From Clostridia bacterium (GTDB taxonomy: Bacteria > Bacillota > Clostridia > Oscillospirales > Acutalibacteraceae): DNA of 52,981 bases. Under the pieces are notes generated by a model. That model ran no database searches and was not told the origin of the DNA. It worked only from the letters and a program-made list of their open reading frames with translations. Shown here one piece after another: positions 1 through 52,981 of the stretch; positions within the stretch are counted from its first letter, which is position 1; each line of letters begins with the position of its first letter. Position numbers and translations under genes: made by a program. The stretch lies in NCBI GenBank assembly GCA_017513245.1, contig JAFXGK010000024.1, positions 1-52,981 on the forward strand, read 5' to 3'.

Positions 1-30
1 AAAAAGCAAATTTTTGCGGACTAATATGTT

Positions 31-75
31 AAAAACCCGTGGTACGCGTCAGCGTTACCACGGGTTTTCGTCTTT
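31..75. terminator. Bidirectional terminator-like hairpin
   Basis: CCCGTGGTA at 36-44 pairs with TACCACGGG at 56-64. The stem is flanked by A5 on the left and TTTTCGTCTTTT on the right, so it could stop transcription from either side. It probably ends the minus-strand operon that begins at 2169, because no closer hairpin follows the stop at 273. I see no gene between 1 and 272; the rest is AT-rich sequence without a convincing ORF. Confidence 0.6.
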
Positions 76-272
76 TATTCCACTAAAAATTTATCTTTTT
101 TAGGTGAGCGCAGTTTTGTAATAAAAATTTTGGTTCACGACAAAGGCTTTTTTGCGCAGTAATACTTTGTGTCTTACAAGCAGAAAAGACAAGACGGTGG
201 GGCAAAATTTTATTCCAAAACCGGTTTCGTCCCTAACCGTAACTCCCTAACGTTTGACAGGTTTTAAAAATG

Positions 273-1250
273 TTATTTTATGAGGATACGCATAACGTGG
301 CCTTCGCCATATGCCACCGCGGTAGAAATGTACTGCGGAATTACCGTTTCGGTGCCATCGGGCAGTTTTGCGTTGATTTCCAGGTGCATATCGTTGTGAT
401 AATGGCCTGCGAACATACCCTTTATAACGTCGGCGCTGTTTACGAGAATATCGTAAAACTCCTTCGAGGTTGCATCGCCGCGCGAGCCGCCGAGTATAAA
501 TCCGTCGCAGAAGTTCCAGGGTGAGCCCGAGGGGTCACCCTCGGTCAGCACGCGGTCTATGCCGTATTCTTTATGGTCAGGATTCTGCGTTGCAACAGGC
601 TCGTGGGCGAACATAATCATATAATAGCCGTTTGCGCGGCACTTTTCCAAATCGGCCTTGAATTTCTCAAGCGCTTCGGGGGTGATATATGCGCGGTCGT
701 TGCAATAGCCTACAACCATAACCTTGTTTTTGATGAGTTTGGAATAGTAGTATATATCGTGGGGCCAATACTTTTCGAGAATCTTGTAACGGTCCTCAAT
801 TGTACCAGTTTCGCTTACCTTGCCCTGCATCTGCATAGCACGCTCGTGGCCGCCGATGGTTGCCATTGCACCGGGAACCTTTTCCCAGATTTCCTTATCC
901 ATAAGATACATAGCTCCCTTGGAAAGATAGTCAAGGGTGTCACCGTTAAACACGTGACCGTCGGCATCGTCAACAATCGTGAGGCAGTTGCGAAGTTTAG
1001 GAATCGAAGCGCCGTTTGATAGCCATTTGCGGTTTGCGCCCGTGCTTAAAACAACGGGGTTGCCCTCATCGTAGTCGTCTAAATTGCAGTAATTAAAATG
1101 AACGTCGGGCAGGTGGGCCACCATAACCTCATCACCAATGCCGAGGTTTAAGGTAACGTCACGCACGTAAACGCCACCGTCGGTAACGTATATCCTATCG
1201 TTGCCGTTATCTACGGAAATTACCTCTTCTAAAACGTTAAGTTTTTTCAT
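273..1250 (-). CDS. Calcineurin-like metallophosphoesterase, cytoplasmic
   Basis: 325 residues with the ordered metal-site motifs of the calcineurin-like phosphoesterase family: DVH near residue 50, NGDTLD near 103, GGHE near 135, FAHEP near 215 and GHYHND near 282. The usual GNH(E/D) block reads GGHE, so the bridging-metal asparagine is replaced by glycine, which may weaken or alter catalysis. No signal peptide is seen. The ATG at 1250 follows a GGAG site. It lies 11 nt downstream of the deacetylase-like gene in the same orientation and is probably co-transcribed with it. The substrate cannot be told from sequence; a phosphodiester or phosphomonoester is expected from the family. Confidence 0.8.
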   Translation of the reverse strand: MKKLNVLEEVISVDNGNDRIYVTDGGVYVRDVTLNLGIGDEVMVAHLPDVHFNYCNLDDYDEGNPVVLSTGANRKWLSNGASIPKLRNCLTIVDDADGHVFNGDTLDYLSKGAMYLMDKEIWEKVPGAMATIGGHERAMQMQGKVSETGTIEDRYKILEKYWPHDIYYYSKLIKNKVMVVGYCNDRAYITPEALEKFKADLEKCRANGYYMIMFAHEPVATQNPDHKEYGIDRVLTEGDPSGSPWNFCDGFILGGSRGDATSKEFYDILVNSADVIKGMFAGHYHNDMHLEINAKLPDGTETVIPQYISTAVAYGEGHVMRILIK

Positions 1251-1261
1251 ATTTTTGCTCC

Positions 1262-2110
1262 TTAAAGTTCTAAGGTTTCGCCCGATTTTACACAGTAAAG
1301 CTTGCCGTCAACGTCAAACCATACCGGCATCAGGCTCGGGTTGTATACGCGCTTATTATCCACCGACCAAACGAGGCGGTCGTATGCGGTAGCATAATCG
1401 TAAATATCGATATTCGAGGCATACCAGGTGTCCTCGTGGCCCGAAAGACCCTCGCAAATTTCATCGAGCAGCTCCCAGTTATTATTGTTATCAAACTCAA
1501 AGCTGTGACCCCAAACGAAGAATAGCCTCGGCTGACGCTCGCCGCAATAGCACTTGTTAACGTCCATCGATACAAACTTCTCGATCATCTTCATAATGCC
1601 GGGGTTGGTATGATGTGCGGTTGGCATCCAGGCGTGCCAGTCGGACGGAATGAGGAAGCGGTCGTTATCGCCGCTGATTGCACGGGCATAGGCAATATCG
1701 AGGTCTGAAAGATACTGTTTAATATCGCTGTAGCTTGCGCCGTTTAGCATCTTGCCGATGCCGCTGTCGGAATAGGCATAGCCGCGAACGATGCGGCCGA
1801 GTGCATTTTCTACCACCTGACGACATTCAAGCACCTCTTTAATTCCGTCGATGGGACGGAGGTTGCCGAGCGCCGCGTGATGAGCGCCGTGCAGTGCAAT
1901 TTCGTGGCCGTTTGCGATAGCCTCCTTGAGGTTATCAGTGGACGGACGGCCCTCGACACCTATACTGTAACTCATAACGTTGAAGGTGCCCTTAAGGCCA
2001 TATTTATCGAAAACCTCGCGCATACGGATATCGGACATACCGTTATCGTCGTAGCTAAAGGTTACCGCCTTGGTTTTACCCTCGGGGAATCGCATAAATT
2101 TATATTTCAT
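1262..2110 (-). CDS. NodB-type polysaccharide deacetylase-like protein
   Basis: 282 residues. The N-terminal half carries the metal-dependent deacetylase motifs: FSYDDNG near residue 20 (catalytic and metal aspartates) and HGAHH near residue 70 (metal histidines). A later HTNPG and a tryptophan-rich C-terminus complete a (beta/alpha)7-type fold. There is no secretion signal, so it acts in the cytoplasm or on an imported small sugar rather than on the wall. An in-frame extension upstream is possible, but the ATG at 2110 has a GGGAAG site 8 nt before it and a matching promoter just upstream, so I start there. It forms an operon with the phosphoesterase at 273-1250. The exact substrate is unknown. 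Confidence 0.78.
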   Translation of the reverse strand: MKYKFMRFPEGKTKAVTFSYDDNGMSDIRMREVFDKYGLKGTFNVMSYSIGVEGRPSTDNLKEAIANGHEIALHGAHHAALGNLRPIDGIKEVLECRQVVENALGRIVRGYAYSDSGIGKMLNGASYSDIKQYLSDLDIAYARAISGDNDRFLIPSDWHAWMPTAHHTNPGIMKMIEKFVSMDVNKCYCGERQPRLFFVWGHSFEFDNNNNWELLDEICEGLSGHEDTWYASNIDIYDYATAYDRLVWSVDNKRVYNPSLMPVWFDVDGKLYCVKSGETLEL

Positions 2111-2140
2111 AACTATCACTTCCCATTGATTTCTACCCAA

Positions 2141-2169
2141 AATATAGCATAAAAAGAGCAGAATAGCAA
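2141..2169 (-). promoter_or_regulatory. Sigma-A promoter for 2110-273 operon
   Basis: On the minus strand TTGCTA (2169-2164) and TATATT (2146-2141) are separated by 17 nt, with a TG one base before the -10 (extended -10). The predicted start is about 2134, giving a leader of about 25 nt. Confidence 0.6.
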
Positions 2170-2223
2170 TCAAAAAGTAAAATAGGGTAAAAAAGTCGCA
2201 AGTGCGGAATTTTTGGCAAAATT

Positions 2224-2253
2224 AAAAAGCCCTCTCTTAAAAAGAAAGGGCTT
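2224..2253 (-). terminator. Rho-independent terminator
   Basis: AAGCCCT and AGGGCTT arms close a short A/T-rich loop just past the stop at 2258. On the minus strand the hairpin is followed by a T-rich tract, so it ends the 3331-2258 transcript. Confidence 0.75.
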
Positions 2254-2257
2254 AAAT

Positions 2258-3331
2258 TTATATTTTAATACTGTCAGAGCGATTGCCGCTGTTATCCGTA
2301 AAGGTGAGGTATATGCCGTCATCCTTAAATTCGAATCCGCCGCCACGGAAAAATTCTTTTCCGTTGGTCGATGCCATAACGAGGGGGGCCTTGATGCCGA
2401 ATTCGTCCCAGCGATAGGGCGGCCTGCGCACCTCGCACAAATGGGAATGGCCACAAAGCCAAAAATCGGGATCGATATTCGGGTTTATAACCTCAAACCA
2501 CTCGCGAAAAATATCACGCGTTACGTCGTAAGGCGGGTTATGCTTTTCAAAAAACGGGTCGTGCACCACCACAATTTTGCGTTTTACGCCCTCGGCGGCG
2601 TATTCGGTTTCCTTGTTTTCTACTATCCGCTTTAAAAACTCGGTTTGCTCGCGGCGGAAGTTATCACAACACACCGTAAAGCCGTGTTCGGGGTTGCTGT
2701 CGGGGGTGATTTCACCGCAGTCGAGCACAACTCCCCAAAGGCTTCCAAGCGTGAATGTGAAAAATATCTTACCGTCGGCCGCAGGCATATAATCTGCAAA
2801 ACGGTCGGCCAAGCGGCCGCGCATATCGTGGTTGCCGCGCGCAGAAACTACGGGAATACTGCCTCCCGTTATCGCGCTGCAGATTTTATATACGTTTTCG
2901 AAGCTCTCGGGTTTATCACAGTCGTTCATAACGTCGCCGCAAAGGATAAGCAAATCGATTTTGCCGAAGGCCTTGGCGGCGGCAATAGGCTCATTTACCA
3001 GACTGTGCGCATCCGAAATATTATAGGCGCGGATATCGCCCGTCGGCACTGCGTAAAACGGGTATTTATATATCGTGGGCTCGGCCGTTTCGGCGCCGTA
3101 GCCCTTGCGAAGCGTTACGGGACGGATTAAGACGGTGTATTCGCCGACGCTGTCGAGCAGCGACTGCGGAACGTCTATCTTATGGACCAAAGTCAATCGG
3201 GCCATACCGTTTGACTCGCTGAAAAACTCGCGCTCGCCTACCCTCACGGAACAAAAGGACTCGCTCTCGGCAGACACGATGATTTGATAGTTTTTATTCA
3301 CCGCAAAAACGGTTGGATGGGTTTTTAGCAT
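2258..3331 (-). CDS. Metallophosphoesterase with N-terminal beta domain
   Basis: 357 residues. The C-terminal two thirds hold a full calcineurin-like site: SDAHS near 105, CGDVMND near 130, RGNHD near 160, VVHDPF near 255 and CGHSHL near 294. The first 95 residues look like a beta-rich domain similar to the Ig-like domain that precedes phosphoesterase domains in purple acid phosphatases; this is inferred from pattern only. No signal peptide is seen. The start at 3331 has GAGGTG 7 nt upstream and is preferred over an in-frame start 30 nt earlier. It is a single-gene unit with its own promoter and terminator. Unlike the phosphoesterase at 273-1250, its GNHD motif is intact. Substrate unknown. 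Confidence 0.8.
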   Translation of the reverse strand: MLKTHPTVFAVNKNYQIIVSAESESFCSVRVGEREFFSESNGMARLTLVHKIDVPQSLLDSVGEYTVLIRPVTLRKGYGAETAEPTIYKYPFYAVPTGDIRAYNISDAHSLVNEPIAAAKAFGKIDLLILCGDVMNDCDKPESFENVYKICSAITGGSIPVVSARGNHDMRGRLADRFADYMPAADGKIFFTFTLGSLWGVVLDCGEITPDSNPEHGFTVCCDNFRREQTEFLKRIVENKETEYAAEGVKRKIVVVHDPFFEKHNPPYDVTRDIFREWFEVINPNIDPDFWLCGHSHLCEVRRPPYRWDEFGIKAPLVMASTNGKEFFRGGGFEFKDDGIYLTFTDNSGNRSDSIKI

Positions 3332-3352
3332 GTGAAACACCTCTTTAGTTTT

Positions 3353-3381
3353 ATGATACAACCAAAGCGCTTAAAATGCAA
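3353..3381 (-). promoter_or_regulatory. Sigma-A promoter for phosphoesterase 3331
   Basis: TTGCAT (3381-3376), 17-nt spacer, TATCAT (3358-3353) on the minus strand. The spacer holds the palindrome AAGCGCTT at 3366-3373, a possible operator core of the CcpA/LacI kind, but the flanks match the cre consensus poorly. Confidence 0.6.
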
Positions 3382-3405
3382 TAAAATACCTTAATATGAA
3401 AAATG

Positions 3406-3434
3406 TTGCAATGAAATAATAGGGATGATATAAT
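3406..3434 (+). promoter_or_regulatory. Near-consensus promoter of the rod RNA
   Basis: TTGCAA (3406-3411), 17-nt spacer, TATAAT (3429-3434). The predicted start at about 3441 coincides with the first base of the long outer stem described at 3441-3550, which supports a dedicated RNA promoter. It is divergent from the promoter at 3353-3381. Confidence 0.7.
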
Positions 3435-3440
3435 AAAAGC

Positions 3441-3609
3441 ACCACATAACATTTCAATATTTGCAAACATTAAAGCGTGTATTTTTATTTTGGTAAAAAT
3501 GCAGGCTCTGTTTTCGCATGCTTTAGTGTTTGTCGGAAATGTTGTGTGGTAGCAATTATGAGCTGTGCATTTTTCGGTGTGTGTAGCTTTTAGTTGCACA
3601 CACTTTTTT
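3441..3609 (+). ncRNA. Candidate structured RNA or leader, unknown class
   Basis: The predicted transcript folds as a long rod. Bases 3441-3454 pair with 3537-3550 (14 bp, one G-U). Bases 3464-3479 pair with 3517-3532 (16 bp, two G-U). Bases 3481-3487 pair with 3494-3500 (7 bp). The two main stems are separated by an asymmetric internal loop of 9 and 4 nt. A promoter ends seven bases before the first stem, and a terminator hairpin follows at 3577-3609. It could be a free small RNA of about 170 nt, or the leader of the SHOCT gene whose ribosome site starts 8 bases after the T-tract. The internal loop recalls 6S RNA, but the rod is shorter than usual for that family. No known riboswitch was recognised. 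Confidence 0.5.
3577..3609 (+). terminator. Terminator or attenuator before SHOCT gene
   Basis: GTGTGTG (3577-3583) pairs with CACACAC (3597-3603), and the stem can be extended inward by four pairs including wobbles. Six T follow directly. The GGAGG ribosome site of the next gene starts at 3617. TGTGCA at 3564-3569 is complementary to TGCACA at 3595-3600 and could form a competing antiterminator, which would make this a conditional switch. Confidence 0.6.
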
Positions 3610-3628
3610 AATTTTAGGAGGAAATACA

Positions 3629-4189
3629 ATGGAAGAAAAAATCTTAATTACCTCAAAGAAAAGCGAGCAAAAAAGCAGCAATTATACTCCGACGATAATT
3701 TTTGCCATAATAACTGGAATAATATCTTATACAGGCGCTTTCCTAGAAGAAGAACTTCTTATTGTATTTGGCGCCATATTTGCTTTCATTACTATTCTAA
3801 CTGTTCTCGCCAACCACAAAAACAACCCTGGCATCTTAACCGTTACAAACAAAAGAGTATATGGCTGCACAAGTCGCGGTGAACGTATTGATTTGCCTAT
3901 TGACTCAATAACGTCAGTTGGATTAGCTCCATCTTACACCATCATTATTAGAACTTCATCAGGCTCAATTAAGTTTTCACATTTATCTAATTGTAATAAA
4001 TACCATAAAATCATTAGTGATATGTTAATTGAACGACAAGACAAAGAAAAAATACAGTCTACACCGCAAAGCACAGACCAGAATGTTAGTATTATTGAAG
4101 AACTTGGAAAGTTTAAAGAATTACTTGACAAGAATATTATTACACAAGAAGAATTCGAGCAAAAGAAGAAACAGATATTAGGTCTGTAA
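3629..4189 (+). CDS. PH-like membrane protein with SHOCT domain
   Basis: 186 residues. Two hydrophobic segments at about 22-41 and 43-60 form a likely hairpin in the membrane. Residues 65-135 resemble a bacterial PH-like domain (LTVTNKRVYG, then beta strands with IDLPIDSITSV). The last 32 residues are a typical SHOCT motif (LGKFKELLDKNIIT, EEFEQKKKQIL), a short C-terminal module often seen on proteins of mobile regions. The ATG follows GGAGGA. Codons and base composition are clearly more AT-rich than in neighbouring genes, which points to recent transfer. It sits between the rod RNA and the tRNA-Pro-derived units. Its function is unknown; regulation by the leader hairpin is inferred. Confidence 0.75.
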   Translation: MEEKILITSKKSEQKSSNYTPTIIFAIITGIISYTGAFLEEELLIVFGAIFAFITILTVLANHKNNPGILTVTNKRVYGCTSRGERIDLPIDSITSVGLAPSYTIIIRTSSGSIKFSHLSNCNKYHKIISDMLIERQDKEKIQSTPQSTDQNVSIIEELGKFKELLDKNIITQEEFEQKKKQILGL

Positions 4190-4195
4190 AATTAA

Positions 4196-4230
4196 AACTG
4201 TGCCGAACCGAAACGGCACAGTTTTTTGTT
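4196..4230. terminator. Bidirectional terminator
   Basis: ACTGTGCCG and CGGCACAGT arms with TTTTTT on the plus side and AATTTTA-type sequence on the minus side. It ends the SHOCT gene and also lies just after the CCA end of the first tRNA-Pro-like unit on the minus strand. Confidence 0.75.
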
Positions 4231-4233
4231 TTA

Positions 4234-4403
4234 TGGTCCGAGTGACAGGAGCCATAACTGCGGCCTCTTGGCGTGTGCCTACGGCACACGCTCCGCTTGG
4301 CGACCCAAGCCAAAGGCTTCGGTACCCGCCTGCGCGCTCGAAACTAAAAAACAGTTCCCCGAACTGTTTTTTTGCGTTTCGACCCTCTCGGGTTCAAGAG
4401 GCC
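4234..4403 (-). repeat. tRNA-Pro-derived unit A (pseudo-tRNA module)
   Basis: The minus-strand 3' end (4270-4234) matches the tRNA-Pro gene from the 3' anticodon stem through the acceptor and CCA, except for a 7-nt changed block in the T loop. The identity continues 11 nt past CCA (4223-4233). The 5' part of the tRNA is missing; instead there are tight palindromes (GCGTGTGCC/GGCACACGC at 4271-4291, a terminator-like CAGTTC/GAACTG at 4351-4368). The unit closes with an inverted tRNA piece at 4390-4403, so GGCCTCTTG at 4262-4270 pairs with CAAGAGGCC at 4395-4403. It cannot fold as a tRNA. It may be an attachment-site scar or a structured RNA unit. Confidence 0.6.
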
Positions 4404-4430
4404 ACAAATTAAAACTTTTATCATACAAAC

Positions 4431-4469
4431 AAAAAAATGACCTGCGACCAAAAGGTCGCGGGTCATTTT
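4431..4469 (-). terminator. Terminator after tRNA-Pro-like unit B
   Basis: GACCTGCGACC and GGTCGCGGGTC pair around AAAA. On the minus strand the hairpin comes directly after the CCA of unit B and is followed by seven T. Confidence 0.7.
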
Positions 4470-4582
4470 TGGTCCGAGTGACAGGAGTTTCTTCTCCGGC
4501 TATCGAAGGCTCCACCGGAGCCTTCTCCCAAACTCGTTGCTCGTTTCCCTCGCCGAGTTTGGAGGTCGTTTCAACTCCTGTC
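4470..4582 (-). repeat. tRNA-Pro-derived unit B (pseudo-tRNA module)
   Basis: Bases 4490-4470 on the minus strand equal the last 20 or so nt of tRNA-Pro, with CCA at 4472-4470. The body is replaced by two perfect 9-bp hairpins (4505-4525, GAAGGCTCC/GGAGCCTTC; 4528-4562, CCAAACTCG/CGAGTTTGG). An inverted tRNA piece at 4570-4582 makes GACAGGAGTT (4480-4489) pair with AACTCCTGTC (4573-4582), so the whole unit folds as a closed multi-branch structure with a CCA tail. The design matches unit A. No coding potential is seen. Confidence 0.6.
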
Positions 4583-4591
4583 TGCCTTTAG

Positions 4592-4630
4592 AAAATAAAA
4601 CAAAACCGCAGCCTAAAGGCTACGGTTTTT
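4592..4630 (-). terminator. tRNA-Pro terminator
   Basis: AAAACCG-C-AGCC and GGCT-A-CGGTTTT arms around TAAA, one mismatch, followed on the minus strand by GTTTTATTTT. It is 6 nt past the encoded CCA of tRNA-Pro. Confidence 0.7.
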
Positions 4631-4636
4631 GTTTTA

Positions 4637-4714
4637 TGGTCCGAGTGACAGGAGTTGAACCTGCGGCCTCTTGAACCCCATTCAAGCGCGCTACCAAAAC
4701 TGCGCCACACCCGG
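4637..4714 (-). tRNA. tRNA-Pro(GGG), CCA encoded
   Basis: 78 nt including CCA. The acceptor stem CCGGGTG/CACTCGG has one G-T pair, the D stem is GCGC/GCGC with GGTA in the loop, the anticodon stem is CTTGA/TCAAG with loop ATGGGGT (anticodon GGG), and the T stem is GCAGG/CCTGT with TTCAACT loop. It reads proline CCC/CCU codons. It lies 42 nt downstream of HPr with only a weak hairpin between them, so the two may share a transcript. Two partial copies of its 3' end lie downstream at 4470 and 4234. Confidence 0.92.
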
Positions 4715-4722
4715 ATATATGT

Positions 4723-4744
4723 ACCCGCCTTATGAAAGACGGGT
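4723..4744. other. Hairpin between HPr and tRNA-Pro
   Basis: ACCCGCC and GACGGGT pair with one G-T. T6 follows on the plus strand only. On the minus strand, the direction of HPr and the tRNA, no T-tract follows, so it may be a processing or stabilising element rather than a terminator. Confidence 0.4.
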
Positions 4745-4756
4745 TTTTTAGGTTAA

Positions 4757-5020
4757 TTAGTCAGCAAAGCCGCTTTCTACAAGCTTTACAAGCTCGTCTA
4801 CTGCGACAGCTTCGTCAGAACCGTCTGCAATAATGCGAATAGCAGTTCCGCCTACAATGCCGAGGGAAAGCACGCCGAGAAGGCTCTTTGCGTTTACGCG
4901 ACGCTCCTCTTTCTCAACCCAGATGGCAGACTTGAATTCGTTTGCCTTCTGAATGAAGAAGGTTGCGGGACGGGCGTGTAAACCAACCTCGTTCTGAACG
5001 ACTACATCTTTAACACACAT
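4757..5020 (-). CDS. ptsH: HPr family phosphocarrier protein
   Basis: 87 residues, the usual HPr length. GLHARPA near residue 13-19 holds the histidine phosphorylated by PEP-dependent enzyme I in the PTS. AKSLLGVLSLGI near residue 44-55 holds the regulatory serine targeted by HPr kinase. Having both sites argues for true HPr rather than Crh. It acts in the cytoplasm in sugar uptake and catabolite control. AGGAG precedes the ATG. It is a single gene with its own promoter at 5076-5103; enzyme I is not in the window. Confidence 0.93.
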   Translation of the reverse strand: MCVKDVVVQNEVGLHARPATFFIQKANEFKSAIWVEKEERRVNAKSLLGVLSLGIVGGTAIRIIADGSDEAVAVDELVKLVESGFAD

Positions 5021-5075
5021 GCTTCATTCTCCTCATTGTAAAGAGTTTGTAAGTCGATAAATATCGCTTAAATGT

Positions 5076-5103
5076 ATTATACCACAATATATCAAACAGT
5101 CAA
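5076..5103 (-). promoter_or_regulatory. Sigma-A promoter of HPr gene
   Basis: TTGACT (5103-5098), 16-nt spacer, TATAAT (5081-5076) on the minus strand, about 55 nt before the HPr start codon. The stretch 5104-5205 beyond it shows only a weak GTTTTT/AAAAAC hairpin at 5170-5185 after trmD. Confidence 0.6.
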
Positions 5104-5205
5104 CATAATTGACACCTTTTTGCACAACTTTTTATTTTTTATCCAAATTCGGCAGGCGCGGCCAACGCCGTTTTTGTGCAAAAACACTATGTGGTTTAAC
5201 AACTT

Positions 5206-5940
5206 TTATTCACTATATTCAATCGATTCCAAAAACTTCTTATCGGCCTTAGTGAGTTCGGCATTTTTGAGCATTTCGGGGCGCTTTTCTATCGTTGTGA
5301 GCAGCGCCTGCTCGCGGCGCCATTTTTCGATATTTTTATGGTGACCCGAAAGAAGCACGTCGGGCACCTTTTTGCCGTGCCACTCAGCAGGACGGGTATA
5401 CTGCGGATACTCGAGAAGACCCGAAAAATGGCTTTCCTCGGTAAAGCAGATTTCATCCGACAGCACGCCGGGCAACATTCTGCAAACCGCATCGGTTACC
5501 ACAACGGCAGCCATCTCGCCACCGGTAAGCACGTAGTCGCCTATTGAGATTTCTTCATCTACTATCTCGTCGAGCACGCGCTGGTCAATTCCTTCATAAT
5601 GTCCGCAAAGGAGCACGATATGCTCGCGGCCGGACAGTTCAATCGCCTTTTTCTGGTCAAAGGTTTTGCCCTTGGGCGACATATATATTACGTGAGGTTT
5701 CTCCGAGCAGTCGTCAAAAAGCGCGCGGTAGCAATCGTATATCGGCTGAACGCTCATTATCATACCCATACCGCCGCCGTAGGGAGCATCGTCTACCCTG
5801 CCGTGCTTGTCGGTGGTGTAGTCGCGGATGTTGTGGCAGTGTATTTCGACCGCGCCCGAAACGCGTGCGCGACCTATAATACTATCTCCCAGCACCGCCT
5901 CGCACATATCGGGGAAAAGGGTTAAAATATCAATCCTCAT
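5206..5940 (-). CDS. trmD: tRNA (guanine-37-N1)-methyltransferase TrmD
   Basis: 244 residues. The start is [12 protein letters not shown], typical of the family. The knotted SPOUT site is visible as YGGGMGM near 58, [11 protein letters not shown] near 88, LCGHYEGID near 112 and the [11 protein letters not shown] block near 135. It uses S-adenosylmethionine to methylate G37 next to the anticodon and prevents frameshifting. I use the ATG at 5940; a TTG two codons earlier is also possible. It overlaps rimM by 11 nt, the common rimM-trmD order. Confidence 0.96.
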
Positions 5941-6436
5941 CGCCAAAAAGTCCCTTCATTACGCTGATATCGATACGCTCGGCCACGATATCAACCTTTT
6001 TTACTATCTCATCGATTTTGGGGATTAGATGAACGCCGTTTTCGGTTTTTATATGCCAAACGTCGTTGGCACCCGTACTGCTGACGTCACATACCTCGCC
6101 CAAAAGCTCGTTGTTTTCAATATTATATACCTTGCAGCCTATGATATCGTCGACGAAATAGCGGCCGTCCTCTAACTTGACGTCGCTTCGCTTTATTGAT
6201 ATTACGCTGCCGCGGAGTTCCTCTGCTGCTTCGATACTGTCCACGCCGCCGAGCTTTGCTATAACTACGGTGCCGTGAGGCTGCATCTTTTCTACCTTTA
6301 ACTCGCGACCCGATTTTAAATAAAGGGTCTTAAAGGAGCATAAAAATTCGTTGCTGTCACACCACGGCTGGATTCGCACCATGCCGCGAACACCGTGTGT
6401 GCCGCTGATTTTTCCGGTTTCTAAAAATTCTTTCAT
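5930..6436 (-). CDS. rimM: Ribosome maturation factor RimM
   Basis: 168 residues. The N-terminal RimM beta-barrel begins [15 protein letters not shown], and the C-terminal PRC-barrel has [13 protein letters not shown] and [10 protein letters not shown], ending with the [12 protein letters not shown] strand. It assists 30S head assembly by binding S19. It lies between khpA and trmD, translationally coupled to trmD. A strong hairpin lies just before its ribosome site (6453-6491). Confidence 0.94.
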
Positions 6437-6452
6437 AACTTTTTCCTCAAGG

Positions 6453-6491
6453 AAATACCCCCGGGTAGAGAAAAACTCCTCGGGGGTATTT
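6453..6491. other. 11-bp hairpin in the khpA-rimM gap
   Basis: AAATACCCCCG (6453-6463) pairs perfectly with CGGGGGTATTT (6481-6491). On the minus strand it sits between the khpA stop and the rimM GAGG site and lacks a T-tract, so it is more likely a processing or expression-balancing hairpin than a terminator. On the plus strand it does have TTTGTTTT after it. Confidence 0.55.
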
Positions 6492-6494
6492 GTT

Positions 6495-6728
6495 TTAGTC
6501 GATCTCTACCGCAATCTGAGTGTTGTTGCGGTTGGCAGCAGCGCGCATTACGGTACGGATAGCCTTGGCAATTCTGCCCTGCTTTCCGATAACGCGACCC
6601 ATATCGCCCTCGGCAACGTGGAGGTGGTATACTACTACGCCCTCTTCGTTTGCCTCGTCAACGGTTACGCTGACGGCTTCGGGATTCTGCACGAGGCCTG
6701 CTGCGATTGAAACCAATAATTCCTGCAT
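6495..6728 (-). CDS. khpA: KH-domain RNA-binding protein KhpA
   Basis: 77 residues, a single type II KH domain with the GKQG nucleic-acid loop near residue 48-51 (GRVIGKQGRIAKAIR). It is the YlqC/KhpA family, a cytoplasmic RNA-binding protein that in several Firmicutes works with KhpB in cell-wall and division control. The position between rpsP and rimM is the conserved one. AGGAA lies ahead of the ATG. Confidence 0.93.
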   Translation of the reverse strand: MQELLVSIAAGLVQNPEAVSVTVDEANEEGVVVYHLHVAEGDMGRVIGKQGRIAKAIRTVMRAAANRNNTQIAVEID

Positions 6729-6766
6729 TGTCAGTTTCCTTTCGGATTACTCGCTTTTGCGATTAA

Positions 6767-7009
6767 TTACACAATATTGTTCTTCTTTAAGAAGGCCTTT
6801 ACTGTGTCGGTCGGCTGTGCGCCGTTAGCGATCCACTGCTTTGCCTTGTCAGCATCAACGTTGAATACAGCGGGATCCTTAGTGGGGTCAAAGTAACCGA
6901 TCTCCTCAATGAAACGGCCGTTTCTGGGGAAACGGGAATCTGCTACTACTACGCGGTAGAAGGGATTTCTCTTAGAACCCATACGACGAAGTCTGATTTT
7001 TACTGCCAT
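6767..7009 (-). CDS. rpsP: 30S ribosomal protein S16
   Basis: 80 residues, starting [14 protein letters not shown] and containing [12 protein letters not shown] and the [10 protein letters not shown] segment typical of bS16. It is a structural component of the small subunit body. It has a strong AGGAGGTG site and lies between ffh and khpA in the standard gene order. Confidence 0.97.
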
Positions 7010-7069
7010 TTTCTTGCACCTCCTGAGGTATTGATTTTATTTAAAAGATTTCTCTTTAAAAACTATTTT

Positions 7070-8428
7070 TTAAAATCCCATGCCCGGCATTCCGGGAGGC
7101 ATTCCCATTCCGCCCATGCGAGAGAGGGCCTTTTTACCCTTCTTGCCCGACATGGATTTGAACATTTTTTTCATCTGCTCGTACTGTTTTATAAGGCGGT
7201 TAACGTCCTCAACGGTCGTGCCGCTGCCTGCCGCGATGCGCTTTTTGCGAGAGGCATTAAGAAGCTCGGGCTTTTGGCGCTCGCGTGCTGTCATCGAGGT
7301 GATGATTGCCTCGGTGCGAAGCATTATACGGTCGTCAACGTCGACGTCGCGAAGTTGCTTTTCCATTCCCGGTATCATACCGAGTACGTTTTTAAGCGGT
7401 CCCATCTTCTTTAAGCTTTGGAACTGCTCGAGCAAATCGTTAAGGTCGAATTTATTTTCTTCAAGGCGTTTTGCCGCCTCGAGAGCCTTCTTTTCATCCA
7501 CCTGCTGCTCAACACGCTCGATAAGCGAAAGCATATCGCCCATGCCGAGAATTCGCGATGCCATACGGTCGGGGTGGAACTCTTCAAATTCCGAGAGCTT
7601 TTCACCGACACCGGCGAACATAATCGGCTTGCCGGTTACTGCGCGAACCGAAAGCGCCGCACCGCCGCGGGTATCACCGTCCAGCTTGGTGAGAATTACG
7701 CCGTCAATCGGGAGTTGGTCGTTAAATGCTTTGGCTATGTTAACGGCATCCTGACCGACCATCGAATCGACAACCAGAAGGATGTTGTTAACCTCAACCG
7801 TTTTGGTTATACGGTCGAGCTCGGCCATAAGCTCGGTATCGATGTGCAGACGACCTGCGGTATCGAGAATGATGTAATCGTGACCGTAATCGCGTGCGTA
7901 TTTAACGGCTTCAAGGGCGGTTTTTTCAGGCTTTTGGGTACCCTTTTCAAAAACCGGAACCGAAACCTGCTCGCCCACTACCTTCAACTGCTGGATAGCG
8001 GCAGGACGGTAGATATCGCAGGCTACGAGCATAGGGCGGTGGCCCTGTGCCTTAAGCAGCTTTGCAAGCTTGGCAGAGTGGGTAGTTTTACCCGAACCCT
8101 GAAGACCGCACATCATAATTACGGTGGGGATTTTATCGCTGGTTTTGAGTCGCGCCTGGTCGCCGCCCATTAAGGCAACGAGCTCGTCACGAACTATTTT
8201 TATAACCATCTGGGGTGCTGTGAGGCTTTCCATTACCTTTTCGCCTATGCATTTTTCGGCTACGGTGTTGGTAAAGTCCTTAGCGACCTTGTAGTTAACG
8301 TCGGCTTCGAGTAAAGCAAGGCGAACCTCACGCATGGCTTCCTTAACGTCGCTCTCGGTAAGCTTACCCTTGGAACGCAGACGCTTAAACGCCGCCGCAA
8401 GTTTATCGGTCAGATTATCGAATGCCAT
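7070..8428 (-). CDS. ffh: Signal recognition particle GTPase Ffh
   Basis: 452 residues. N domain with the ALLEADVNYKV motif near 40; G domain with GLQGSGKTT near 107-115 (P-loop), DIYRPAA near 137, DTAGRLH near 186 and TKLDGD near 247; C-terminal methionine-rich M domain that ends GMGMPPGMPGMGF. It binds signal sequences and SRP RNA and delivers ribosomes to FtsY at the membrane. It follows ylxM by 15 nt. The SRP RNA gene was not seen in this window. Confidence 0.97.
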   Translation of the reverse strand: MAFDNLTDKLAAAFKRLRSKGKLTESDVKEAMREVRLALLEADVNYKVAKDFTNTVAEKCIGEKVMESLTAPQMVIKIVRDELVALMGGDQARLKTSDKIPTVIMMCGLQGSGKTTHSAKLAKLLKAQGHRPMLVACDIYRPAAIQQLKVVGEQVSVPVFEKGTQKPEKTALEAVKYARDYGHDYIILDTAGRLHIDTELMAELDRITKTVEVNNILLVVDSMVGQDAVNIAKAFNDQLPIDGVILTKLDGDTRGGAALSVRAVTGKPIMFAGVGEKLSEFEEFHPDRMASRILGMGDMLSLIERVEQQVDEKKALEAAKRLEENKFDLNDLLEQFQSLKKMGPLKNVLGMIPGMEKQLRDVDVDDRIMLRTEAIITSMTARERQKPELLNASRKKRIAAGSGTTVEDVNRLIKQYEQMKKMFKSMSGKKGKKALSRMGGMGMPPGMPGMGF

Positions 8429-8443
8429 ACTGTCGCCTCCTTT

Positions 8444-8734
8444 TTAAAGTTTATCGATTATTTCGTAGAGCTTTTGCTTATCGTCGGCCGATTGAGCTTT
8501 GCGAAGCTCGTCGATCGTTTCGGCCAGGTGAAGCGCGTCTTCGTAGCTTCTAAGTTGTTGCTCGGCACGCTTGAGTGCGTCGCGCACACCCTGACGGGTT
8601 ATACCCTCGTTTTCCGAAATTTCGGAAAGGGACAAATCATCGTTATAGTAAAGCTCGATAAGCAGACGCTGCTTTTCGGGGAGCAATGCGCCGTAAACAT
8701 CGAGAAGTCTTGAAACCTCGAAATCCTTCGGCAT
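8444..8734 (-). CDS. ylxM: YlxM/p13-like HTH protein
   Basis: 96 residues. A sigma-70 region 4-like helix-turn-helix (LSLSEISENEGITRQGVRDAL, residues about 31-50) is the hallmark of UPF0122/YlxM. The family is nearly always found directly ahead of ffh and is thought to affect the SRP pathway. An in-frame extension runs upstream of the promoter, so I start at the ATG at 8734, which has a strong GAGGAGG site. It is the first gene of the ylxM-ffh-rpsP-khpA-rimM-trmD operon. Confidence 0.92.
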   Translation of the reverse strand: MPKDFEVSRLLDVYGALLPEKQRLLIELYYNDDLSLSEISENEGITRQGVRDALKRAEQQLRSYEDALHLAETIDELRKAQSADDKQKLYEIIDKL

Positions 8735-8746
8735 CGTCACCCTCCT

Positions 8747-8769
8747 CTGTAAAGTCTTTTTCTTTACAG
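8747..8769 (-). promoter_or_regulatory. Inverted repeat at ylxM mRNA 5' end
   Basis: CTGTAAAG (8747-8754) and CTTTACAG (8762-8769) form a perfect 8-bp repeat around 7 nt. It covers roughly +1 to +22 of the predicted transcript and ends next to the GAGGAGG site. It could be an operator or a 5' stabilising hairpin. A third CTTTACA copy is at 8812-8818 upstream of the promoter. Confidence 0.5.
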
Positions 8770-8774
8770 CCGAT

Positions 8775-8803
8775 ATTCTACCACACAAATATACGTCTGT
8801 CAA
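8775..8803 (-). promoter_or_regulatory. Strong sigma-A promoter of ylxM-ffh operon
   Basis: TTGACA (8803-8798), 17-nt spacer, TAGAAT (8780-8775) on the minus strand. Predicted start near 8768. Confidence 0.75.
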
Positions 8804-8830
8804 GTATTTTTCTTTACACTTATTTTACGG

Positions 8831-8859
8831 TTGAATAATAGCGAGAATTATATTATAAT
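8831..8859 (+). promoter_or_regulatory. Sigma-A promoter of oligopeptide-binding gene
   Basis: TTGAAT (8831-8836), 17-nt spacer, TATAAT (8854-8859), leading to the ATG at 8891. It is back-to-back with the ylxM promoter, 27 nt apart. Confidence 0.65.
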
Positions 8860-8890
8860 TTATATAGAAAATTGTAAGGTGGGTGGAACT

Positions 8891-10444
8891 ATGAGAAGGT
8901 TGTTCGCGGTGATTGTTTGTCTTGCCCTGCTTTTGGGCCTTAGCGGCTGCGGAAGCGACGAGCAAACGGTAGTTTACATTGCGCTTGACGAGATATCCAC
9001 CCTCGACCCCCAGCTTGTAACCAGCCCTGCCGACCGCACGGTTGTGCTCAACACGTTTGAAGGGTTGCTTCGCTTTGACGCTAACGATGCCATTATCCCT
9101 GCCGCGGCCAGCGAATACTACGTTGAGGGGTTGGAATACACCTTCGAAATCGACCCCGACCTCTGCTGGAGCGACGGAACCCCCCTTACGGCCTTTGATT
9201 TTGAGTTCGCCTTCCGCCGTGCCGCCAGCCCTGAAACCAACGCGCCCGATTTTACGAAGATTTCCTGCATCAAGGGTGCCAAAGAGGTTAAAAACGGCGC
9301 CAATATTTCGAATTTGGCGGTTTACGCGCTCGACAGCCATACCCTTAAGATTACGCTTGCCGAAGCTGATGAAAACTTTTTGCAAACCCTGACCGAGCCT
9401 ATCGCAATGCCCTGCAACGAGGAGTTTTTCCGTTCTACAAAGGGCAAATACGGACGCAATGGCGAAAATATCATCTCTAACGGCAATCTTTACGTTTACT
9501 CCTGGCGCACCGAAAACTACCGAATAAGACTTAAGAGAAATCCCCACTACGGCGGCCATTTCGCAGTACTGCCCGATGAAATTTACCTCACCGCGGCTGA
9601 GGAAGATGAAAAGCTTTCACTTTTGTCCGACAAGGATATCGACCTTTCCTTCCTCGAGAGCACACTTCGCGATTCGGCCGAGGAGAAGGGTCTTTACTGC
9701 CAGAGTTATTTCGATAAATACTTATTCATTGTTGTAAATAAAAATTCGGCGCTCGGCAATGCCGACGTTCGCCGCGCGCTCTCGCTTTCAATTCACCGTA
9801 TCGCTCTGGAAAATTCGATGCCGTCATATATACTTCCCTTGCTTGCGGCGGTACAGCCCGACGCAGAATATGAAGGAACCGGAATATACGGTGACGTATC
9901 GGCCGAGGCGAATTTCGCTTATCTGCCCGACGAGGCATACCGACTTTTCCTAGATTACACCAAGCAAAACGGTACGCCCGAGGCTTCGACCATACTGTTC
10001 CCTGCCGAGCTTAAAATTGACTCGTTGGTTTCGGGTGTTGCGGCAGGCTGGCAGCAGAACCTAGGCTGTTACATTAATATGACGGCGCTTGACACCAATT
10101 CGGACGTATTAAAGAAAATAGAAAGCGGCGACTATACCGTTGCTATTATGGCCATTTCCTCGGGCGATAAAAACGCGTACGAGCTGTTATCGCAGTTTAG
10201 AAGCGGAAACATCTTCGGCTTTAAAAACGCGCAATTTGACCGCATAATAACCTCACTTCACACCAAATCTACGACCGGTGAATATGTAAAGGCAATAGTC
10301 GAGGCGCAAAAATTACTGCTTGATGACTGCAGCGTAATTCCGATTGCTGCTACCCCCACCGTAGTATGCCACACCGATGACATCGCGTTTGTACACTACA
10401 ACATTGCCAACGAATCTATCGATTTCAGCACAATACGAAAATAA
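8891..10444 (+). CDS. Oligopeptide-binding lipoprotein (SBP_bac_5 / OppA-like)
   Basis: 517 residues. A lipoprotein signal with lipobox LSGC at about residue 18-21 anchors it to the outer face of the membrane. The mature part follows family 5 solute-binding proteins: DEISTLDPQ start, LRFDAN, WSDGTPLTAFDFEFAFRR near 95-112 and NADVRRALSLSI near 290. It captures peptides or similar ligands for an Opp/Dpp type importer. No permease or ATPase genes are adjacent, so it is an orphan binding protein. The ATG at 8891 has AAGGTGG upstream and is preferred over the in-frame start 60 nt earlier, which lies in the promoter. Confidence 0.88.
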   Translation: MRRLFAVIVCLALLLGLSGCGSDEQTVVYIALDEISTLDPQLVTSPADRTVVLNTFEGLLRFDANDAIIPAAASEYYVEGLEYTFEIDPDLCWSDGTPLTAFDFEFAFRRAASPETNAPDFTKISCIKGAKEVKNGANISNLAVYALDSHTLKITLAEADENFLQTLTEPIAMPCNEEFFRSTKGKYGRNGENIISNGNLYVYSWRTENYRIRLKRNPHYGGHFAVLPDEIYLTAAEEDEKLSLLSDKDIDLSFLESTLRDSAEEKGLYCQSYFDKYLFIVVNKNSALGNADVRRALSLSIHRIALENSMPSYILPLLAAVQPDAEYEGTGIYGDVSAEANFAYLPDEAYRLFLDYTKQNGTPEASTILFPAELKIDSLVSGVAAGWQQNLGCYINMTALDTNSDVLKKIESGDYTVAIMAISSGDKNAYELLSQFRSGNIFGFKNAQFDRIITSLHTKSTTGEYVKAIVEAQKLLLDDCSVIPIAATPTVVCHTDDIAFVHYNIANESIDFSTIRK

Positions 10445-10447
10445 ATA

Positions 10448-10493
10448 AAAACCTCTCGTCGCAACTCCATTTGCGACAAGAGGTTTTTTTACT
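10448..10493 (+). terminator. Rho-independent terminator
   Basis: AAACCTCT-C-GTCGCAA and TTGCGAC-A-AGAGGTT arms with a run of seven T. It ends the plus-strand binding protein gene against the convergent gene at 10494. Confidence 0.85.
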
Positions 10494-10748
10494 TTAAAAA
10501 ATTATAAACAATACTGCCGCAGCGACGGCTGCAAAAGCCGGCAGCAAAAAAAGAAATCTTTTACGGTTTTTTCGCTTTTCCACGGGTCTGCCGGGCTCGG
10601 CGGCCTTTATTATCTCCCGCGCTTTTTTCTCCAGTCGGGAACGCGGCACCAGGCTGTGCGACGGATTCACAAACAAAATTACCCTGTCAAAGTATTTGCT
10701 GCCCGTGTTGTTTATTTCGATTATAGTTTTGTTTACTCCCTTTACCAT
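10494..10748 (-). CDS. Small tail-anchored membrane protein, unknown
   Basis: 84 residues. A hydrophilic N-terminus (MVKGVNKTIIEINN, FDRVILFVNP) is followed by a basic region with EKKAREIIKAAEP and KRKNRKR, then one C-terminal hydrophobic helix of about 20 residues ending at the stop. This suggests a cytoplasmic domain anchored at its C-terminus. AAGGAG lies 8 nt before the ATG, and the coordinates fit tightly between a terminator and a quiet intergenic region, so it appears to be a real gene. I cannot assign a function. Confidence 0.6.
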   Translation of the reverse strand: MVKGVNKTIIEINNTGSKYFDRVILFVNPSHSLVPRSRLEKKAREIIKAAEPGRPVEKRKNRKRFLFLLPAFAAVAAAVLFIIF

Positions 10749-10842
10749 TTTGCCAACTCCTTTATACTAAGGATGGACAAAAAGTAAAAAAGTTATACAA
10801 ACGTGGACAAGCAGGTTTACATAAAAAATGTTAATAACTCGG

Positions 10843-10871
10843 TTGAAAACCTTAATAACCCGTGATATAAA
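10843..10871 (+). promoter_or_regulatory. Promoter-like sequence facing DUF6062 gene
   Basis: TTGAAA (10843-10848), 17 nt, TATAAA (10866-10871) on the plus strand. No plus-strand gene follows; a transcript would run antisense into the DUF6062 gene. It may be a chance match in AT-rich sequence. Confidence 0.3.
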
Positions 10872-10917
10872 GCCAAAAATTTACTAACAATTTACATAAT
10901 TCGACACATTATGTTAA

Positions 10918-11577
10918 CTACTCGATTATGCGGCCCGTAAGATATCCAACTGTGCGTTCAACCGCATCGCGTGAATTTCCCCAGTCGGCGTTTTCGCCGC
11001 TGTTGCGGTAGTCGTACATCGAGCAGTATTTGGTTAAATCGGCGGCAAGGGTCTTATGATATTCGCTGGTTATATTATAAAGCGACTTTTGGAAATCCTT
11101 GTGGTAACGGCGAAGGTGCTTTTTATCGCCGAGAGCCGAAAGCATATTATAGTGCTTTAAGCAAAACTGCGGCTGCGCATCAAAAAGCGCGCGGAAATCG
11201 CGGTCGGTCTCGTAACTGCGAAGCAGAGTATCGAGCATACGGCTCATGCCCCATTCAATTTTGTTGCATACGAAACAGTCCTTCTCGATTGCGCGTGCTT
11301 TATCGGGCTTTTTAATCACCTTTTCCATTTCGGCTACGTGGCTCTCGAGCATTAATGCTAACGAAAGTCGGCCGCGACGAGCCATCATTTTATCAAGATG
11401 GTCGGCGCAAAAGCCCTGACGATTGGTTTCGATTCTGACGTCGGGTTCCATCATGGCGGCGCCCATTATATAATCAAGAATATGGTCCTCAACGGTTTTA
11501 TACATTCGGCATATCGGGCAGCCGTCCTGCACCTCGAATACCTCATTTACCGGAATGGTACAAATATCATTACGCAT
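10918..11577 (-). CDS. DUF6062 family protein
   Basis: 219 residues. It matches the DUF6062 pattern as I know it: ICTIPVNEVFE at the N-terminus, then CPICR, DVRIETNRQGFCADH, LALMLESHV, a second CFVCNKI pair and FCLKH. The paired CxxC and FCxxH motifs suggest two metal-binding repeats, an inference. It is cytoplasmic, of unknown function. The ATG at 11577 has AGGAG 9 nt upstream; earlier in-frame starts lack one. It is divergent from the DNA glycosylase gene and shares an overlapping promoter region with it. Confidence 0.82.
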   Translation of the reverse strand: MRNDICTIPVNEVFEVQDGCPICRMYKTVEDHILDYIMGAAMMEPDVRIETNRQGFCADHLDKMMARRGRLSLALMLESHVAEMEKVIKKPDKARAIEKDCFVCNKIEWGMSRMLDTLLRSYETDRDFRALFDAQPQFCLKHYNMLSALGDKKHLRRYHKDFQKSLYNITSEYHKTLAADLTKYCSMYDYRNSGENADWGNSRDAVERTVGYLTGRIIE

Positions 11578-11593
11578 TTTTATCATCTCCTGT

Positions 11594-11622
11594 TTGTCAT
11601 TGTAACACATTTATGATATAAT
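11594..11622 (+). promoter_or_regulatory. Promoter of DNA glycosylase gene
   Basis: TTGTCA (11594-11599), 17-nt spacer, TATAAT (11617-11622) with TG one base upstream. It overlaps the opposite promoter at 11599-11627 almost completely. Confidence 0.7.
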
Positions 11623-11627
11623 AACAA
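11599..11627 (-). promoter_or_regulatory. Promoter of DUF6062 gene
   Basis: TTGTTA (11627-11622), 17-nt spacer, TACAAT (11604-11599) on the minus strand. Because it occupies the same DNA as the plus-strand promoter, the two should exclude each other. Confidence 0.6.
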
Positions 11628-11642
11628 TCACAAGGTGATAAT

Positions 11643-12467
11643 ATGGAATTTAGAAATGACGAAAAAAATTTTTATATAGTAGGCGCCGAATGCTTTTCGC
11701 TTGCCGAAACGCTTGATTGCGGTCAGGCCTTTCGCTGGAGTGAGAAGGACGGTGTTTGGCAGGCGGTGGTAGGAAATAAACTTCGCCGCATAAGCCAGGA
11801 GGGTGACACTATAACGATTTTCGACTGCGACAAGGAGGAATTCGAAACTTTTTACACCCCTTATTTCGACCTTGACCGCGACTATGGCGAGATAGTAAAG
11901 GCCGTATCGCAAAACGAGGTTTTTATGAAAGCCGTAGCAGTTGCGGGCGGAATTCGAATACTTCGTCAGGACCCGTGGGAAACCCTTTGTTCGTTTATTA
12001 TTTCGCAGAATAACAACATTCCGCGCATAAAGGGAATTATAGACCGCCTTTGCGAAAATTTCGGAAACAAAACGTGTGGTGGATACACCTTTCCGTCAGC
12101 CGAGAAAATCGCGGCTCTTTCGCTTGAGGACCTTTCCCCCCTTCGTAGCGGTTTTCGCGCAAAATACATACTCGACGCGGCAAGAAAATTTGCAAGCGGC
12201 GAGGTCTCGTCCGACAGGATAAACGCCCTTTCGACCGACGAAGCGCGGGCCGAGCTTATGAAGATTTACGGCGTAGGCGAAAAGGTTGCCGACTGTACGC
12301 TGCTGTTTGGCTTCGGCCGCATTGACGCCTTCCCCAAGGACGTTTGGATAAAGCGCGCCATGGCGGTGCTGTTTGACGGCGTTTTGCCCGAGTGCGCGGT
12401 TCCCTTTGCCGGCATTGCACAGCAATATCTTTTTCACTATGCCCGAATGACCAAGCTGACTTTCTAA
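11643..12467 (+). CDS. ogg: 8-oxoguanine DNA glycosylase/AP lyase, Ogg1 type
   Basis: 274 residues. The N-terminal OGG-type beta domain (LDCGQAFRW near 25) is followed by the helix-hairpin-helix GPD domain: QDPWETLCSFIISQNNNIPR near 109-128 and IYGVGEKVADC near 218, with the catalytic lysine in GEK and the aspartate in FPKDVW near 240. It excises oxidised guanine and nicks the strand in base excision repair. AAGGTG precedes the ATG. A weak hairpin GAAATTT/AAATTTC at 12478-12495 follows it. Confidence 0.9.
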   Translation: MEFRNDEKNFYIVGAECFSLAETLDCGQAFRWSEKDGVWQAVVGNKLRRISQEGDTITIFDCDKEEFETFYTPYFDLDRDYGEIVKAVSQNEVFMKAVAVAGGIRILRQDPWETLCSFIISQNNNIPRIKGIIDRLCENFGNKTCGGYTFPSAEKIAALSLEDLSPLRSGFRAKYILDAARKFASGEVSSDRINALSTDEARAELMKIYGVGEKVADCTLLFGFGRIDAFPKDVWIKRAMAVLFDGVLPECAVPFAGIAQQYLFHYARMTKLTF

Positions 12468-12505
12468 AAAGTTTGTAGAAATTTTATCAAATTTCAAAAA
12501 CTGTC

Positions 12506-12534
12506 TTTATTTTTCTAAAACTATGTAGTATAAT
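12506..12534 (+). promoter_or_regulatory. Promoter of fba
   Basis: TTTATT (12506-12511), 17 nt, TATAAT (12529-12534). The -10 is perfect and the -35 poor. It lies 30 nt before the aldolase ATG. Confidence 0.5.
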
Positions 12535-12564
12535 AGCATTATAAATTAGACGGAGGTATTAATT

Positions 12565-13500
12565 ATGCCATTAGTAAACACAAAAGAAATGTTTAAAAAG
12601 GCTTACGAAGGCGGCTACGCTATCGGTGCCTTTAACGTAAACAACATGGAAATCATCCAGGGTATCACCGAGGCCGCTAAGGACCTTAATGCTCCCCTTA
12701 TTCTTCAGGTTTCCGCAGGCGCACGTAAGTACGCTAACCACACCTATCTCGTAAAGCTTGTTGAGGCTGCTGTTGAGGAGACCGGTCTTCCGATCGCTCT
12801 TCACCTTGACCACGGTAACTCCTTCGAGCTCTGCAAGAGCTGCATCGACGGCGGCTTTACCTCGGTTATGATCGACGGTTCTCACCTCGATTATGAAGAG
12901 AACGTTGCTCTTACCAAGCAGGTTGTTGACTATGCACACCAGTTCGGCGTAACCGTTGAGGGTGAGCTCGGTCAGCTCGCAGGTGTTGAGGATGACGTTA
13001 ACGTTTCGGCTGAGGATGCATCCTACACAAACCCCGATCAGGTTTACGATTTCGTTACCCGTACCGGCGTTGACTCGCTTGCTATCGCTATCGGCACCAG
13101 CCACGGCGCATTCAAGTTCAAGCCCGGCCAGAAGCCCCAGCTCCGCTTCGACATCCTTGAAGAGGTTTCTAAGCGTCTTCCCGGCTTCCCGATCGTTCTT
13201 CACGGCGCAAGCTCGGTTGTTCCCGAGTTTGTTGAGATGGTTAACACCTACGGCGGCGAGATGCCCGACGCCATCGGCATTCCGGAGGACATGCTCCGTC
13301 AGGCTGCTACCATGGCAGTTTGCAAAATCAACATCGACTCTGACCTCCGTCTGGCTATGACCGGCGCTATCAGAAAGCACTTTGTTGAGCATCCTTCCCA
13401 CTTTGACCCCCGTCAGTATCTTGGCGACGGCCGTGCCGCTATCAAGGGTATGGTTGAGCACAAGATTAAGAACGTTCTCGGTTGCAACGGCAAGGCCTAA
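12565..13500 (+). CDS. fba: Class II fructose-1,6-bisphosphate aldolase
   Basis: 311 residues. Zinc-dependent class II aldolase: YAIGAFNVNNME near 18, HLDHGNSFELC near 80-90 (catalytic aspartate and zinc histidine), EGELGQLAGVED near 130-141, GTSHGAFKF near 175 and VLHGASSVV near 210 (zinc histidines), and the NIDSDLRLA phosphate loop near 253. It splits fructose-1,6-bisphosphate in glycolysis and the reverse in gluconeogenesis. Codon use is strongly biased, as expected for a highly expressed gene. GGAGG precedes the ATG; its own promoter and a strong terminator flank it. Confidence 0.97.
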   Translation: MPLVNTKEMFKKAYEGGYAIGAFNVNNMEIIQGITEAAKDLNAPLILQVSAGARKYANHTYLVKLVEAAVEETGLPIALHLDHGNSFELCKSCIDGGFTSVMIDGSHLDYEENVALTKQVVDYAHQFGVTVEGELGQLAGVEDDVNVSAEDASYTNPDQVYDFVTRTGVDSLAIAIGTSHGAFKFKPGQKPQLRFDILEEVSKRLPGFPIVLHGASSVVPEFVEMVNTYGGEMPDAIGIPEDMLRQAATMAVCKINIDSDLRLAMTGAIRKHFVEHPSHFDPRQYLGDGRAAIKGMVEHKIKNVLGCNGKA

Positions 13501-13514
13501 TAGTATAAACACCA

Positions 13515-13546
13515 ACCCCCCTCGAAGTTCGAGGGGGGTATTTTTT
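13515..13546 (+). terminator. fba terminator
   Basis: A 12-bp stem (ACCCCCCTCGAA and TTCGAGGGGGGT) followed by TATTTTTT. The tail overlaps the stop codon of the convergent gene at 13545. Confidence 0.85.
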
Positions 13547-14048
13547 ATGAAAGCACATACAAATTAATTTTATTAAACATTCTAACTATATCCTTATAGC
13601 ACTTCACAGCTTCTAAATTCATCTTACACATTTTTGCAACTTTTTCAGACGAATGATTAAGAATAAAAGGATTAAACTTTCTAATTTCATTTAATCTTTC
13701 CACCTCTCTAAACATTAATTTTGAAGTACAATATTCTGGGTTTTTAATATTCGGTTTCTTACATATAAAAAACGGGAAAAAATCTATACCAAAAAGATGA
13801 AAAAAGCACTCACCATATCTCTCTTTTGTTTTTTCTATAACCTGACTTTCCGACAAGCATATATCCCCATCCACTTGATCAACAATCGATAAGTAATACA
13901 TTTTGCAAACATCATAAAAGGTCTCGAAATCCAAAGCAAATATAATCCCTATTTTTTCTTCATTGGAAAAGCCAGCAAAATTTCGTGGCGGTATTTTCTG
14001 AATTTGACAAATAGAATTCAATCTTTCAATAATATTATCAGTTTCCAT
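13545..14048 (-). CDS. Unknown protein, partner of RHH protein
   Basis: 167 residues, cytoplasmic, rich in Phe, Ile, Lys and Asn. No family recognised. Several cysteines are scattered (CQI, CKMYY, CFFHLFG, CKK, CTSK, CKMNL). A segment EKVAKMCKMNLEAVKCY near 135-151 could be a helix-turn-helix. The start has GGAGA upstream. It lies 15 nt after the RHH gene and shares its promoter. It is clearly more AT-rich than the surrounding fba and spoIIIA genes, suggesting acquisition. The arrangement recalls toxin-antitoxin pairs, but nothing in this sequence identifies a toxin fold. Confidence 0.6.
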   Translation of the reverse strand: METDNIIERLNSICQIQKIPPRNFAGFSNEEKIGIIFALDFETFYDVCKMYYLSIVDQVDGDICLSESQVIEKTKERYGECFFHLFGIDFFPFFICKKPNIKNPEYCTSKLMFREVERLNEIRKFNPFILNHSSEKVAKMCKMNLEAVKCYKDIVRMFNKINLYVLS

Positions 14049-14063
14049 AATAATTATCTCCGA

Positions 14064-14366
14064 TTAATCCAAAGTATTGGCTAAGCCCTCTGCAGTTTTA
14101 TTTAGATTTTCAATTGCTTTTAATTGTTCAGCTGTAAATTCTATAAATTTTAAATTTCCATTAGGCTTCGTTATTGCAATTTTTCTTTCATGCATAATCT
14201 CATTATATTTTGAAGTTTTTTCCCATAAATATAACGCCATTGCTTCATTTGCAATTTCCGAGAAATTCAACGAAATACCCATTGTATCTTTCAAAAAATC
14301 AAGATATTGTTGTGTAACATCTAAAACATTTTCATCTATTCTTACGCTTTTTAAAATTTTAGGCAT
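14064..14366 (-). CDS. Ribbon-helix-helix (CopG-like) DNA-binding protein
   Basis: 100 residues. The N-terminal ~45 residues read as a beta strand (ILKSVRIDENVL) followed by two helices (QQYLDFLKDTMG, FSEIANEAMALYLW), consistent with a ribbon-helix-helix regulator. The C-terminal half is likely to bind a partner protein. AGGAGGG precedes the ATG. It is the first gene of a two-gene unit; its perfect-consensus promoter is full of GTATTAC half-sites, the expected picture for an autorepressor. AT-rich like its partner. Confidence 0.65.
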   Translation of the reverse strand: MPKILKSVRIDENVLDVTQQYLDFLKDTMGISLNFSEIANEAMALYLWEKTSKYNEIMHERKIAITKPNGNLKFIEFTAEQLKAIENLNKTAEGLANTLD

Positions 14367-14381
14367 ATATTTCCCTCCTTT

Positions 14382-14418
14382 TGTATTACATTATACAGTA
14401 TTGTAATACATTTGTCAA
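14382..14418 (-). promoter_or_regulatory. Consensus promoter with operator repeats for RHH pair
   Basis: TTGACA (14418-14413), 17-nt spacer, TATAAT (14395-14390) on the minus strand: both boxes match consensus. Overlapping them, TGTATTAC (14382-14389) and GTAATACA (14403-14410) form an inverted repeat around the -10, and GTATT-GT-AATAC (14398-14409) is a palindrome inside the spacer. This fits dimers of the RHH protein binding at its own promoter. Confidence 0.7.
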
Positions 14419-14464
14419 GCGCTTTTTAAGCAAAAATACAGCAGTTGTCTTACACAATAAAGCA

Positions 14465-14496
14465 AAAAATAAAGCCTATCCAAACGGATAGGCTTT
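14465..14496 (-). terminator. Terminator of yqhY
   Basis: AAAGCCTATCC (14471-14481) and GGATAGGCTTT (14486-14496). On the minus strand ATTTTTT follows, closing the yqhY transcript just past its stop. Confidence 0.8.
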
Positions 14497-14502
14497 GAAA
14501 AA

Positions 14503-14862
14503 TTATTCTGCGGTTTCTTCTTCCTCGGTTTCGGGCTCTACGTCTGCGATGTGAACGTTTACGTGGCTTACTGCACTGCCGGTCATATTCTGGACCTTTT
14601 CCTTTACGTTGGCCTGAACCTGCTGAGCAATATCCTTTACCTTGGCATTTTTCTGTACCGAGATGAATACGTTAATGGTTACTTCACCATTGGCTCCAAC
14701 CTTTGCCTTTACGCTCTTGCCGAAGCCGCCGCGTGCAACAACACCTCTGATATTGGTTGCCTTAGCAGAAATGCAGCGAACGCCTTCAATTTCGCTTGCT
14801 GCGAGCGTTGCCATCTTTGAAAGAACCTCTTCATTTATCTTGAGACCGTAAGTTCCGGACAT
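14503..14862 (-). CDS. yqhY: Asp23/Gls24 family protein YqhY
   Basis: 119 residues: the Asp23 domain with INEEVLSKMATLAASEIEGV near 10-28, TINVFISVQ near 60, IAQQVQANVKEKVQNMTG near 75 and VNVHIADVEPE, then an acidic tail. In Bacillus the YqhY protein is encoded near spoIIIAH and the acetyl-CoA carboxylase genes and is linked to membrane lipid control. Here it lies directly downstream of spoIIIAH with a separate promoter, so vegetative expression is likely. Start chosen at 14862 with AAGGAGG upstream. The acc genes are not in this window. Confidence 0.88.
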   Translation of the reverse strand: MSGTYGLKINEEVLSKMATLAASEIEGVRCISAKATNIRGVVARGGFGKSVKAKVGANGEVTINVFISVQKNAKVKDIAQQVQANVKEKVQNMTGSAVSHVNVHIADVEPETEEEETAE

Positions 14863-14895
14863 TGGATATTCCTCCTTTTTAAATAGCTCACGTAT

Positions 14896-14923
14896 ATTAT
14901 ACCACATTTTTTCGATTTCGCAA
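14896..14923 (-). promoter_or_regulatory. Sigma-A promoter of yqhY
   Basis: TTGCGA (14923-14918), 16-nt spacer, TATAAT (14901-14896) on the minus strand. It abuts the spoIIIAH stop codon and separates yqhY from the sporulation operon. Confidence 0.65.
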
Positions 14924-15487
14924 CTATTTTACTGTAATTATTTTCACCTTTTCAAGCGGGTATCCGCTTTGGGAGGTTGCTATATCCTGAATTTGGATTA
15001 TCTCGCTCTCGAGCAGTTTATCGATCTTTACCATAACGTTTACATCATTATCGCCGATTATTGCCAATACATCCTTAAATCCCTTGGCCTTCAGCAGTGA
15101 TTCAATCGATGCCTCGGCATCCATACGTGTAGTAAAGGCCGCCAGTTTTTCGACCGCCGCCTTTTTAACCTCATCCTTAACCTTGGCATCGGCCACGGTA
15201 TCCTCAAGTTCATCAATAGCCTCGTTTCGGGTTTCGTTGCGTTCTTTGCGGTTTTTTGCAAAATAATCTGTCTCGAGTTTGCCCGAAGTTTCTACCGTTT
15301 CACCGTCGACAGAGCCGTCTACGAACTGTGCCTGCCCGAGATAGGAGGCAGTGGGTTCGCTGTCGTCACCCGAGAAGGCGCCGCCCGACGCCGAATACTC
15401 CATATTAAGCCACACCGCGCCGCACAGCGCTACCGCCATTACCGCCAGTGTGAGTTGCTTTTTGCCAAAGACCTTGCCTTTTTTCAT
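14924..15487 (-). CDS. spoIIIAH: Stage III sporulation protein AH
   Basis: 187 residues. One N-terminal membrane helix (residues about 11-27) is followed by a variable linker, a charged helix (NRKERNETRNEAID) and a C-terminal ring-building motif-like domain (SIESLLKAKGFKDVLAIIGD, VNVMVKID). In the mother cell membrane it forms a ring that binds forespore SpoIIQ across the intermembrane space to make the feeding-tube channel. It is the last gene of the spoIIIA operon. SpoIIQ is not encoded in this window. Confidence 0.92.
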   Translation of the reverse strand: MKKGKVFGKKQLTLAVMAVALCGAVWLNMEYSASGGAFSGDDSEPTASYLGQAQFVDGSVDGETVETSGKLETDYFAKNRKERNETRNEAIDELEDTVADAKVKDEVKKAAVEKLAAFTTRMDAEASIESLLKAKGFKDVLAIIGDNDVNVMVKIDKLLESEIIQIQDIATSQSGYPLEKVKIITVK

Positions 15488-15518
15488 AATTTATGCTCCT
15501 CCTTAGAGTATTGCTTAT

Positions 15519-16034
15519 TTAATACGCATATTGCGTAACGTATACCTTGCGCTCGGATACATCAAGCGCCGCGCAGACCGCCGCCGAAACGGCATCGCTT
15601 TTTTGTGAGCCGAGGCTGCTGCAAACTATGGCAACACCGCGTACAATAGGCTGGTATTCGGTCACCAAAAGGCCGCTTTCCTCGCCGTCGGACGAGCGAA
15701 TTATAGTATAACTTTGTTCACCCGAATCGCCCGTTTCGCTCTGCGAATGGCGTCCCTCGTCGGCATAGACATACTGCTTGCCCGAATCGAGCGTAATAAC
15801 CACAGAGACCCTCTTACTGCCCGTAATGCTCTTTACAAGGCGTGAAACCTTTTCTTCAAGCTCCCTACAGTACTGCTCGGTGGTGTCGGCGCTTTGGGAA
15901 ACTGTTTTTTTGCCATCCCCCTTTGGTAAAAGCGAAGAAAGAAAAATAAGCAGTATACCCGCTATGCCCAGTACAAATACGATTTTGCCCGTCTTGCCGC
16001 GAAGCTTTTCCAATATATTTTTATCCTCGTTCAT
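15519..16034 (-). CDS. spoIIIAG: Stage III sporulation protein AG
   Basis: 171 residues. After a short N-terminus and one membrane helix (KIVFVLGIAGILLIFLSSLL) comes a domain of the YscJ/FliF-like ring type with RVSVVITLDSGKQYVYADE near 75 and PIVRGVAIVCSSL near 128. SpoIIIAG forms the largest ring of the SpoIIIA-SpoIIQ channel. The ATG at 16034 lies within the end of spoIIIAF (14-nt overlap) and has GAGGTCAAGG upstream; an in-frame upstream extension is less likely. Confidence 0.92.
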   Translation of the reverse strand: MNEDKNILEKLRGKTGKIVFVLGIAGILLIFLSSLLPKGDGKKTVSQSADTTEQYCRELEEKVSRLVKSITGSKRVSVVITLDSGKQYVYADEGRHSQSETGDSGEQSYTIIRSSDGEESGLLVTEYQPIVRGVAIVCSSLGSQKSDAVSAAVCAALDVSERKVYVTQYAY

Positions 16035-16455
16035 TAAATGCCTTGACCTCACACTCCGTAAAATTAGCGGATAATATCGCCTCGGCCGAAGCGATATCGT
16101 CAACTCCGTATACGTATATCCTATAAATAGATATGACCCCGTCTTCGGAAATATCCATAAACGGCTCTATTTTTGTATAGGTTATTTTGTTTGCCGACAA
16201 GAGCGCCCCCGAGAGGTAGACCGCTTGATTTTTAATCATTTCATCGCCGTTTGCAGTAAAGCCCTGCTCACTCGGAAAGGAAATGCTGTCCCACCTTGCG
16301 CCCAAAAAGGGTGAAATGATAGAAACCAGCATTAAAAGGCCGGCCACAAACCTGATTTGGCGTAGCATTTTGCCCTCGGGCGAGAGCATAAACACCGCAC
16401 CGATTATAACCGCCGCCACCGAAACCGAGGCGGCAATATTGCGTACAGCCTCCAT
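16021..16455 (-). CDS. spoIIIAF: Stage III sporulation protein AF
   Basis: 144 residues. Two N-terminal membrane helices (residues about 7-24 and 35-52, with SPEGKMLRQIRFVAGL between them, a family signature) are followed by a soluble domain of ring-building type that ends in a beta-alpha-beta unit (ISIYRIYVYGVDD). It is part of the mother-cell side of the channel. It overlaps spoIIIAG. Confidence 0.9.
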   Translation of the reverse strand: MEAVRNIAASVSVAAVIIGAVFMLSPEGKMLRQIRFVAGLLMLVSIISPFLGARWDSISFPSEQGFTANGDEMIKNQAVYLSGALLSANKITYTKIEPFMDISEDGVISIYRIYVYGVDDIASAEAILSANFTECEVKAFNERG

Positions 16456-16458
16456 CCG

Positions 16459-17550
16459 CTAACCCCCTATCGATACCGTAACGGCCAGTGACACTATAAA
16501 CGCCACCGAGCAAATAAGTAAAATACCGAGCAAAAAAGAAAGCGCCGCATCGGTGCATTTAAGCAGCGACGCCGCCCTGCCCAGTCCGAAAAGCGATGCC
16601 GCAGACGAGCAAACGAGCAACGACAACCGCCATAGACACAGTTCGATTACCACCGGCAAAACGGTAACAATCAGCACGATAACACCATACGCCCCGACCG
16701 ACGAACGCAGCAACGACATACTTGACTGCACTGTTACCAGCGCTTCGCTGAGCGCTCCGCCCACAACGGGAACAAAATTTCCTATAAGAAATCGGCCTGT
16801 CCGCACTGCGAGTCCGTCGGCGGCCGAGTTTACGGTGGTTTGAATTGTGAGCACGCCTATATAGACCGTCATAACGAGTCCGAGTATCCAGTTTGCGGCC
16901 TTTTTTAAGAAATCGGCTATTCCGTCGGTTTGCAATAGCGGCGATACCGAACCGCATATACACACTGCAAGATACGAGCCTACAAGCGGCGCAATAACGT
17001 AGGTAGAAAGCTGCACGATACCCTCGCTTGCGGCCAGAAGTATTCCGCCCGAGGCCGCCGAGGTAAGCGGTTTTCCGCTTGATAACAGCACCGACGTATA
17101 CACCGGCACAAAGGATATCATAAACTGTGCGCCCGCCTTTATGGAGCGCGCGGTTGAAAGTATTACCGAGAAGGCGGGTAAAAGCGCCGCCGCAGAAATA
17201 GACAGCGTTGAAACGTAGCCCAAAACGACGCTGTTTTTTTCCTCGAAGAAGGTGCCGAACGCGGCAATTATTACTACCAAACTTATAATCGTAAGGCCGG
17301 CTTTCAGCGGTGCCGTACCGCCGTTTTTTATTTGATTTATTATGATTGTAAACACGTTTCCCGTGTTGATTTGTTCTATCCAGTCGCTCTCGCGCGGGTC
17401 TAAATCGAACTCGGACAATATATCCTTTGCGCCGTCGGGCAGGGCTAAATCGCCTACTCCGCTAAGGTCGTACTGTTCTTCATATACGTCGGCACTGACG
17501 GGAACCGAAAACAAAAAAATAAGCACCGTAATTACAACTATCTTTTTCAT
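16459..17550 (-). CDS. spoIIIAE: Stage III sporulation protein AE
   Basis: 363 residues. A cleavable signal-like N-terminus (MKKIVVITVLIFLFSVPVSA) precedes a short extracytoplasmic region and about eight hydrophobic helices typical of SpoIIIAE, with the conserved FVPVVGGALSEAL segment near residue 245. It is a polytopic mother-cell membrane component of the SpoIIIA complex. The ATG overlaps the spoIIIAD stop by 4 nt, which supports the start at 17550 rather than the longer frame. Confidence 0.92.
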   Translation of the reverse strand: MKKIVVITVLIFLFSVPVSADVYEEQYDLSGVGDLALPDGAKDILSEFDLDPRESDWIEQINTGNVFTIIINQIKNGGTAPLKAGLTIISLVVIIAAFGTFFEEKNSVVLGYVSTLSISAAALLPAFSVILSTARSIKAGAQFMISFVPVYTSVLLSSGKPLTSAASGGILLAASEGIVQLSTYVIAPLVGSYLAVCICGSVSPLLQTDGIADFLKKAANWILGLVMTVYIGVLTIQTTVNSAADGLAVRTGRFLIGNFVPVVGGALSEALVTVQSSMSLLRSSVGAYGVIVLIVTVLPVVIELCLWRLSLLVCSSAASLFGLGRAASLLKCTDAALSFLLGILLICSVAFIVSLAVTVSIGG

Positions 17551-17939
17551 ATTTCCCCCACAAACGAAAGCGCTGTTTCGATTACCGCCTCTATCATCGG
17601 AAAGCAAACGAGAAACACTCCGCACTTGCCTGCAAGTTCGGCCTTGGCGGCCAGCGAGGACTGACCGAAATCACGGCACAGATCGGCCGCGAACGAGGTT
17701 ATGTAGCAAATGCCTATCGCCTTAAGCGCCATTTTAAAATAGCCCGAATCGAGCTCGGTTTTGGACAAAAGGTCGGACAGCCTTTCAAAAAAGGGTGCCG
17801 TTTCTCTTATTACCATTAAAAGCACCAACACGCCGATTATCAGCGCTGTAGCCAAGCTGTATTCGGCTCCGTAGGACCGAAGCAACACACACAAGGCCCC
17901 TCCCAAAAGACAAAGTGCAACAATACCAGTAACGTTCAT
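17547..17939 (-). CDS. spoIIIAD: Stage III sporulation protein AD
   Basis: 130 residues, mostly hydrophobic, with helices at about 4-20, 28-45, 68-85 and 103-122. FKMALKAIGICYITSFAADLCRD is characteristic of SpoIIIAD. It is a membrane subunit of the mother-cell secretion-like complex, translationally coupled to spoIIIAE. Confidence 0.92.
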   Translation of the reverse strand: MNVTGIVALCLLGGALCVLLRSYGAEYSLATALIIGVLVLLMVIRETAPFFERLSDLLSKTELDSGYFKMALKAIGICYITSFAADLCRDFGQSSLAAKAELAGKCGVFLVCFPMIEAVIETALSFVGEI

Positions 17940-17941
17940 AA

Positions 17942-18145
17942 CTAAAGACCGAATACCGATTTAACGGTGTCAAAAAGGTCGCCTATGACGTCGATTATCA
18001 TAAGCAGAACCACCACAAGTCCCGCAAGTGAGGTAAGCATTGCCTGGTCCTCGCGGCCCGAACGCACAAGCAGTTGATTCAGCACCGCAACTATAATGCC
18101 GATGGCCGCAACCCTGAATATAAAATCTACATCCAATTTTCTCAC
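17942..18145 (-). CDS. spoIIIAC: Stage III sporulation protein AC
   Basis: 67 residues with two membrane helices and the connecting SGREDQAMLTSLAGL loop that marks the SpoIIIAC family. It shares ancestry with the first part of SpoIIIAD. It is directly adjacent to spoIIIAB (stop at 18146) and spoIIIAD. Confidence 0.93.
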   Translation of the reverse strand: MRKLDVDFIFRVAAIGIIVAVLNQLLVRSGREDQAMLTSLAGLVVVLLMIIDVIGDLFDTVKSVFGL

Positions 18146-18580
18146 CTATATGATTAAAACTACCGCAAACATTCCGCACAAAAAGCCGAGCGAGAGATAT
18201 AACTTTGAAAACTTCTTTTTTTCTTCTGTCGCCTCGTTTATACGCTCTAAAAGCGCCGATTTATGCAAACGCGCGTTATTTATTTGGCCCTCGATATCGG
18301 TTTTGCCGAGCGCTGATAAAAAGGAATCAAGCACCCGTATATCCCCTACGTTCAGGCCATAGGTATCTGTCCATACACCGTCTGAGAGCATTTTGCTTCC
18401 GCCCGTTCTTTCGAGCGCGTCGGGCAGTTCGGCGCGCGTAAGCCTTATCTCTTCGCAGAGCGAATCAATAAATTTATACATCTGCCGCAGTTTTCGCTCG
18501 CGCCGATAAAGCCTGCTTGCGCTCCGGGCACCGAGAGTTGTGGTGGCCGCAATCAGCAGCAAAGCACCTAATATCTTCAT
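18146..18580 (-). CDS. spoIIIAB: Stage III sporulation protein AB
   Basis: 144 residues. N-terminal hydrophobic helix with LGARSASRLYRRERKLRQM after it, a mainly helical cytoplasmic middle and a C-terminal hydrophobic helix (LSLGFLCGMFAVVLII). The fold is related to GspF-type platform proteins in other SpoIIIAB members. It probably links the SpoIIIAA ATPase to the membrane complex. Confidence 0.92.
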   Translation of the reverse strand: MKILGALLLIAATTTLGARSASRLYRRERKLRQMYKFIDSLCEEIRLTRAELPDALERTGGSKMLSDGVWTDTYGLNVGDIRVLDSFLSALGKTDIEGQINNARLHKSALLERINEATEEKKKFSKLYLSLGFLCGMFAVVLII

Positions 18581-18582
18581 TT

Positions 18583-19482
18583 TTATACCTCGATAAACTT
18601 AATTTCTCCGCCGGCGGTGGATAGCAGCGCCACGCAGGATATTACGCCGCTGTCTATCAGTTTCGCGGTTACCTCACGGCGGTACAGTTCTTCCTCTCTG
18701 CCTACGTGGGCGGTGGTTATCACCCGAACACCGCTATGCAACGAACGTATCACCTCGTCCACCTCCGCGACCGAGCCAATCTCGTCGAAGGCCACAATCT
18801 GAGGGCACATAGTACGCACCGCCATTTCTATGCCTTCGCGCTTGCCGATACCCGTAATCACGTCGGTATTTTCACCTACGTCGTTTTGCGGCACCGCCAG
18901 CCTTACCGCCGCTATTTCGCCGCGGCAATCGATTACGGCCACGCGCTGGCGCCGCACACCCGACAGTTGCCGCACCGCATCGCGAAGAATTGTGGTTTTA
19001 CCGCTGCCGGGCGGTCCCGCTATCAGCACTCCCCTATCGCCCATACGACCTAAAAGGCTGTCGGCACAGCCCGTTATCTCACGGGCGATTCTGATATTTA
19101 TGGATGAAACGTCACGTATTCCCTCGGGTACGCTTGTTCCGCAAATGCCGGCGCGGTGACCGCCGTGCATTATAATAAAGCCCTGCTTTATCTCTTCTGT
19201 GTGGCTGTATACCGAGTGGTTGCATAGGTTTAAAAAGGTGTCCTCAAGTTGTTTTGCCGTTATGATAATCGGCGACTGCGGCATATAGGATACACCGCCC
19301 TGCAGATTCACCCACATAGGCGCTCCCCCAACCGTAAGCATAAGAGGTTTTTCGGCGCGAAGACGTATTTCCTGCACCGATTTTTGCACCTCGGGGCGAA
19401 GGCCCGCGAGAACCCCACGCACCGACTGCGGCAGCGGATATAAAGCGCTTAAAAAACGCTCGTTTTTGCTCTTTTCCATCAT
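18583..19482 (-). CDS. spoIIIAA: Stage III sporulation protein AA (ATPase)
   Basis: 299 residues. Secretion-ATPase-like protein with Walker A GPPGSGKTT near residue 155, Walker B-type IVAFDEIG near 230 and the SLHSGVRVITTAHV box near 246. The N-terminal domain begins with LPQSVRGVLAGLRPEVQ. It drives the SpoIIIA complex in the mother cell. Two ATGs in tandem are possible; 19482 has GGAGGG 9 nt upstream. CATAGTAT lies about 25 nt upstream on the minus strand and resembles a sigma-E -10 (CATACAAT), in keeping with mother-cell expression, but I see no clear -35. Confidence 0.94.
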   Translation of the reverse strand: MMEKSKNERFLSALYPLPQSVRGVLAGLRPEVQKSVQEIRLRAEKPLMLTVGGAPMWVNLQGGVSYMPQSPIIITAKQLEDTFLNLCNHSVYSHTEEIKQGFIIMHGGHRAGICGTSVPEGIRDVSSINIRIAREITGCADSLLGRMGDRGVLIAGPPGSGKTTILRDAVRQLSGVRRQRVAVIDCRGEIAAVRLAVPQNDVGENTDVITGIGKREGIEMAVRTMCPQIVAFDEIGSVAEVDEVIRSLHSGVRVITTAHVGREEELYRREVTAKLIDSGVISCVALLSTAGGEIKFIEV

Positions 19483-19534
19483 TTTGCTTGTCCCTCCGTT
19501 AGTTAATACTATGAAAAGCAAAACGGCAGTAGAA

Positions 19535-19571
19535 CAAAAAAACACGACCAACATATCGTTGGTCGTGTTTT
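19535..19571 (-). terminator. yebC terminator
   Basis: AACACGACCAAC (19541-19552) and GTTGGTCGTGTT (19558-19569) with T7 following on the minus strand. It isolates the spoIIIA operon from yebC. Confidence 0.85.
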
Positions 19572-19582
19572 AAAAGCTTTAT

Positions 19583-20314
19583 TTATTCTTCGGGCATTTC
19601 CCAGTTATGCCATACCGACTGAACGTCGTCATTATCTTCGAGCATATCGATAAGCTTTTCCATCTGGGAAACTGCGGCCTCGTCCTCGATTGCGGTGGTG
19701 GTGGAGGGAACGTACTCAACCTCTGCCGAAACGAAGGTATAGCCCTTTTCCTCAAGTGCATCGCGAACGGTGCCTAAGGAGTTTGCATCGGTGCTGATTT
19801 CGAAAACGTCGCCGTCGAAGTTGAAATCGTCGGCTCCTGCCTCGAGCGCATCCTCCATAACGGTGTCCTCATCAAGGCCTTCGCCCTCGATAAGGATGAT
19901 ACCCTTGCGGGTGAACATAAAGGTAACCGAGCCGGTCTGGCCGAGGTTGCCGCCGCACTTGTCAAAGTAATGGCGCATCTCGCCTGCCGTACGGTTGCGG
20001 TTATCGGTAAGGGTTTCAACCACTACGGCAACACCGCAGGGGCCGTAGCCCTCGTATACGAGCTCTTCATAGTTGCTTGCGTCGCCTTCGCCTGCAGCCT
20101 TCTTTATAATACGCTCAATGTTTTCGTTCGGAACGTTGGCGGCCTTTGCCTTCGCAATAGCATCCTTAAGCTTGCTGTTTTCAGCAGGGTTCGGTCCGCC
20201 CATCTTAACGATAACTGCTATCTCGCGGCCCATTTTGGTGAAGATTTTGGCCTTGGCAGCGTCGGTTTTTTCCTTTTTACGCTTTATGTTATTCCATTTG
20301 GAATGTCCTGACAT
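19583..20314 (-). CDS. yebC: YebC/PmpR family protein (TACO1-like)
   Basis: 243 residues. It begins MSGHSKWNNIKRKKEKTDA, the family signature, followed by GGPNPAENSKLKDAI near 39, YEGYGPCGVAVVVETLTDNRNRT near 88-110 and GSVTFMF near 128. YebC proteins act either as DNA-binding regulators or as translation factors that relieve ribosome stalling at polyproline; which applies here is not shown by the sequence. Single-gene unit with its own promoter and terminator. Confidence 0.95.
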   Translation of the reverse strand: MSGHSKWNNIKRKKEKTDAAKAKIFTKMGREIAVIVKMGGPNPAENSKLKDAIAKAKAANVPNENIERIIKKAAGEGDASNYEELVYEGYGPCGVAVVVETLTDNRNRTAGEMRHYFDKCGGNLGQTGSVTFMFTRKGIILIEGEGLDEDTVMEDALEAGADDFNFDGDVFEISTDANSLGTVRDALEEKGYTFVSAEVEYVPSTTTAIEDEAAVSQMEKLIDMLEDNDDVQSVWHNWEMPEE

Positions 20315-20351
20315 ATATTTCTTCCTCTCGTTGGATATTAAGCAAGTAGTA

Positions 20352-20380
20352 TTTTAGCACAGTTTATATAAAACTTCAAG
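20352..20380 (-). promoter_or_regulatory. Sigma-A promoter of yebC
   Basis: TTGAAG (20380-20375), 17-nt spacer, TAAAAT (20357-20352) on the minus strand. The -35 overlaps the stop codon region of the dus gene. No terminator is seen after dus, so read-through is possible. Confidence 0.6.
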
Positions 20381-21347
20381 TATTATCCTGAAGTTCAAGC
20401 GCCATACTGCAGAGTTTATGAAGGTCTTCCATGCTGTTTATCTCGCCGCACATTTTGCGAAGCGACGCCGCACCGCGAATACCCTTTAAATACCAGGCGG
20501 CGTGCTTGCGCGATTCGAGTATTGCGTTATGGGGGTCCTTATATTCCATCATCAGCTCGACCTGACGGAGCATAACGGAAAGCCTTTTTGCAAGCGGCGG
20601 ATCGGGCAAAACCGTCTCACTGCCGAGGTAGGCATTTATCTGTGAGAAAATCCAGGGTGCGCCCATGGCTCCGCGGCCGACCATAATAAAGTCACAGCCG
20701 GTGTATTCATACATTTTGGCGGCATCGGCAGGGGTTAGTATATCGCCGTTGCCGATTACGGGAATTTTTACCGCATCCTTTACCGCCTTTATTACGTCTA
20801 AATCAACGGGTGGAGCATACATCTGCTTGCGGGTTCGGCCGTGAACGGTTATGGCGGCGGCGCCTGCAGATTCACAGCGCTTGGCCATCTCCACGGCGTT
20901 TATACTGTCTTCATCCCAGCCTGAGCGAATTTTTACCGTTACGGGCAGGGGTACTGCCTCTACCACTGCCTTTACTATCTGCTCGGCAAGAGGCGGGTCC
21001 TTAAGGAGTGCACTTCCTCCGCCGTTGCCCGCTACCTTAGGTGCCGGACAACCCATATTTATATCGATAAAATCGGGGTTTCCCTCGGCGGCGCGACGGG
21101 CGGCATCGGCCATGATTTTCGGGTCACTGCCGAAGAGCTGAACCGCCATGGGACGCTCTTTTTCGTGCACCGACATCAAGATTTTCGATTTGCGGTCACC
21201 CATCGAAATGCCCTTCGAGCTTACAAGCTCGCTTACGGCAAAAGCGGCTCCGTACTCACGGCAAAGCTCACGCATTGCGCGGTCTGCCACCCCCGCCATA
21301 GGAGCGAGCGCGGCATAGCCTTCTACTTTCAAATTACCTATGTTCAT
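20376..21347 (-). CDS. dusB: tRNA-dihydrouridine synthase
   Basis: 323 residues. FMN-dependent TIM barrel: LAPMAGVADRAMR near 14, MAVQLFGSDP near 68, FIDINMGCPAPKV near 93-105 with the catalytic cysteine, TVKIRSGWD near 137, ITVHGRTRKQMY near 166, VIGNGDI near 195 and GRGAMGAPWIF near 223. It reduces uridine to dihydrouridine in tRNA D loops. The sequence fits the DusB branch common in Firmicutes. It has its own promoter, divergent from polA. Confidence 0.93.
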   Translation of the reverse strand: MNIGNLKVEGYAALAPMAGVADRAMRELCREYGAAFAVSELVSSKGISMGDRKSKILMSVHEKERPMAVQLFGSDPKIMADAARRAAEGNPDFIDINMGCPAPKVAGNGGGSALLKDPPLAEQIVKAVVEAVPLPVTVKIRSGWDEDSINAVEMAKRCESAGAAAITVHGRTRKQMYAPPVDLDVIKAVKDAVKIPVIGNGDILTPADAAKMYEYTGCDFIMVGRGAMGAPWIFSQINAYLGSETVLPDPPLAKRLSVMLRQVELMMEYKDPHNAILESRKHAAWYLKGIRGAASLRKMCGEINSMEDLHKLCSMALELQDNT

Positions 21348-21362
21348 TGTATCACCGAAAAC

Positions 21363-21391
21363 ATTATACCATATATCTCTCTATTTTTCAA
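21363..21391 (-). promoter_or_regulatory. Sigma-A promoter of dus
   Basis: TTGAAA (21391-21386), 17-nt spacer, TATAAT (21368-21363) on the minus strand; TSS expected near 21356, so the leader is very short (about 10 nt). Confidence 0.7.
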
Positions 21392-21397
21392 AAACTA

Positions 21398-21426
21398 ATG
21401 ACAAAAGTCTTGTTTTTTGGTATAAT
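21398..21426 (+). promoter_or_regulatory. Sigma-A promoter of polA operon
   Basis: ATGACA (21398-21403), 17-nt spacer, TATAAT (21421-21426). It faces away from the dus promoter, with only 6 nt between the two -35 boxes. Confidence 0.65.
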
Positions 21427-21443
21427 AAAAGTTGGTGATGTAA

Positions 21444-23975
21444 ATGAAAATGCTTGCTATCGACGGAAACAGCGTAATAAATCGCGCGTTTTACGGTATA
21501 AGACTGCTGTCAACTAAGGACGGCCGCTTTACTAATGCCATTTTTGGTTTTACCAATATTCTTCTCCACCTAATTGAGGAGCAACATCCCGACTGTATCG
21601 TCGTAGCCTGGGACCTTAAAAAGCCCACCTTCAGGCACAAGATGTACGACGCTTATAAGGCAGGTCGCCACGCTATGCCCGAGGAACTTGCGCAACAGAT
21701 ACCCATAATGAAGGAAATCATCACCCTGCTCGGTCACACCTCGATTGAATGTGAGGGCTTTGAGGCCGACGATATTTTGGGCACCCTTTCGCGTATCTGC
21801 GAAACGAGCGGAAACGAATGTGTTATTGCGACGGGAGACCGTGATTCGCTGCAACTCGTATCCGATACTACGCACGTTTTGCTGTCGGCTACCAAGGCAG
21901 GCAAGCCTGAAATCACCTGCTACGACACCGCCGCCATAAAAGAAAAATACGGCGTTACCCCCGACGGAATGATTGAACTTAAGGCTCTTATGGGTGACAG
22001 TTCGGATAATATTCCCGGCGTTGCAGGCATCGGTGAAAAGACAGCAAGTTCGCTTATTTGCACCTACGGCAGCATCGATTATATATACGAGCATCTTGAT
22101 GAACTCGAAATAAAGGACGGCGTTCGTGAAAAACTGCGCGCAGGCAAGGAAAGCGCGTTTTTGAGCCGAACACTCGGCACCATCTGCAAGACCGTTCCGA
22201 TATCGGCCGACACCGCATTTTACGCCGACAAGCCCCGAAATGACGCGGCTTTAATCGCCCTGCTCACCGATTTAGAACTTTACAAAATTATGGACAGGCT
22301 TTCGCTTTCGGCTACCCGCTCGGCCGCTGTTTGCGCCGAGGGCGAGTGTGTAAGCTGCGTTGACTTTTCGGATTTTACGGTTGGTAAGAACCTCGATATA
22401 CTGAATATCGATGAAAAAATATACCTCTCAAGCGGCACTCTTTGCACCGCAGCCGATATTGGCGATTGCCGCGCTCTGCTCGAAAACGCCGCCATAAACA
22501 AGCGCATTTTCGACTGCAAAAACTTTTATAAAAAATGCCGCGAAAACGGCATTTCACTGAAAAACGTAAGCTTTGACGCTATGCTTGCAGGCTATCTTTT
22601 AAGTCCTTCGGCCTCGAGCTACGACGTTGAGCGTTTAGCCGCCGAATACTCGGCTCCCCTGCCCCGAATCGACTGTGAGGACGAGTGGATGCGGCTCGCC
22701 GCGCTCCACAGCTCGGTTTGCGATACGCTGACCGAAAAACTTAATGAAAACAACCAGCACAGTCTTCTCACCGATATCGAGCTGCCGCTGGCACGCGTGC
22801 TGGCCGATATGGAATGTGAGGGTGTGCTTATAGACCGTGATGGCATTCGCGATTACGGCGAGGAGCTTGCCGAGCGAATTTCCCTCATTGAAAAGGATAT
22901 ATATTCGCTCGTGGGGTACGAATTTAACCTCAACTCCCCTAAGCAGTTGGGTGTTGCCCTTTTCGAGGACCTTGGTCTCCCTGCCAAGAAGAAAACAAAA
23001 AGCGGCTACTCGACCAACGCAGAGGTATTGGAGTCGCTTCGTTACGCGCATCCTGCAGTGTCGCTCTTGCTCGAATACCGTCAGCTTGCAAAGCTTAAAT
23101 CGACCTACTGCGACGGCCTTTTAAAGGTGGTTGAGGACGACGGCAGAATTCGCTCGACATTCAACCAGACCGAGACCCGTACCGGCAGAATAAGCTCCTT
23201 AGAGCCCAATCTTCAGAATATTCCCGTCCGCACCGAGGAGGGACGCCGACTGCGCCGATTCTTCCGTGCAAGGGAGGGCTATATGCTGTGTGACGCCGAC
23301 TATTCGCAGATTGAACTGCGAGTGCTGGCACATATGGCAAACGATAAAAATATGATTGCCGCATTCCAAAGCGGTATTGATATCCACACCTCCACGGCCG
23401 CTGAGGTTTTCGGCCTTCCCGTGGATATGGTAACCCCCGTTATGCGCTCGCGTGCAAAGGCGGTTAATTTCGGCATTGTTTACGGCATTGGCGCGTTTTC
23501 GCTGGCCAAGGATATCGGCGTTACCCGTGCAGAAGCCGACAGTTATATAAAGAACTATCTGCGAACCTATCCGCAGATTGACGAATATATGCATACTACC
23601 ATTGAGAACGCCAAGCGAGACGGTTTTGTCGTTACCGAGTTTGGTCGCAGAAGATATATCCCCGAACTCGCGTCCTCAAACGGTATGATGCGTGCATTCG
23701 GTGAGCGAGTTGCCCGTAATATGCCTATTCAGGGCACCGCCGCCGATATAATTAAAATCGCTATGATTCGCGTTCATAAAAGACTGAATGACGAAGGGCT
23801 GGATGCTCGGCTGATTCTTCAGGTACACGATGAACTGATTGTTGAGGCCAAGACAGAGCTTGCCGACCGCGTTTGCGAAATTCTCATAAGTGAGATGGAA
23901 AACTCGGCAAAAATGGCCGTAAAGCTCTCGGTTGACGCGGCAGCGGGCACCACCTGGTATGAGGCAAAGCAATGA
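21444..23975 (+). CDS. polA: DNA polymerase I
   Basis: 843 residues. The 5'-nuclease domain (1 to about 290) has MLAIDGNSVINRAFYG, ATGDRDSLQLV and IPGVAGIGEKTA. The 3'-5' exonuclease-like domain (about 300-470) lacks the acidic DxE metal residues of the active enzyme, so proofreading is probably absent, as in several Firmicutes. The polymerase domain has DYSQIELRVLAH near 620, RAKAVNFGIVYGIG near 673 and QVHDELIVEA near 793. It removes RNA primers and fills gaps in replication and repair. GGTGATG precedes the ATG. It overlaps the next gene by 4 nt (ATGA). Confidence 0.97.
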   Translation: MKMLAIDGNSVINRAFYGIRLLSTKDGRFTNAIFGFTNILLHLIEEQHPDCIVVAWDLKKPTFRHKMYDAYKAGRHAMPEELAQQIPIMKEIITLLGHTSIECEGFEADDILGTLSRICETSGNECVIATGDRDSLQLVSDTTHVLLSATKAGKPEITCYDTAAIKEKYGVTPDGMIELKALMGDSSDNIPGVAGIGEKTASSLICTYGSIDYIYEHLDELEIKDGVREKLRAGKESAFLSRTLGTICKTVPISADTAFYADKPRNDAALIALLTDLELYKIMDRLSLSATRSAAVCAEGECVSCVDFSDFTVGKNLDILNIDEKIYLSSGTLCTAADIGDCRALLENAAINKRIFDCKNFYKKCRENGISLKNVSFDAMLAGYLLSPSASSYDVERLAAEYSAPLPRIDCEDEWMRLAALHSSVCDTLTEKLNENNQHSLLTDIELPLARVLADMECEGVLIDRDGIRDYGEELAERISLIEKDIYSLVGYEFNLNSPKQLGVALFEDLGLPAKKKTKSGYSTNAEVLESLRYAHPAVSLLLEYRQLAKLKSTYCDGLLKVVEDDGRIRSTFNQTETRTGRISSLEPNLQNIPVRTEEGRRLRRFFRAREGYMLCDADYSQIELRVLAHMANDKNMIAAFQSGIDIHTSTAAEVFGLPVDMVTPVMRSRAKAVNFGIVYGIGAFSLAKDIGVTRAEADSYIKNYLRTYPQIDEYMHTTIENAKRDGFVVTEFGRRRYIPELASSNGMMRAFGERVARNMPIQGTAADIIKIAMIRVHKRLNDEGLDARLILQVHDELIVEAKTELADRVCEILISEMENSAKMAVKLSVDAAAGTTWYEAKQ

Positions 23976-24787
23976 GCAAGGTAATATTTATTTGTACGGG
24001 AAATACCTGCCGCAGTCCTATGGCGGCGGCGGTGTATAGCCGCCTTTGCCCCGATGACGAGGTTTTAAGCGCCGGCCTTTACGCCGACGGAAGTGAATAC
24101 TGTCATAAAAGCATAGCCGCGCTCGAAAGCATCGGCATTTCGCTTTCGGGAAATTCGAAACAGCTCGAGCCCGATATGCTCGACTGCGACCGTTTTTACG
24201 TTATGAGCGGGTCGCATAAGGCGGCGCTTTTGTCGGTCGGTGTCGCCGATGATAAAATAACCGTTTTAAACGTTTCGGACCCGTTTGGCGGCGATTTAGA
24301 GGTATATAAAGCCTGCCTTAAGGAGATTATCGGCAAGCTTTCTGCCCTGCTGGTTGCGGTACGTCCTATGACCGAAGCCGACACAGAGACGGTCGCAGAA
24401 TTAGAAAACACCTGCTTTTCGGAGCCGTGGTCGCAGCAGGGGCTCTTAGACTCGCTCGGTAGCGGTATACGCTTTGCGGTGGCTGATATTATGGGCAGAA
24501 TAGCAGGCTATATGGGCGTGCAGGTCACGCTCGACGAAGCCTACGTGACCAACGTGGCGGTCTTCCCCGAGTTTAGACGGCTTGGAATAGGCAACAAATT
24601 AGTGCAGGATGCCATCGGCTTCTGCGAAGAAAACGATATCGCTTTTCTAACGCTTGAGGTTCGAGAGAGCAACGCCAAGGCAATATCGCTTTATGAAAAC
24701 GCAGGTTTTGCGTACGTTGGCAAACGAAAAAATTTTTACAGCAATCCTAAAGAGGATGCTGTCTTGATGACGAAGGAGTTTAAGTAA
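23972..24787 (+). CDS. LMW protein-tyrosine phosphatase fused to RimI-type acetyltransferase
   Basis: 271 residues with two domains. Residues 1 to about 126 form a low-molecular-weight phosphatase with the CTGNTCRS loop (Cys8, Arg14) and the general acid in VSDPFGGD (Asp103), similar to arginine/tyrosine phosphatases such as YwlE. Residues about 129-271 are a GNAT acetyltransferase of the RimI type, with VRPMTEAD start, CFSEPWSQQ, YVTNVAVFPEFRRLGIG acetyl-CoA loop and LEVRESNAKAISLYENAGF. RimI acetylates the N-terminal alanine of S18 and often neighbours tsaD, as here. The reading frame is continuous, so this is a true fusion in the sequence. It is coupled to polA and tsaD. Confidence 0.88.
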   Translation: MSKVIFICTGNTCRSPMAAAVYSRLCPDDEVLSAGLYADGSEYCHKSIAALESIGISLSGNSKQLEPDMLDCDRFYVMSGSHKAALLSVGVADDKITVLNVSDPFGGDLEVYKACLKEIIGKLSALLVAVRPMTEADTETVAELENTCFSEPWSQQGLLDSLGSGIRFAVADIMGRIAGYMGVQVTLDEAYVTNVAVFPEFRRLGIGNKLVQDAIGFCEENDIAFLTLEVRESNAKAISLYENAGFAYVGKRKNFYSNPKEDAVLMTKEFK

Positions 24788-25798
24788 GTGATAATTTTGG
24801 GAATCGAATCCTCCTGCGATGAGACCGCAGCAGCGGTTCTTCGCGACGGACAGGTTTTATCAAATATTATTGCCTCACAGATTGAGGAGCATAAAATATA
24901 CGGCGGCGTTGTGCCCGAAATTGCATCGCGTCGCCATAGTGAAGCCATCTCGCAGGTGGTTGACAAGGCAGTAGTCGACGCGGGCATCACCTACGACGAC
25001 ATTGACGCCGTTGCCGTTACCTTTGCGCCCGGTCTTATCGGCGCGCTGCTCGTTGGCGTTAATTTTGCAAAGGGACTCTCAATGTCGCTCGGCAAGCCGC
25101 TTATCCCCGTGCATCATCTGCGCTCGCACGTGGCGGCCAACTACATAGAGTTTCCCGAGCTTAAGCCCCCGTTCCTTTGTCTTTTGGTTTCGGGTGGTAA
25201 CACCCATATTATTGAGGTTCGAGATTATACCGATTTTAATGTTCTCGGCCGCACGCGTGACGATGCCGCAGGCGAATGCTTTGATAAGACGGCTCGCGCT
25301 ATGGGCCTTTCCTACCCCGGCGGAGTTAACCTTGATAAAATTGCAACGGTGGCCGACACCGAAAAATACCGTCTGCCCACTCCCCACTCGCCCGACGGAA
25401 AATACGATTTTTCCTTCTCGGGACTTAAAACCGCGGTAATAAACCTGATACACAACGCCGAGCAGAAGGGCGCGGAAATCGACGTTCCCGTGCTGGCGGC
25501 AACGGTAAGGCAGAAGGTTTGCGATATACTTATCGACAAGACCCTCGCCGCAGCGGAAGAGGCCGGGCTTAAGACAATCGCCGTTGCAGGCGGCGTTTCG
25601 GCCAACAGCGAACTGCGCAGAAGACTTGAAGCGGAGGCGTTGAAGCGCGGATATAAATTTTACTGTCCTCCTCTTAAATACTGCGGTGATAACGCGGCGA
25701 TGGTTGCCATGCAGGCATTCCACGAAATAAAAAGCGGCAACACGGCAGGCGCCGATTTAAACGCCTACGCCACACTTCCTATTGATTATAGAAAATAA
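24788..25798 (+). CDS. tsaD: tRNA threonylcarbamoyladenosine transferase TsaD
   Basis: 336 residues, normal length. GIESSCDETAAAV at the start, the metal-binding HHLRSH near 110, LVSGGNTHI near 132, the LDKIA and FSFSGLKTAV blocks near 180-215, and AGGVSANSELR near 262 match the Kae1/TsaD family. With TsaB and TsaE it installs t6A at position 37 of ANN-decoding tRNAs. The start is GTG at 24788, immediately after the previous stop; the last gene of the polA unit. tsaB and tsaE are not adjacent. Confidence 0.95.
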   Translation: MIILGIESSCDETAAAVLRDGQVLSNIIASQIEEHKIYGGVVPEIASRRHSEAISQVVDKAVVDAGITYDDIDAVAVTFAPGLIGALLVGVNFAKGLSMSLGKPLIPVHHLRSHVAANYIEFPELKPPFLCLLVSGGNTHIIEVRDYTDFNVLGRTRDDAAGECFDKTARAMGLSYPGGVNLDKIATVADTEKYRLPTPHSPDGKYDFSFSGLKTAVINLIHNAEQKGAEIDVPVLAATVRQKVCDILIDKTLAAAEEAGLKTIAVAGGVSANSELRRRLEAEALKRGYKFYCPPLKYCGDNAAMVAMQAFHEIKSGNTAGADLNAYATLPIDYRK

Positions 25799-25808
25799 AA
25801 CAAAAAAA

Positions 25809-25841
25809 CAAACCCCACTCGGTTTCCCGAGCGGGGTTTTT
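25809..25841. terminator. Bidirectional terminator between tsaD and binding protein
   Basis: AACCCC-A-CTCGG and CCGAG-C-GGGGTT arms around TTTC, with TTTTTATTAT on the plus side and TTTGTTTTTTTG on the minus side. It serves both convergent genes. Confidence 0.8.
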
Positions 25842-25855
25842 ATTATAAGTATTAA

Positions 25856-27403
25856 TTACTTAACGTAAGAGGGCTTCTTCTGTGCGCGGCCAAGATACTT
25901 GTTAGCCTTGTTGCAAGCAGCCTTCATGGTTGCGCCGTACTCATCAAGAACGGTCTTGATGTTAGCAGCGGTGGTAGCAGAAAGCTTAGAAGTAAGGTTG
26001 CCGTAAGCGCTGGTGTCATAGTAAGTGAGGCAGCCGATAGCCATATTCTCTACGTGCTTCTTGTTAGCAGAGGTGATGTCCTGCCATACAGCATACATCT
26101 GATCATCCTCGAAGGTACCCTTCATGCTCTTGAAGGAGGTGTAATCGAAGGACTTGGGATCGATGAAGAAGCGGATGAAGTATACGCCTGCTTCAACGTT
26201 ATTAGCGCCCTTACCTACACCCCAAAGCTTAGCATTGGAGGGAGTTGCATTACCTGCAACGGGTACGCAGTCGATAACAGAAGGATCAGAAACAACGGTG
26301 AACCACTTTGCATCGATATACATACCGTAAGAAATAGCATCGAAGAGACCTACAGTACCGTTCTGGAGACCGGTAGAATCCCAACCGGTTACAAGACCAT
26401 CCTGATACCACTGAGCAAGCATCTGCTGATACTTAAGAACAGTAGAGTTAGAAAGGTTGCTGGTGTACTCCTTGCCGTTGTACTTAACGAAGTCAGCACC
26501 GGCTGCGAGCATGTAGGGGTTGGAGATGGTGTTGGTCTGGATGGAAACGCCCTTATAGGTGTTGCCCTTCTCATGAACCTTACGTGCGATGGAAGCTACA
26601 GCATCGGTGTTCCACTTGCCGGCCTTATAAAGGTCGTAAGGCATAGTGGTGATACCCATACCCTTTAACTTCTCAGGATAGTAGTAGGTTACGTAAGAAG
26701 TATCGTCGCAATACCAGGAACCTGCGGTAGAAACACCGTAGTAGTTACCGTTAATCTTGTACTGATCCATGATGTTCTTGTTCCAGAACTTATCGTCAAG
26801 ACGGAACATCTCTTCATCGATGGGCTCAAGAGAAGTGATAGCCCATGCCGGGAAATTAGATGCACCGAGGTTTACAACGTCGGGAGCATCGCCGGAAGAG
26901 ATAAGGGATGCAAGCTTGGTTGCATAAGCTGCAGAGTTGTTCGGGGTGGTAATAAGGTTAACCTTAATGCCGGTCTTCTTTTCAAATGCCTCAACGAGAG
27001 CGGTATCTACCTTCTGGGCATCACGCCATAAAAGAACGTCAACGGTAGAACCCTTTACGCTGGCAGGAATGTCAGAATAGGGATCTGCAGCGAAGGTGTA
27101 TTTACCTTTCTTGCCGCCTTCATCCTTGCCTTCGTCCTTGCCGCCGCCCTGCTGGCCGGCAGAAAGCTTACTGCTGGTGTCGCCACCGTCGGTAGCATTG
27201 TTACCGTCTTCAGGTGTGGTATCCGGAGCTTCGGTCTGGCACTCGGGACAGTTTGTAAACTGTTCAGTTGCTTCATAACCGCAGTTTCCGCATACGTAAA
27301 TCGAACCACTGGCTTCCTGCTTTTTGCCGCAAGCAGCAAAGAGGCAAGCCATCATTGCGATAGCGAGAAAAAGCGAAGCAACTTTAATTACTTTTGCATT
27401 CAT
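25856..27403 (-). CDS. Sugar-type solute-binding lipoprotein with zinc-ribbon-like N-terminus
   Basis: 515 residues. The lipobox LFAAC places the lipid anchor on Cys25. Immediately after it, CGNC (38-41) and CPEC (52-55) form a zinc-ribbon or rubredoxin-like knuckle pair, then a low-complexity Gly/Lys/Asp/Glu linker to about residue 102. The rest is a family 1 binding protein (STVDVLLWRDAQKVDTALVEAFEKKTG near 117, SGDAPDVVNLGA near 165, WGVGKGANNVEAG near 400). It should bind an oligosaccharide outside the cell for the permeases upstream. It has its own promoter, separated from the permease operon by a terminator, which allows higher expression. The start at 27403 has GGAGGG upstream. Confidence 0.85.
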   Translation of the reverse strand: MNAKVIKVASLFLAIAMMACLFAACGKKQEASGSIYVCGNCGYEATEQFTNCPECQTEAPDTTPEDGNNATDGGDTSSKLSAGQQGGGKDEGKDEGGKKGKYTFAADPYSDIPASVKGSTVDVLLWRDAQKVDTALVEAFEKKTGIKVNLITTPNNSAAYATKLASLISSGDAPDVVNLGASNFPAWAITSLEPIDEEMFRLDDKFWNKNIMDQYKINGNYYGVSTAGSWYCDDTSYVTYYYPEKLKGMGITTMPYDLYKAGKWNTDAVASIARKVHEKGNTYKGVSIQTNTISNPYMLAAGADFVKYNGKEYTSNLSNSTVLKYQQMLAQWYQDGLVTGWDSTGLQNGTVGLFDAISYGMYIDAKWFTVVSDPSVIDCVPVAGNATPSNAKLWGVGKGANNVEAGVYFIRFFIDPKSFDYTSFKSMKGTFEDDQMYAVWQDITSANKKHVENMAIGCLTYYDTSAYGNLTSKLSATTAANIKTVLDEYGATMKAACNKANKYLGRAQKKPSYVK

Positions 27404-27433
27404 TTTTGTAAAACCCTCCAATTATATTTTTTT

Positions 27434-27452
27434 GTCCGCATTGCGGGCGGAC
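27434..27452 (-). other. Leader hairpin of binding lipoprotein mRNA
   Basis: GTCCGC and GCGGAC pair around 7 nt inside the leader, with an A-rich tract before the GGAGGG ribosome site. On the mRNA no T-tract follows, so it is more likely a stabilising 5' hairpin than a terminator. Confidence 0.45.
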
Positions 27453-27468
27453 GCCGTTTTACAAATGT

Positions 27469-27497
27469 ATTATACAACAATTTTTACATAAATGCAA
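27469..27497 (-). promoter_or_regulatory. Sigma-A promoter of binding lipoprotein gene
   Basis: TTGCAT (27497-27492), 17-nt spacer, TATAAT (27474-27469) on the minus strand. Predicted start near 27462, leader about 60 nt. Confidence 0.7.
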
Positions 27498-27554
27498 TGA
27501 TTTTATATAAAAATAGCGCGAATATTTTATTAAAAATATGTAAATTCACAAAAA

Positions 27555-27590
27555 TAAGAAAAGACCGCATTCCGAAAAAGAATGCGGTCT
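27555..27590 (-). terminator. Terminator of the permease operon
   Basis: GACCGCATTC (27563-27572) and GAATGCGGTC (27580-27589) around a T-rich loop on the minus strand, followed by TTTTCTTATTTTT. It closes the seven-gene operon that starts near 38841. Confidence 0.85.
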
Positions 27591-27599
27591 AATATTATG

Positions 27600-28613
27600 T
27601 TAACCTACGATACCTACGCGGTCGATACTTGCAATGAACTGCTTCTGAAGTATTGCATACATAAGAAGCATAGGCGCTATAAAGAGCAAGCAGCCTGCCA
27701 TTGTGGGACCGAGCGACTTTTCATAGGCGTAGCCCATGCCCTGAAGGACACCGGTAATACCGTTTAGCGAAACGGCCAACGGGAAGTCCTGATTGAAGAA
27801 CATGATGGACTGGTAGTAATCGTTCCAGTACCAAATTATTGCGAAGATGGTAACTGTTAAGAATACAACGCCGGAAGACGGAATAACAACACGTAAGAAG
27901 GTCTTGAACGGGCCGGCACCATCGATCCAGGATGCTTCTTCGAGCTCCTTGGGGAGGCCGAGGAAGAACTGACGATAGATGAAGATAAACAGACCTGAGC
28001 GGATACCTACACCAAACAGAGCGGGCAGGTAGAACGCCAGCGGCGAATTGATAAGGTTTGTGGGAATAGCGAGTTCGGGATTTCCAAACCAGCCGCCGAT
28101 GGGACCTACAATATTGTCGTTAATGAAGGGGATTACACCGCCGAGTTCGAAGAAACGGTAGTTCAGGTAAGAAGGTATTATGTAAACCTGTACCGGAACG
28201 ATAGCGGTAAGAAGAACTATACCGAAAAGAAGGCCGTTTTCCTTAAACTTGAAGCGAGCAAGACCGTAAGCAACCAACGAGCAGGATGCAACCTCGAGCA
28301 ATGCCGAGAATACGCACTTGTAAACGGTATTCCAAAGAGCTTTGAAATAACCCATTGCTTCGACCGCAACCGTATAGTTGGATGCTGTAAAGTGTTTGGG
28401 AACCCATACGATACTGGGGTCGTAAAGGTCAACACGCGAAATAAGCGAGTAGCTTATCATCGAAAGAAGCGGGTAGATAATAATGTATCCAACCGAAAGA
28501 AGGAAGAAGATTCTGAACGCTTTAAATATCCAGCTTCCTACCTTACTTGCCGCTTTCTTGCGCTGGAGGGGGTCGTTCTTATAGGCTTTAAGATCAATAG
28601 ATTTAAAATTCAT
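27600..28613 (-). CDS. Carbohydrate ABC permease, MalG type (pair 2)
   Basis: 337 residues with six predicted membrane helices and the ATPase-contact loop EEASWIDGAGPFKTFLRVVIP near residue 240. MalG-type permeases of the CUT1 class import di- to oligosaccharides with a MalF partner. Longer than many family members because of an extended loop (VIPFINDNIVGPIGGWFGNPE) near 185. AAGGAGG precedes the ATG. It pairs with the permease at 28629. Confidence 0.9.
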   Translation of the reverse strand: MNFKSIDLKAYKNDPLQRKKAASKVGSWIFKAFRIFFLLSVGYIIIYPLLSMISYSLISRVDLYDPSIVWVPKHFTASNYTVAVEAMGYFKALWNTVYKCVFSALLEVASCSLVAYGLARFKFKENGLLFGIVLLTAIVPVQVYIIPSYLNYRFFELGGVIPFINDNIVGPIGGWFGNPELAIPTNLINSPLAFYLPALFGVGIRSGLFIFIYRQFFLGLPKELEEASWIDGAGPFKTFLRVVIPSSGVVFLTVTIFAIIWYWNDYYQSIMFFNQDFPLAVSLNGITGVLQGMGYAYEKSLGPTMAGCLLFIAPMLLMYAILQKQFIASIDRVGIVG

Positions 28614-28628
28614 ACAAACGGCACCTCC

Positions 28629-29558
28629 TTAATTCCAACGTCTCGCACAAATCCTGTTGTAGAGGAAGAGTACGGCAGCGGTAATTACACCAACGATCGC
28701 AAAGAACATCCACATCATGGCAGAGCTGTGATAGTAGTTCTGGTTCATGTTCATGAGGTTGTAGGCCTGGGTCATAACGGGGTCGGTCGTTTTGGTGAGC
28801 AGGTCGATGATGGTGTAAATGATTACGAGCAAGAGTGTGTTCGAAACCATCGGAAGAGTGATATACCAGAATTCTTCCCAGCTGGTAGCGCCTTCAACCT
28901 TCGAAACCTCGTAAAGCTGTTCCGGAATGGTCTGCAGGCCTGCGATGAAGAGAACTATCTGTACGCCGCAATCCCAAAGAAGGTTAAATATCATATTGAT
29001 GTATTTAGCCATCAGTTCGGTTATTTCCGCAGGGAAATTGAGCGAATTAAGTACTCCCTCGAAGTCGATACCGCCGCTGACATATGCGTTGGAGGCATCG
29101 GTCGAAAGCTGGATGATGGGGTTCTGGTTACCACCAACGGACTGGGTTAAGAACTCCATTACAACACCGGTAGCAATGATAACCGGTAAGAAGTAAAGCG
29201 AACGGAATAATACTCTTCCCTTGAACTTCTGATTAAGTACGACAGCGAAAATGAAGCTGACGATAACGATAATCGGAAGCGAATAGGTGAAGTTTGTAAG
29301 TGACGTTGTAAGGTTATCTACAAACTTCGGGTCCTCGTTTAGTATGTACTTGAAGTTCTCAAGGCCTGTAAAGTAGGTTGTGATACCCTCGATAGGATCA
29401 AGCCAAACTTCTGTGAACGAGTACCAAATGGACTGTCCGATAGGAACGAGGAAGAACAGAATTATACCAATTTCCCACGGGAGCACGAACATACGACCGT
29501 AAAGACTCTTTTTAGATTCAATACCGCGTACGCGTCTTTTCTTTCCGAGCTTAGCCAA
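28629..29558 (-). CDS. Carbohydrate ABC permease, MalF type (pair 2)
   Basis: 309 residues, six predicted helices, starting KKSLYGRMFVLPWEIGIILFF as in other CUT1 MalF proteins. The ATPase-contact loop reads SKVEGATSWEEFWYITLPM near 218, with the usual EAA shifted to KVEGA. The start is a TTG at 29558 with GGGGGG upstream, overlapping the end of the DUF5696 gene by 8 nt, so its translation is coupled. Confidence 0.88.
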   Translation of the reverse strand: MAKLGKKRRVRGIESKKSLYGRMFVLPWEIGIILFFLVPIGQSIWYSFTEVWLDPIEGITTYFTGLENFKYILNEDPKFVDNLTTSLTNFTYSLPIIVIVSFIFAVVLNQKFKGRVLFRSLYFLPVIIATGVVMEFLTQSVGGNQNPIIQLSTDASNAYVSGGIDFEGVLNSLNFPAEITELMAKYINMIFNLLWDCGVQIVLFIAGLQTIPEQLYEVSKVEGATSWEEFWYITLPMVSNTLLLVIIYTIIDLLTKTTDPVMTQAYNLMNMNQNYYHSSAMMWMFFAIVGVITAAVLFLYNRICARRWN

Positions 29559-31860
29559 TTACTGTTCCCCCCTCTCCGAGAGCGACGAAGTCGTTTGCGG
29601 GAATCTTAACGTTCTCGACTGTAACCTCACTGTCGCCAAAGTTTACGTATACGCTAACGCCGTTGTCAAACACGGTCTTAGAAACGGTGTTTGTCGGGTT
29701 GCTGTGTGCAGAAATCTTTGCAGATTTAACTGCGGTAAGATATGCCTTTGCTTCATTTACCATTTCGGTAATGGTATCAACGTTATCCTCGAACACGGTA
29801 GCATAGAATACTGCTTCGCCCGCAAGAACGGTCTCATCGGTGTAGTCCTCGGTGAGTACGAAGGAAAGACCGGTGCCGGTTTCCATTGCGTGGAGGAACT
29901 GTACGCGAGAGTTTGTTGCAGTGTTGATTGCCTCGTTTGCGATATCAACGTAGCCCTTGAATACCATCTGATAGAAAGGAACGTCCTTATCGATGGAAAC
30001 GTTCATGTTAGAACCGGTGGGCACGTCTAAAATAACGTCGGATATAACTGCGGCATAATCGTTAGCCTGGTTGGTAAGGATGCTCTTTTCGGATTCACGA
30101 ATGGTACCGAAGAGCTCGGTAACCTGAGCAGCCATACCGGCCTTGTTATAGTAGTCGCCCTGAACGTAGTCAGAGTATGCGATAGAGCCGAGCGAATCGA
30201 GAGCGATTCCGGGGATATCGTACTTATTTACCACCTTCATCGCCTTCTTAACAGCCTTGCCGAGCTCGGCACGCTGAAGCAGATAGTGGTAATTAGAGGT
30301 TTGACGAAGCTTGGTGCTTCGATCGTAAACGTACTGCTTTGCAGCAGCGTTGTTTGCGGTAACAGCGGTCTCTCCCAGACCGGAGGATGCCGACTTGAAG
30401 CGAACTACGTCAAAGTTGAAGAAGGGCGAAATGCCGATTTCCTCACAAGCGGAGAGGAACTTCTTAAGTGCCTTCTTGCCGCCCGAAGCGCCGGTTAAAT
30501 CAAAGCCGCCGCCTACCTCGCCGTAAGAAACGCCGGTAGTGCCGAAGCCTACCATATTAAGTACCATGCTGCCGCCCGAAATCTCGTAAAGTTTTTTAGC
30601 GATTTCGGTTGCCTCGCCATAGGTGGTGAGAGCCCTTGTATCCTTATAGGGAAGGCCGAGGAAAAGCTCGTCGGTTTCGAAGCCGCCTGCAACCTGAGCG
30701 TAGAGAAGTTCGCCCTCGGCAGAGGTCTTCATACCCTTGTTCTTAACCAGCCATTCACGGTAGTACTTTGCGATACCGCTGTAGCTTGCCTGATCGCCCG
30801 AAAGAACGTGGTAGGAAACTGTGATGGGCTCGTCAGCAACCAAAGCATCCTGAACGTGGGTGCGGATACGGATACGACCTGCAAGGATGGTCGAAACGGG
30901 GCGGTTATAGCCACGAACGAAGCAGGTAACGTATGCCGAGGAAAGTCCAAGACTTGCGTCACCAACCTGAGCGTTTATAACAGCCTTTTCTGCGCCGCTT
31001 TCGATAATGGCACAAACTGCGCGGTTACCTTCAACTGCGCCGAATACGGGAAGTCTTGATTCTTCCTTGTTGGAAAGCTTTTCATAAACTTCAACCGCAG
31101 GGTCATCGCCGTAAACCTCGCCCGAGAAGGTACGGGGTGTACCGTCGCCTCGGCTGTCGGTATACATTAATGCGCCGCTGCCCGAAGGAACGATAACGTA
31201 GTTGCCTGCGTCGTTCTTAACCGAGCACATCATGGGAGAAAGGCCTACGGATAATACGTAGTAGTCCTTCATACCCTCAATTATATCGGTAGGAACAACC
31301 GACATATTGAAGCCCTCTTCGGTGATGGTGTAGTCAACCGGTACCGACATCTGATAGGTGTCGAAGTAGTAGGTTACGCGAATACCGCCATCAATCTTCT
31401 CGCTGCCTACACGGCCGCGCTTATATGCGTCAACCGATGCGTAGAGGGTTGCAGAAGCGTCTGTCGCTATCATAACGGTGTTGATGAACATCGGAGAATA
31501 AAGCTGAACAGACTTTTCATCGGGCACGTAGTCCGGAATCGGAACTTCGGGGTCATAGGAATTGTTAACAACCGTAAGTAACTCACGGTTTGCGTTTAAG
31601 TAATCAAGCGGAATCTGGGAGTAAACGTATCCTGTTGCCTTATCGGTGATGGTTACGTTTGCAACCTCTGCATCCCAGTCAAGGCGGAATTTATCGTTTT
31701 CGGCAAGGCCGACGGTAGATTCCACGTTAGTAGTTGTACCCGTAAGATAGGGTTTCTTATCTTCTTTGCTGCCTGAAGAGGAGCCGCAGGCAGAAAGAAC
31801 GCTGAGCATAAGGCTCAAGCAACATATAAAGCATAAAGCTTTTATAAGTCTTTTATTCAT
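29551..31860 (-). CDS. DUF5696 lipoprotein, possible glycoside hydrolase-like
   Basis: 769 residues. Lipobox LSAC near residue 25 predicts a surface lipoprotein. The first ~350 residues are rich in beta structure (VTITDKATGYVYSQIP, GGIRVTYYFDTYQMSVPVDYTI). From about 360 to 710 a barrel-like domain (YYREWLVKNKG, MVLNMVGFGTTG, GISPFFNFDVVRF, IPGIALDSLGSIAYSD) resembles sugar hydrolase folds, with ALDSLG a possible acidic site. It fits DUF5696, a family found beside CUT1 permeases and NHL/Yip1 proteins in Firmicutes. Its biochemical role is not established to my knowledge; trimming or presenting a polysaccharide is inferred. Confidence 0.72.
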   Translation of the reverse strand: MNKRLIKALCFICCLSLMLSVLSACGSSSGSKEDKKPYLTGTTTNVESTVGLAENDKFRLDWDAEVANVTITDKATGYVYSQIPLDYLNANRELLTVVNNSYDPEVPIPDYVPDEKSVQLYSPMFINTVMIATDASATLYASVDAYKRGRVGSEKIDGGIRVTYYFDTYQMSVPVDYTITEEGFNMSVVPTDIIEGMKDYYVLSVGLSPMMCSVKNDAGNYVIVPSGSGALMYTDSRGDGTPRTFSGEVYGDDPAVEVYEKLSNKEESRLPVFGAVEGNRAVCAIIESGAEKAVINAQVGDASLGLSSAYVTCFVRGYNRPVSTILAGRIRIRTHVQDALVADEPITVSYHVLSGDQASYSGIAKYYREWLVKNKGMKTSAEGELLYAQVAGGFETDELFLGLPYKDTRALTTYGEATEIAKKLYEISGGSMVLNMVGFGTTGVSYGEVGGGFDLTGASGGKKALKKFLSACEEIGISPFFNFDVVRFKSASSGLGETAVTANNAAAKQYVYDRSTKLRQTSNYHYLLQRAELGKAVKKAMKVVNKYDIPGIALDSLGSIAYSDYVQGDYYNKAGMAAQVTELFGTIRESEKSILTNQANDYAAVISDVILDVPTGSNMNVSIDKDVPFYQMVFKGYVDIANEAINTATNSRVQFLHAMETGTGLSFVLTEDYTDETVLAGEAVFYATVFEDNVDTITEMVNEAKAYLTAVKSAKISAHSNPTNTVSKTVFDNGVSVYVNFGDSEVTVENVKIPANDFVALGEGGTVIG

Positions 31861-31874
31861 TTTTTTGCCTCCGG

Positions 31875-34037
31875 TTACCTGTATTTAACTTCGTTGTAAA
31901 CAGTTACAAAGAAGGATCCAAACTGCTGAACGAGTATGCTTACCATGAATATGATAAATACTACTACCAGCATTGCTACTACTGAAATTGCGGTTATTCC
32001 AACAAACTTGCCGAAGCCGAATTCATGTACGGTCATAATACCGATGCAGAACATGATTGCGGTAAGTCCGAAGCATACGTAATAAATTACGGTAAGGATG
32101 AGTGCTTCATCCGGAACAACAAAGTTGGAAAGAAGGGTATATATAAATAAGTATGCTGTGTAAGGAATAAGGCTGTAGCAGGTTACGATGAAGATGTGCT
32201 TTGCCTTACCCTTTCCTTCAAAGAGGGTCGACATACCCCAGTTACATACTACCCAGAGAATTACCAGTCCGACACTTCCAAGCAGAACTATGAAGGAGTT
32301 GAAGGTGGTCTTATCGAATATATGGTACATAAAGCCGCCGTAGACGCTCTTTATAAACGTACCAACGTAGAAGAACACGAGAATTATGCAAGCGAGCATA
32401 ATCGAGCCTTCGCCCTCGTAGCGGATCTTATTAAAGATCTGGAACGGATGAAGTATGCTCGAGAACATAAGCTTAACCTGCTTGTTGCGAACAAGCACAA
32501 TCTGCTTTTTGCGGCTTACGTAGATGAGCGCTGCAACGCCTGCGATAAGAACTACGGCAACGATAATCATAACGGTGAAGTTCTCGGTTATGATATCGGC
32601 ACGAACGTACTCGAATGCGCTGGCGTAGGTATCCTGGTCAAGACCAATCTTTGCGTATTCGCAAGCAAGGTCGTAATCCTTATTAATAAGGGCTGCCTTT
32701 GCGAGGCCGCGGTATGCGAGCTGGCAGTTACGGTCGAGCTTAAGTACCTCGTCCCAAAGGGGCTGAGCCTCAACGTATGCACCGGTTATTGTAAGTTCCT
32801 GTGCGTCGAGGAGAAGTTTACCGTATTCGGTAATCTTGTAAATCTGGATGCAGCCCGTAACACGGTCAAGCAGTATTACCTCACCGTTTTTACCGAGTGC
32901 CATGGAGGATACAACGCTGGACATACCCTTTTGGGTTGCCGAGCCGGTACCGCCGCCGAATACGGCAATCGGGTTACAGTTCTGATCGTAGATGTATACG
33001 CGGCCGTAGGTTTCGTCGGCGGCGTACATAAATCCACGCTTATCGATTGTAAGGGTTGCAATGGAAGAAACACGGTTGGTAGAGGATGCTGCACGTATCG
33101 AGCGGTAAGCATCGGAGAACTGCAGCGAGTTGGAAGAGGTAACTACCTTACCGGTCTTATCCTTTAATACGTTAACACCGCCGGGGCTTAACTTCTTTAA
33201 CTGACCGGGGTCAGCTTTATATATGTTGGATGCGCCGGTTGCGGTGTAGATAAAGTCCTTATCGTCTACAGCAATATCGGTAAACTGGAAGGGCAGCGAC
33301 TTAAGGTCGTTCTGCTGCTTAACGTCACTGCTGAAGAGCATATCAACCAGACGCTTAAACGCATCGGTAAGGCTGGCTGTAACGGTATTGGAACCGTAGA
33401 AGCTTAAGAACTCGTTATCGGGACCGTAGAGGATGGCACCGTAGTAGGAACCCTCACTTACGATGTACTTATAGCCCTTGCTGTCGATTGCGATACGCTT
33501 GGGCATAAACTGGAAATCGCTGGGGATAACGTCGGCCTCGGGGAGAACCAGAAGGTCCTCAACTACGCCTTCGGGAGTGCAAACAACTACGCGAGCGTGC
33601 TGTGTATCAGCAATGTAGAGCTTGCCGTCGGTATGGGCGTAGGCACCGAGCGAACCGGTGATATCAATTGCTTCACCCTGATAGGTGAGATTTTTAATCT
33701 CTCTCTTTAAGGTGAAATCGGGGTTAAGTACTACGATTCTGCCGTTGGAAGAATCGGTTATGTATACGTTTCCGGCAGTATCGGTACAAATGTCACCCGG
33801 CTCCTTTAAGGAGCTTATGTTAAGGGAGTGGCCGTTTACGGTGGTTAAATACTCGTAAACGGGACGCTGCGAAGCTGTAATCGTGGAGCCGTATCCGGTC
33901 CAGATTGTGTAGGTGTCGTAGGGCTCATTCTGTACCTCAAGGGCAGATGCGGACGTCGCAAAGCAGGACACCAGCACGAGAACCATAACAACTACCGCCA
34001 GACAACGACGCAGCATTGAAGATTTTGAGTTTTTCAT
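31875..34037 (-). CDS. NHL-propeller membrane protein with Yip1-like domain
   Basis: 720 residues. Signal peptide 1-32, then NHL/beta-propeller repeats over about 75-430 (EPGDICTDTAGNVYITDSSNGRIVV and similar blades), a short TPR-like helical part (LWDEVLKLDRNCQLAYRGLAKAAL) and one membrane helix near 498-516. The last 180 residues form a five-helix Yip1-type membrane domain. The propeller faces outside and could bind glycan or the DUF5696 protein. GAGGT precedes the ATG. Such proteins recur with DUF5696 and CUT1 permeases; their role is unknown. Confidence 0.75.
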   Translation of the reverse strand: MKNSKSSMLRRCLAVVVMVLVLVSCFATSASALEVQNEPYDTYTIWTGYGSTITASQRPVYEYLTTVNGHSLNISSLKEPGDICTDTAGNVYITDSSNGRIVVLNPDFTLKREIKNLTYQGEAIDITGSLGAYAHTDGKLYIADTQHARVVVCTPEGVVEDLLVLPEADVIPSDFQFMPKRIAIDSKGYKYIVSEGSYYGAILYGPDNEFLSFYGSNTVTASLTDAFKRLVDMLFSSDVKQQNDLKSLPFQFTDIAVDDKDFIYTATGASNIYKADPGQLKKLSPGGVNVLKDKTGKVVTSSNSLQFSDAYRSIRAASSTNRVSSIATLTIDKRGFMYAADETYGRVYIYDQNCNPIAVFGGGTGSATQKGMSSVVSSMALGKNGEVILLDRVTGCIQIYKITEYGKLLLDAQELTITGAYVEAQPLWDEVLKLDRNCQLAYRGLAKAALINKDYDLACEYAKIGLDQDTYASAFEYVRADIITENFTVMIIVAVVLIAGVAALIYVSRKKQIVLVRNKQVKLMFSSILHPFQIFNKIRYEGEGSIMLACIILVFFYVGTFIKSVYGGFMYHIFDKTTFNSFIVLLGSVGLVILWVVCNWGMSTLFEGKGKAKHIFIVTCYSLIPYTAYLFIYTLLSNFVVPDEALILTVIYYVCFGLTAIMFCIGIMTVHEFGFGKFVGITAISVVAMLVVVFIIFMVSILVQQFGSFFVTVYNEVKYR

Positions 34038-34062
34038 TTATTATTACCTCCAAACCGTCGGG

Positions 34063-34968
34063 TTACTTAATACCCGAGCTGCTCATTGTCTTGGTTACGC
34101 TTCCCTGGGATATCATATATACCAGTATTGGCGGTATCATCATTATTACCGTTACCGCCATTGCCGAGCCTTGTCGTGTAAGACCGCCTGCGGCGATGGT
34201 CGATGCCGCACTCGGCAGGGTTTTGAGTTCTTCACTGAATACCGTACCGCCTTCGATTAACTGCCACAGATCGCGGAAAGCGAAGAGCGTAAGCGTTAAC
34301 CAGCCGGGCTTAACGATAGGCATTACAAGCTGCCAGAACACACGGAAGGTTCCTGCACCGTCGATTCGAGCTGCCTCGATAAGGGCGGTAGGAACAGCAG
34401 CATCCATATACTGCTTCATAAGGAATACACCCATCGAGGACGGAATCATCGGCAGGATGTATACCCAGTACGTATCAATCATTCCCAGATAGGAATAGAT
34501 AAGATAACGCGGGATAGCCAGTGTGTAGGAGTTGTAAAGAAGGGAGAACTGAATGATGCTGAAGATTATCTTCTTACCGTAAACGTTGGACTTCGAGAGA
34601 ACGAAAGCGCCCATCGAAGCAACAACAACGTGAAGTACGGTAGTAACCACACTGATGAATACGCTGTTGAATATGTATCTCGACAGCGGAACTGCGAGGT
34701 TATCAAGCAGCGAAGGAATTACGGTGTAGTTCTCGATAGTGGGACGGATAACGAAGAAGCGGGGCGGATAAACAAGCAGCTCATCCAGCGGCTTAAACGA
34801 CGTTAAAATCGAATAGATCATCGGCAGTATCGAGAACAGGCCGAACGCTATAAGGAAGAAAGAATAAAAGAAGTTACCTGCTTTGCTGCGGGTGAATCTT
34901 TTATACTGGTCGCGGTGAGAAACCTTCAGGTGGTCAGCGCGAAAATACTGTTTTTTGAATTTAAACAT
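34063..34968 (-). CDS. Carbohydrate ABC permease, MalG type (pair 1)
   Basis: 301 residues, six predicted helices, with the ATPase-contact loop IEAARIDGAGTFRVFWQLV near residue 193 in full EAA form. CUT1-class import of an oligosaccharide with the MalF partner at 34986. AGGAGG lies 12 nt before the ATG. It is close to, but clearly distinct from, the pair 2 permease at 27600, so the locus encodes two transport channels. Confidence 0.9.
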   Translation of the reverse strand: MFKFKKQYFRADHLKVSHRDQYKRFTRSKAGNFFYSFFLIAFGLFSILPMIYSILTSFKPLDELLVYPPRFFVIRPTIENYTVIPSLLDNLAVPLSRYIFNSVFISVVTTVLHVVVASMGAFVLSKSNVYGKKIIFSIIQFSLLYNSYTLAIPRYLIYSYLGMIDTYWVYILPMIPSSMGVFLMKQYMDAAVPTALIEAARIDGAGTFRVFWQLVMPIVKPGWLTLTLFAFRDLWQLIEGGTVFSEELKTLPSAASTIAAGGLTRQGSAMAVTVIMMIPPILVYMISQGSVTKTMSSSGIK

Positions 34969-34985
34969 TTCTTTTACTGACCTCC

Positions 34986-35906
34986 TTACTTACCTGCAAG
35001 ATTTATGAGCTTGAACATCAGGTTCTTGGTTACAGCCATAAGGATGAACAAGAATACCGATATTGCGGCGGCGTAGCCCATTTCGTAACGGGCGTTACCA
35101 ACGTCGGTCAGAAGTGATACGATGGTATCAACGCTGTTGTTTACCGAGGGATAACCGCAAAGCTCGATTGCTACGGCACTTACCGAGAAGGCCGACTGAA
35201 TCTGCATTACGCAGCCGAACATAAGAATTTCTCTCATGGACGGCAGTGTGATGTACCAAAGCTCGTGCCAACGGCTGCGAACACCGTCAATCGCGCCGGC
35301 TTCGTAAAGCTCGGGGTTAACGTTCTGCAGACCGGAAATGTTAGCGAGGAAGGTAATACCAAGGCTCAGCCAAAGCTGAACTATCATAATTATAGGCAAC
35401 GCGTACGAGGGCGATTTAAGCCACTGTATCGGGTCAACTATAAGTCCGAGTGACATCATGGTGCTGTTAAGGTAACCGTAGCTGTCACCACTGAAGAGTA
35501 TCTTCCAAATGAAATATACGTTACCGGTAAGAGCCGGTGCGTAGAAAAGGAACGAAAGTAAGGTACGGATTGCGGGGCTGAACTCGTTTACCATCCATGC
35601 GAGCACGAATGCGAGCATAAAGCCGATCGGTCCGGTTACAATCGCAAAGAGAAGGGTGTTGCGCAGGGCGGTGGGAAAAACATCGTCCTGCACAAACATA
35701 CGCAGATAGTTATCAAGACCTGCAAAGGTGGGCAACGAAACTGCGTCGAAGTGGAAGAAACTTAATACTACCGAGGTTAAAACCGGGAGAATCGTAAATG
35801 TAAAGAACAGGATGAAGAAGGGTGCAAGCATTACGTAAAACGCGGCTTGTTCCTTTTTGCTGCCTCGACTAATCGAACTGCCGGATTTCATCTTTTTAGT
35901 TTTCAT
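34986..35906 (-). CDS. Carbohydrate ABC permease, MalF type (pair 1)
   Basis: 306 residues, six predicted helices, with EAGAIDGVRSRWHELWYITLP near residue 215 as the ATPase-contact loop. N-terminus is basic (MKTKKMKSGSSISRGSKKEQ) and cytoplasmic. It follows the large binding protein gene by 25 nt and is the likely direct partner of that protein. Confidence 0.9.
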   Translation of the reverse strand: MKTKKMKSGSSISRGSKKEQAAFYVMLAPFFILFFTFTILPVLTSVVLSFFHFDAVSLPTFAGLDNYLRMFVQDDVFPTALRNTLLFAIVTGPIGFMLAFVLAWMVNEFSPAIRTLLSFLFYAPALTGNVYFIWKILFSGDSYGYLNSTMMSLGLIVDPIQWLKSPSYALPIIMIVQLWLSLGITFLANISGLQNVNPELYEAGAIDGVRSRWHELWYITLPSMREILMFGCVMQIQSAFSVSAVAIELCGYPSVNNSVDTIVSLLTDVGNARYEMGYAAAISVFLFILMAVTKNLMFKLINLAGK

Positions 35907-35931
35907 TTAATAACTCACTCTCCTCCACAGT

Positions 35932-38841
35932 TTAGTCAAGGTTGTACTGTTTACGCTTACGTGCTATCTCGTTGTCGCCGTTGGCGGCCCACTCGATGAG
36001 CATGTCTTTTGCGTTCTTACCATTGTTAACAACGTTCCAATATGCCTGGTCAACCATACGTGCGGTGTAGTAGCCGCCGGCTACTTCCTCAACCTCGCGG
36101 AGGTTGGACCACTGAGCAAGAAGGTTGTTTAAGCTGTCCTTATCCCATGCCATCTGCTTTAAGGCTTCGGGGTTCGAGGTGGTAACACGTCCCGAAACGC
36201 CGAGGATGGATTCGCAGTTGTTGGAGTAGCGGAGCTGAGTATCGGCAGATACCCACCACTTTAAGAACTCCCAACCGCCCTTAGGATTCTTGGAAACGCT
36301 AAGTATTCCGCATCCGGTACCGGAACCGGCCTGCAGCTTGTTGACGGAGCCGTCTTCCTGTACGGTTCCGGGCAGCTCTTCCATCTTCCACTTACCTGTG
36401 ATTTCAGGTGCGGCAAGGGTGAGCTGTGCGTAATAGGTGTAACCTACGAGGCCGAGCGGCATAACGCCGGTACGGAAACGGTTGAAGAAGTCGTAGGTTA
36501 TCGGGAACTTATACTCTGTGTAGAGCTGAGTCCACCATTCAAAGGTCTCAATGGAGGTAGCGTTTGTAAGGTTAAGTCCATCGAGGTTTTCGTTATAAAG
36601 CTTCTGTCCGCGCTGCATAAGCAGTGTCGGGAAGATCGAAAGCGAAGCAACACCGGCGTTGGTCTGTGTACTCGAGGTAATCTGAACGTACGGCATACCT
36701 ACCTGATAGTTGTTACGCATTATGATAGATGCAACGTGTAAGAATTCATCCCAGGTGTTGGGGGGCTTAACGCCGAGTTCTTCAAGTACGTCGGTACGGT
36801 AGTACATCATACTGAAGCTCTGGGTGTCGGGCAGGGCGTAAACGCCGTCGCCGAACTTATAGGGAACTACTGCATCGGGCGAGATAAAGTTGCTGAGAAC
36901 CTCTTCATAGTCCTCAAACTTGCTTAAGTCAACCATTGCACCGCGGAGCGCAAGGTTAACCGGTTCGCTTCGTGCCATGTGCAGCGAGCAGTCAGGTCCG
37001 TTACCCGAAAGGATGGCCTGAATGTAGGATGCGTTAGAAATCTTAACGTTAACGCCGATACCGGTCTTGGGTGTGAAGGAGGACTGGATAAGGTCGTTAA
37101 GTACGCGAACCTGGTCACGGCCCCAGTTAACCCAGATGGAAATCTGCTCGTCAGAATCTACGTCACCCGATACGCTGTTGTACGAGCTGCTGAAGGAGGA
37201 TAAAAGACGCTGGAAGGAGAACTTAACGTCTGCCCAGAAGGAAGCGTCGGTATCCGGAACCTTGGTGTCGGCTGCTGCAAATACCATATAGTCGATATCC
37301 AGCGGGAGCGACATCATTTCGTACATCAAGGCGTTTACGGAACAGTAGTTGTTATAGTACTGGCCAATATATCTATGCGAGGTATAACGGTTTTTGAGCA
37401 TGCTCTTCATAGACTGAGCAAATGTACGGATTGTAGTTGCGTTGGTACCGCCCTTCTTGCCGTAAAGGTCTTCAAGAGCGTAGGAGATGCGGTAAAGCTC
37501 ATCCATATCTCTCTGCAGAATTTCCTCAAACTGGGGAATCTGCTCGTAAAGGCTGTAGTCACGCGATGCATCGGGAGATTCACCGGTAATCTGAACCATC
37601 TTACGGTAAAGGCTACCTGCGCTGTAAAGAACGCTCTCGAGCGCACGGGTAAGATCAGCAAGCTGACCGATGGTTACCTCCATGGAAAGGGTGTGCTCGC
37701 CCTTTTCGAGGTAGAAGAGATATTCTTCGCCATCCTTACCCTTAAGCTCCTTGTACTGCCAACCGGAATCATACTTGAAGTCAAGATCGGTTGCCTCGGC
37801 AAACGGAACCTCACCATCGATGTAAAGCTTACGGTAGGAGCTTCCGTTAAGAACGCCGCTCTGTCTGAACTTAAGGCCCAACTTATAAAGGCCGGTCTCG
37901 GGTGCGACGAACTTCCAGGTGATGGTGTCACCGGGGGTCTGCCAGTTGGTAGAGCCTATGTAGTTGATTTTGCTTACATAGGGGCTGGTGGGCGAAACGC
38001 TGGGGTCGGAAGAGTCCGACTTAGCGATAAGCGAGTTGGTGCTCTTAAAGGTGGCCTTCTCGCCTTCGATCATAATTACTTCGGCGCCCTCGTAATTCTT
38101 ATAGCCCTTGTTTGCATAGGACTCAAGTACCGAAGCATAGCTTTCGTACTGTACAGGTGCGCAGAGTACTATCTTCTCAAGGATGAAGGGCTCTTCAATA
38201 GACTCGAGCGTGATGGTATGGGTACCTGCAGTGAGCGCAAACTCATAGGGTGTGGAAACGAGACCGCTGGCATCCTTTGCATACGAGTCGGTATAGGTGA
38301 TAACCTCAACCTGCTCGGCTGTAAACTGGTTGCCGACACCGTCGGTACGGATTTCGCCGGCATCCTTCCATACTCTGGGCAGTTCGATAGCGTCTATTCC
38401 GTCAAAGGGATAGTTGCCGTCAAGCATAACACCAAGCTTAATGGGATTGCTGCGGCTCTTAACTCCCTGATAATAGAAGCGAATGGAATAAAGGCCTGCA
38501 GTACCTACGGTAAAGCGATATGTAACCTTTCCTTCCTCGTTCGTCCATTTTACTACGTTCTGTCTGCCGTCGTGCTCTGCTAACTTTTCCAAGGTAGCAC
38601 CCTCAGCGGAAACATAGCTGTCACCCTTTATGACGATCTGTGTGCCCTGGGGCGCCTTAGAGAAAGCACCGTTGGCGGCAATATATTCGTCATAATCGGT
38701 TTCGCTACCCGTTTGGGCTGCGGCAGTTGCTGTCGCGGATGCGCCTGTGGTCGCGGTATCGGCTTCATCAGCAGATACGGCTACGGCACAGCAGGTAAGC
38801 ATTAAAAGTACCGAGAACAGCAAGCATAAGATTCTTTTCAT
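35932..38841 (-). CDS. Large solute-binding protein with two N-terminal beta-sandwich domains
   Basis: 969 residues. Signal peptide 1-24 cleaved near AVSA-D; no convincing lipobox. Two beta-sandwich-like modules at about 55-245 and 255-420 look like carbohydrate-binding domains (VTYRFTVGTAGLYSIRFYYQG; ITWKFVAPETGLYKLGLKFRQSG). A helical segment spans about 425-560. From about 575 to the end is a family 1 binding domain (SIWVNWGRDQVRVLNDLIQ, GNGPDCSLHMA, YALPDTQSFSMMYYRTD, GCGILSVSKNPKGGWEFLKWW). Such a design could first capture a long glycan and then pass oligomers to the permeases. How it stays at the cell without a lipid anchor is unclear. First gene of the operon; GGAGG precedes the ATG. 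Confidence 0.82.
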   Translation of the reverse strand: MKRILCLLFSVLLMLTCCAVAVSADEADTATTGASATATAAAQTGSETDYDEYIAANGAFSKAPQGTQIVIKGDSYVSAEGATLEKLAEHDGRQNVVKWTNEEGKVTYRFTVGTAGLYSIRFYYQGVKSRSNPIKLGVMLDGNYPFDGIDAIELPRVWKDAGEIRTDGVGNQFTAEQVEVITYTDSYAKDASGLVSTPYEFALTAGTHTITLESIEEPFILEKIVLCAPVQYESYASVLESYANKGYKNYEGAEVIMIEGEKATFKSTNSLIAKSDSSDPSVSPTSPYVSKINYIGSTNWQTPGDTITWKFVAPETGLYKLGLKFRQSGVLNGSSYRKLYIDGEVPFAEATDLDFKYDSGWQYKELKGKDGEEYLFYLEKGEHTLSMEVTIGQLADLTRALESVLYSAGSLYRKMVQITGESPDASRDYSLYEQIPQFEEILQRDMDELYRISYALEDLYGKKGGTNATTIRTFAQSMKSMLKNRYTSHRYIGQYYNNYCSVNALMYEMMSLPLDIDYMVFAAADTKVPDTDASFWADVKFSFQRLLSSFSSSYNSVSGDVDSDEQISIWVNWGRDQVRVLNDLIQSSFTPKTGIGVNVKISNASYIQAILSGNGPDCSLHMARSEPVNLALRGAMVDLSKFEDYEEVLSNFISPDAVVPYKFGDGVYALPDTQSFSMMYYRTDVLEELGVKPPNTWDEFLHVASIIMRNNYQVGMPYVQITSSTQTNAGVASLSIFPTLLMQRGQKLYNENLDGLNLTNATSIETFEWWTQLYTEYKFPITYDFFNRFRTGVMPLGLVGYTYYAQLTLAAPEITGKWKMEELPGTVQEDGSVNKLQAGSGTGCGILSVSKNPKGGWEFLKWWVSADTQLRYSNNCESILGVSGRVTTSNPEALKQMAWDKDSLNNLLAQWSNLREVEEVAGGYYTARMVDQAYWNVVNNGKNAKDMLIEWAANGDNEIARKRKQYNLD

Positions 38842-38912
38842 TGCTCAACCTCCGTTTTCCTCGAATTAGGTTTTTATACCCTTTTCGATTAAAATAAGCC
38901 TCGGCGACGGGA

Positions 38913-38942
38913 AAATTAGCACTTTTTTACCCTATGTCGCAA
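38913..38942 (-). promoter_or_regulatory. Possible promoter of uptake operon
   Basis: TTGCGA (38942-38937), 18-nt spacer, TAATTT (38918-38913) with TG one base before it, on the minus strand. The match is modest. The gap 38842-39175 otherwise holds AT-rich sequence, a GATATC palindrome near 38970 and the terminator of the regulator gene; no gene is supported in it. Confidence 0.35.
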
Positions 38943-39097
38943 CAGAGGCCTTTGTTTTTGAATGTGTGATATCATAATGGGCATTTTTAATAAAATTACA
39001 ACTAAGATAAATTCTCTTTGTTGAAATTTACTAATCATATTACCTATTATATAATAACTCATCATTTTCTCTATACATTTTACCATATTATCCGCAT

Positions 39098-39141
39098 AAA
39101 AAAAGTCTAAAAAATTCCTATACATTAGGAAAATTTTAGAC
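39098..39141 (-). terminator. Terminator of regulator gene
   Basis: GTCTAAAA-AA-TTCCTA (39105-39120) pairs with TAGGAA-AA-TTTTAGAC (39126-39141). On the minus strand T7 follows. The regulator is thus transcribed apart from the uptake operon. Confidence 0.85.
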
Positions 39142-39175
39142 CTTAATTACGATTTTTTGATTACTTTGTGCAAAA

Positions 39176-40252
39176 TCACAACAAACCAAAAGTATGCGCT
39201 ATTTTTATGAGCTCTCTGCGGTCGGGTATATCGGCGGTTTCGAGCATTTTCTTTACGCGGTATTTTACCGAACTTTGGGATATAAACATCTCCTCCGCTA
39301 TCTCTGACATATTCTTGCCTTTCGAAAGATGAAGGATGATGTTGCGGTCGATTTTATCACAATGACGGGCAAGCTCCTCGGCTCGAAGGCAGGCAAGATA
39401 CTCGCCATCGTCACGGTAGGCTACACGTTTCTGTACAACGCCATCCGAATCGATCGGAAGCGGACGGTTCTCGGTGCTGCCGTGAATAATCACGGGGCAA
39501 TCAACCGAAACCGTAACCCCTTCTATCTCGGGGTTTTGGCTTAGAAAGCGTTGCAGTTTTACTGCCGCTGCGCCAAGCTTGTGAAAATCGGTATCGACGG
39601 TGGTACACTGCGGAACCGAAAGCTCGGATATTCGGTTGCCGCCTATACCTACGACGTAGATATCCTCAGGCACGTATATCTTTCGCTTGTTGAGCGCCGC
39701 TATAAGACGGTTAGCTTCGGCATCGCGCGAGCAGATAACAGCATCAAAGCCTCTGCCCTCTCGCAGGAAGGCCGAAACCAGCTCGGCTATGCCGGGATAT
39801 TTATAACTTTGGCAAAATACGCCGAGTTCAGACGCAGCGGCGAGTGTTGCTTTTCGCTTGATTCCATAGGAAAGGCGACCGCCGCATCCCACGAAGGCTA
39901 TGCGGGTTTTACCGCAATGCTTAAGGTAGGAAACAACACGCTTCATTGCCGATTTGTAATCGAAATTTACAAAGGCGTGAGCATTCTCTATGCCGCAATC
40001 GGGCGACGCGTTTACCGCTATTGCCCGGGCGCCCGACGCATTTATACGGTCAGCCGCCGTGCTGAGCCAGTTTTTGGTGTAGCCAACAGCCAACACCAGG
40101 CCAATATTGTTGCCTATTGTGCCGTCATTTGGCAAAAAAAGATCCTCTACCGCAAGATTTTTCTTATCGGCCTCGGCCTTTACGCCCTTTAGGATGTCGG
40201 TTATCCAGTAGCCGTCAAGTCCCGTCTGTTCTGCAACTATGTGTATGGGCAA
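39176..40252 (-). CDS. Hybrid regulator: LacI-type sensor plus LuxR-type HTH
   Basis: 358 residues. Residues 1 to about 265 are a periplasmic-binding-protein-like sensor of the LacI/GalR kind (GLDGYWITDILKGVKAEADKK, HCGKTRIAFVGCGG, RGFDAVICSRDAEANRL, VPEDIYVVGIGG, PQCTTVDTDFHKLG), but with no N-terminal LacI helix-turn-helix. DNA binding is instead provided by a C-terminal LuxR/GerE-type motif (ILHLSKGKNMSEIAEEMFIS, SSVKYRVKKML) near 305-345. The start is TTG with GGAGGT 6 nt upstream. It presumably senses a sugar and controls the uptake operon downstream. The order of domains is unlike either parent family. Confidence 0.82.
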   Translation of the reverse strand: MPIHIVAEQTGLDGYWITDILKGVKAEADKKNLAVEDLFLPNDGTIGNNIGLVLAVGYTKNWLSTAADRINASGARAIAVNASPDCGIENAHAFVNFDYKSAMKRVVSYLKHCGKTRIAFVGCGGRLSYGIKRKATLAAASELGVFCQSYKYPGIAELVSAFLREGRGFDAVICSRDAEANRLIAALNKRKIYVPEDIYVVGIGGNRISELSVPQCTTVDTDFHKLGAAAVKLQRFLSQNPEIEGVTVSVDCPVIIHGSTENRPLPIDSDGVVQKRVAYRDDGEYLACLRAEELARHCDKIDRNIILHLSKGKNMSEIAEEMFISQSSVKYRVKKMLETADIPDRRELIKIAHTFGLL

Positions 40253-40281
40253 ATGCTCACCTCCTTTTATGTGCTACATAT

Positions 40282-40310
40282 ATTATACTCCGTGCTTGAG
40301 GTTCTGGCAA
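40282..40310 (-). promoter_or_regulatory. Sigma-A promoter of hybrid regulator
   Basis: TTGCCA (40310-40305), 17-nt spacer, TATAAT (40287-40282) on the minus strand. Confidence 0.65.
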
Positions 40311-40322
40311 CACATTTTTGCA

Positions 40323-40351
40323 TTTACACGGCGGCTAAAATATGTTATATT
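40323..40351 (+). promoter_or_regulatory. Sigma-A promoter of asnB
   Basis: TTTACA (40323-40328), 17-nt spacer, TATATT (40346-40351) on the plus strand, 41 nt before the asnB start. Confidence 0.55.
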
Positions 40352-40392
40352 TTTAAGTAGGAAAACAATACTAATTGAAGGCGTGTATTTAT

Positions 40393-42216
40393 ATGTGCGG
40401 ATTTATCGGTTTTACAAATTCTATAGCTGACGACGGTGCCGTGCTCGGGGAAATGATGGAAAAAATTGTTCATCGCGGACCCGATTCGGCAGGACAGTAT
40501 ATAGACGAAAACGTAGCCCTCGGCTTTCGCAGGCTGAGCATAATCGACCTTAAGGACGGCGACCAGCCCATAAAAAATGAAGACGGCAGCCTTGTGCTCA
40601 CCTTTAATGGTGAAATTTATAACTACCGTGAGCTTCGCCGCGAGCTTAAGTCGCTCGGACATATATTTAAAACTAACTCGGACAGTGAGGTTATAGTTCA
40701 CGGCTTTGAGGAGTTTGGCCGCGGCGTTGTAAACCGACTGCGCGGTATGTTCTCATTCGTTATCTATAACGCCGTGGATAACTCAATTTTCGGGGCGAGA
40801 GATATGTTCGGTATTAAGCCGTTTTATTACTCGAAAATGGACGATACCTTTATGTTCGGTTCCGAAATAAAGGCGTTTTTGTGCCATCCGAAGTTTGAAA
40901 AGCGTCTGAATGAAAAGGTGCTTGCAAACTATCTTTCTTTCCAGTATTCCCCCACCGAAAAGACCTTTTTCCGTGGGGTCTACAAACTTCCGCCCGCCCA
41001 CTGCTTCAGCTATAAGGACGGCGTTTTCGAAGCCAAACGCTACTGGAAACCTAATTTTTCCCCCGAGCAGGGCGCGCTCGAATACTATGCCGATTTGGTT
41101 GACCGCGCGGTACGCGAATCGGTTGAAGCACATAAAATCGCCGACGTAGAGGTTGGCTCCTTTCTCTCCTCGGGAATTGATTCGAGTTATATTGCCGAGG
41201 CCGCAAAGGTTGATAAAACATTTACGGTAGGATTTGAGGGCGACGGCGACCGTTATAACGAAATAAGCTACGCAAAAGATTTTGCCGCAACCATCGGCGT
41301 ACAGAATATAAGCAAGGTTATAACCTCGGATGAGTATTTCGGTTCCTTCCCCACCATTCAGTACCATATGGATGAGCCTCTTGCCGACCCTGCCTCGATC
41401 GCGCTTTACTTCGTGGCCAAGCTTGCAAGCGAGCACGTTAAGGTCGTTATGTCGGGTGAGGGCGCTGACGAGCTTTTCGGCGGCTACCGCATATATATGG
41501 AGCCTCTTACCGCCACCGCATACGACGTTATTCCCTTCCCCATTCGCAGAATCATAAGTAAGGTTTGTTCCCTTCTGCCGCAGCGTCACGGAATTAACTT
41601 CCTCGTTCGTCGCGGAAAAACCATCGAGGAGCGTTTTATAGGCAACGCAAACATCTTCAGCAAAAAAGAGCGTAAAAAGCTATTGCTTGAGGATAAGGGT
41701 AAGGCACCGCATCTTTTGTGCCGTCGTTTTTACGACGAGGTGACCGACAAGGATGCCGTTACAAAGATGCAGTACCTTGATATAAATATGTGGCTGATGG
41801 GTGATATACTCTTAAAGGCCGACAAGACCAGCATGGCCAATTCGCTCGAACTTCGCGTTCCCTTCCTTGATAAGAAGGTTATGGCGCTGGCCGAAAAGTT
41901 GCCGCTTGAATGCCGCGTTAATACGGTTACCACCAAGCTGGCTCTTCGCAAGGCAGCCGAGCGTACCCTGCCCGAGCGCACCGCAATGAAGGATAAACTC
42001 GGCTTCCCCGTGCCGATACGTCTGTGGCTCTGCGAAGATAAGTATTATTCGCTGGTTCGAGAGGCTTTCCAAAGCGAGGCCGCAAAAAAATATTTTAACA
42101 TTAATTACCTTTTAAAATTGCTTGATAATCATAAATCAGGCAAAGCCGACAACAGCCGAAAAATTTGGACCGTTTACACCTTTTTGGTATGGTATTCTCA
42201 ATATTTTGAGGTTTAA
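40393..42216 (+). CDS. asnB: Glutamine-hydrolysing asparagine synthetase
   Basis: 607 residues. After removal of Met, Cys is the nucleophile of the glutaminase domain (MCGFIGF), with HRGPDSAGQY near 32, LTFNGEIYNYRELR near 70 and the NSDSEVIVHG block. The synthetase domain has SSGIDSSY near 258 (PP-loop) and GEGADELFGGY near 356. It makes asparagine from aspartate, ATP and glutamine. The start at 40393 is fixed by the catalytic Cys2; the in-frame codons before it are not used. Confidence 0.94.
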   Translation: MCGFIGFTNSIADDGAVLGEMMEKIVHRGPDSAGQYIDENVALGFRRLSIIDLKDGDQPIKNEDGSLVLTFNGEIYNYRELRRELKSLGHIFKTNSDSEVIVHGFEEFGRGVVNRLRGMFSFVIYNAVDNSIFGARDMFGIKPFYYSKMDDTFMFGSEIKAFLCHPKFEKRLNEKVLANYLSFQYSPTEKTFFRGVYKLPPAHCFSYKDGVFEAKRYWKPNFSPEQGALEYYADLVDRAVRESVEAHKIADVEVGSFLSSGIDSSYIAEAAKVDKTFTVGFEGDGDRYNEISYAKDFAATIGVQNISKVITSDEYFGSFPTIQYHMDEPLADPASIALYFVAKLASEHVKVVMSGEGADELFGGYRIYMEPLTATAYDVIPFPIRRIISKVCSLLPQRHGINFLVRRGKTIEERFIGNANIFSKKERKKLLLEDKGKAPHLLCRRFYDEVTDKDAVTKMQYLDINMWLMGDILLKADKTSMANSLELRVPFLDKKVMALAEKLPLECRVNTVTTKLALRKAAERTLPERTAMKDKLGFPVPIRLWLCEDKYYSLVREAFQSEAAKKYFNINYLLKLLDNHKSGKADNSRKIWTVYTFLVWYSQYFEV

Positions 42217-42269
42217 TCGGGCGAGCGCTGCAAATACTATTCTTAGCAAATAAAAAAGGAGTAGTTTTT

Positions 42270-42446
42270 ATGAAAAGTGCAGCATCATTCGCAAAGGGAA
42301 TCGCAGCAGGCATGGCCGCAGGCGCTATTGCAGCAACCGTCGGCCGAGCAATAATTTCCAACCGCAAAAGCGTATCCAAAGGCTCTGCCAAGGCTATGCG
42401 CGCGGTGGGTGATTTCATAAGCGGCGTTCAGACAATGGTAAAATAA
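42270..42446 (+). CDS. Small Gly/Ala-rich protein, unknown
   Basis: 58 residues: MKSAASFAKGIAAGMAAG at the start, then a Gly/Ala-rich hydrophobic segment to about residue 30 and a basic amphipathic C-terminus (KGSAKAMRAVGDFIS). It resembles short YtxH-like membrane-associated proteins by composition only. AAGGAG lies 8 nt before the ATG and a strong terminator follows, so it is likely real despite its size. It may be co-transcribed with asnB, 53 nt upstream. Confidence 0.65.
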   Translation: MKSAASFAKGIAAGMAAGAIAATVGRAIISNRKSVSKGSAKAMRAVGDFISGVQTMVK

Positions 42447-42458
42447 GCAAAAAAAGAA

Positions 42459-42491
42459 AAACTCCTTCCGGCGGGAAGGAGTTTCTTTTTT
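42459..42491. terminator. Bidirectional terminator between small protein and uppP
   Basis: AAACTCCTTCC (42459-42469) and GGAAGGAGTTT (42474-42484) with T-rich tracts on both strands. It serves the plus-strand small gene and the minus-strand uppP. Confidence 0.8.
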
Positions 42492-43377
42492 ATCTTAATA
42501 AGAAATAGGCGAGAATTCCGGCGCCGAGCAGAATTCGGTAGTAGCCGAAAGCCTTGAAATCGTGACGGCGGATATAGGACATAAGGAACTTGATAGCAAG
42601 CACCGATACTACGAATGCCATAAGCATTCCGACCAGTAAAACGAGTATTTCCTCGGTTGTAAAGCTGTTGCCTGAGGAAACGTAGTCAAGAAGTTTTATT
42701 GCGCTGCCGCCTGCCATCGCGGGAATGGACAGGAAGAAGGAAAACTCCGCCGCCGCGGTGCGGCCGAGACCCAAGAGCATCGCGCCGAGAATGGTGGTTC
42801 CGCTGCGCGAGGTGCCGGGAATGAGCGCAAGGCACTGAATAAGACCGATAAAAAGCGCAAGCTTATACGAAATTTGGTCGGTTGTGAAAACGGTTTCTTT
42901 TTTCTTCATACGCTCGACGATGATGAACAAAACACCGTACAGCACCAGCGTTGTTGCCACGATGTAGGCACGGCTGTTGCCCGTAAGCATCGAATCTATC
43001 TTATCGTCAAAGAGAATGCCGAAAAAGGCGGCAGGTATGCTCGCAACCAAAATTTTAAACCACAGTATCATTTTATCTACGTATAAGTATCTGTTGCAGA
43101 ACCTTTTAAAACCCGAAAGTTCTTCGCCCTTAAAATATTCCACCGTGTGTGATTTTAAATGGAAGGGCCATAACTTTTTAAAATAAAGCATCACTACCGC
43201 AAGTATTGCGCCCAGCTGAATTGCAACCAAAAAGAAATTGGTGAAATCGGCTCCGTTAGCAGTTTTCATGGTGAAAATCTCGTCAACGAGTATCATGTGT
43301 CCCGTACTGCTTATGGGCAGCCATTCGGTTATACCCTCAACGATGCCGAGCACCGCAGATTTTAAATATTCGAGCAC
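42490..43377 (-). CDS. uppP: Undecaprenyl-diphosphatase UppP
   Basis: 295 residues, eight or so membrane helices, with WLPISSTGHMIL near residue 18-30 and PGTSRSGTTI near 175-185, the two catalytic motifs of the BacA/UppP family. It recycles undecaprenyl pyrophosphate for cell-wall synthesis and can give bacitracin resistance. I start at the GTG at 43377, which has GGAGG 6 nt upstream; the longer frame begins inside the glgA terminator. Confidence 0.92.
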   Translation of the reverse strand: MLEYLKSAVLGIVEGITEWLPISSTGHMILVDEIFTMKTANGADFTNFFLVAIQLGAILAVVMLYFKKLWPFHLKSHTVEYFKGEELSGFKRFCNRYLYVDKMILWFKILVASIPAAFFGILFDDKIDSMLTGNSRAYIVATTLVLYGVLFIIVERMKKKETVFTTDQISYKLALFIGLIQCLALIPGTSRSGTTILGAMLLGLGRTAAAEFSFFLSIPAMAGGSAIKLLDYVSSGNSFTTEEILVLLVGMLMAFVVSVLAIKFLMSYIRRHDFKAFGYYRILLGAGILAYFLLR

Positions 43378-43393
43378 TATATCGCCTCCAAAC

Positions 43394-43426
43394 AAAAATA
43401 CCCATATAAAAGTATATGGGTATTTT
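43394..43426 (-). terminator. glgA terminator
   Basis: AAAATACCCATATA and TATATGGGTATTTT arms around AAAG, with TTTTTGTTT after it on the minus strand. It overlaps the -10 of the uppP promoter. Confidence 0.8.
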
Positions 43427-43450
43427 ATCATACTATTAACTTTTTGTAAA
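43422..43450 (-). promoter_or_regulatory. uppP promoter overlapping glgA terminator
   Basis: TTTACA (43450-43445), 17-nt spacer, TAAAAT (43427-43422) with TG one base upstream, on the minus strand. Transcripts would start near 43415, inside the hairpin, and therefore escape termination. Confidence 0.55.
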
Positions 43451-43454
43451 GCGA

Positions 43455-44873
43455 CTAACGCTTTATGGATTTATACAGCTTTATATACTCGTTGGCCGAG
43501 CGACCCCAGCTGTTGTCGCATCCCATTGCACGACAGCGAAGGATATTAAAGCCCTCCTTATCGGCATAGGAGCCGACGGCGCGCCAGATGCAATGGAGCA
43601 GGTAGCCTGCGTCGTATGCGCTGAAGGTAAAGCCGTTGCCTACGCCGTCACCGCTGTCTTTAATGGTGTCGTTAAGACCGCCGGTTTCACGAACGATGGG
43701 CACGGTACCGTAGCGAAGAGCAATAAGCTGCGAAAGGCCGCAGGGCTCGCTCTTCGAGGGCATAAGGAATAAATCGGCGCCGGCATAAATTTTGCGTGCG
43801 AGTTCGGGCACGAAGCCGAGCTTGATGGCAACCTTATCGGGATACTTTTGCGACATCTCGTGGAAGAAGGTTTCGAACTCCCATTCTCCGCTTCCCAAAA
43901 TGCAGAACTGAACGTCGGCCTTTAAGACCTCCTCGAATATCTGCTTAACGATATCAAAGCCCTTATGGCCTACAAGACGGGAAACAATACCGATCATGGG
44001 AACGTCGTCACGCACGGGAAGACCCATACGCTCCTGCAGTTTTGCCTTGTTGACCGCCTTCTTTTCGATGGTATCCACGGTATAATTTTCGTAGATGTTT
44101 TTATCGGTTTCGGGGTTATAGACGTCGGTGTCGATGCCGTTTATTATTCCGCAAAGCTTAAAGCTGCGGTCGCGCAAAATACCGTCCAGCCCGTGAGCGA
44201 ATTCGGGGGTTAATATCTCGCCTGCGTAGGTGGGAGAAACGGTTGTAACCCTATCGGCACACTCGATTCCGCCCTTGAGCATATTAACGCAGCCACCGTA
44301 TTCAACCACGCGGCAATCATCGCCCGAAAGACCGAGCACGTCGCCCAAAAGTTCGGTGCCGTACTGTCCCTGATACTGAATGTTGTGAATGGTGAACACG
44401 GTTTTAATATCGGTATAGAACGGGTCGTGGCAATAGAAACGGTCGAGATATACGGGTGTCATTGCCGACTGCCAATCGTTGCAGTGGATGATATCGGGTT
44501 TGAAGTTTATGTGCGGCAGAATTTCGAGCACGGCGCGCGAGAAGAAAGCGTATCTTTCGGCGTCGTCATAGAAGCCGTAAAGACCGTCGCGCTTGAAATA
44601 GTACTGGTTATCGAGCAAGTAGTAGATAACTCCGTCCACCCTGGCCTCGAAAATTCCGCAGTACTGTCTACGCCACGCAACCGGAACGGTTATGTGGGTT
44701 ATAAAGTTCATATTGGCCTTGAGCTCCTCGGGAATGTCGGAATAAAGCGGCATTACCACGCGGCAGCCAACCAGTCGTTTTCTTAAAGCCTTGGGAAGCG
44801 AACCCGCTACGTCGGCCAAACCGCCCGACATAGCAAAAGGATAGGCTTCACTTGCGGCAAATAATACTTTCAT
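43455..44873 (-). CDS. glgA: Glycogen synthase (ADP-glucose)
   Basis: 472 residues, GT5 family. FAASEAYPFAMSGGLADVAGSLP near the start, IHCNDWQSA near 130, FTIHNIQYQG near 160, SRLVGHKGFDIV near 300, and MPSKSEPCGLSQLIALRYGTVPIVRETGG near 370-398. It extends alpha-1,4-glucan from ADP-glucose. Residue 15, usually the lysine of the KxGGL ADP-glucose loop, is methionine (MSGGL), which is unusual and may affect substrate binding. Last gene of glgB-C-D-A. Confidence 0.95.
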   Translation of the reverse strand: MKVLFAASEAYPFAMSGGLADVAGSLPKALRKRLVGCRVVMPLYSDIPEELKANMNFITHITVPVAWRRQYCGIFEARVDGVIYYLLDNQYYFKRDGLYGFYDDAERYAFFSRAVLEILPHINFKPDIIHCNDWQSAMTPVYLDRFYCHDPFYTDIKTVFTIHNIQYQGQYGTELLGDVLGLSGDDCRVVEYGGCVNMLKGGIECADRVTTVSPTYAGEILTPEFAHGLDGILRDRSFKLCGIINGIDTDVYNPETDKNIYENYTVDTIEKKAVNKAKLQERMGLPVRDDVPMIGIVSRLVGHKGFDIVKQIFEEVLKADVQFCILGSGEWEFETFFHEMSQKYPDKVAIKLGFVPELARKIYAGADLFLMPSKSEPCGLSQLIALRYGTVPIVRETGGLNDTIKDSGDGVGNGFTFSAYDAGYLLHCIWRAVGSYADKEGFNILRCRAMGCDNSWGRSANEYIKLYKSIKR

Positions 44874-44885
44874 TTATTATCTCCT

Positions 44886-46001
44886 TTAAACAGTAGTGCC
44901 CTTGTTTACGTATACGTAATACGAAGGCGAGCCGCACAGCGAACGGTTGTTACCGACCTTAACCTCTTTATCGACGGTGAGGTATTTAAGGTCGGCGCCG
45001 CTGCCGATTTCAGTGCCCTGCATTATGATACAGTTTTCAACGCAGGCGCCCTTGCCTACCTTTACGCCGCGGAAGAGAATACTGTTTTTAACGGTACCCT
45101 CGATAACGCAGCCGTCGGCAATAAGCGAGTTGGTAATATTGGCGCCTATGCCGTAACGGGTGGGCATAGAGTCCTTAACCTTGGTGTAAACGGGACGCTC
45201 TTTATTAAATAAGTCGGCGCGAACGCTGGGAGCCAGAAGCTGCATATTTGCGCCTACGTAGCCCTGCATACTGTCCATAACCGCTACCACGCCCTTGTGC
45301 TCGTAGCCGTTGATTACTAAGTTTTCAACGTTGGGCATCAGAATATCGCGTGCAAAATCGGTCTTGTTTGCGGCTACCGCCTTGTCAACGAGGCTCATAA
45401 GCAGCACACGGGAAATAACCGTAATTCCGAGACCGTAGTCACATTCGCCCTTATGCTCGGTGTACATCATAATGCGGTTTACGCGGCCGTCCTTTAAGGT
45501 GAGCGACATTATATCGCCGTCATTCTTCGGCAGGTCGCCGTGCTTATACGCTACGGTTACGTCTGCGCCCGAAGCAATATGCTTTTCGATCATATCGGCA
45601 ATATCTATGTTAAGTGCTACGTTGCTGTTGCAGATAACGGCATACTGCTCGGTAGAGCGACGGAGGAAATGTTTAATGCCGTAAAGGGCGTCAACCTGAC
45701 CTACGTACACACCCGAAGAAGCGCGACCGTAGGGCGGAAGAATATGTAAGCCGCCGTTTTTACGGTCAAGGCCCCAGCTTTTGGCGCTGCCTACGTGGTC
45801 CATGAGCGATTGATAGTTTGATTTTGTAATGAGGCCTACCTTGGAAATGCCTGCATTAACAAGGTTGGAAAGTGAAAAGTCGATAAGGCGGTATCTTCCG
45901 CCGAAGGGTACCGAAGCGACCGAACGACGCGAGGTAAGCTCGCCGAGTTTTTCATCGCCGACAGAGGCAAAAACTATACCTAAAACATTATTGTTTCTCA
46001 T
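44886..46001 (-). CDS. glgD: GlgD, regulatory-type ADP-glucose pyrophosphorylase subunit
   Basis: 371 residues. It has the nucleotidyltransferase fold ([20 protein letters not shown] near 33-52) and a left-handed beta-helix C-terminus ([27 protein letters not shown]), but the N-terminal GGxGxRL loop is replaced by [13 protein letters not shown]. That fits GlgD, which is inactive alone and activates GlgC in Firmicutes. It overlaps glgC by 4 nt. Confidence 0.94.
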
Positions 46002-47215
46002 ATTTTTGCACCCTCCTTTACGTCCTCGGTTACCATCTTTTTGGCTGAAACCGTGGCGTTTTTATTAACCGTAAGGCCGTCACCGATTACGGCAATGCCC
46101 CACGCATCCAAATCGGCACATTCTTCTGGACTCTCGCCTACTACGGCGCCCGATTTGATAACTGCGTTTTCGGCTACTATCGCATATTTTACGGTAGCGC
46201 CCGATTCGATTTTTGCACCCGGCATAATAAGCGAGTACATAACCTTTGCGTCCTTTTCAACCGTTACGTTGCTGAAAAGAATAGAGAAGTCAACGTTGCC
46301 GCATACCTCACAGCCCTCAGAGATGAGAGAGTTTTCGATTTTTGCGTCGGCCGAGATATACTGCGGCGGCAGACCTTCGTTTTTGGAATAGATTTTCCAG
46401 CCGGGATCGGCAAGATTTAAATCAATATTGGGATTCAGCAAATCGAGATTTGCATCCCAAAGCGATTCAACCGTTCCTACGTCCTTCCAGTAATCGTCGA
46501 AACGGAAGACGTACATCTTCTCGCCGCCTGCGAGCATTGCAGGTATAACGTCCTTACCGAAGTCATTGGAGGAGCCTTCCTTTTCGGCATCCTCGCAGAG
46601 GTATTTCTTAAGCTTTGCCCAGGTGAATACGTAAATACCCATCGAAGCTAAGGTGCTCTTGGGCTGGGCAGGCTTTTCTTCAAATTCATAAATGGTGCCG
46701 TCGGGGTTTGCATTCATAATACCGAAACGCTTTGCTTCTTCAAGCGTTACGTTTAAAACGGCAATGGTGCAATCCGAGCCGGTTGCCTTGTGCTGTTTTA
46801 TCATCTTGGAGTAATCCATCTTGTAGATGTGGTCACCCGACAGAACGAGCACGTATTCGGGATCATAGCGCTCGATAAAGCCTATGTTCTGGTAAATTGC
46901 GTTGGCCGTGCCCTTATACCAGTCGCTTCCCGTGCTCTTCTGATAGGGCGGGAGCACGTGCACTCCGCCTTCAAGCCTGTCAAGATCCCAGGTTTTACCG
47001 CTGCCGATATAATCGTTCAGCTCAAGCGGCTGATACTGGGTTAAAACTCCCACCGTGTCGATACCTGAATTGGCACAGTTGGAGAGCGGAAAATCGATAA
47101 TACGATACTTTCCGCCATAGGGTACTGCGGGCTTTGCAACGTTTTGGGTGAGAACACCAAGTCGGCTGCCCTGACCGCCGGCTAGCAGCATTGCTACACA
47201 TTCGGTCTTTTTCAT
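45998..47215 (-). CDS. glgC: Glucose-1-phosphate adenylyltransferase (catalytic subunit)
   Basis: 405 residues. [14 protein letters not shown] near 11-24 is an intact nucleotide loop; [26 protein letters not shown] follows, with [16 protein letters not shown] near 124 and a beta-helix C-terminus. It makes ADP-glucose from glucose-1-phosphate and ATP, the committed step of glycogen synthesis. It overlaps glgB (4 nt) upstream and glgD (4 nt) downstream. Confidence 0.96.
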
Positions 47216-49140
47216 TTTTGCTTTCTTCCCTTCTTTGGAGTGGAAACAGGTCCCACGCCGGTTTTTTTCTTGCGGCCGCGAGCTGCGGTCGGCTTGAATT
47301 CATAATAGAGCACCGAAAGCGGCGGCAGAGTGAACTCGGCCGACTGATTACAGCCGTGCATAGGCTCTGCTTCGCTTACGATCTTCTGCTTTACCTCATC
47401 TCCCCATCCGCCGAATTCGGGGGCGTCGGTGTTGAGCAGCAGTTTATACTCGCCCTCGTACGGAAGGCCTATTCGGTATCCCTCGCGTTTTACGGGTACA
47501 AAATTACAAACTACTATTATCTCCTTGCCCGATTTATCGGTTCTGCGGAAGGAAATTATGCTCTGCTCGTTATCGTCGTTGGCTATCCAGTTGAAGCCTT
47601 CCCACGAATAGTCGATTTCCCAGAGCTGTGAGGCCTTAAGGTAAAGCTTATTAAGCTTTTTGACAAACTGCTGCATTTCGGCGTGCTTTTGGTAGTCGAG
47701 CAACAGCCAGTCGAGTTCGCGTTTATAGTCCCACTCGGCGAACTGAGCAAATTCCTGTCCCATGAAGAGCAGTTTTTTGCCGGGGTGCGCCATCATATAG
47801 GCGTAAAACGCACGAAGCGACGAGAACTTGTCCTCGTATTCTCCCGGCATCTTGCCGATGAGCGAGCACTTACCGTGCACGACCTCATCGTGTGAAAGCG
47901 GGAGCACAAAGTTCTCGGAAAATGCATAAAAGAACGAGAAGGTTATACATTCGTGATTATATTTGCGGTAAATCGGGTCGAGCGAGACGTAACGAAGCAT
48001 ATCGTTCATCCAGCCCATATTCCATTTAAAGTTAAAGCCCAGTCCGCCCACATCGGCAGGCTTGGTAACCATCGGCCAGGCGGTAGATTCCTCGGCGGCC
48101 ATTATGATACTCGGGTCGGCACGGAAGGCATATTCGTTTACGCGGCGAAGAAGCTCGATAGCATCGAGATTTTCGCGTCCGCCGTAGGAGTTGGGCACCC
48201 ATTCGCCGTCGCGACGGTTATAGTCACGATAAAGCATTGCTGCCACGGCATCTACGCGAAGACCGTCTACATGGTATTCCTTTATCCAGTAAACGGCGTT
48301 GGAAATGAGGAAATTCATAACCTCTACCCTGCCGTAATCGAATACCGCAGTTCCCCACTCCTTATGCTCGCCTATACGCGGGTCTTCGTATTCGTAGGTG
48401 GGGGTACCGTCAAAGCGGTAAAGGCCGAACTCATCCTTCGGAAAATGCGCAGGCACCCAATCGAGAATTACGCCGATACCGTTTTTGTGCATAATATCGA
48501 CAAATTTCATAAAATCGTGGGGTGTGCCGTAACGCGAGGTAGGAGCGTAGTAGCCGCTCACCTGATATCCCCAGGAACCGTCAAACGGGTGCTCGGCCAC
48601 CGGCATAAGCTCAATGTGGGTATACCCCATCTCGGTTGCGTATTTTGCAAGGCGCTTCGCCAGCGTTACGTAATCGATATTTGTACCGTCGTCGTTTTTC
48701 TGCCACGAGCCCAAATGCACCTCGTAAATATTGACGGGGCTTTCGAATATGTTTTTATCCTTTTTTGAGGATATCCACTCATCGTCGGTCCAGCCGAAGT
48801 CGTCGAGATCATATACCTTCGAGGCGGTCCCCGGCGCCGTTTCGGCGTGGAAGGCATATGGGTCGGCCTTCAGCACCGTTTTACCGGTTTGGTCGGTTAT
48901 TGCGTATTTATAATTGTCATACTGTGAAAGACCTTCGCGCTCAATAGTCCATATGCCGCCGTCGTTTTGCATTGCGTCGGCACCGACCGTCCAACCGTTA
49001 AAGTCACCCACCAGCGAAACGTAGGCCGCCCTCGGCGCCCACACGCGGAAGATATGACCCCTTTCGGTTTTGTGACAGCCCATATACTTATAAGCGTCAT
49101 CGGTCAGTTTTGATGTAAAGTTTTGGCATCTTTCGTCCAA
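47212..49140 (-). CDS. glgB: 1,4-alpha-glucan branching enzyme
   Basis: 642 residues, GH13. N-terminal CBM48 ([20 protein letters not shown] near 29-48), then [20 protein letters not shown] near 235, [14 protein letters not shown] near 294 (nucleophile Asp), AEESTAW near 344 (acid Glu) and [10 protein letters not shown] near 409. The C-terminus is a beta domain with a basic tail. It introduces alpha-1,6 branches in glycogen. The start is TTG at 49140 with GGGAGGT 6 nt upstream. First gene of the glg operon. Confidence 0.95.
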
Positions 49141-49169
49141 GCGATTACCTCCCTTTTATACTTAAATTA

Positions 49170-49198
49170 ATTTTATCAAATATTACAGCGCTTTTCAA
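49170..49198 (-). promoter_or_regulatory. Sigma-A promoter of glg operon
   Basis: TTGAAA (49198-49193), 17-nt spacer, TAAAAT (49175-49170) with TG one base upstream, on the minus strand. The spacer contains AGCGCT. Beyond it, 49199-49316 is AT-rich and holds a long imperfect palindrome at 49232-49274, no gene. Confidence 0.65.
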
Positions 49199-49316
49199 GC
49201 GGATTTTTGTGAAAAATCAAATGCACGCGTAGTATTTTTTGTATAGAATTTGTATAATTTCTACAAAAAAATACCTTTTTCAGCATTTTCCCTTTTGGTT
49301 CGGTGCCGTATGGCAT

Positions 49317-49348
49317 AAAAAAAGAACAGCACCTTTTCGGTGCTGTTC
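49317..49348 (-). terminator. Terminator of lipoprotein gene
   Basis: GAACAGCACC (49324-49333) and GGTGCTGTTC (49339-49348), followed by T7 on the minus strand. Confidence 0.85.
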
Positions 49349-49360
49349 GGATAAGTTTGG

Positions 49361-49924
49361 TTATTGGACTTCCCAGGTGTAAAGGTCACCCGTCATGGTA
49401 ATTTTTACCGCCTTCTTAAAACAGTTTACCTGCATTTCGTCAACCGCAGGCTCAGAATATACCGTGTAGTTAACTACCAACTTACCGGTAAAGTTTTTGG
49501 TGGTGAACTTAGGCTCGGTTACTACTGCGCCCTCGGGTAATTCGCCGTATTTTTCGGTGTATGCCGCAACGGCAATCTCACGCATAGCCTCAAGGTCGTA
49601 CTGCGGAAGGGTTGTTTTTTGGGGATAACTGGGAACCTTTTCCTCATCGGTCAGATAAGCAAAGGACGATACCTTTTTATCCTTGATTTCGAACGAAAAA
49701 TCATCAGCGATGTACTCAAGCTTATATACCTTAACCTTGTTGGTATCCTCTTGGGCGGGCGATACTACCGAAATGCCGATATCGTCACCCGATATTTTCT
49801 GGCTTTCCATGGATATGAGCTCGTTGTTAGCCTCATCGCTATAGTCGAATTCGGCAGAATCGTTACAGGCGCACAGCGAAAGAACCACAAGAATTGCGCA
49901 AAGCAAAACAAGCAGCTTTTTCAT
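49361..49924 (-). CDS. Lipoprotein of unknown function
   Basis: 187 residues. Lipobox LCAC near residue 17-20 predicts a surface lipoprotein. The mature part has a disordered acidic start, then alternating beta strands (KVKVYKLEYIADDFSFEIKD, KLVVNYTVYSEP) and a helix (LEAMREIAVAAYTEKYGELP). No family recognised. GGGGG lies upstream of the ATG, and a TATAAT with TGC before it (49963-49958) is a likely promoter. Single-gene unit. Confidence 0.75.
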   Translation of the reverse strand: MKKLLVLLCAILVVLSLCACNDSAEFDYSDEANNELISMESQKISGDDIGISVVSPAQEDTNKVKVYKLEYIADDFSFEIKDKKVSSFAYLTDEEKVPSYPQKTTLPQYDLEAMREIAVAAYTEKYGELPEGAVVTEPKFTTKNFTGKLVVNYTVYSEPAVDEMQVNCFKKAVKITMTGDLYTWEVQ

Positions 49925-50014
49925 ATATATACGCCCCCTTCATAACATTCTATGCTTATTATAGCACATATTCGAAAAAAATAAAGTGGAAATTGCAAGA
50001 AAATTTAATTTTTT

Positions 50015-50047
50015 AAAAAATAAAAAGCCGCCCTCAGAGGACGGCTT
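50015..50047 (-). terminator. rpsF-ssb-rpsR operon terminator
   Basis: AAGCCGCCC (50025-50033) and GGACGGCTT (50039-50047), one G-T pair, with TTTTTATTTTTTA following on the minus strand. Confidence 0.8.
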
Positions 50048-50053
50048 TAAATA

Positions 50054-50293
50054 TTAGTCGTTTACGTAGGGCAGTAATGCAACCTGACGTGCGCGCTTGA
50101 TAGCGGTAGTAAGCTCACGCTGGTGCTTGGCGCAGGTGCCGGTAGCACGACGGGGCAGAATCTTTGCACGCTCAGAGATGAACTTGCGAAGACGAGCTAC
50201 ATCCTTGTAATCTATCTCTTCAACGCGATCTACGCAGAAGTGGCAAACCTTCTTATGGGGCTTTCTGCGTGCGGGTCTATCATTTTTCTCCAT
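50054..50293 (-). CDS. rpsR: 30S ribosomal protein S18
   Basis: 79 residues. CHFC near residue 18-21 and GTCAKH near 55 make the zinc-binding (C+) form of bS18; [21 protein letters not shown] is typical. It pairs with S6 on the 30S platform. The ATG at 50293 has AGGAGG 10 nt upstream; an in-frame TTG at 50302 lies too close to that site. Last gene of rpsF-ssb-rpsR. Confidence 0.95.
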
Positions 50294-50320
50294 GAGAAAC
50301 AAGCCTCCTTAAAATTAGAA

Positions 50321-50740
50321 TTAGAACGGCAGATCGTCATCAGCGGCGATCTCGGCAAATTCGCCGGAATCAGTATTGTTGAAGCTGGGAGCGGCCTGGT
50401 TGCCTGCGCCTGCATCGTCGCGACGCGACTCAACAAACTGAACATTGTTGGCAATAACCTCGAATGCAGTTCTGTTCTTTCCGGTGTCCTTATCGACATA
50501 TTTACGGGTCTGGATGGCACCTTCGATGCCTATCATGCTGCCTTTTTTGAAATACTTGGTAACAAATTCGGCAGTCTGTCTCCAGGCTACGATGTTAATG
50601 AAATCTGCCTGACTTTCCTCGCCTGCCTTGTAGCGGCGGTTTACGGCGATAGAAAAGGAAGTTACCGGGATATTATTGGTTGTGTATCTGAGTTCGGGGT
50701 CGGCAGTAAGTCTGCCGGTCAAAACTACAAGATTGAACAT
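50321..50740 (-). CDS. ssb: Single-stranded DNA-binding protein
   Basis: 139 residues. OB fold with MFNLVVLTGRLTADPELRYT at the start, FINIVAWRQTAEFVTKYFKKG near 47-67 and RTAFEVIANNVQFVE near 90; a short Gly/Ala/Asn linker and the acidic tip DDDLPF that docks partner proteins. It coats single-stranded DNA during replication and repair. Middle gene of the conserved rpsF-ssb-rpsR operon. Confidence 0.95.
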   Translation of the reverse strand: MFNLVVLTGRLTADPELRYTTNNIPVTSFSIAVNRRYKAGEESQADFINIVAWRQTAEFVTKYFKKGSMIGIEGAIQTRKYVDKDTGKNRTAFEVIANNVQFVESRRDDAGAGNQAAPSFNNTDSGEFAEIAADDDLPF

Positions 50741-50762
50741 TGCGCTAACCTCCGTTAATTTT

Positions 50763-51047
50763 TTACTTCTTAATGATCATTGTGCGAAGAACACCGTCGG
50801 TGATCTTTGCAACACGCTCAAGCTCGGCCGGGAACTCGGCTGCGCTCTCGAATGCTGTGATAACATAGTGGCCTTCGGCTTCGTCGTTGATTAAGTAAGC
50901 GAGTCTGCGCTTACCCCAATCGTCAACGTTTTCAATGGTACCGTTAGCCTCGATAAGAGCCTTGAATTTCTCGATAAGAGGAGTTACTGCCTCTTCGCCT
51001 GCGGCTACGGAGAAAATCATAACTGCTTCGTACTTGTTGGTAATCAT
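50763..51047 (-). CDS. rpsF: 30S ribosomal protein S6
   Basis: 94 residues. KYEAVMIFS at the start, IENVDDWGKRRLAYLIND near 42-59 and GHYVITAFESAAEFPAELER near 62 are typical of bS6. The frame stays open upstream, but the ATG at 51047 has AAGGAGGTG 9 nt before it and the extension would cross the promoter. First gene of the operon. Confidence 0.95.
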   Translation of the reverse strand: MITNKYEAVMIFSVAAGEEAVTPLIEKFKALIEANGTIENVDDWGKRRLAYLINDEAEGHYVITAFESAAEFPAELERVAKITDGVLRTMIIKK

Positions 51048-51126
51048 TTCGTTGCACCTCCTTCTGGACTTTTGGCCGGATTTTCCGGCAAGGATACTAT
51101 TTAGTAGGCATATTCCCACCAATAGC
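51048..51126 (-). promoter_or_regulatory. rpsF leader, possible S6:S18 control element
   Basis: About 80 nt between the predicted start and the rpsF ATG. It contains a perfect GCCGG/CCGGC hairpin (51075-51089) just before AAGGAGGTG. Many rpsF leaders carry an S6:S18-binding structure with a conserved CCG; CCG is present here, but I could not verify the full fold. Confidence 0.4.
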
Positions 51127-51132
51127 CATACG

Positions 51133-51161
51133 ATTATAACAAACAAGTTCCCTTTTGTCAA
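51133..51161 (-). promoter_or_regulatory. Consensus promoter of rpsF-ssb-rpsR
   Basis: TTGACA (51161-51156), 17-nt spacer, TATAAT (51138-51133) on the minus strand, a perfect match in both boxes, as expected for ribosomal protein genes. Confidence 0.85.
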
Positions 51162-51169
51162 TAATTTTG

Positions 51170-51198
51170 TTGACGGTTTTTATTTATTATGATAAAAT
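51170..51198 (+). promoter_or_regulatory. Promoter of coaX
   Basis: TTGACG (51170-51175), 17-nt spacer, TAAAAT (51193-51198) with TG one base upstream. Its -35 is 8 nt from that of the divergent rpsF promoter. Confidence 0.7.
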
Positions 51199-51228
51199 AC
51201 AGCCGAAGACGATAAAGGAGTGGATATT

Positions 51229-51993
51229 ATGTTGTTAGCCATTGACGTAGGCAACACCAATATTACCCTCGGCGTGTATGACGGCGAGCATCTTGTTTTC
51301 ACCGCCCGCCTCGCAACCGATATTCGCCGCACGAGCGACCAATACGCGGTTGAAATTTTTAACGTTATGCAGCTTAACGGAGTTGAAATAACTGACGTTG
51401 AGGACGCCATAATCTGCTCGGTTGTTCCGCAGGTTGGTACGGCTGTAACGGCCGCCATCAGCAAGCTTTGCGATATAGTTCCCCTCGTGCTGGGACCCGG
51501 AGTTAAAACCGGTCTTAACATTCGAATCGACGATCCTGCGCAGCTGGGTGCCGACCTTGCAGCAGGCGCTGTCGGCGCACTGCACGAATACACTATGCCC
51601 TGCATCGTTATCGATATGGGTACGGCAAATACCGTAAGCGTGCTTGACAAAAACGGCGCCTTCATAGGCGGTGTTATTGCCGCAGGCGTGGGACTGACCC
51701 TTAACGCTCTGGCTACGGGCACTTCACAGCTTCCTTTTATCAATATTGAAGCTCCCCAATCGGTTATCGGTCGCAATACGGTTGACTGTATGAAATCGGG
51801 TATAGTTTACGGCGCCGCCGCAATGCTCGACGGAATTATCGACCGCATCGAAGACGAACTCGGAGAGCGTGCCGCAGTCGTTGCTACGGGCGGAAGAGCG
51901 AGAGAAATAGTTTCCTGCTGCCGCCACGATATTCTTTTAAATGATAACCTTCTGCTCGACGGTCTTCGTATAATCTACGAAAAGAACAGTTAA
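51229..51993 (+). CDS. coaX: Type III pantothenate kinase
   Basis: 254 residues. ASKHA fold with LLAIDVGNTNITLGVY at the start, CSVVPQV near 63, GPGVKTGLNIRIDDPAQLGADLAAGAVGA near 88-116 and VIDMGTANTVSV near 125, then GGVIAAGVGL. It phosphorylates pantothenate in CoA synthesis. The ATG at 51229 has GGAG 8 nt upstream. It is followed by an ECF transporter subunit, fitting a vitamin uptake-and-use pair. Confidence 0.95.
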   Translation: MLLAIDVGNTNITLGVYDGEHLVFTARLATDIRRTSDQYAVEIFNVMQLNGVEITDVEDAIICSVVPQVGTAVTAAISKLCDIVPLVLGPGVKTGLNIRIDDPAQLGADLAAGAVGALHEYTMPCIVIDMGTANTVSVLDKNGAFIGGVIAAGVGLTLNALATGTSQLPFINIEAPQSVIGRNTVDCMKSGIVYGAAAMLDGIIDRIEDELGERAAVVATGGRAREIVSCCRHDILLNDNLLLDGLRIIYEKNS

Positions 51994-52011
51994 ATACTTT
52001 AGTGTTAAAAC

Positions 52012-52061
52012 CCGTCCTCGGACGGTAAAATAATATGAGCTGTATCCCTTTTGGGAACGGC
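52012..52061 (+). other. Two hairpins in the coaX-ECF gap
   Basis: CCGTC/GACGG closed by CTCG (52012-52025), and GCTGT-A-TCCC with GGGA-ACGGC (52039-52061) ending 4 nt before the GGAGG site of the next gene. Neither has a T-tract. They may set expression of the transporter relative to coaX; no known riboswitch recognised. Confidence 0.45.
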
Positions 52062-52076
52062 ATCGGAGGTATTTTT

Positions 52077-52661
52077 ATGTCAAACACAAAAAAACTCGTA
52101 CGTGACGTATCGTTTATCGGTATGTTCGGCGCGGTAATCATCGTGTTGCAGCTTTTAAGCTACGTCGTAAAAATCGGCGCTTTTAATCTGTCGCTCGTGC
52201 TGATACCGCTGGTACTCGCCGCTTATTTATTCGGTCCTAAAACGGGCGCGATACTCGGCGGCATTTTCGGCCTTACCGTAACGGTTTGCTGCTTTACGGG
52301 TATGGACGCGGGCGGATATATTCTCGTTTCCGCAAGCCCCGTGCTCACCACTGCAGTTTGTATGGTAAAGGGCATCGCAGCAGGCTTTGCCGCAGGTATG
52401 ACCGCGAAGTTACTCAAAAACAAAAACAGTTATCTTGCCATCATTCTTTCGGCCGTTGCAGCGCCGATTGTGAATACGGGACTTTTTATTCTTTCGATGC
52501 TCCTTTTTTTCAAGGATATTCTCGCCTCATGGGCCGGCGGAACCGACCTTGTAACCTACATAGTTGTTGGCTTGGTGGGTGTAAACTTCCTTATCGAGTT
52601 TACGGCAAATTTGATTGCCGCTCCCTCCCTGCTTCGCGTTACAAAAGCCATAAAGAAATAA
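52077..52661 (+). CDS. ECF transporter substrate-binding (S) subunit, probably pantothenate
   Basis: 194 residues, six predicted membrane helices, with a family-typical N-terminus (VSFIGMFGAVIIVLQLLS) that contacts the shared EcfT, and GPKTGAILGGIFGLT near 60-74. S subunits bind a vitamin and work with the common EcfAAT module, not encoded here. Pantothenate is inferred from the position next to coaX; another vitamin is possible. The ATG at 52077 has GGAGG upstream; a 42-nt longer frame is less likely. Confidence 0.78.
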   Translation: MSNTKKLVRDVSFIGMFGAVIIVLQLLSYVVKIGAFNLSLVLIPLVLAAYLFGPKTGAILGGIFGLTVTVCCFTGMDAGGYILVSASPVLTTAVCMVKGIAAGFAAGMTAKLLKNKNSYLAIILSAVAAPIVNTGLFILSMLLFFKDILASWAGGTDLVTYIVVGLVGVNFLIEFTANLIAAPSLLRVTKAIKK

Positions 52662-52665
52662 TAAG

Positions 52666-52697
52666 AACCCCTCGGAAATCCGAGGGGTTTATTTTAT
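52666..52697. terminator. Terminator between ECF subunit and GH78 gene
   Basis: AACCCCTCGGA and TCCGAGGGGTT (52666-52676, 52679-52689) with TTATTTTATT on the plus strand. It may serve both convergent genes. Confidence 0.8.
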
Positions 52698-52981
52698 TCT
52701 TCAAAGGTATAAACGCCGGGTTCGAGATTATAGTGCTTGCCCGCTACGGTTGCTATGGCGGCAACGGGTGTTGTTAGCTCGTAAATAACCTTTTTGCCCT
52801 CGTTGCGCCAGCCTGATTTTACGGTGCCGTAGGCGGTTTCTATCTCGGCGCGCAACCAATCGATTCGACTGTCGGCTACGGGAACGAAATGAACCATTTT
52901 AAAGCCCGGTTCGCGTTCCATCGTGCGGATGCCTGCCGCACACTCATAAAGCCAATCCGCCGCAGCGCCGTAGGCGTAGTG
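52694..52981 (-). CDS. C-terminal end of a probable GH78 alpha-L-rhamnosidase (partial)
   Basis: The frame is open from the stop at 52694 to the window edge, giving 95 residues of the C-terminus. HYAYGAAADWLYECAAGIR followed by GFKMVHFVPV, SRIDWLRAEIETAYGTVKS and a strand-rich end (IYELTTPVAAIATVAGKHY) matches the end of the barrel and the C-terminal beta domain of bacterial GH78 enzymes, which release rhamnose from plant glycans. The catalytic region lies outside the window, so activity cannot be judged. Confidence 0.75.
   Translation of the reverse strand, partial: HYAYGAAADWLYECAAGIRTMEREPGFKMVHFVPVADSRIDWLRAEIETAYGTVKSGWRNEGKKVIYELTTPVAAIATVAGKHYNLEPGVYTFEE

Follow-up and report, generated by a model that had tools for sequence, protein, structure and literature searches.

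What are the two additional tRNA-Pro 3' ends that stand behind an intact tRNA-Pro(GGG) gene in this clostridial genome, and what accounts for the inverted tRNA piece that accompanies each of them? The question is raised by the minus strand of the 52,981-nucleotide stretch of DNA analysed here (the window), on which a gene that we take to be HPr-like (5020-4757) is followed by tRNA-Pro(GGG), a hairpin, a first unit, a second hairpin, a second unit and a third hairpin. A preliminary description of the sequence had proposed that two further units end in the tRNA-Pro 3' end and CCA, that a hairpin terminator follows each copy, and that an inverted tRNA piece closes each unit into one structure. 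The features of the locus are the following:

4714-4637, minus strand: intact tRNA-Pro(GGG), the anchor (ARAGORN; Rfam RF00005, 58.1 bits)
4602..4629, minus strand: terminator-like hairpin directly 3' of tRNA-Pro(GGG) (terminator scan)
4470..4582, minus strand: unit 1, made of an inverted T-arm piece, a three-way-junction core and a direct T-loop-to-CCA copy
4573..4582, minus strand: 5' strand of the closing helix P1 of unit 1, GACAGGAGTT, reverse complement of the tRNA T-stem/T-loop
4525..4564, minus strand: helix P2 of unit 1 with its inner tip (covariation)
4506..4524, minus strand: hairpin P3 of unit 1, TCCGGTGGA (covariation)
4490..4505, minus strand: conserved linker of unit 1, CGATAGCCGGAGAAGA
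4480..4489, minus strand: 3' strand of P1 of unit 1, AACTCCTGTC, which is the start of the copied tRNA 3' end
4433..4470, minus strand: terminator-like hairpin behind unit 1 (inverted repeat; the terminator scan places it at 4459-4444)
4234..4406, minus strand: unit 2, made of an inverted tRNA piece (4406-4395), a branched core and a tRNA 3' copy with CCA (4270-4234)
4194..4225, minus strand: terminator-like hairpin behind unit 2 (inverted repeat; the scan places the hairpin on the plus strand)

Both direct copies of the tRNA-Pro 3' end were recovered by a repeat search (4490-4470 and 4270-4234), as initially proposed. Unit 1, the nearest to the tRNA, keeps the full tail, its copy continuing to the CCA at 4470; the T-arm part of the copy in unit 2 has diverged (GCAGTTATGGCTCCTGT versus GCAGGTTCAACTCCTGT). 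The terminator scan returned three hairpins against 1.1 in shuffles, a weak count in itself, and the point is their placement, which agrees with a hairpin behind each copy. The inverted tRNA pieces are also real: 4570-4582 in unit 1 is a perfect 13-nt inverse of 4647-4659, and 4390-4403 in unit 2 lies within a 24-nt, 83% inverse of 4655-4678. The idea that both units are of one type did not survive, the closing piece being an inverted T-arm in unit 1 and an inverted anticodon-stem/variable region in unit 2; judged by this origin in the sequence, the two units are of different types. Closure of each unit into a single structure was borne out by the repeats and by the fold z scores. Unit 1 folds on either DNA strand, with the P1 strands GACAGGAGTT and AACTCCTGTC enclosing hairpins P2 and P3 (z of -4.5 as RNA, -4.1 as single-stranded DNA and -4.4 for the other strand). 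Unit 2 reaches a z of -6.83 as single-stranded DNA; 12 bp (4406-4395/4270-4259, TGTGGCCTCTTG/CAAGAGGCCGCA) close it, and the core that they enclose is branched. Unit 2 combines the layout of unit 1 with a different core, and an E of only 0.36 with model R2 leaves it a putative member of the family defined below.

Is this arrangement an isolated accident? A search of the window's own genome yielded two extra copies of the unit 1 core, and a search of 40 genomes (own and relatives) yielded one more, in G012. The covariance model built from unit 1 and these three copies (R1), which matches unit 1 at 4484-4578, gave at least 50 matches in at least 12 of 394 genomes of the order, with 1-8 per genome listed, including two further own-genome units on contig C26. 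Unit 1 is thus recurrent among relatives. A broader model (R2) and the main covariation analysis were based on 51 matches (49 distinct rows) with E up to 1e-6, from 41 of the 50 match sources; L027, L028, L029, L048, L081, both matches of L082 and L020:1363 were left out here and included in a 59-row run. The match set holds one locus per place (L051 is the same as L007, and overlapping loci were omitted), and its 61 matches minus the two poorest make up the 59 units used for the arm-match and G-T counts. When R2 was applied to a class sample of 391 genomes with E up to 1e-4, a stricter limit than in the R1 search, the only genome matched was the window's own. The R1 match of G155 is weak (E 4e-4) and is lost by R2 at E up to 1e-4. 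Among named genomes, an exact pattern occurs on 7 contigs of four MAGs (RUG14311, UBA1438, Red_deer_4_mag_74 and RGIG3013) with Ruminococcaceae, Eubacterium sp. and Clostridia labels. Many units are only ~150 bp long and lie in arrays; tandem copies occur, for instance at 165 bp in G329:C1, and some are identical or near-identical.

A viral origin was considered on account of a 16-base core pattern present in 16 viral contigs, and was rejected as chance, none of the 16 matching R2 at E<=1. A phage or plasmid origin was likewise set aside: 36 phage and 21 plasmid records have matches to 4720-4230, in no case over more than 80% of the query, and among the 16 matches listed the coverage is at most 19% of the query, at the tRNA end. 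At 34676-34750 the model matches the window once more (E 0.44), falsely, since this place lies within a gene that is presumably ABC-permease-like.

The core of the unit is a three-way junction of P1, P2 and P3. Over 49 distinct sequences, both-side changes are found in 26 of the 28 pairs, including all six of P1, so that the closing pairing is kept by compensatory change, as the preliminary description had wished to see examined. For the same sequences, the covariation score is 0.591 (0.171 when shuffled, at most 0.081 when slid) and 92.4% of the cells are paired (67.6% shuffled, at most 50.2% slid), numbers that lean upward since related sequences were aligned by fitting them to the model. 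With 59 distinct rows, weak ones included, and the same upward lean, both-side changes reach 27 of 28 pairs, the score is 0.579 versus 0.163 and 92.6% of the cells are paired. Chance is an unlikely source of this covariation because the slid controls are low. Unit 1 is accordingly neither a single occurrence nor devoid of covariation. G-T pairs are scarce in these stems, with 2/453 in P3, 25/642 in P2 and 5/278 in P1 (32/1373 for P1-P3 together), compared with 118/1692 in the stems of 78 tRNAs from the unit loci, G000 and G319. This scarcity favours a fold at the DNA level and does not decide the matter, because G-T pairs in P2 far outnumber A-C pairs (25 versus 1), as expected for one folding strand, be it DNA or RNA.

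The next point concerns the neighbourhood of the units. A mobile unit that targets tRNA-Pro had been one of the initial suggestions, and in the choice of target it proved wrong: the anchors span 12 amino-acid types (Pro, Leu, Thr, Arg, Met, Ser, Gly, Ala, Trp, Gln, Lys and Val) and a tmRNA. A same-strand tRNA lies 24-68 nt upstream in 28 of the 59 units, and tRNA and unit are on the same strand in 41/41 pairs within 300 nt. The core stays constant and the arms track the local tRNA. With a few bases' slack allowed in placement, the 5' arm agrees with the reverse complement of the local T-loop/T-stem at 8.07 of 9 positions (7.10 with permuted tRNAs), the 3' arm with the local tRNA at 5.46 of 6 (4.53 permuted) and the tail towards CCA at 8.32 of 11 (5.70 permuted); for none of the three did any of 2000 permutations reach the observed value. 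By eye, the target-derived arms measure ~6-25 nt. The tail is identical at all 11 positions in 13 of the 28 tRNA-adjacent units; among the other 15, those of L081 and L082 read on to CCA and are misplaced by the model boundary, which leaves tails altered in about 13/28. Three of the 28 (L076, L081 and L082) match poorly at the 5' boundary, the inverted T-arm piece of L081 and L082 being just upstream of it. For the remaining 31 of the 59 units, no tRNA was detected within 130 nt; several of these units are at contig ends, second in tandems or behind genes, and in L045 and L071 the unit is preceded only by the 3' part of a tRNA.

A survey independent of the models searched for the exact reverse complement of each tRNA's own T-loop/T-stem 9-mer up to 250 nt downstream, for tRNAs with at least 120 nt downstream and with identical tRNAs of identical flank counted once. 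It was found for 9/23 tRNAs of the own genome, 5/27 of G319, 1/24 of G219 and 0/46 of G190 (a genome in one contig), and the reversed-string control gave 0 in all four. With one mismatch, the counts for the own genome, G319, G219 and G190 were 10, 6, 2 and 0 downstream, 4, 0, 0 and 4 upstream, and 0, 2, 0 and 0 for the reversed string. Inverted T-arm copies downstream of tRNAs in the own genome exceed chance. On the upstream side, exact inverses were seen for 2/23 tRNAs of the own genome and for none in G319, G219 and G190. The own genome also holds other core types behind tRNAs that are weak for R2 (E 0.0018 at the tRNA-Thr of C9 and 0.03 at L133, with fragments at L141 and L143). In G037, the unit layout with another core is seen behind tRNA-Pro(cgg) and tRNA-Pro(ggg) (L010 1575-1668 and L016 1586-1690), and these units carry a 17-nt antisense piece of tRNA-Pro.

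Do the units travel with genes? A complete series of anchor, gene and unit on one contig is present at only two loci, a tRNA-Ser and a tmRNA. On G000:C26, tRNA-Ser(gga) is followed by a unit, a palindromic stretch, a 126-aa ORF, a near-copy of the terminator and a near-identical unit, the two units being 916 bp apart from start to start. On G071:C22, the order is tmRNA, terminator, branched palindrome, 215-aa ORF, GNAT acetyltransferase, terminator and unit; the arm of the unit (GAGAGTCGAA) corresponds to the tmRNA T-arm in reverse complement, but the tmRNA 3' end is not retained in the tail that follows the core. Gene direction was evaluated for eight units without detected tRNA, with at least 500 nt upstream and not second of a close tandem, a cut made post hoc: the upstream gene is co-directional in seven (L002, L007, L029, L054, L145, L146 and L148) and the downstream gene in four. 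The eighth unit, L049, is preceded by an assembly gap and a tRNA-like 3' end. Three of the seven co-directional cases are weak, namely L145 (serine recombinase at a prophage-like end), L054 (biosynthetic gene) and L029 (from G155, E 4e-4), and at L002 and L007 there is no anchor, the contig ending first. In L145 (5440-6921, G052:C13), the gene for a large serine recombinase ends ~45 nt before the unit, at the edge of a prophage-like block.

At L054 (5126-5480), a tandem pair of units lies between two genes, argJ-like and argB-like, which we assume to correspond to argJ and argB of the arginine operon. Sequence resembling the 3' end of argJ is repeated in each unit, and the inverted arm has, by eye, nine bases (CGATTTAAC read back) in common with argJ near a T-arm-like GGTTGCGATT. 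This one case suggests that T-arm-like DNA outside tRNA genes may also serve as a target.

At the Rfam gathering score, the window contains a tRNA only and 18 related loci contain tRNA and Gut-1 (RF01706), the latter outside the units. The Gut-1 matches (L152 345-419 and L151 693-767, on G000:C9 and C22) lie between a tRNA-anchored unit and an ORF, the ORFs being of 93 and 166 aa and without Pfam hit. Behind the tmRNA of G071, the genes come after a branched palindrome of similar kind, with ATGAAG/CTTCAT as its basis. Gut-1 is found inside two cassettes and differs from the units in both sequence and structure; PMC2864571 describes it as an RNA motif known from human gut sequences only. A literature search that included passages of PMC2864571 and PMC8040213, with subscription journals mostly outside its scope, returned no description of such tRNA-anchored units.

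The search for an enzyme was made in several ways. The window's contig (C45) has no PF00589 or PF07508 match, and none of 11 tyrosine recombinases (G000, G012, G046, G052, G071 and G089) is above the 265-bit cut-off of the integron integrase model TIGR02249. A group of XerD-like recombinases of ~280 aa (A5; members L086, L085, L098, L105, L106 and L111), whose six aligned members reach none of the NCBIfam cut-offs listed, occurs in at least 112 of the 394 order genomes (E up to 1e-55), with at least six copies in some. As a dedicated enzyme it was rejected, its presence in at least 6/12 unit-bearing genomes versus at least 106/382 others being too weak. The unit-bearing G012, outside the 394-genome sample, also has A5. 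A large serine recombinase was rejected too: it is present in 9/10 unit-bearing genomes and absent from G068 (G155, G061 and G370 were outside this set). An integrase encoded at L087 (G000:C32:5800-6288) is presumably Bacteroidetes-like; its contig may be foreign, assembly contamination being 4.83%. No unoccupied counterpart of this locus was found, because the contig of the same-genus genome G002 ends just short of the HPr-like gene. By eye, the tRNA-Pro genes of G007, G026, G030, G028 and G002, at different loci, have no unit directly behind them.

Taken as a repeat, the structure reads T-loop to CCA, terminator-like hairpin, at two loci gene(s) and a second hairpin, then inverted T-arm piece and core; another tRNA 3'-end copy stands behind the core, and P1 is built from local T-arm sequence. 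We propose, with a probability of about 0.55, that unit 1 belongs to a dispersed family of short integrative cassettes, which use a folded attachment site to insert at the T-arms of tRNA and tmRNA genes. The attachment site would consist of the core and P1 folded from single-stranded DNA, and a recombinase would join this folded site to a double-stranded T-arm. The inverted arm may serve to rebuild a T-arm-like duplex together with the 3' arm on the folded single strand. An incoming cassette would bring a new tRNA 3' end and terminator and shift the old ones downstream, and the three tRNA-Pro 3' ends of the window, each with a different terminator, could be the record of two successive insertions. 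The complete tail of the unit nearest the tRNA and the diverged T-arm of unit 2 hint, from two units only, that insertion may always be tRNA-proximal. As a guess, the arms might adapt to the target in two steps, overlap identity during the exchange and then either template-switch correction of the quasi-palindrome or selection for pairing.

How does this proposal relate to known systems? Elements that integrate into tRNA genes usually leave a duplicated tRNA 3' end as their mark. The units share with these elements (phages, ICEs, IMEs, islands and tycheposons) the duplicated 3' end and the intact tRNA, and differ from them by their size of ~150 bp, their arrays, and a covarying folded core with an inverted arm. 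They also differ in that the unit examples contain no recombinase gene, one G052 unit adjoining a serine recombinase. To our knowledge, an inverted arm is absent from ordinary integration scars, and we agree with the initial argument that a plain scar does not explain the closing piece. Integrons are the textbook case of gene capture via folded single-stranded sites, with attC boxes of the type RYYYAAC ... GTTRRRY. The units resemble attC sites in their tandem arrays behind an anchor, in a site structure more conserved than its sequence and, at the two loci complete on one contig, in the order of gene then folded site on one strand; gene-less cassettes would be the minimal form. However, neither box of the R-box pair is present in the outer 30 nt of any of 51 units, the anchors are many (tRNAs and a tmRNA) where integrons have one attI, and the site is a three-way junction whose arms vary with the anchor. 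The units would work somewhat in the manner of an integron, but with no attC boxes and no integron integrase among the 11 recombinases scanned they do not appear to be one. IS200/IS605 and PATE-type elements have folded single-stranded ends and choose their target by pairing; the units would share both traits, but have no fixed ends, and their arms vary with the anchor. We therefore file the family as a variant of tRNA-integrating mobile DNA, with the integron-like reading beside it.

Other explanations have to be weighed against the cassette proposal. The units could represent a structured non-coding RNA family, transcribed and folded into the three-way junction with a tRNA-like CCA end, perhaps acting in tRNA processing or as a decoy. 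Covariation on the tRNA-sense strand, the 25 G-U against one A-C in P2, the full 11-position tails in 13/28 units (with L081 and L082 continuing to CCA) and the terminator-like hairpins behind the window units would all suit such an RNA. However, the window units start close behind terminator hairpins, G-U is nearly absent in P3, about 13/28 tails are altered, one tandem pair lies behind a protein gene (L054) and the units are covered by no Rfam family. The scan for sigma-70-like promoters adds weakly to this, with none at 4150-4800 and 0.2 in shuffles. This option, which the preliminary description had put forward as tRNA-tailed structured RNAs, is disfavoured by the position of the units behind terminators, by the lack of a promoter in that scan and by the pair behind a protein gene, and we regard it as unlikely.

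Less likely still is a gene-less palindromic repeat of the MITE or REP kind, moved by a transposase preferring T-arms, with intervening genes present by accident. Its multi-copy, patchy distribution would be accounted for, as would the 28/59 units that lie within 68 nt of a tRNA and have no room for a gene; the ends of MITEs, however, are constant, whereas here the ends vary with the target and the core is constant, and terminator plus unit flank whole genes at the tRNA-Ser and the tmRNA. We find it very improbable that ordinary prophages or integrative elements left the units in tRNA genes as remnant attachment sites separated by unrelated palindromes: one covarying core stands behind 12 tRNA types, an inverted arm is foreign to ordinary scars and tandem copies are identical or near-identical, even if duplicated tRNA 3' ends are typical of tRNA-integrating elements and the L145 unit, 45 nt past a serine recombinase, borders a prophage-like block. 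The alternative of a mobile unit with a folded site at a tRNA, also raised at the outset, is broadly retained (copies are dispersed and in tandem, their distribution is patchy, tRNA 3' ends are duplicated, and at two loci genes stand between anchor and unit), with tRNA genes as the target; specificity for tRNA-Pro is replaced by the T-arms of many tRNAs and one tmRNA.

To summarize the locus, the observation behind the preliminary description is confirmed and is larger than first described. If the proposed cassettes are what they seem, the family could, more tentatively, be a second integron-like, non-homologous gene-capture system of gut Clostridia, in which any tRNA or tmRNA T-arm would serve as a dock, a structure-reading recombinase would act on a branched single-stranded site, and the arms would be rewritten for each tRNA, allowing one family to spread over many tRNA genes. 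The family is defined by its model, its 12 genomes and its arms well enough for testing in isolates. If true, it would offer a genomic home for the orphan Gut-1 motif and would help to explain why genes and repeats gather at the 3' ends of tRNA genes in these bacteria. It would also constitute a second, independent route of gene capture, which docks at tRNA genes and copies its target into its own arms.
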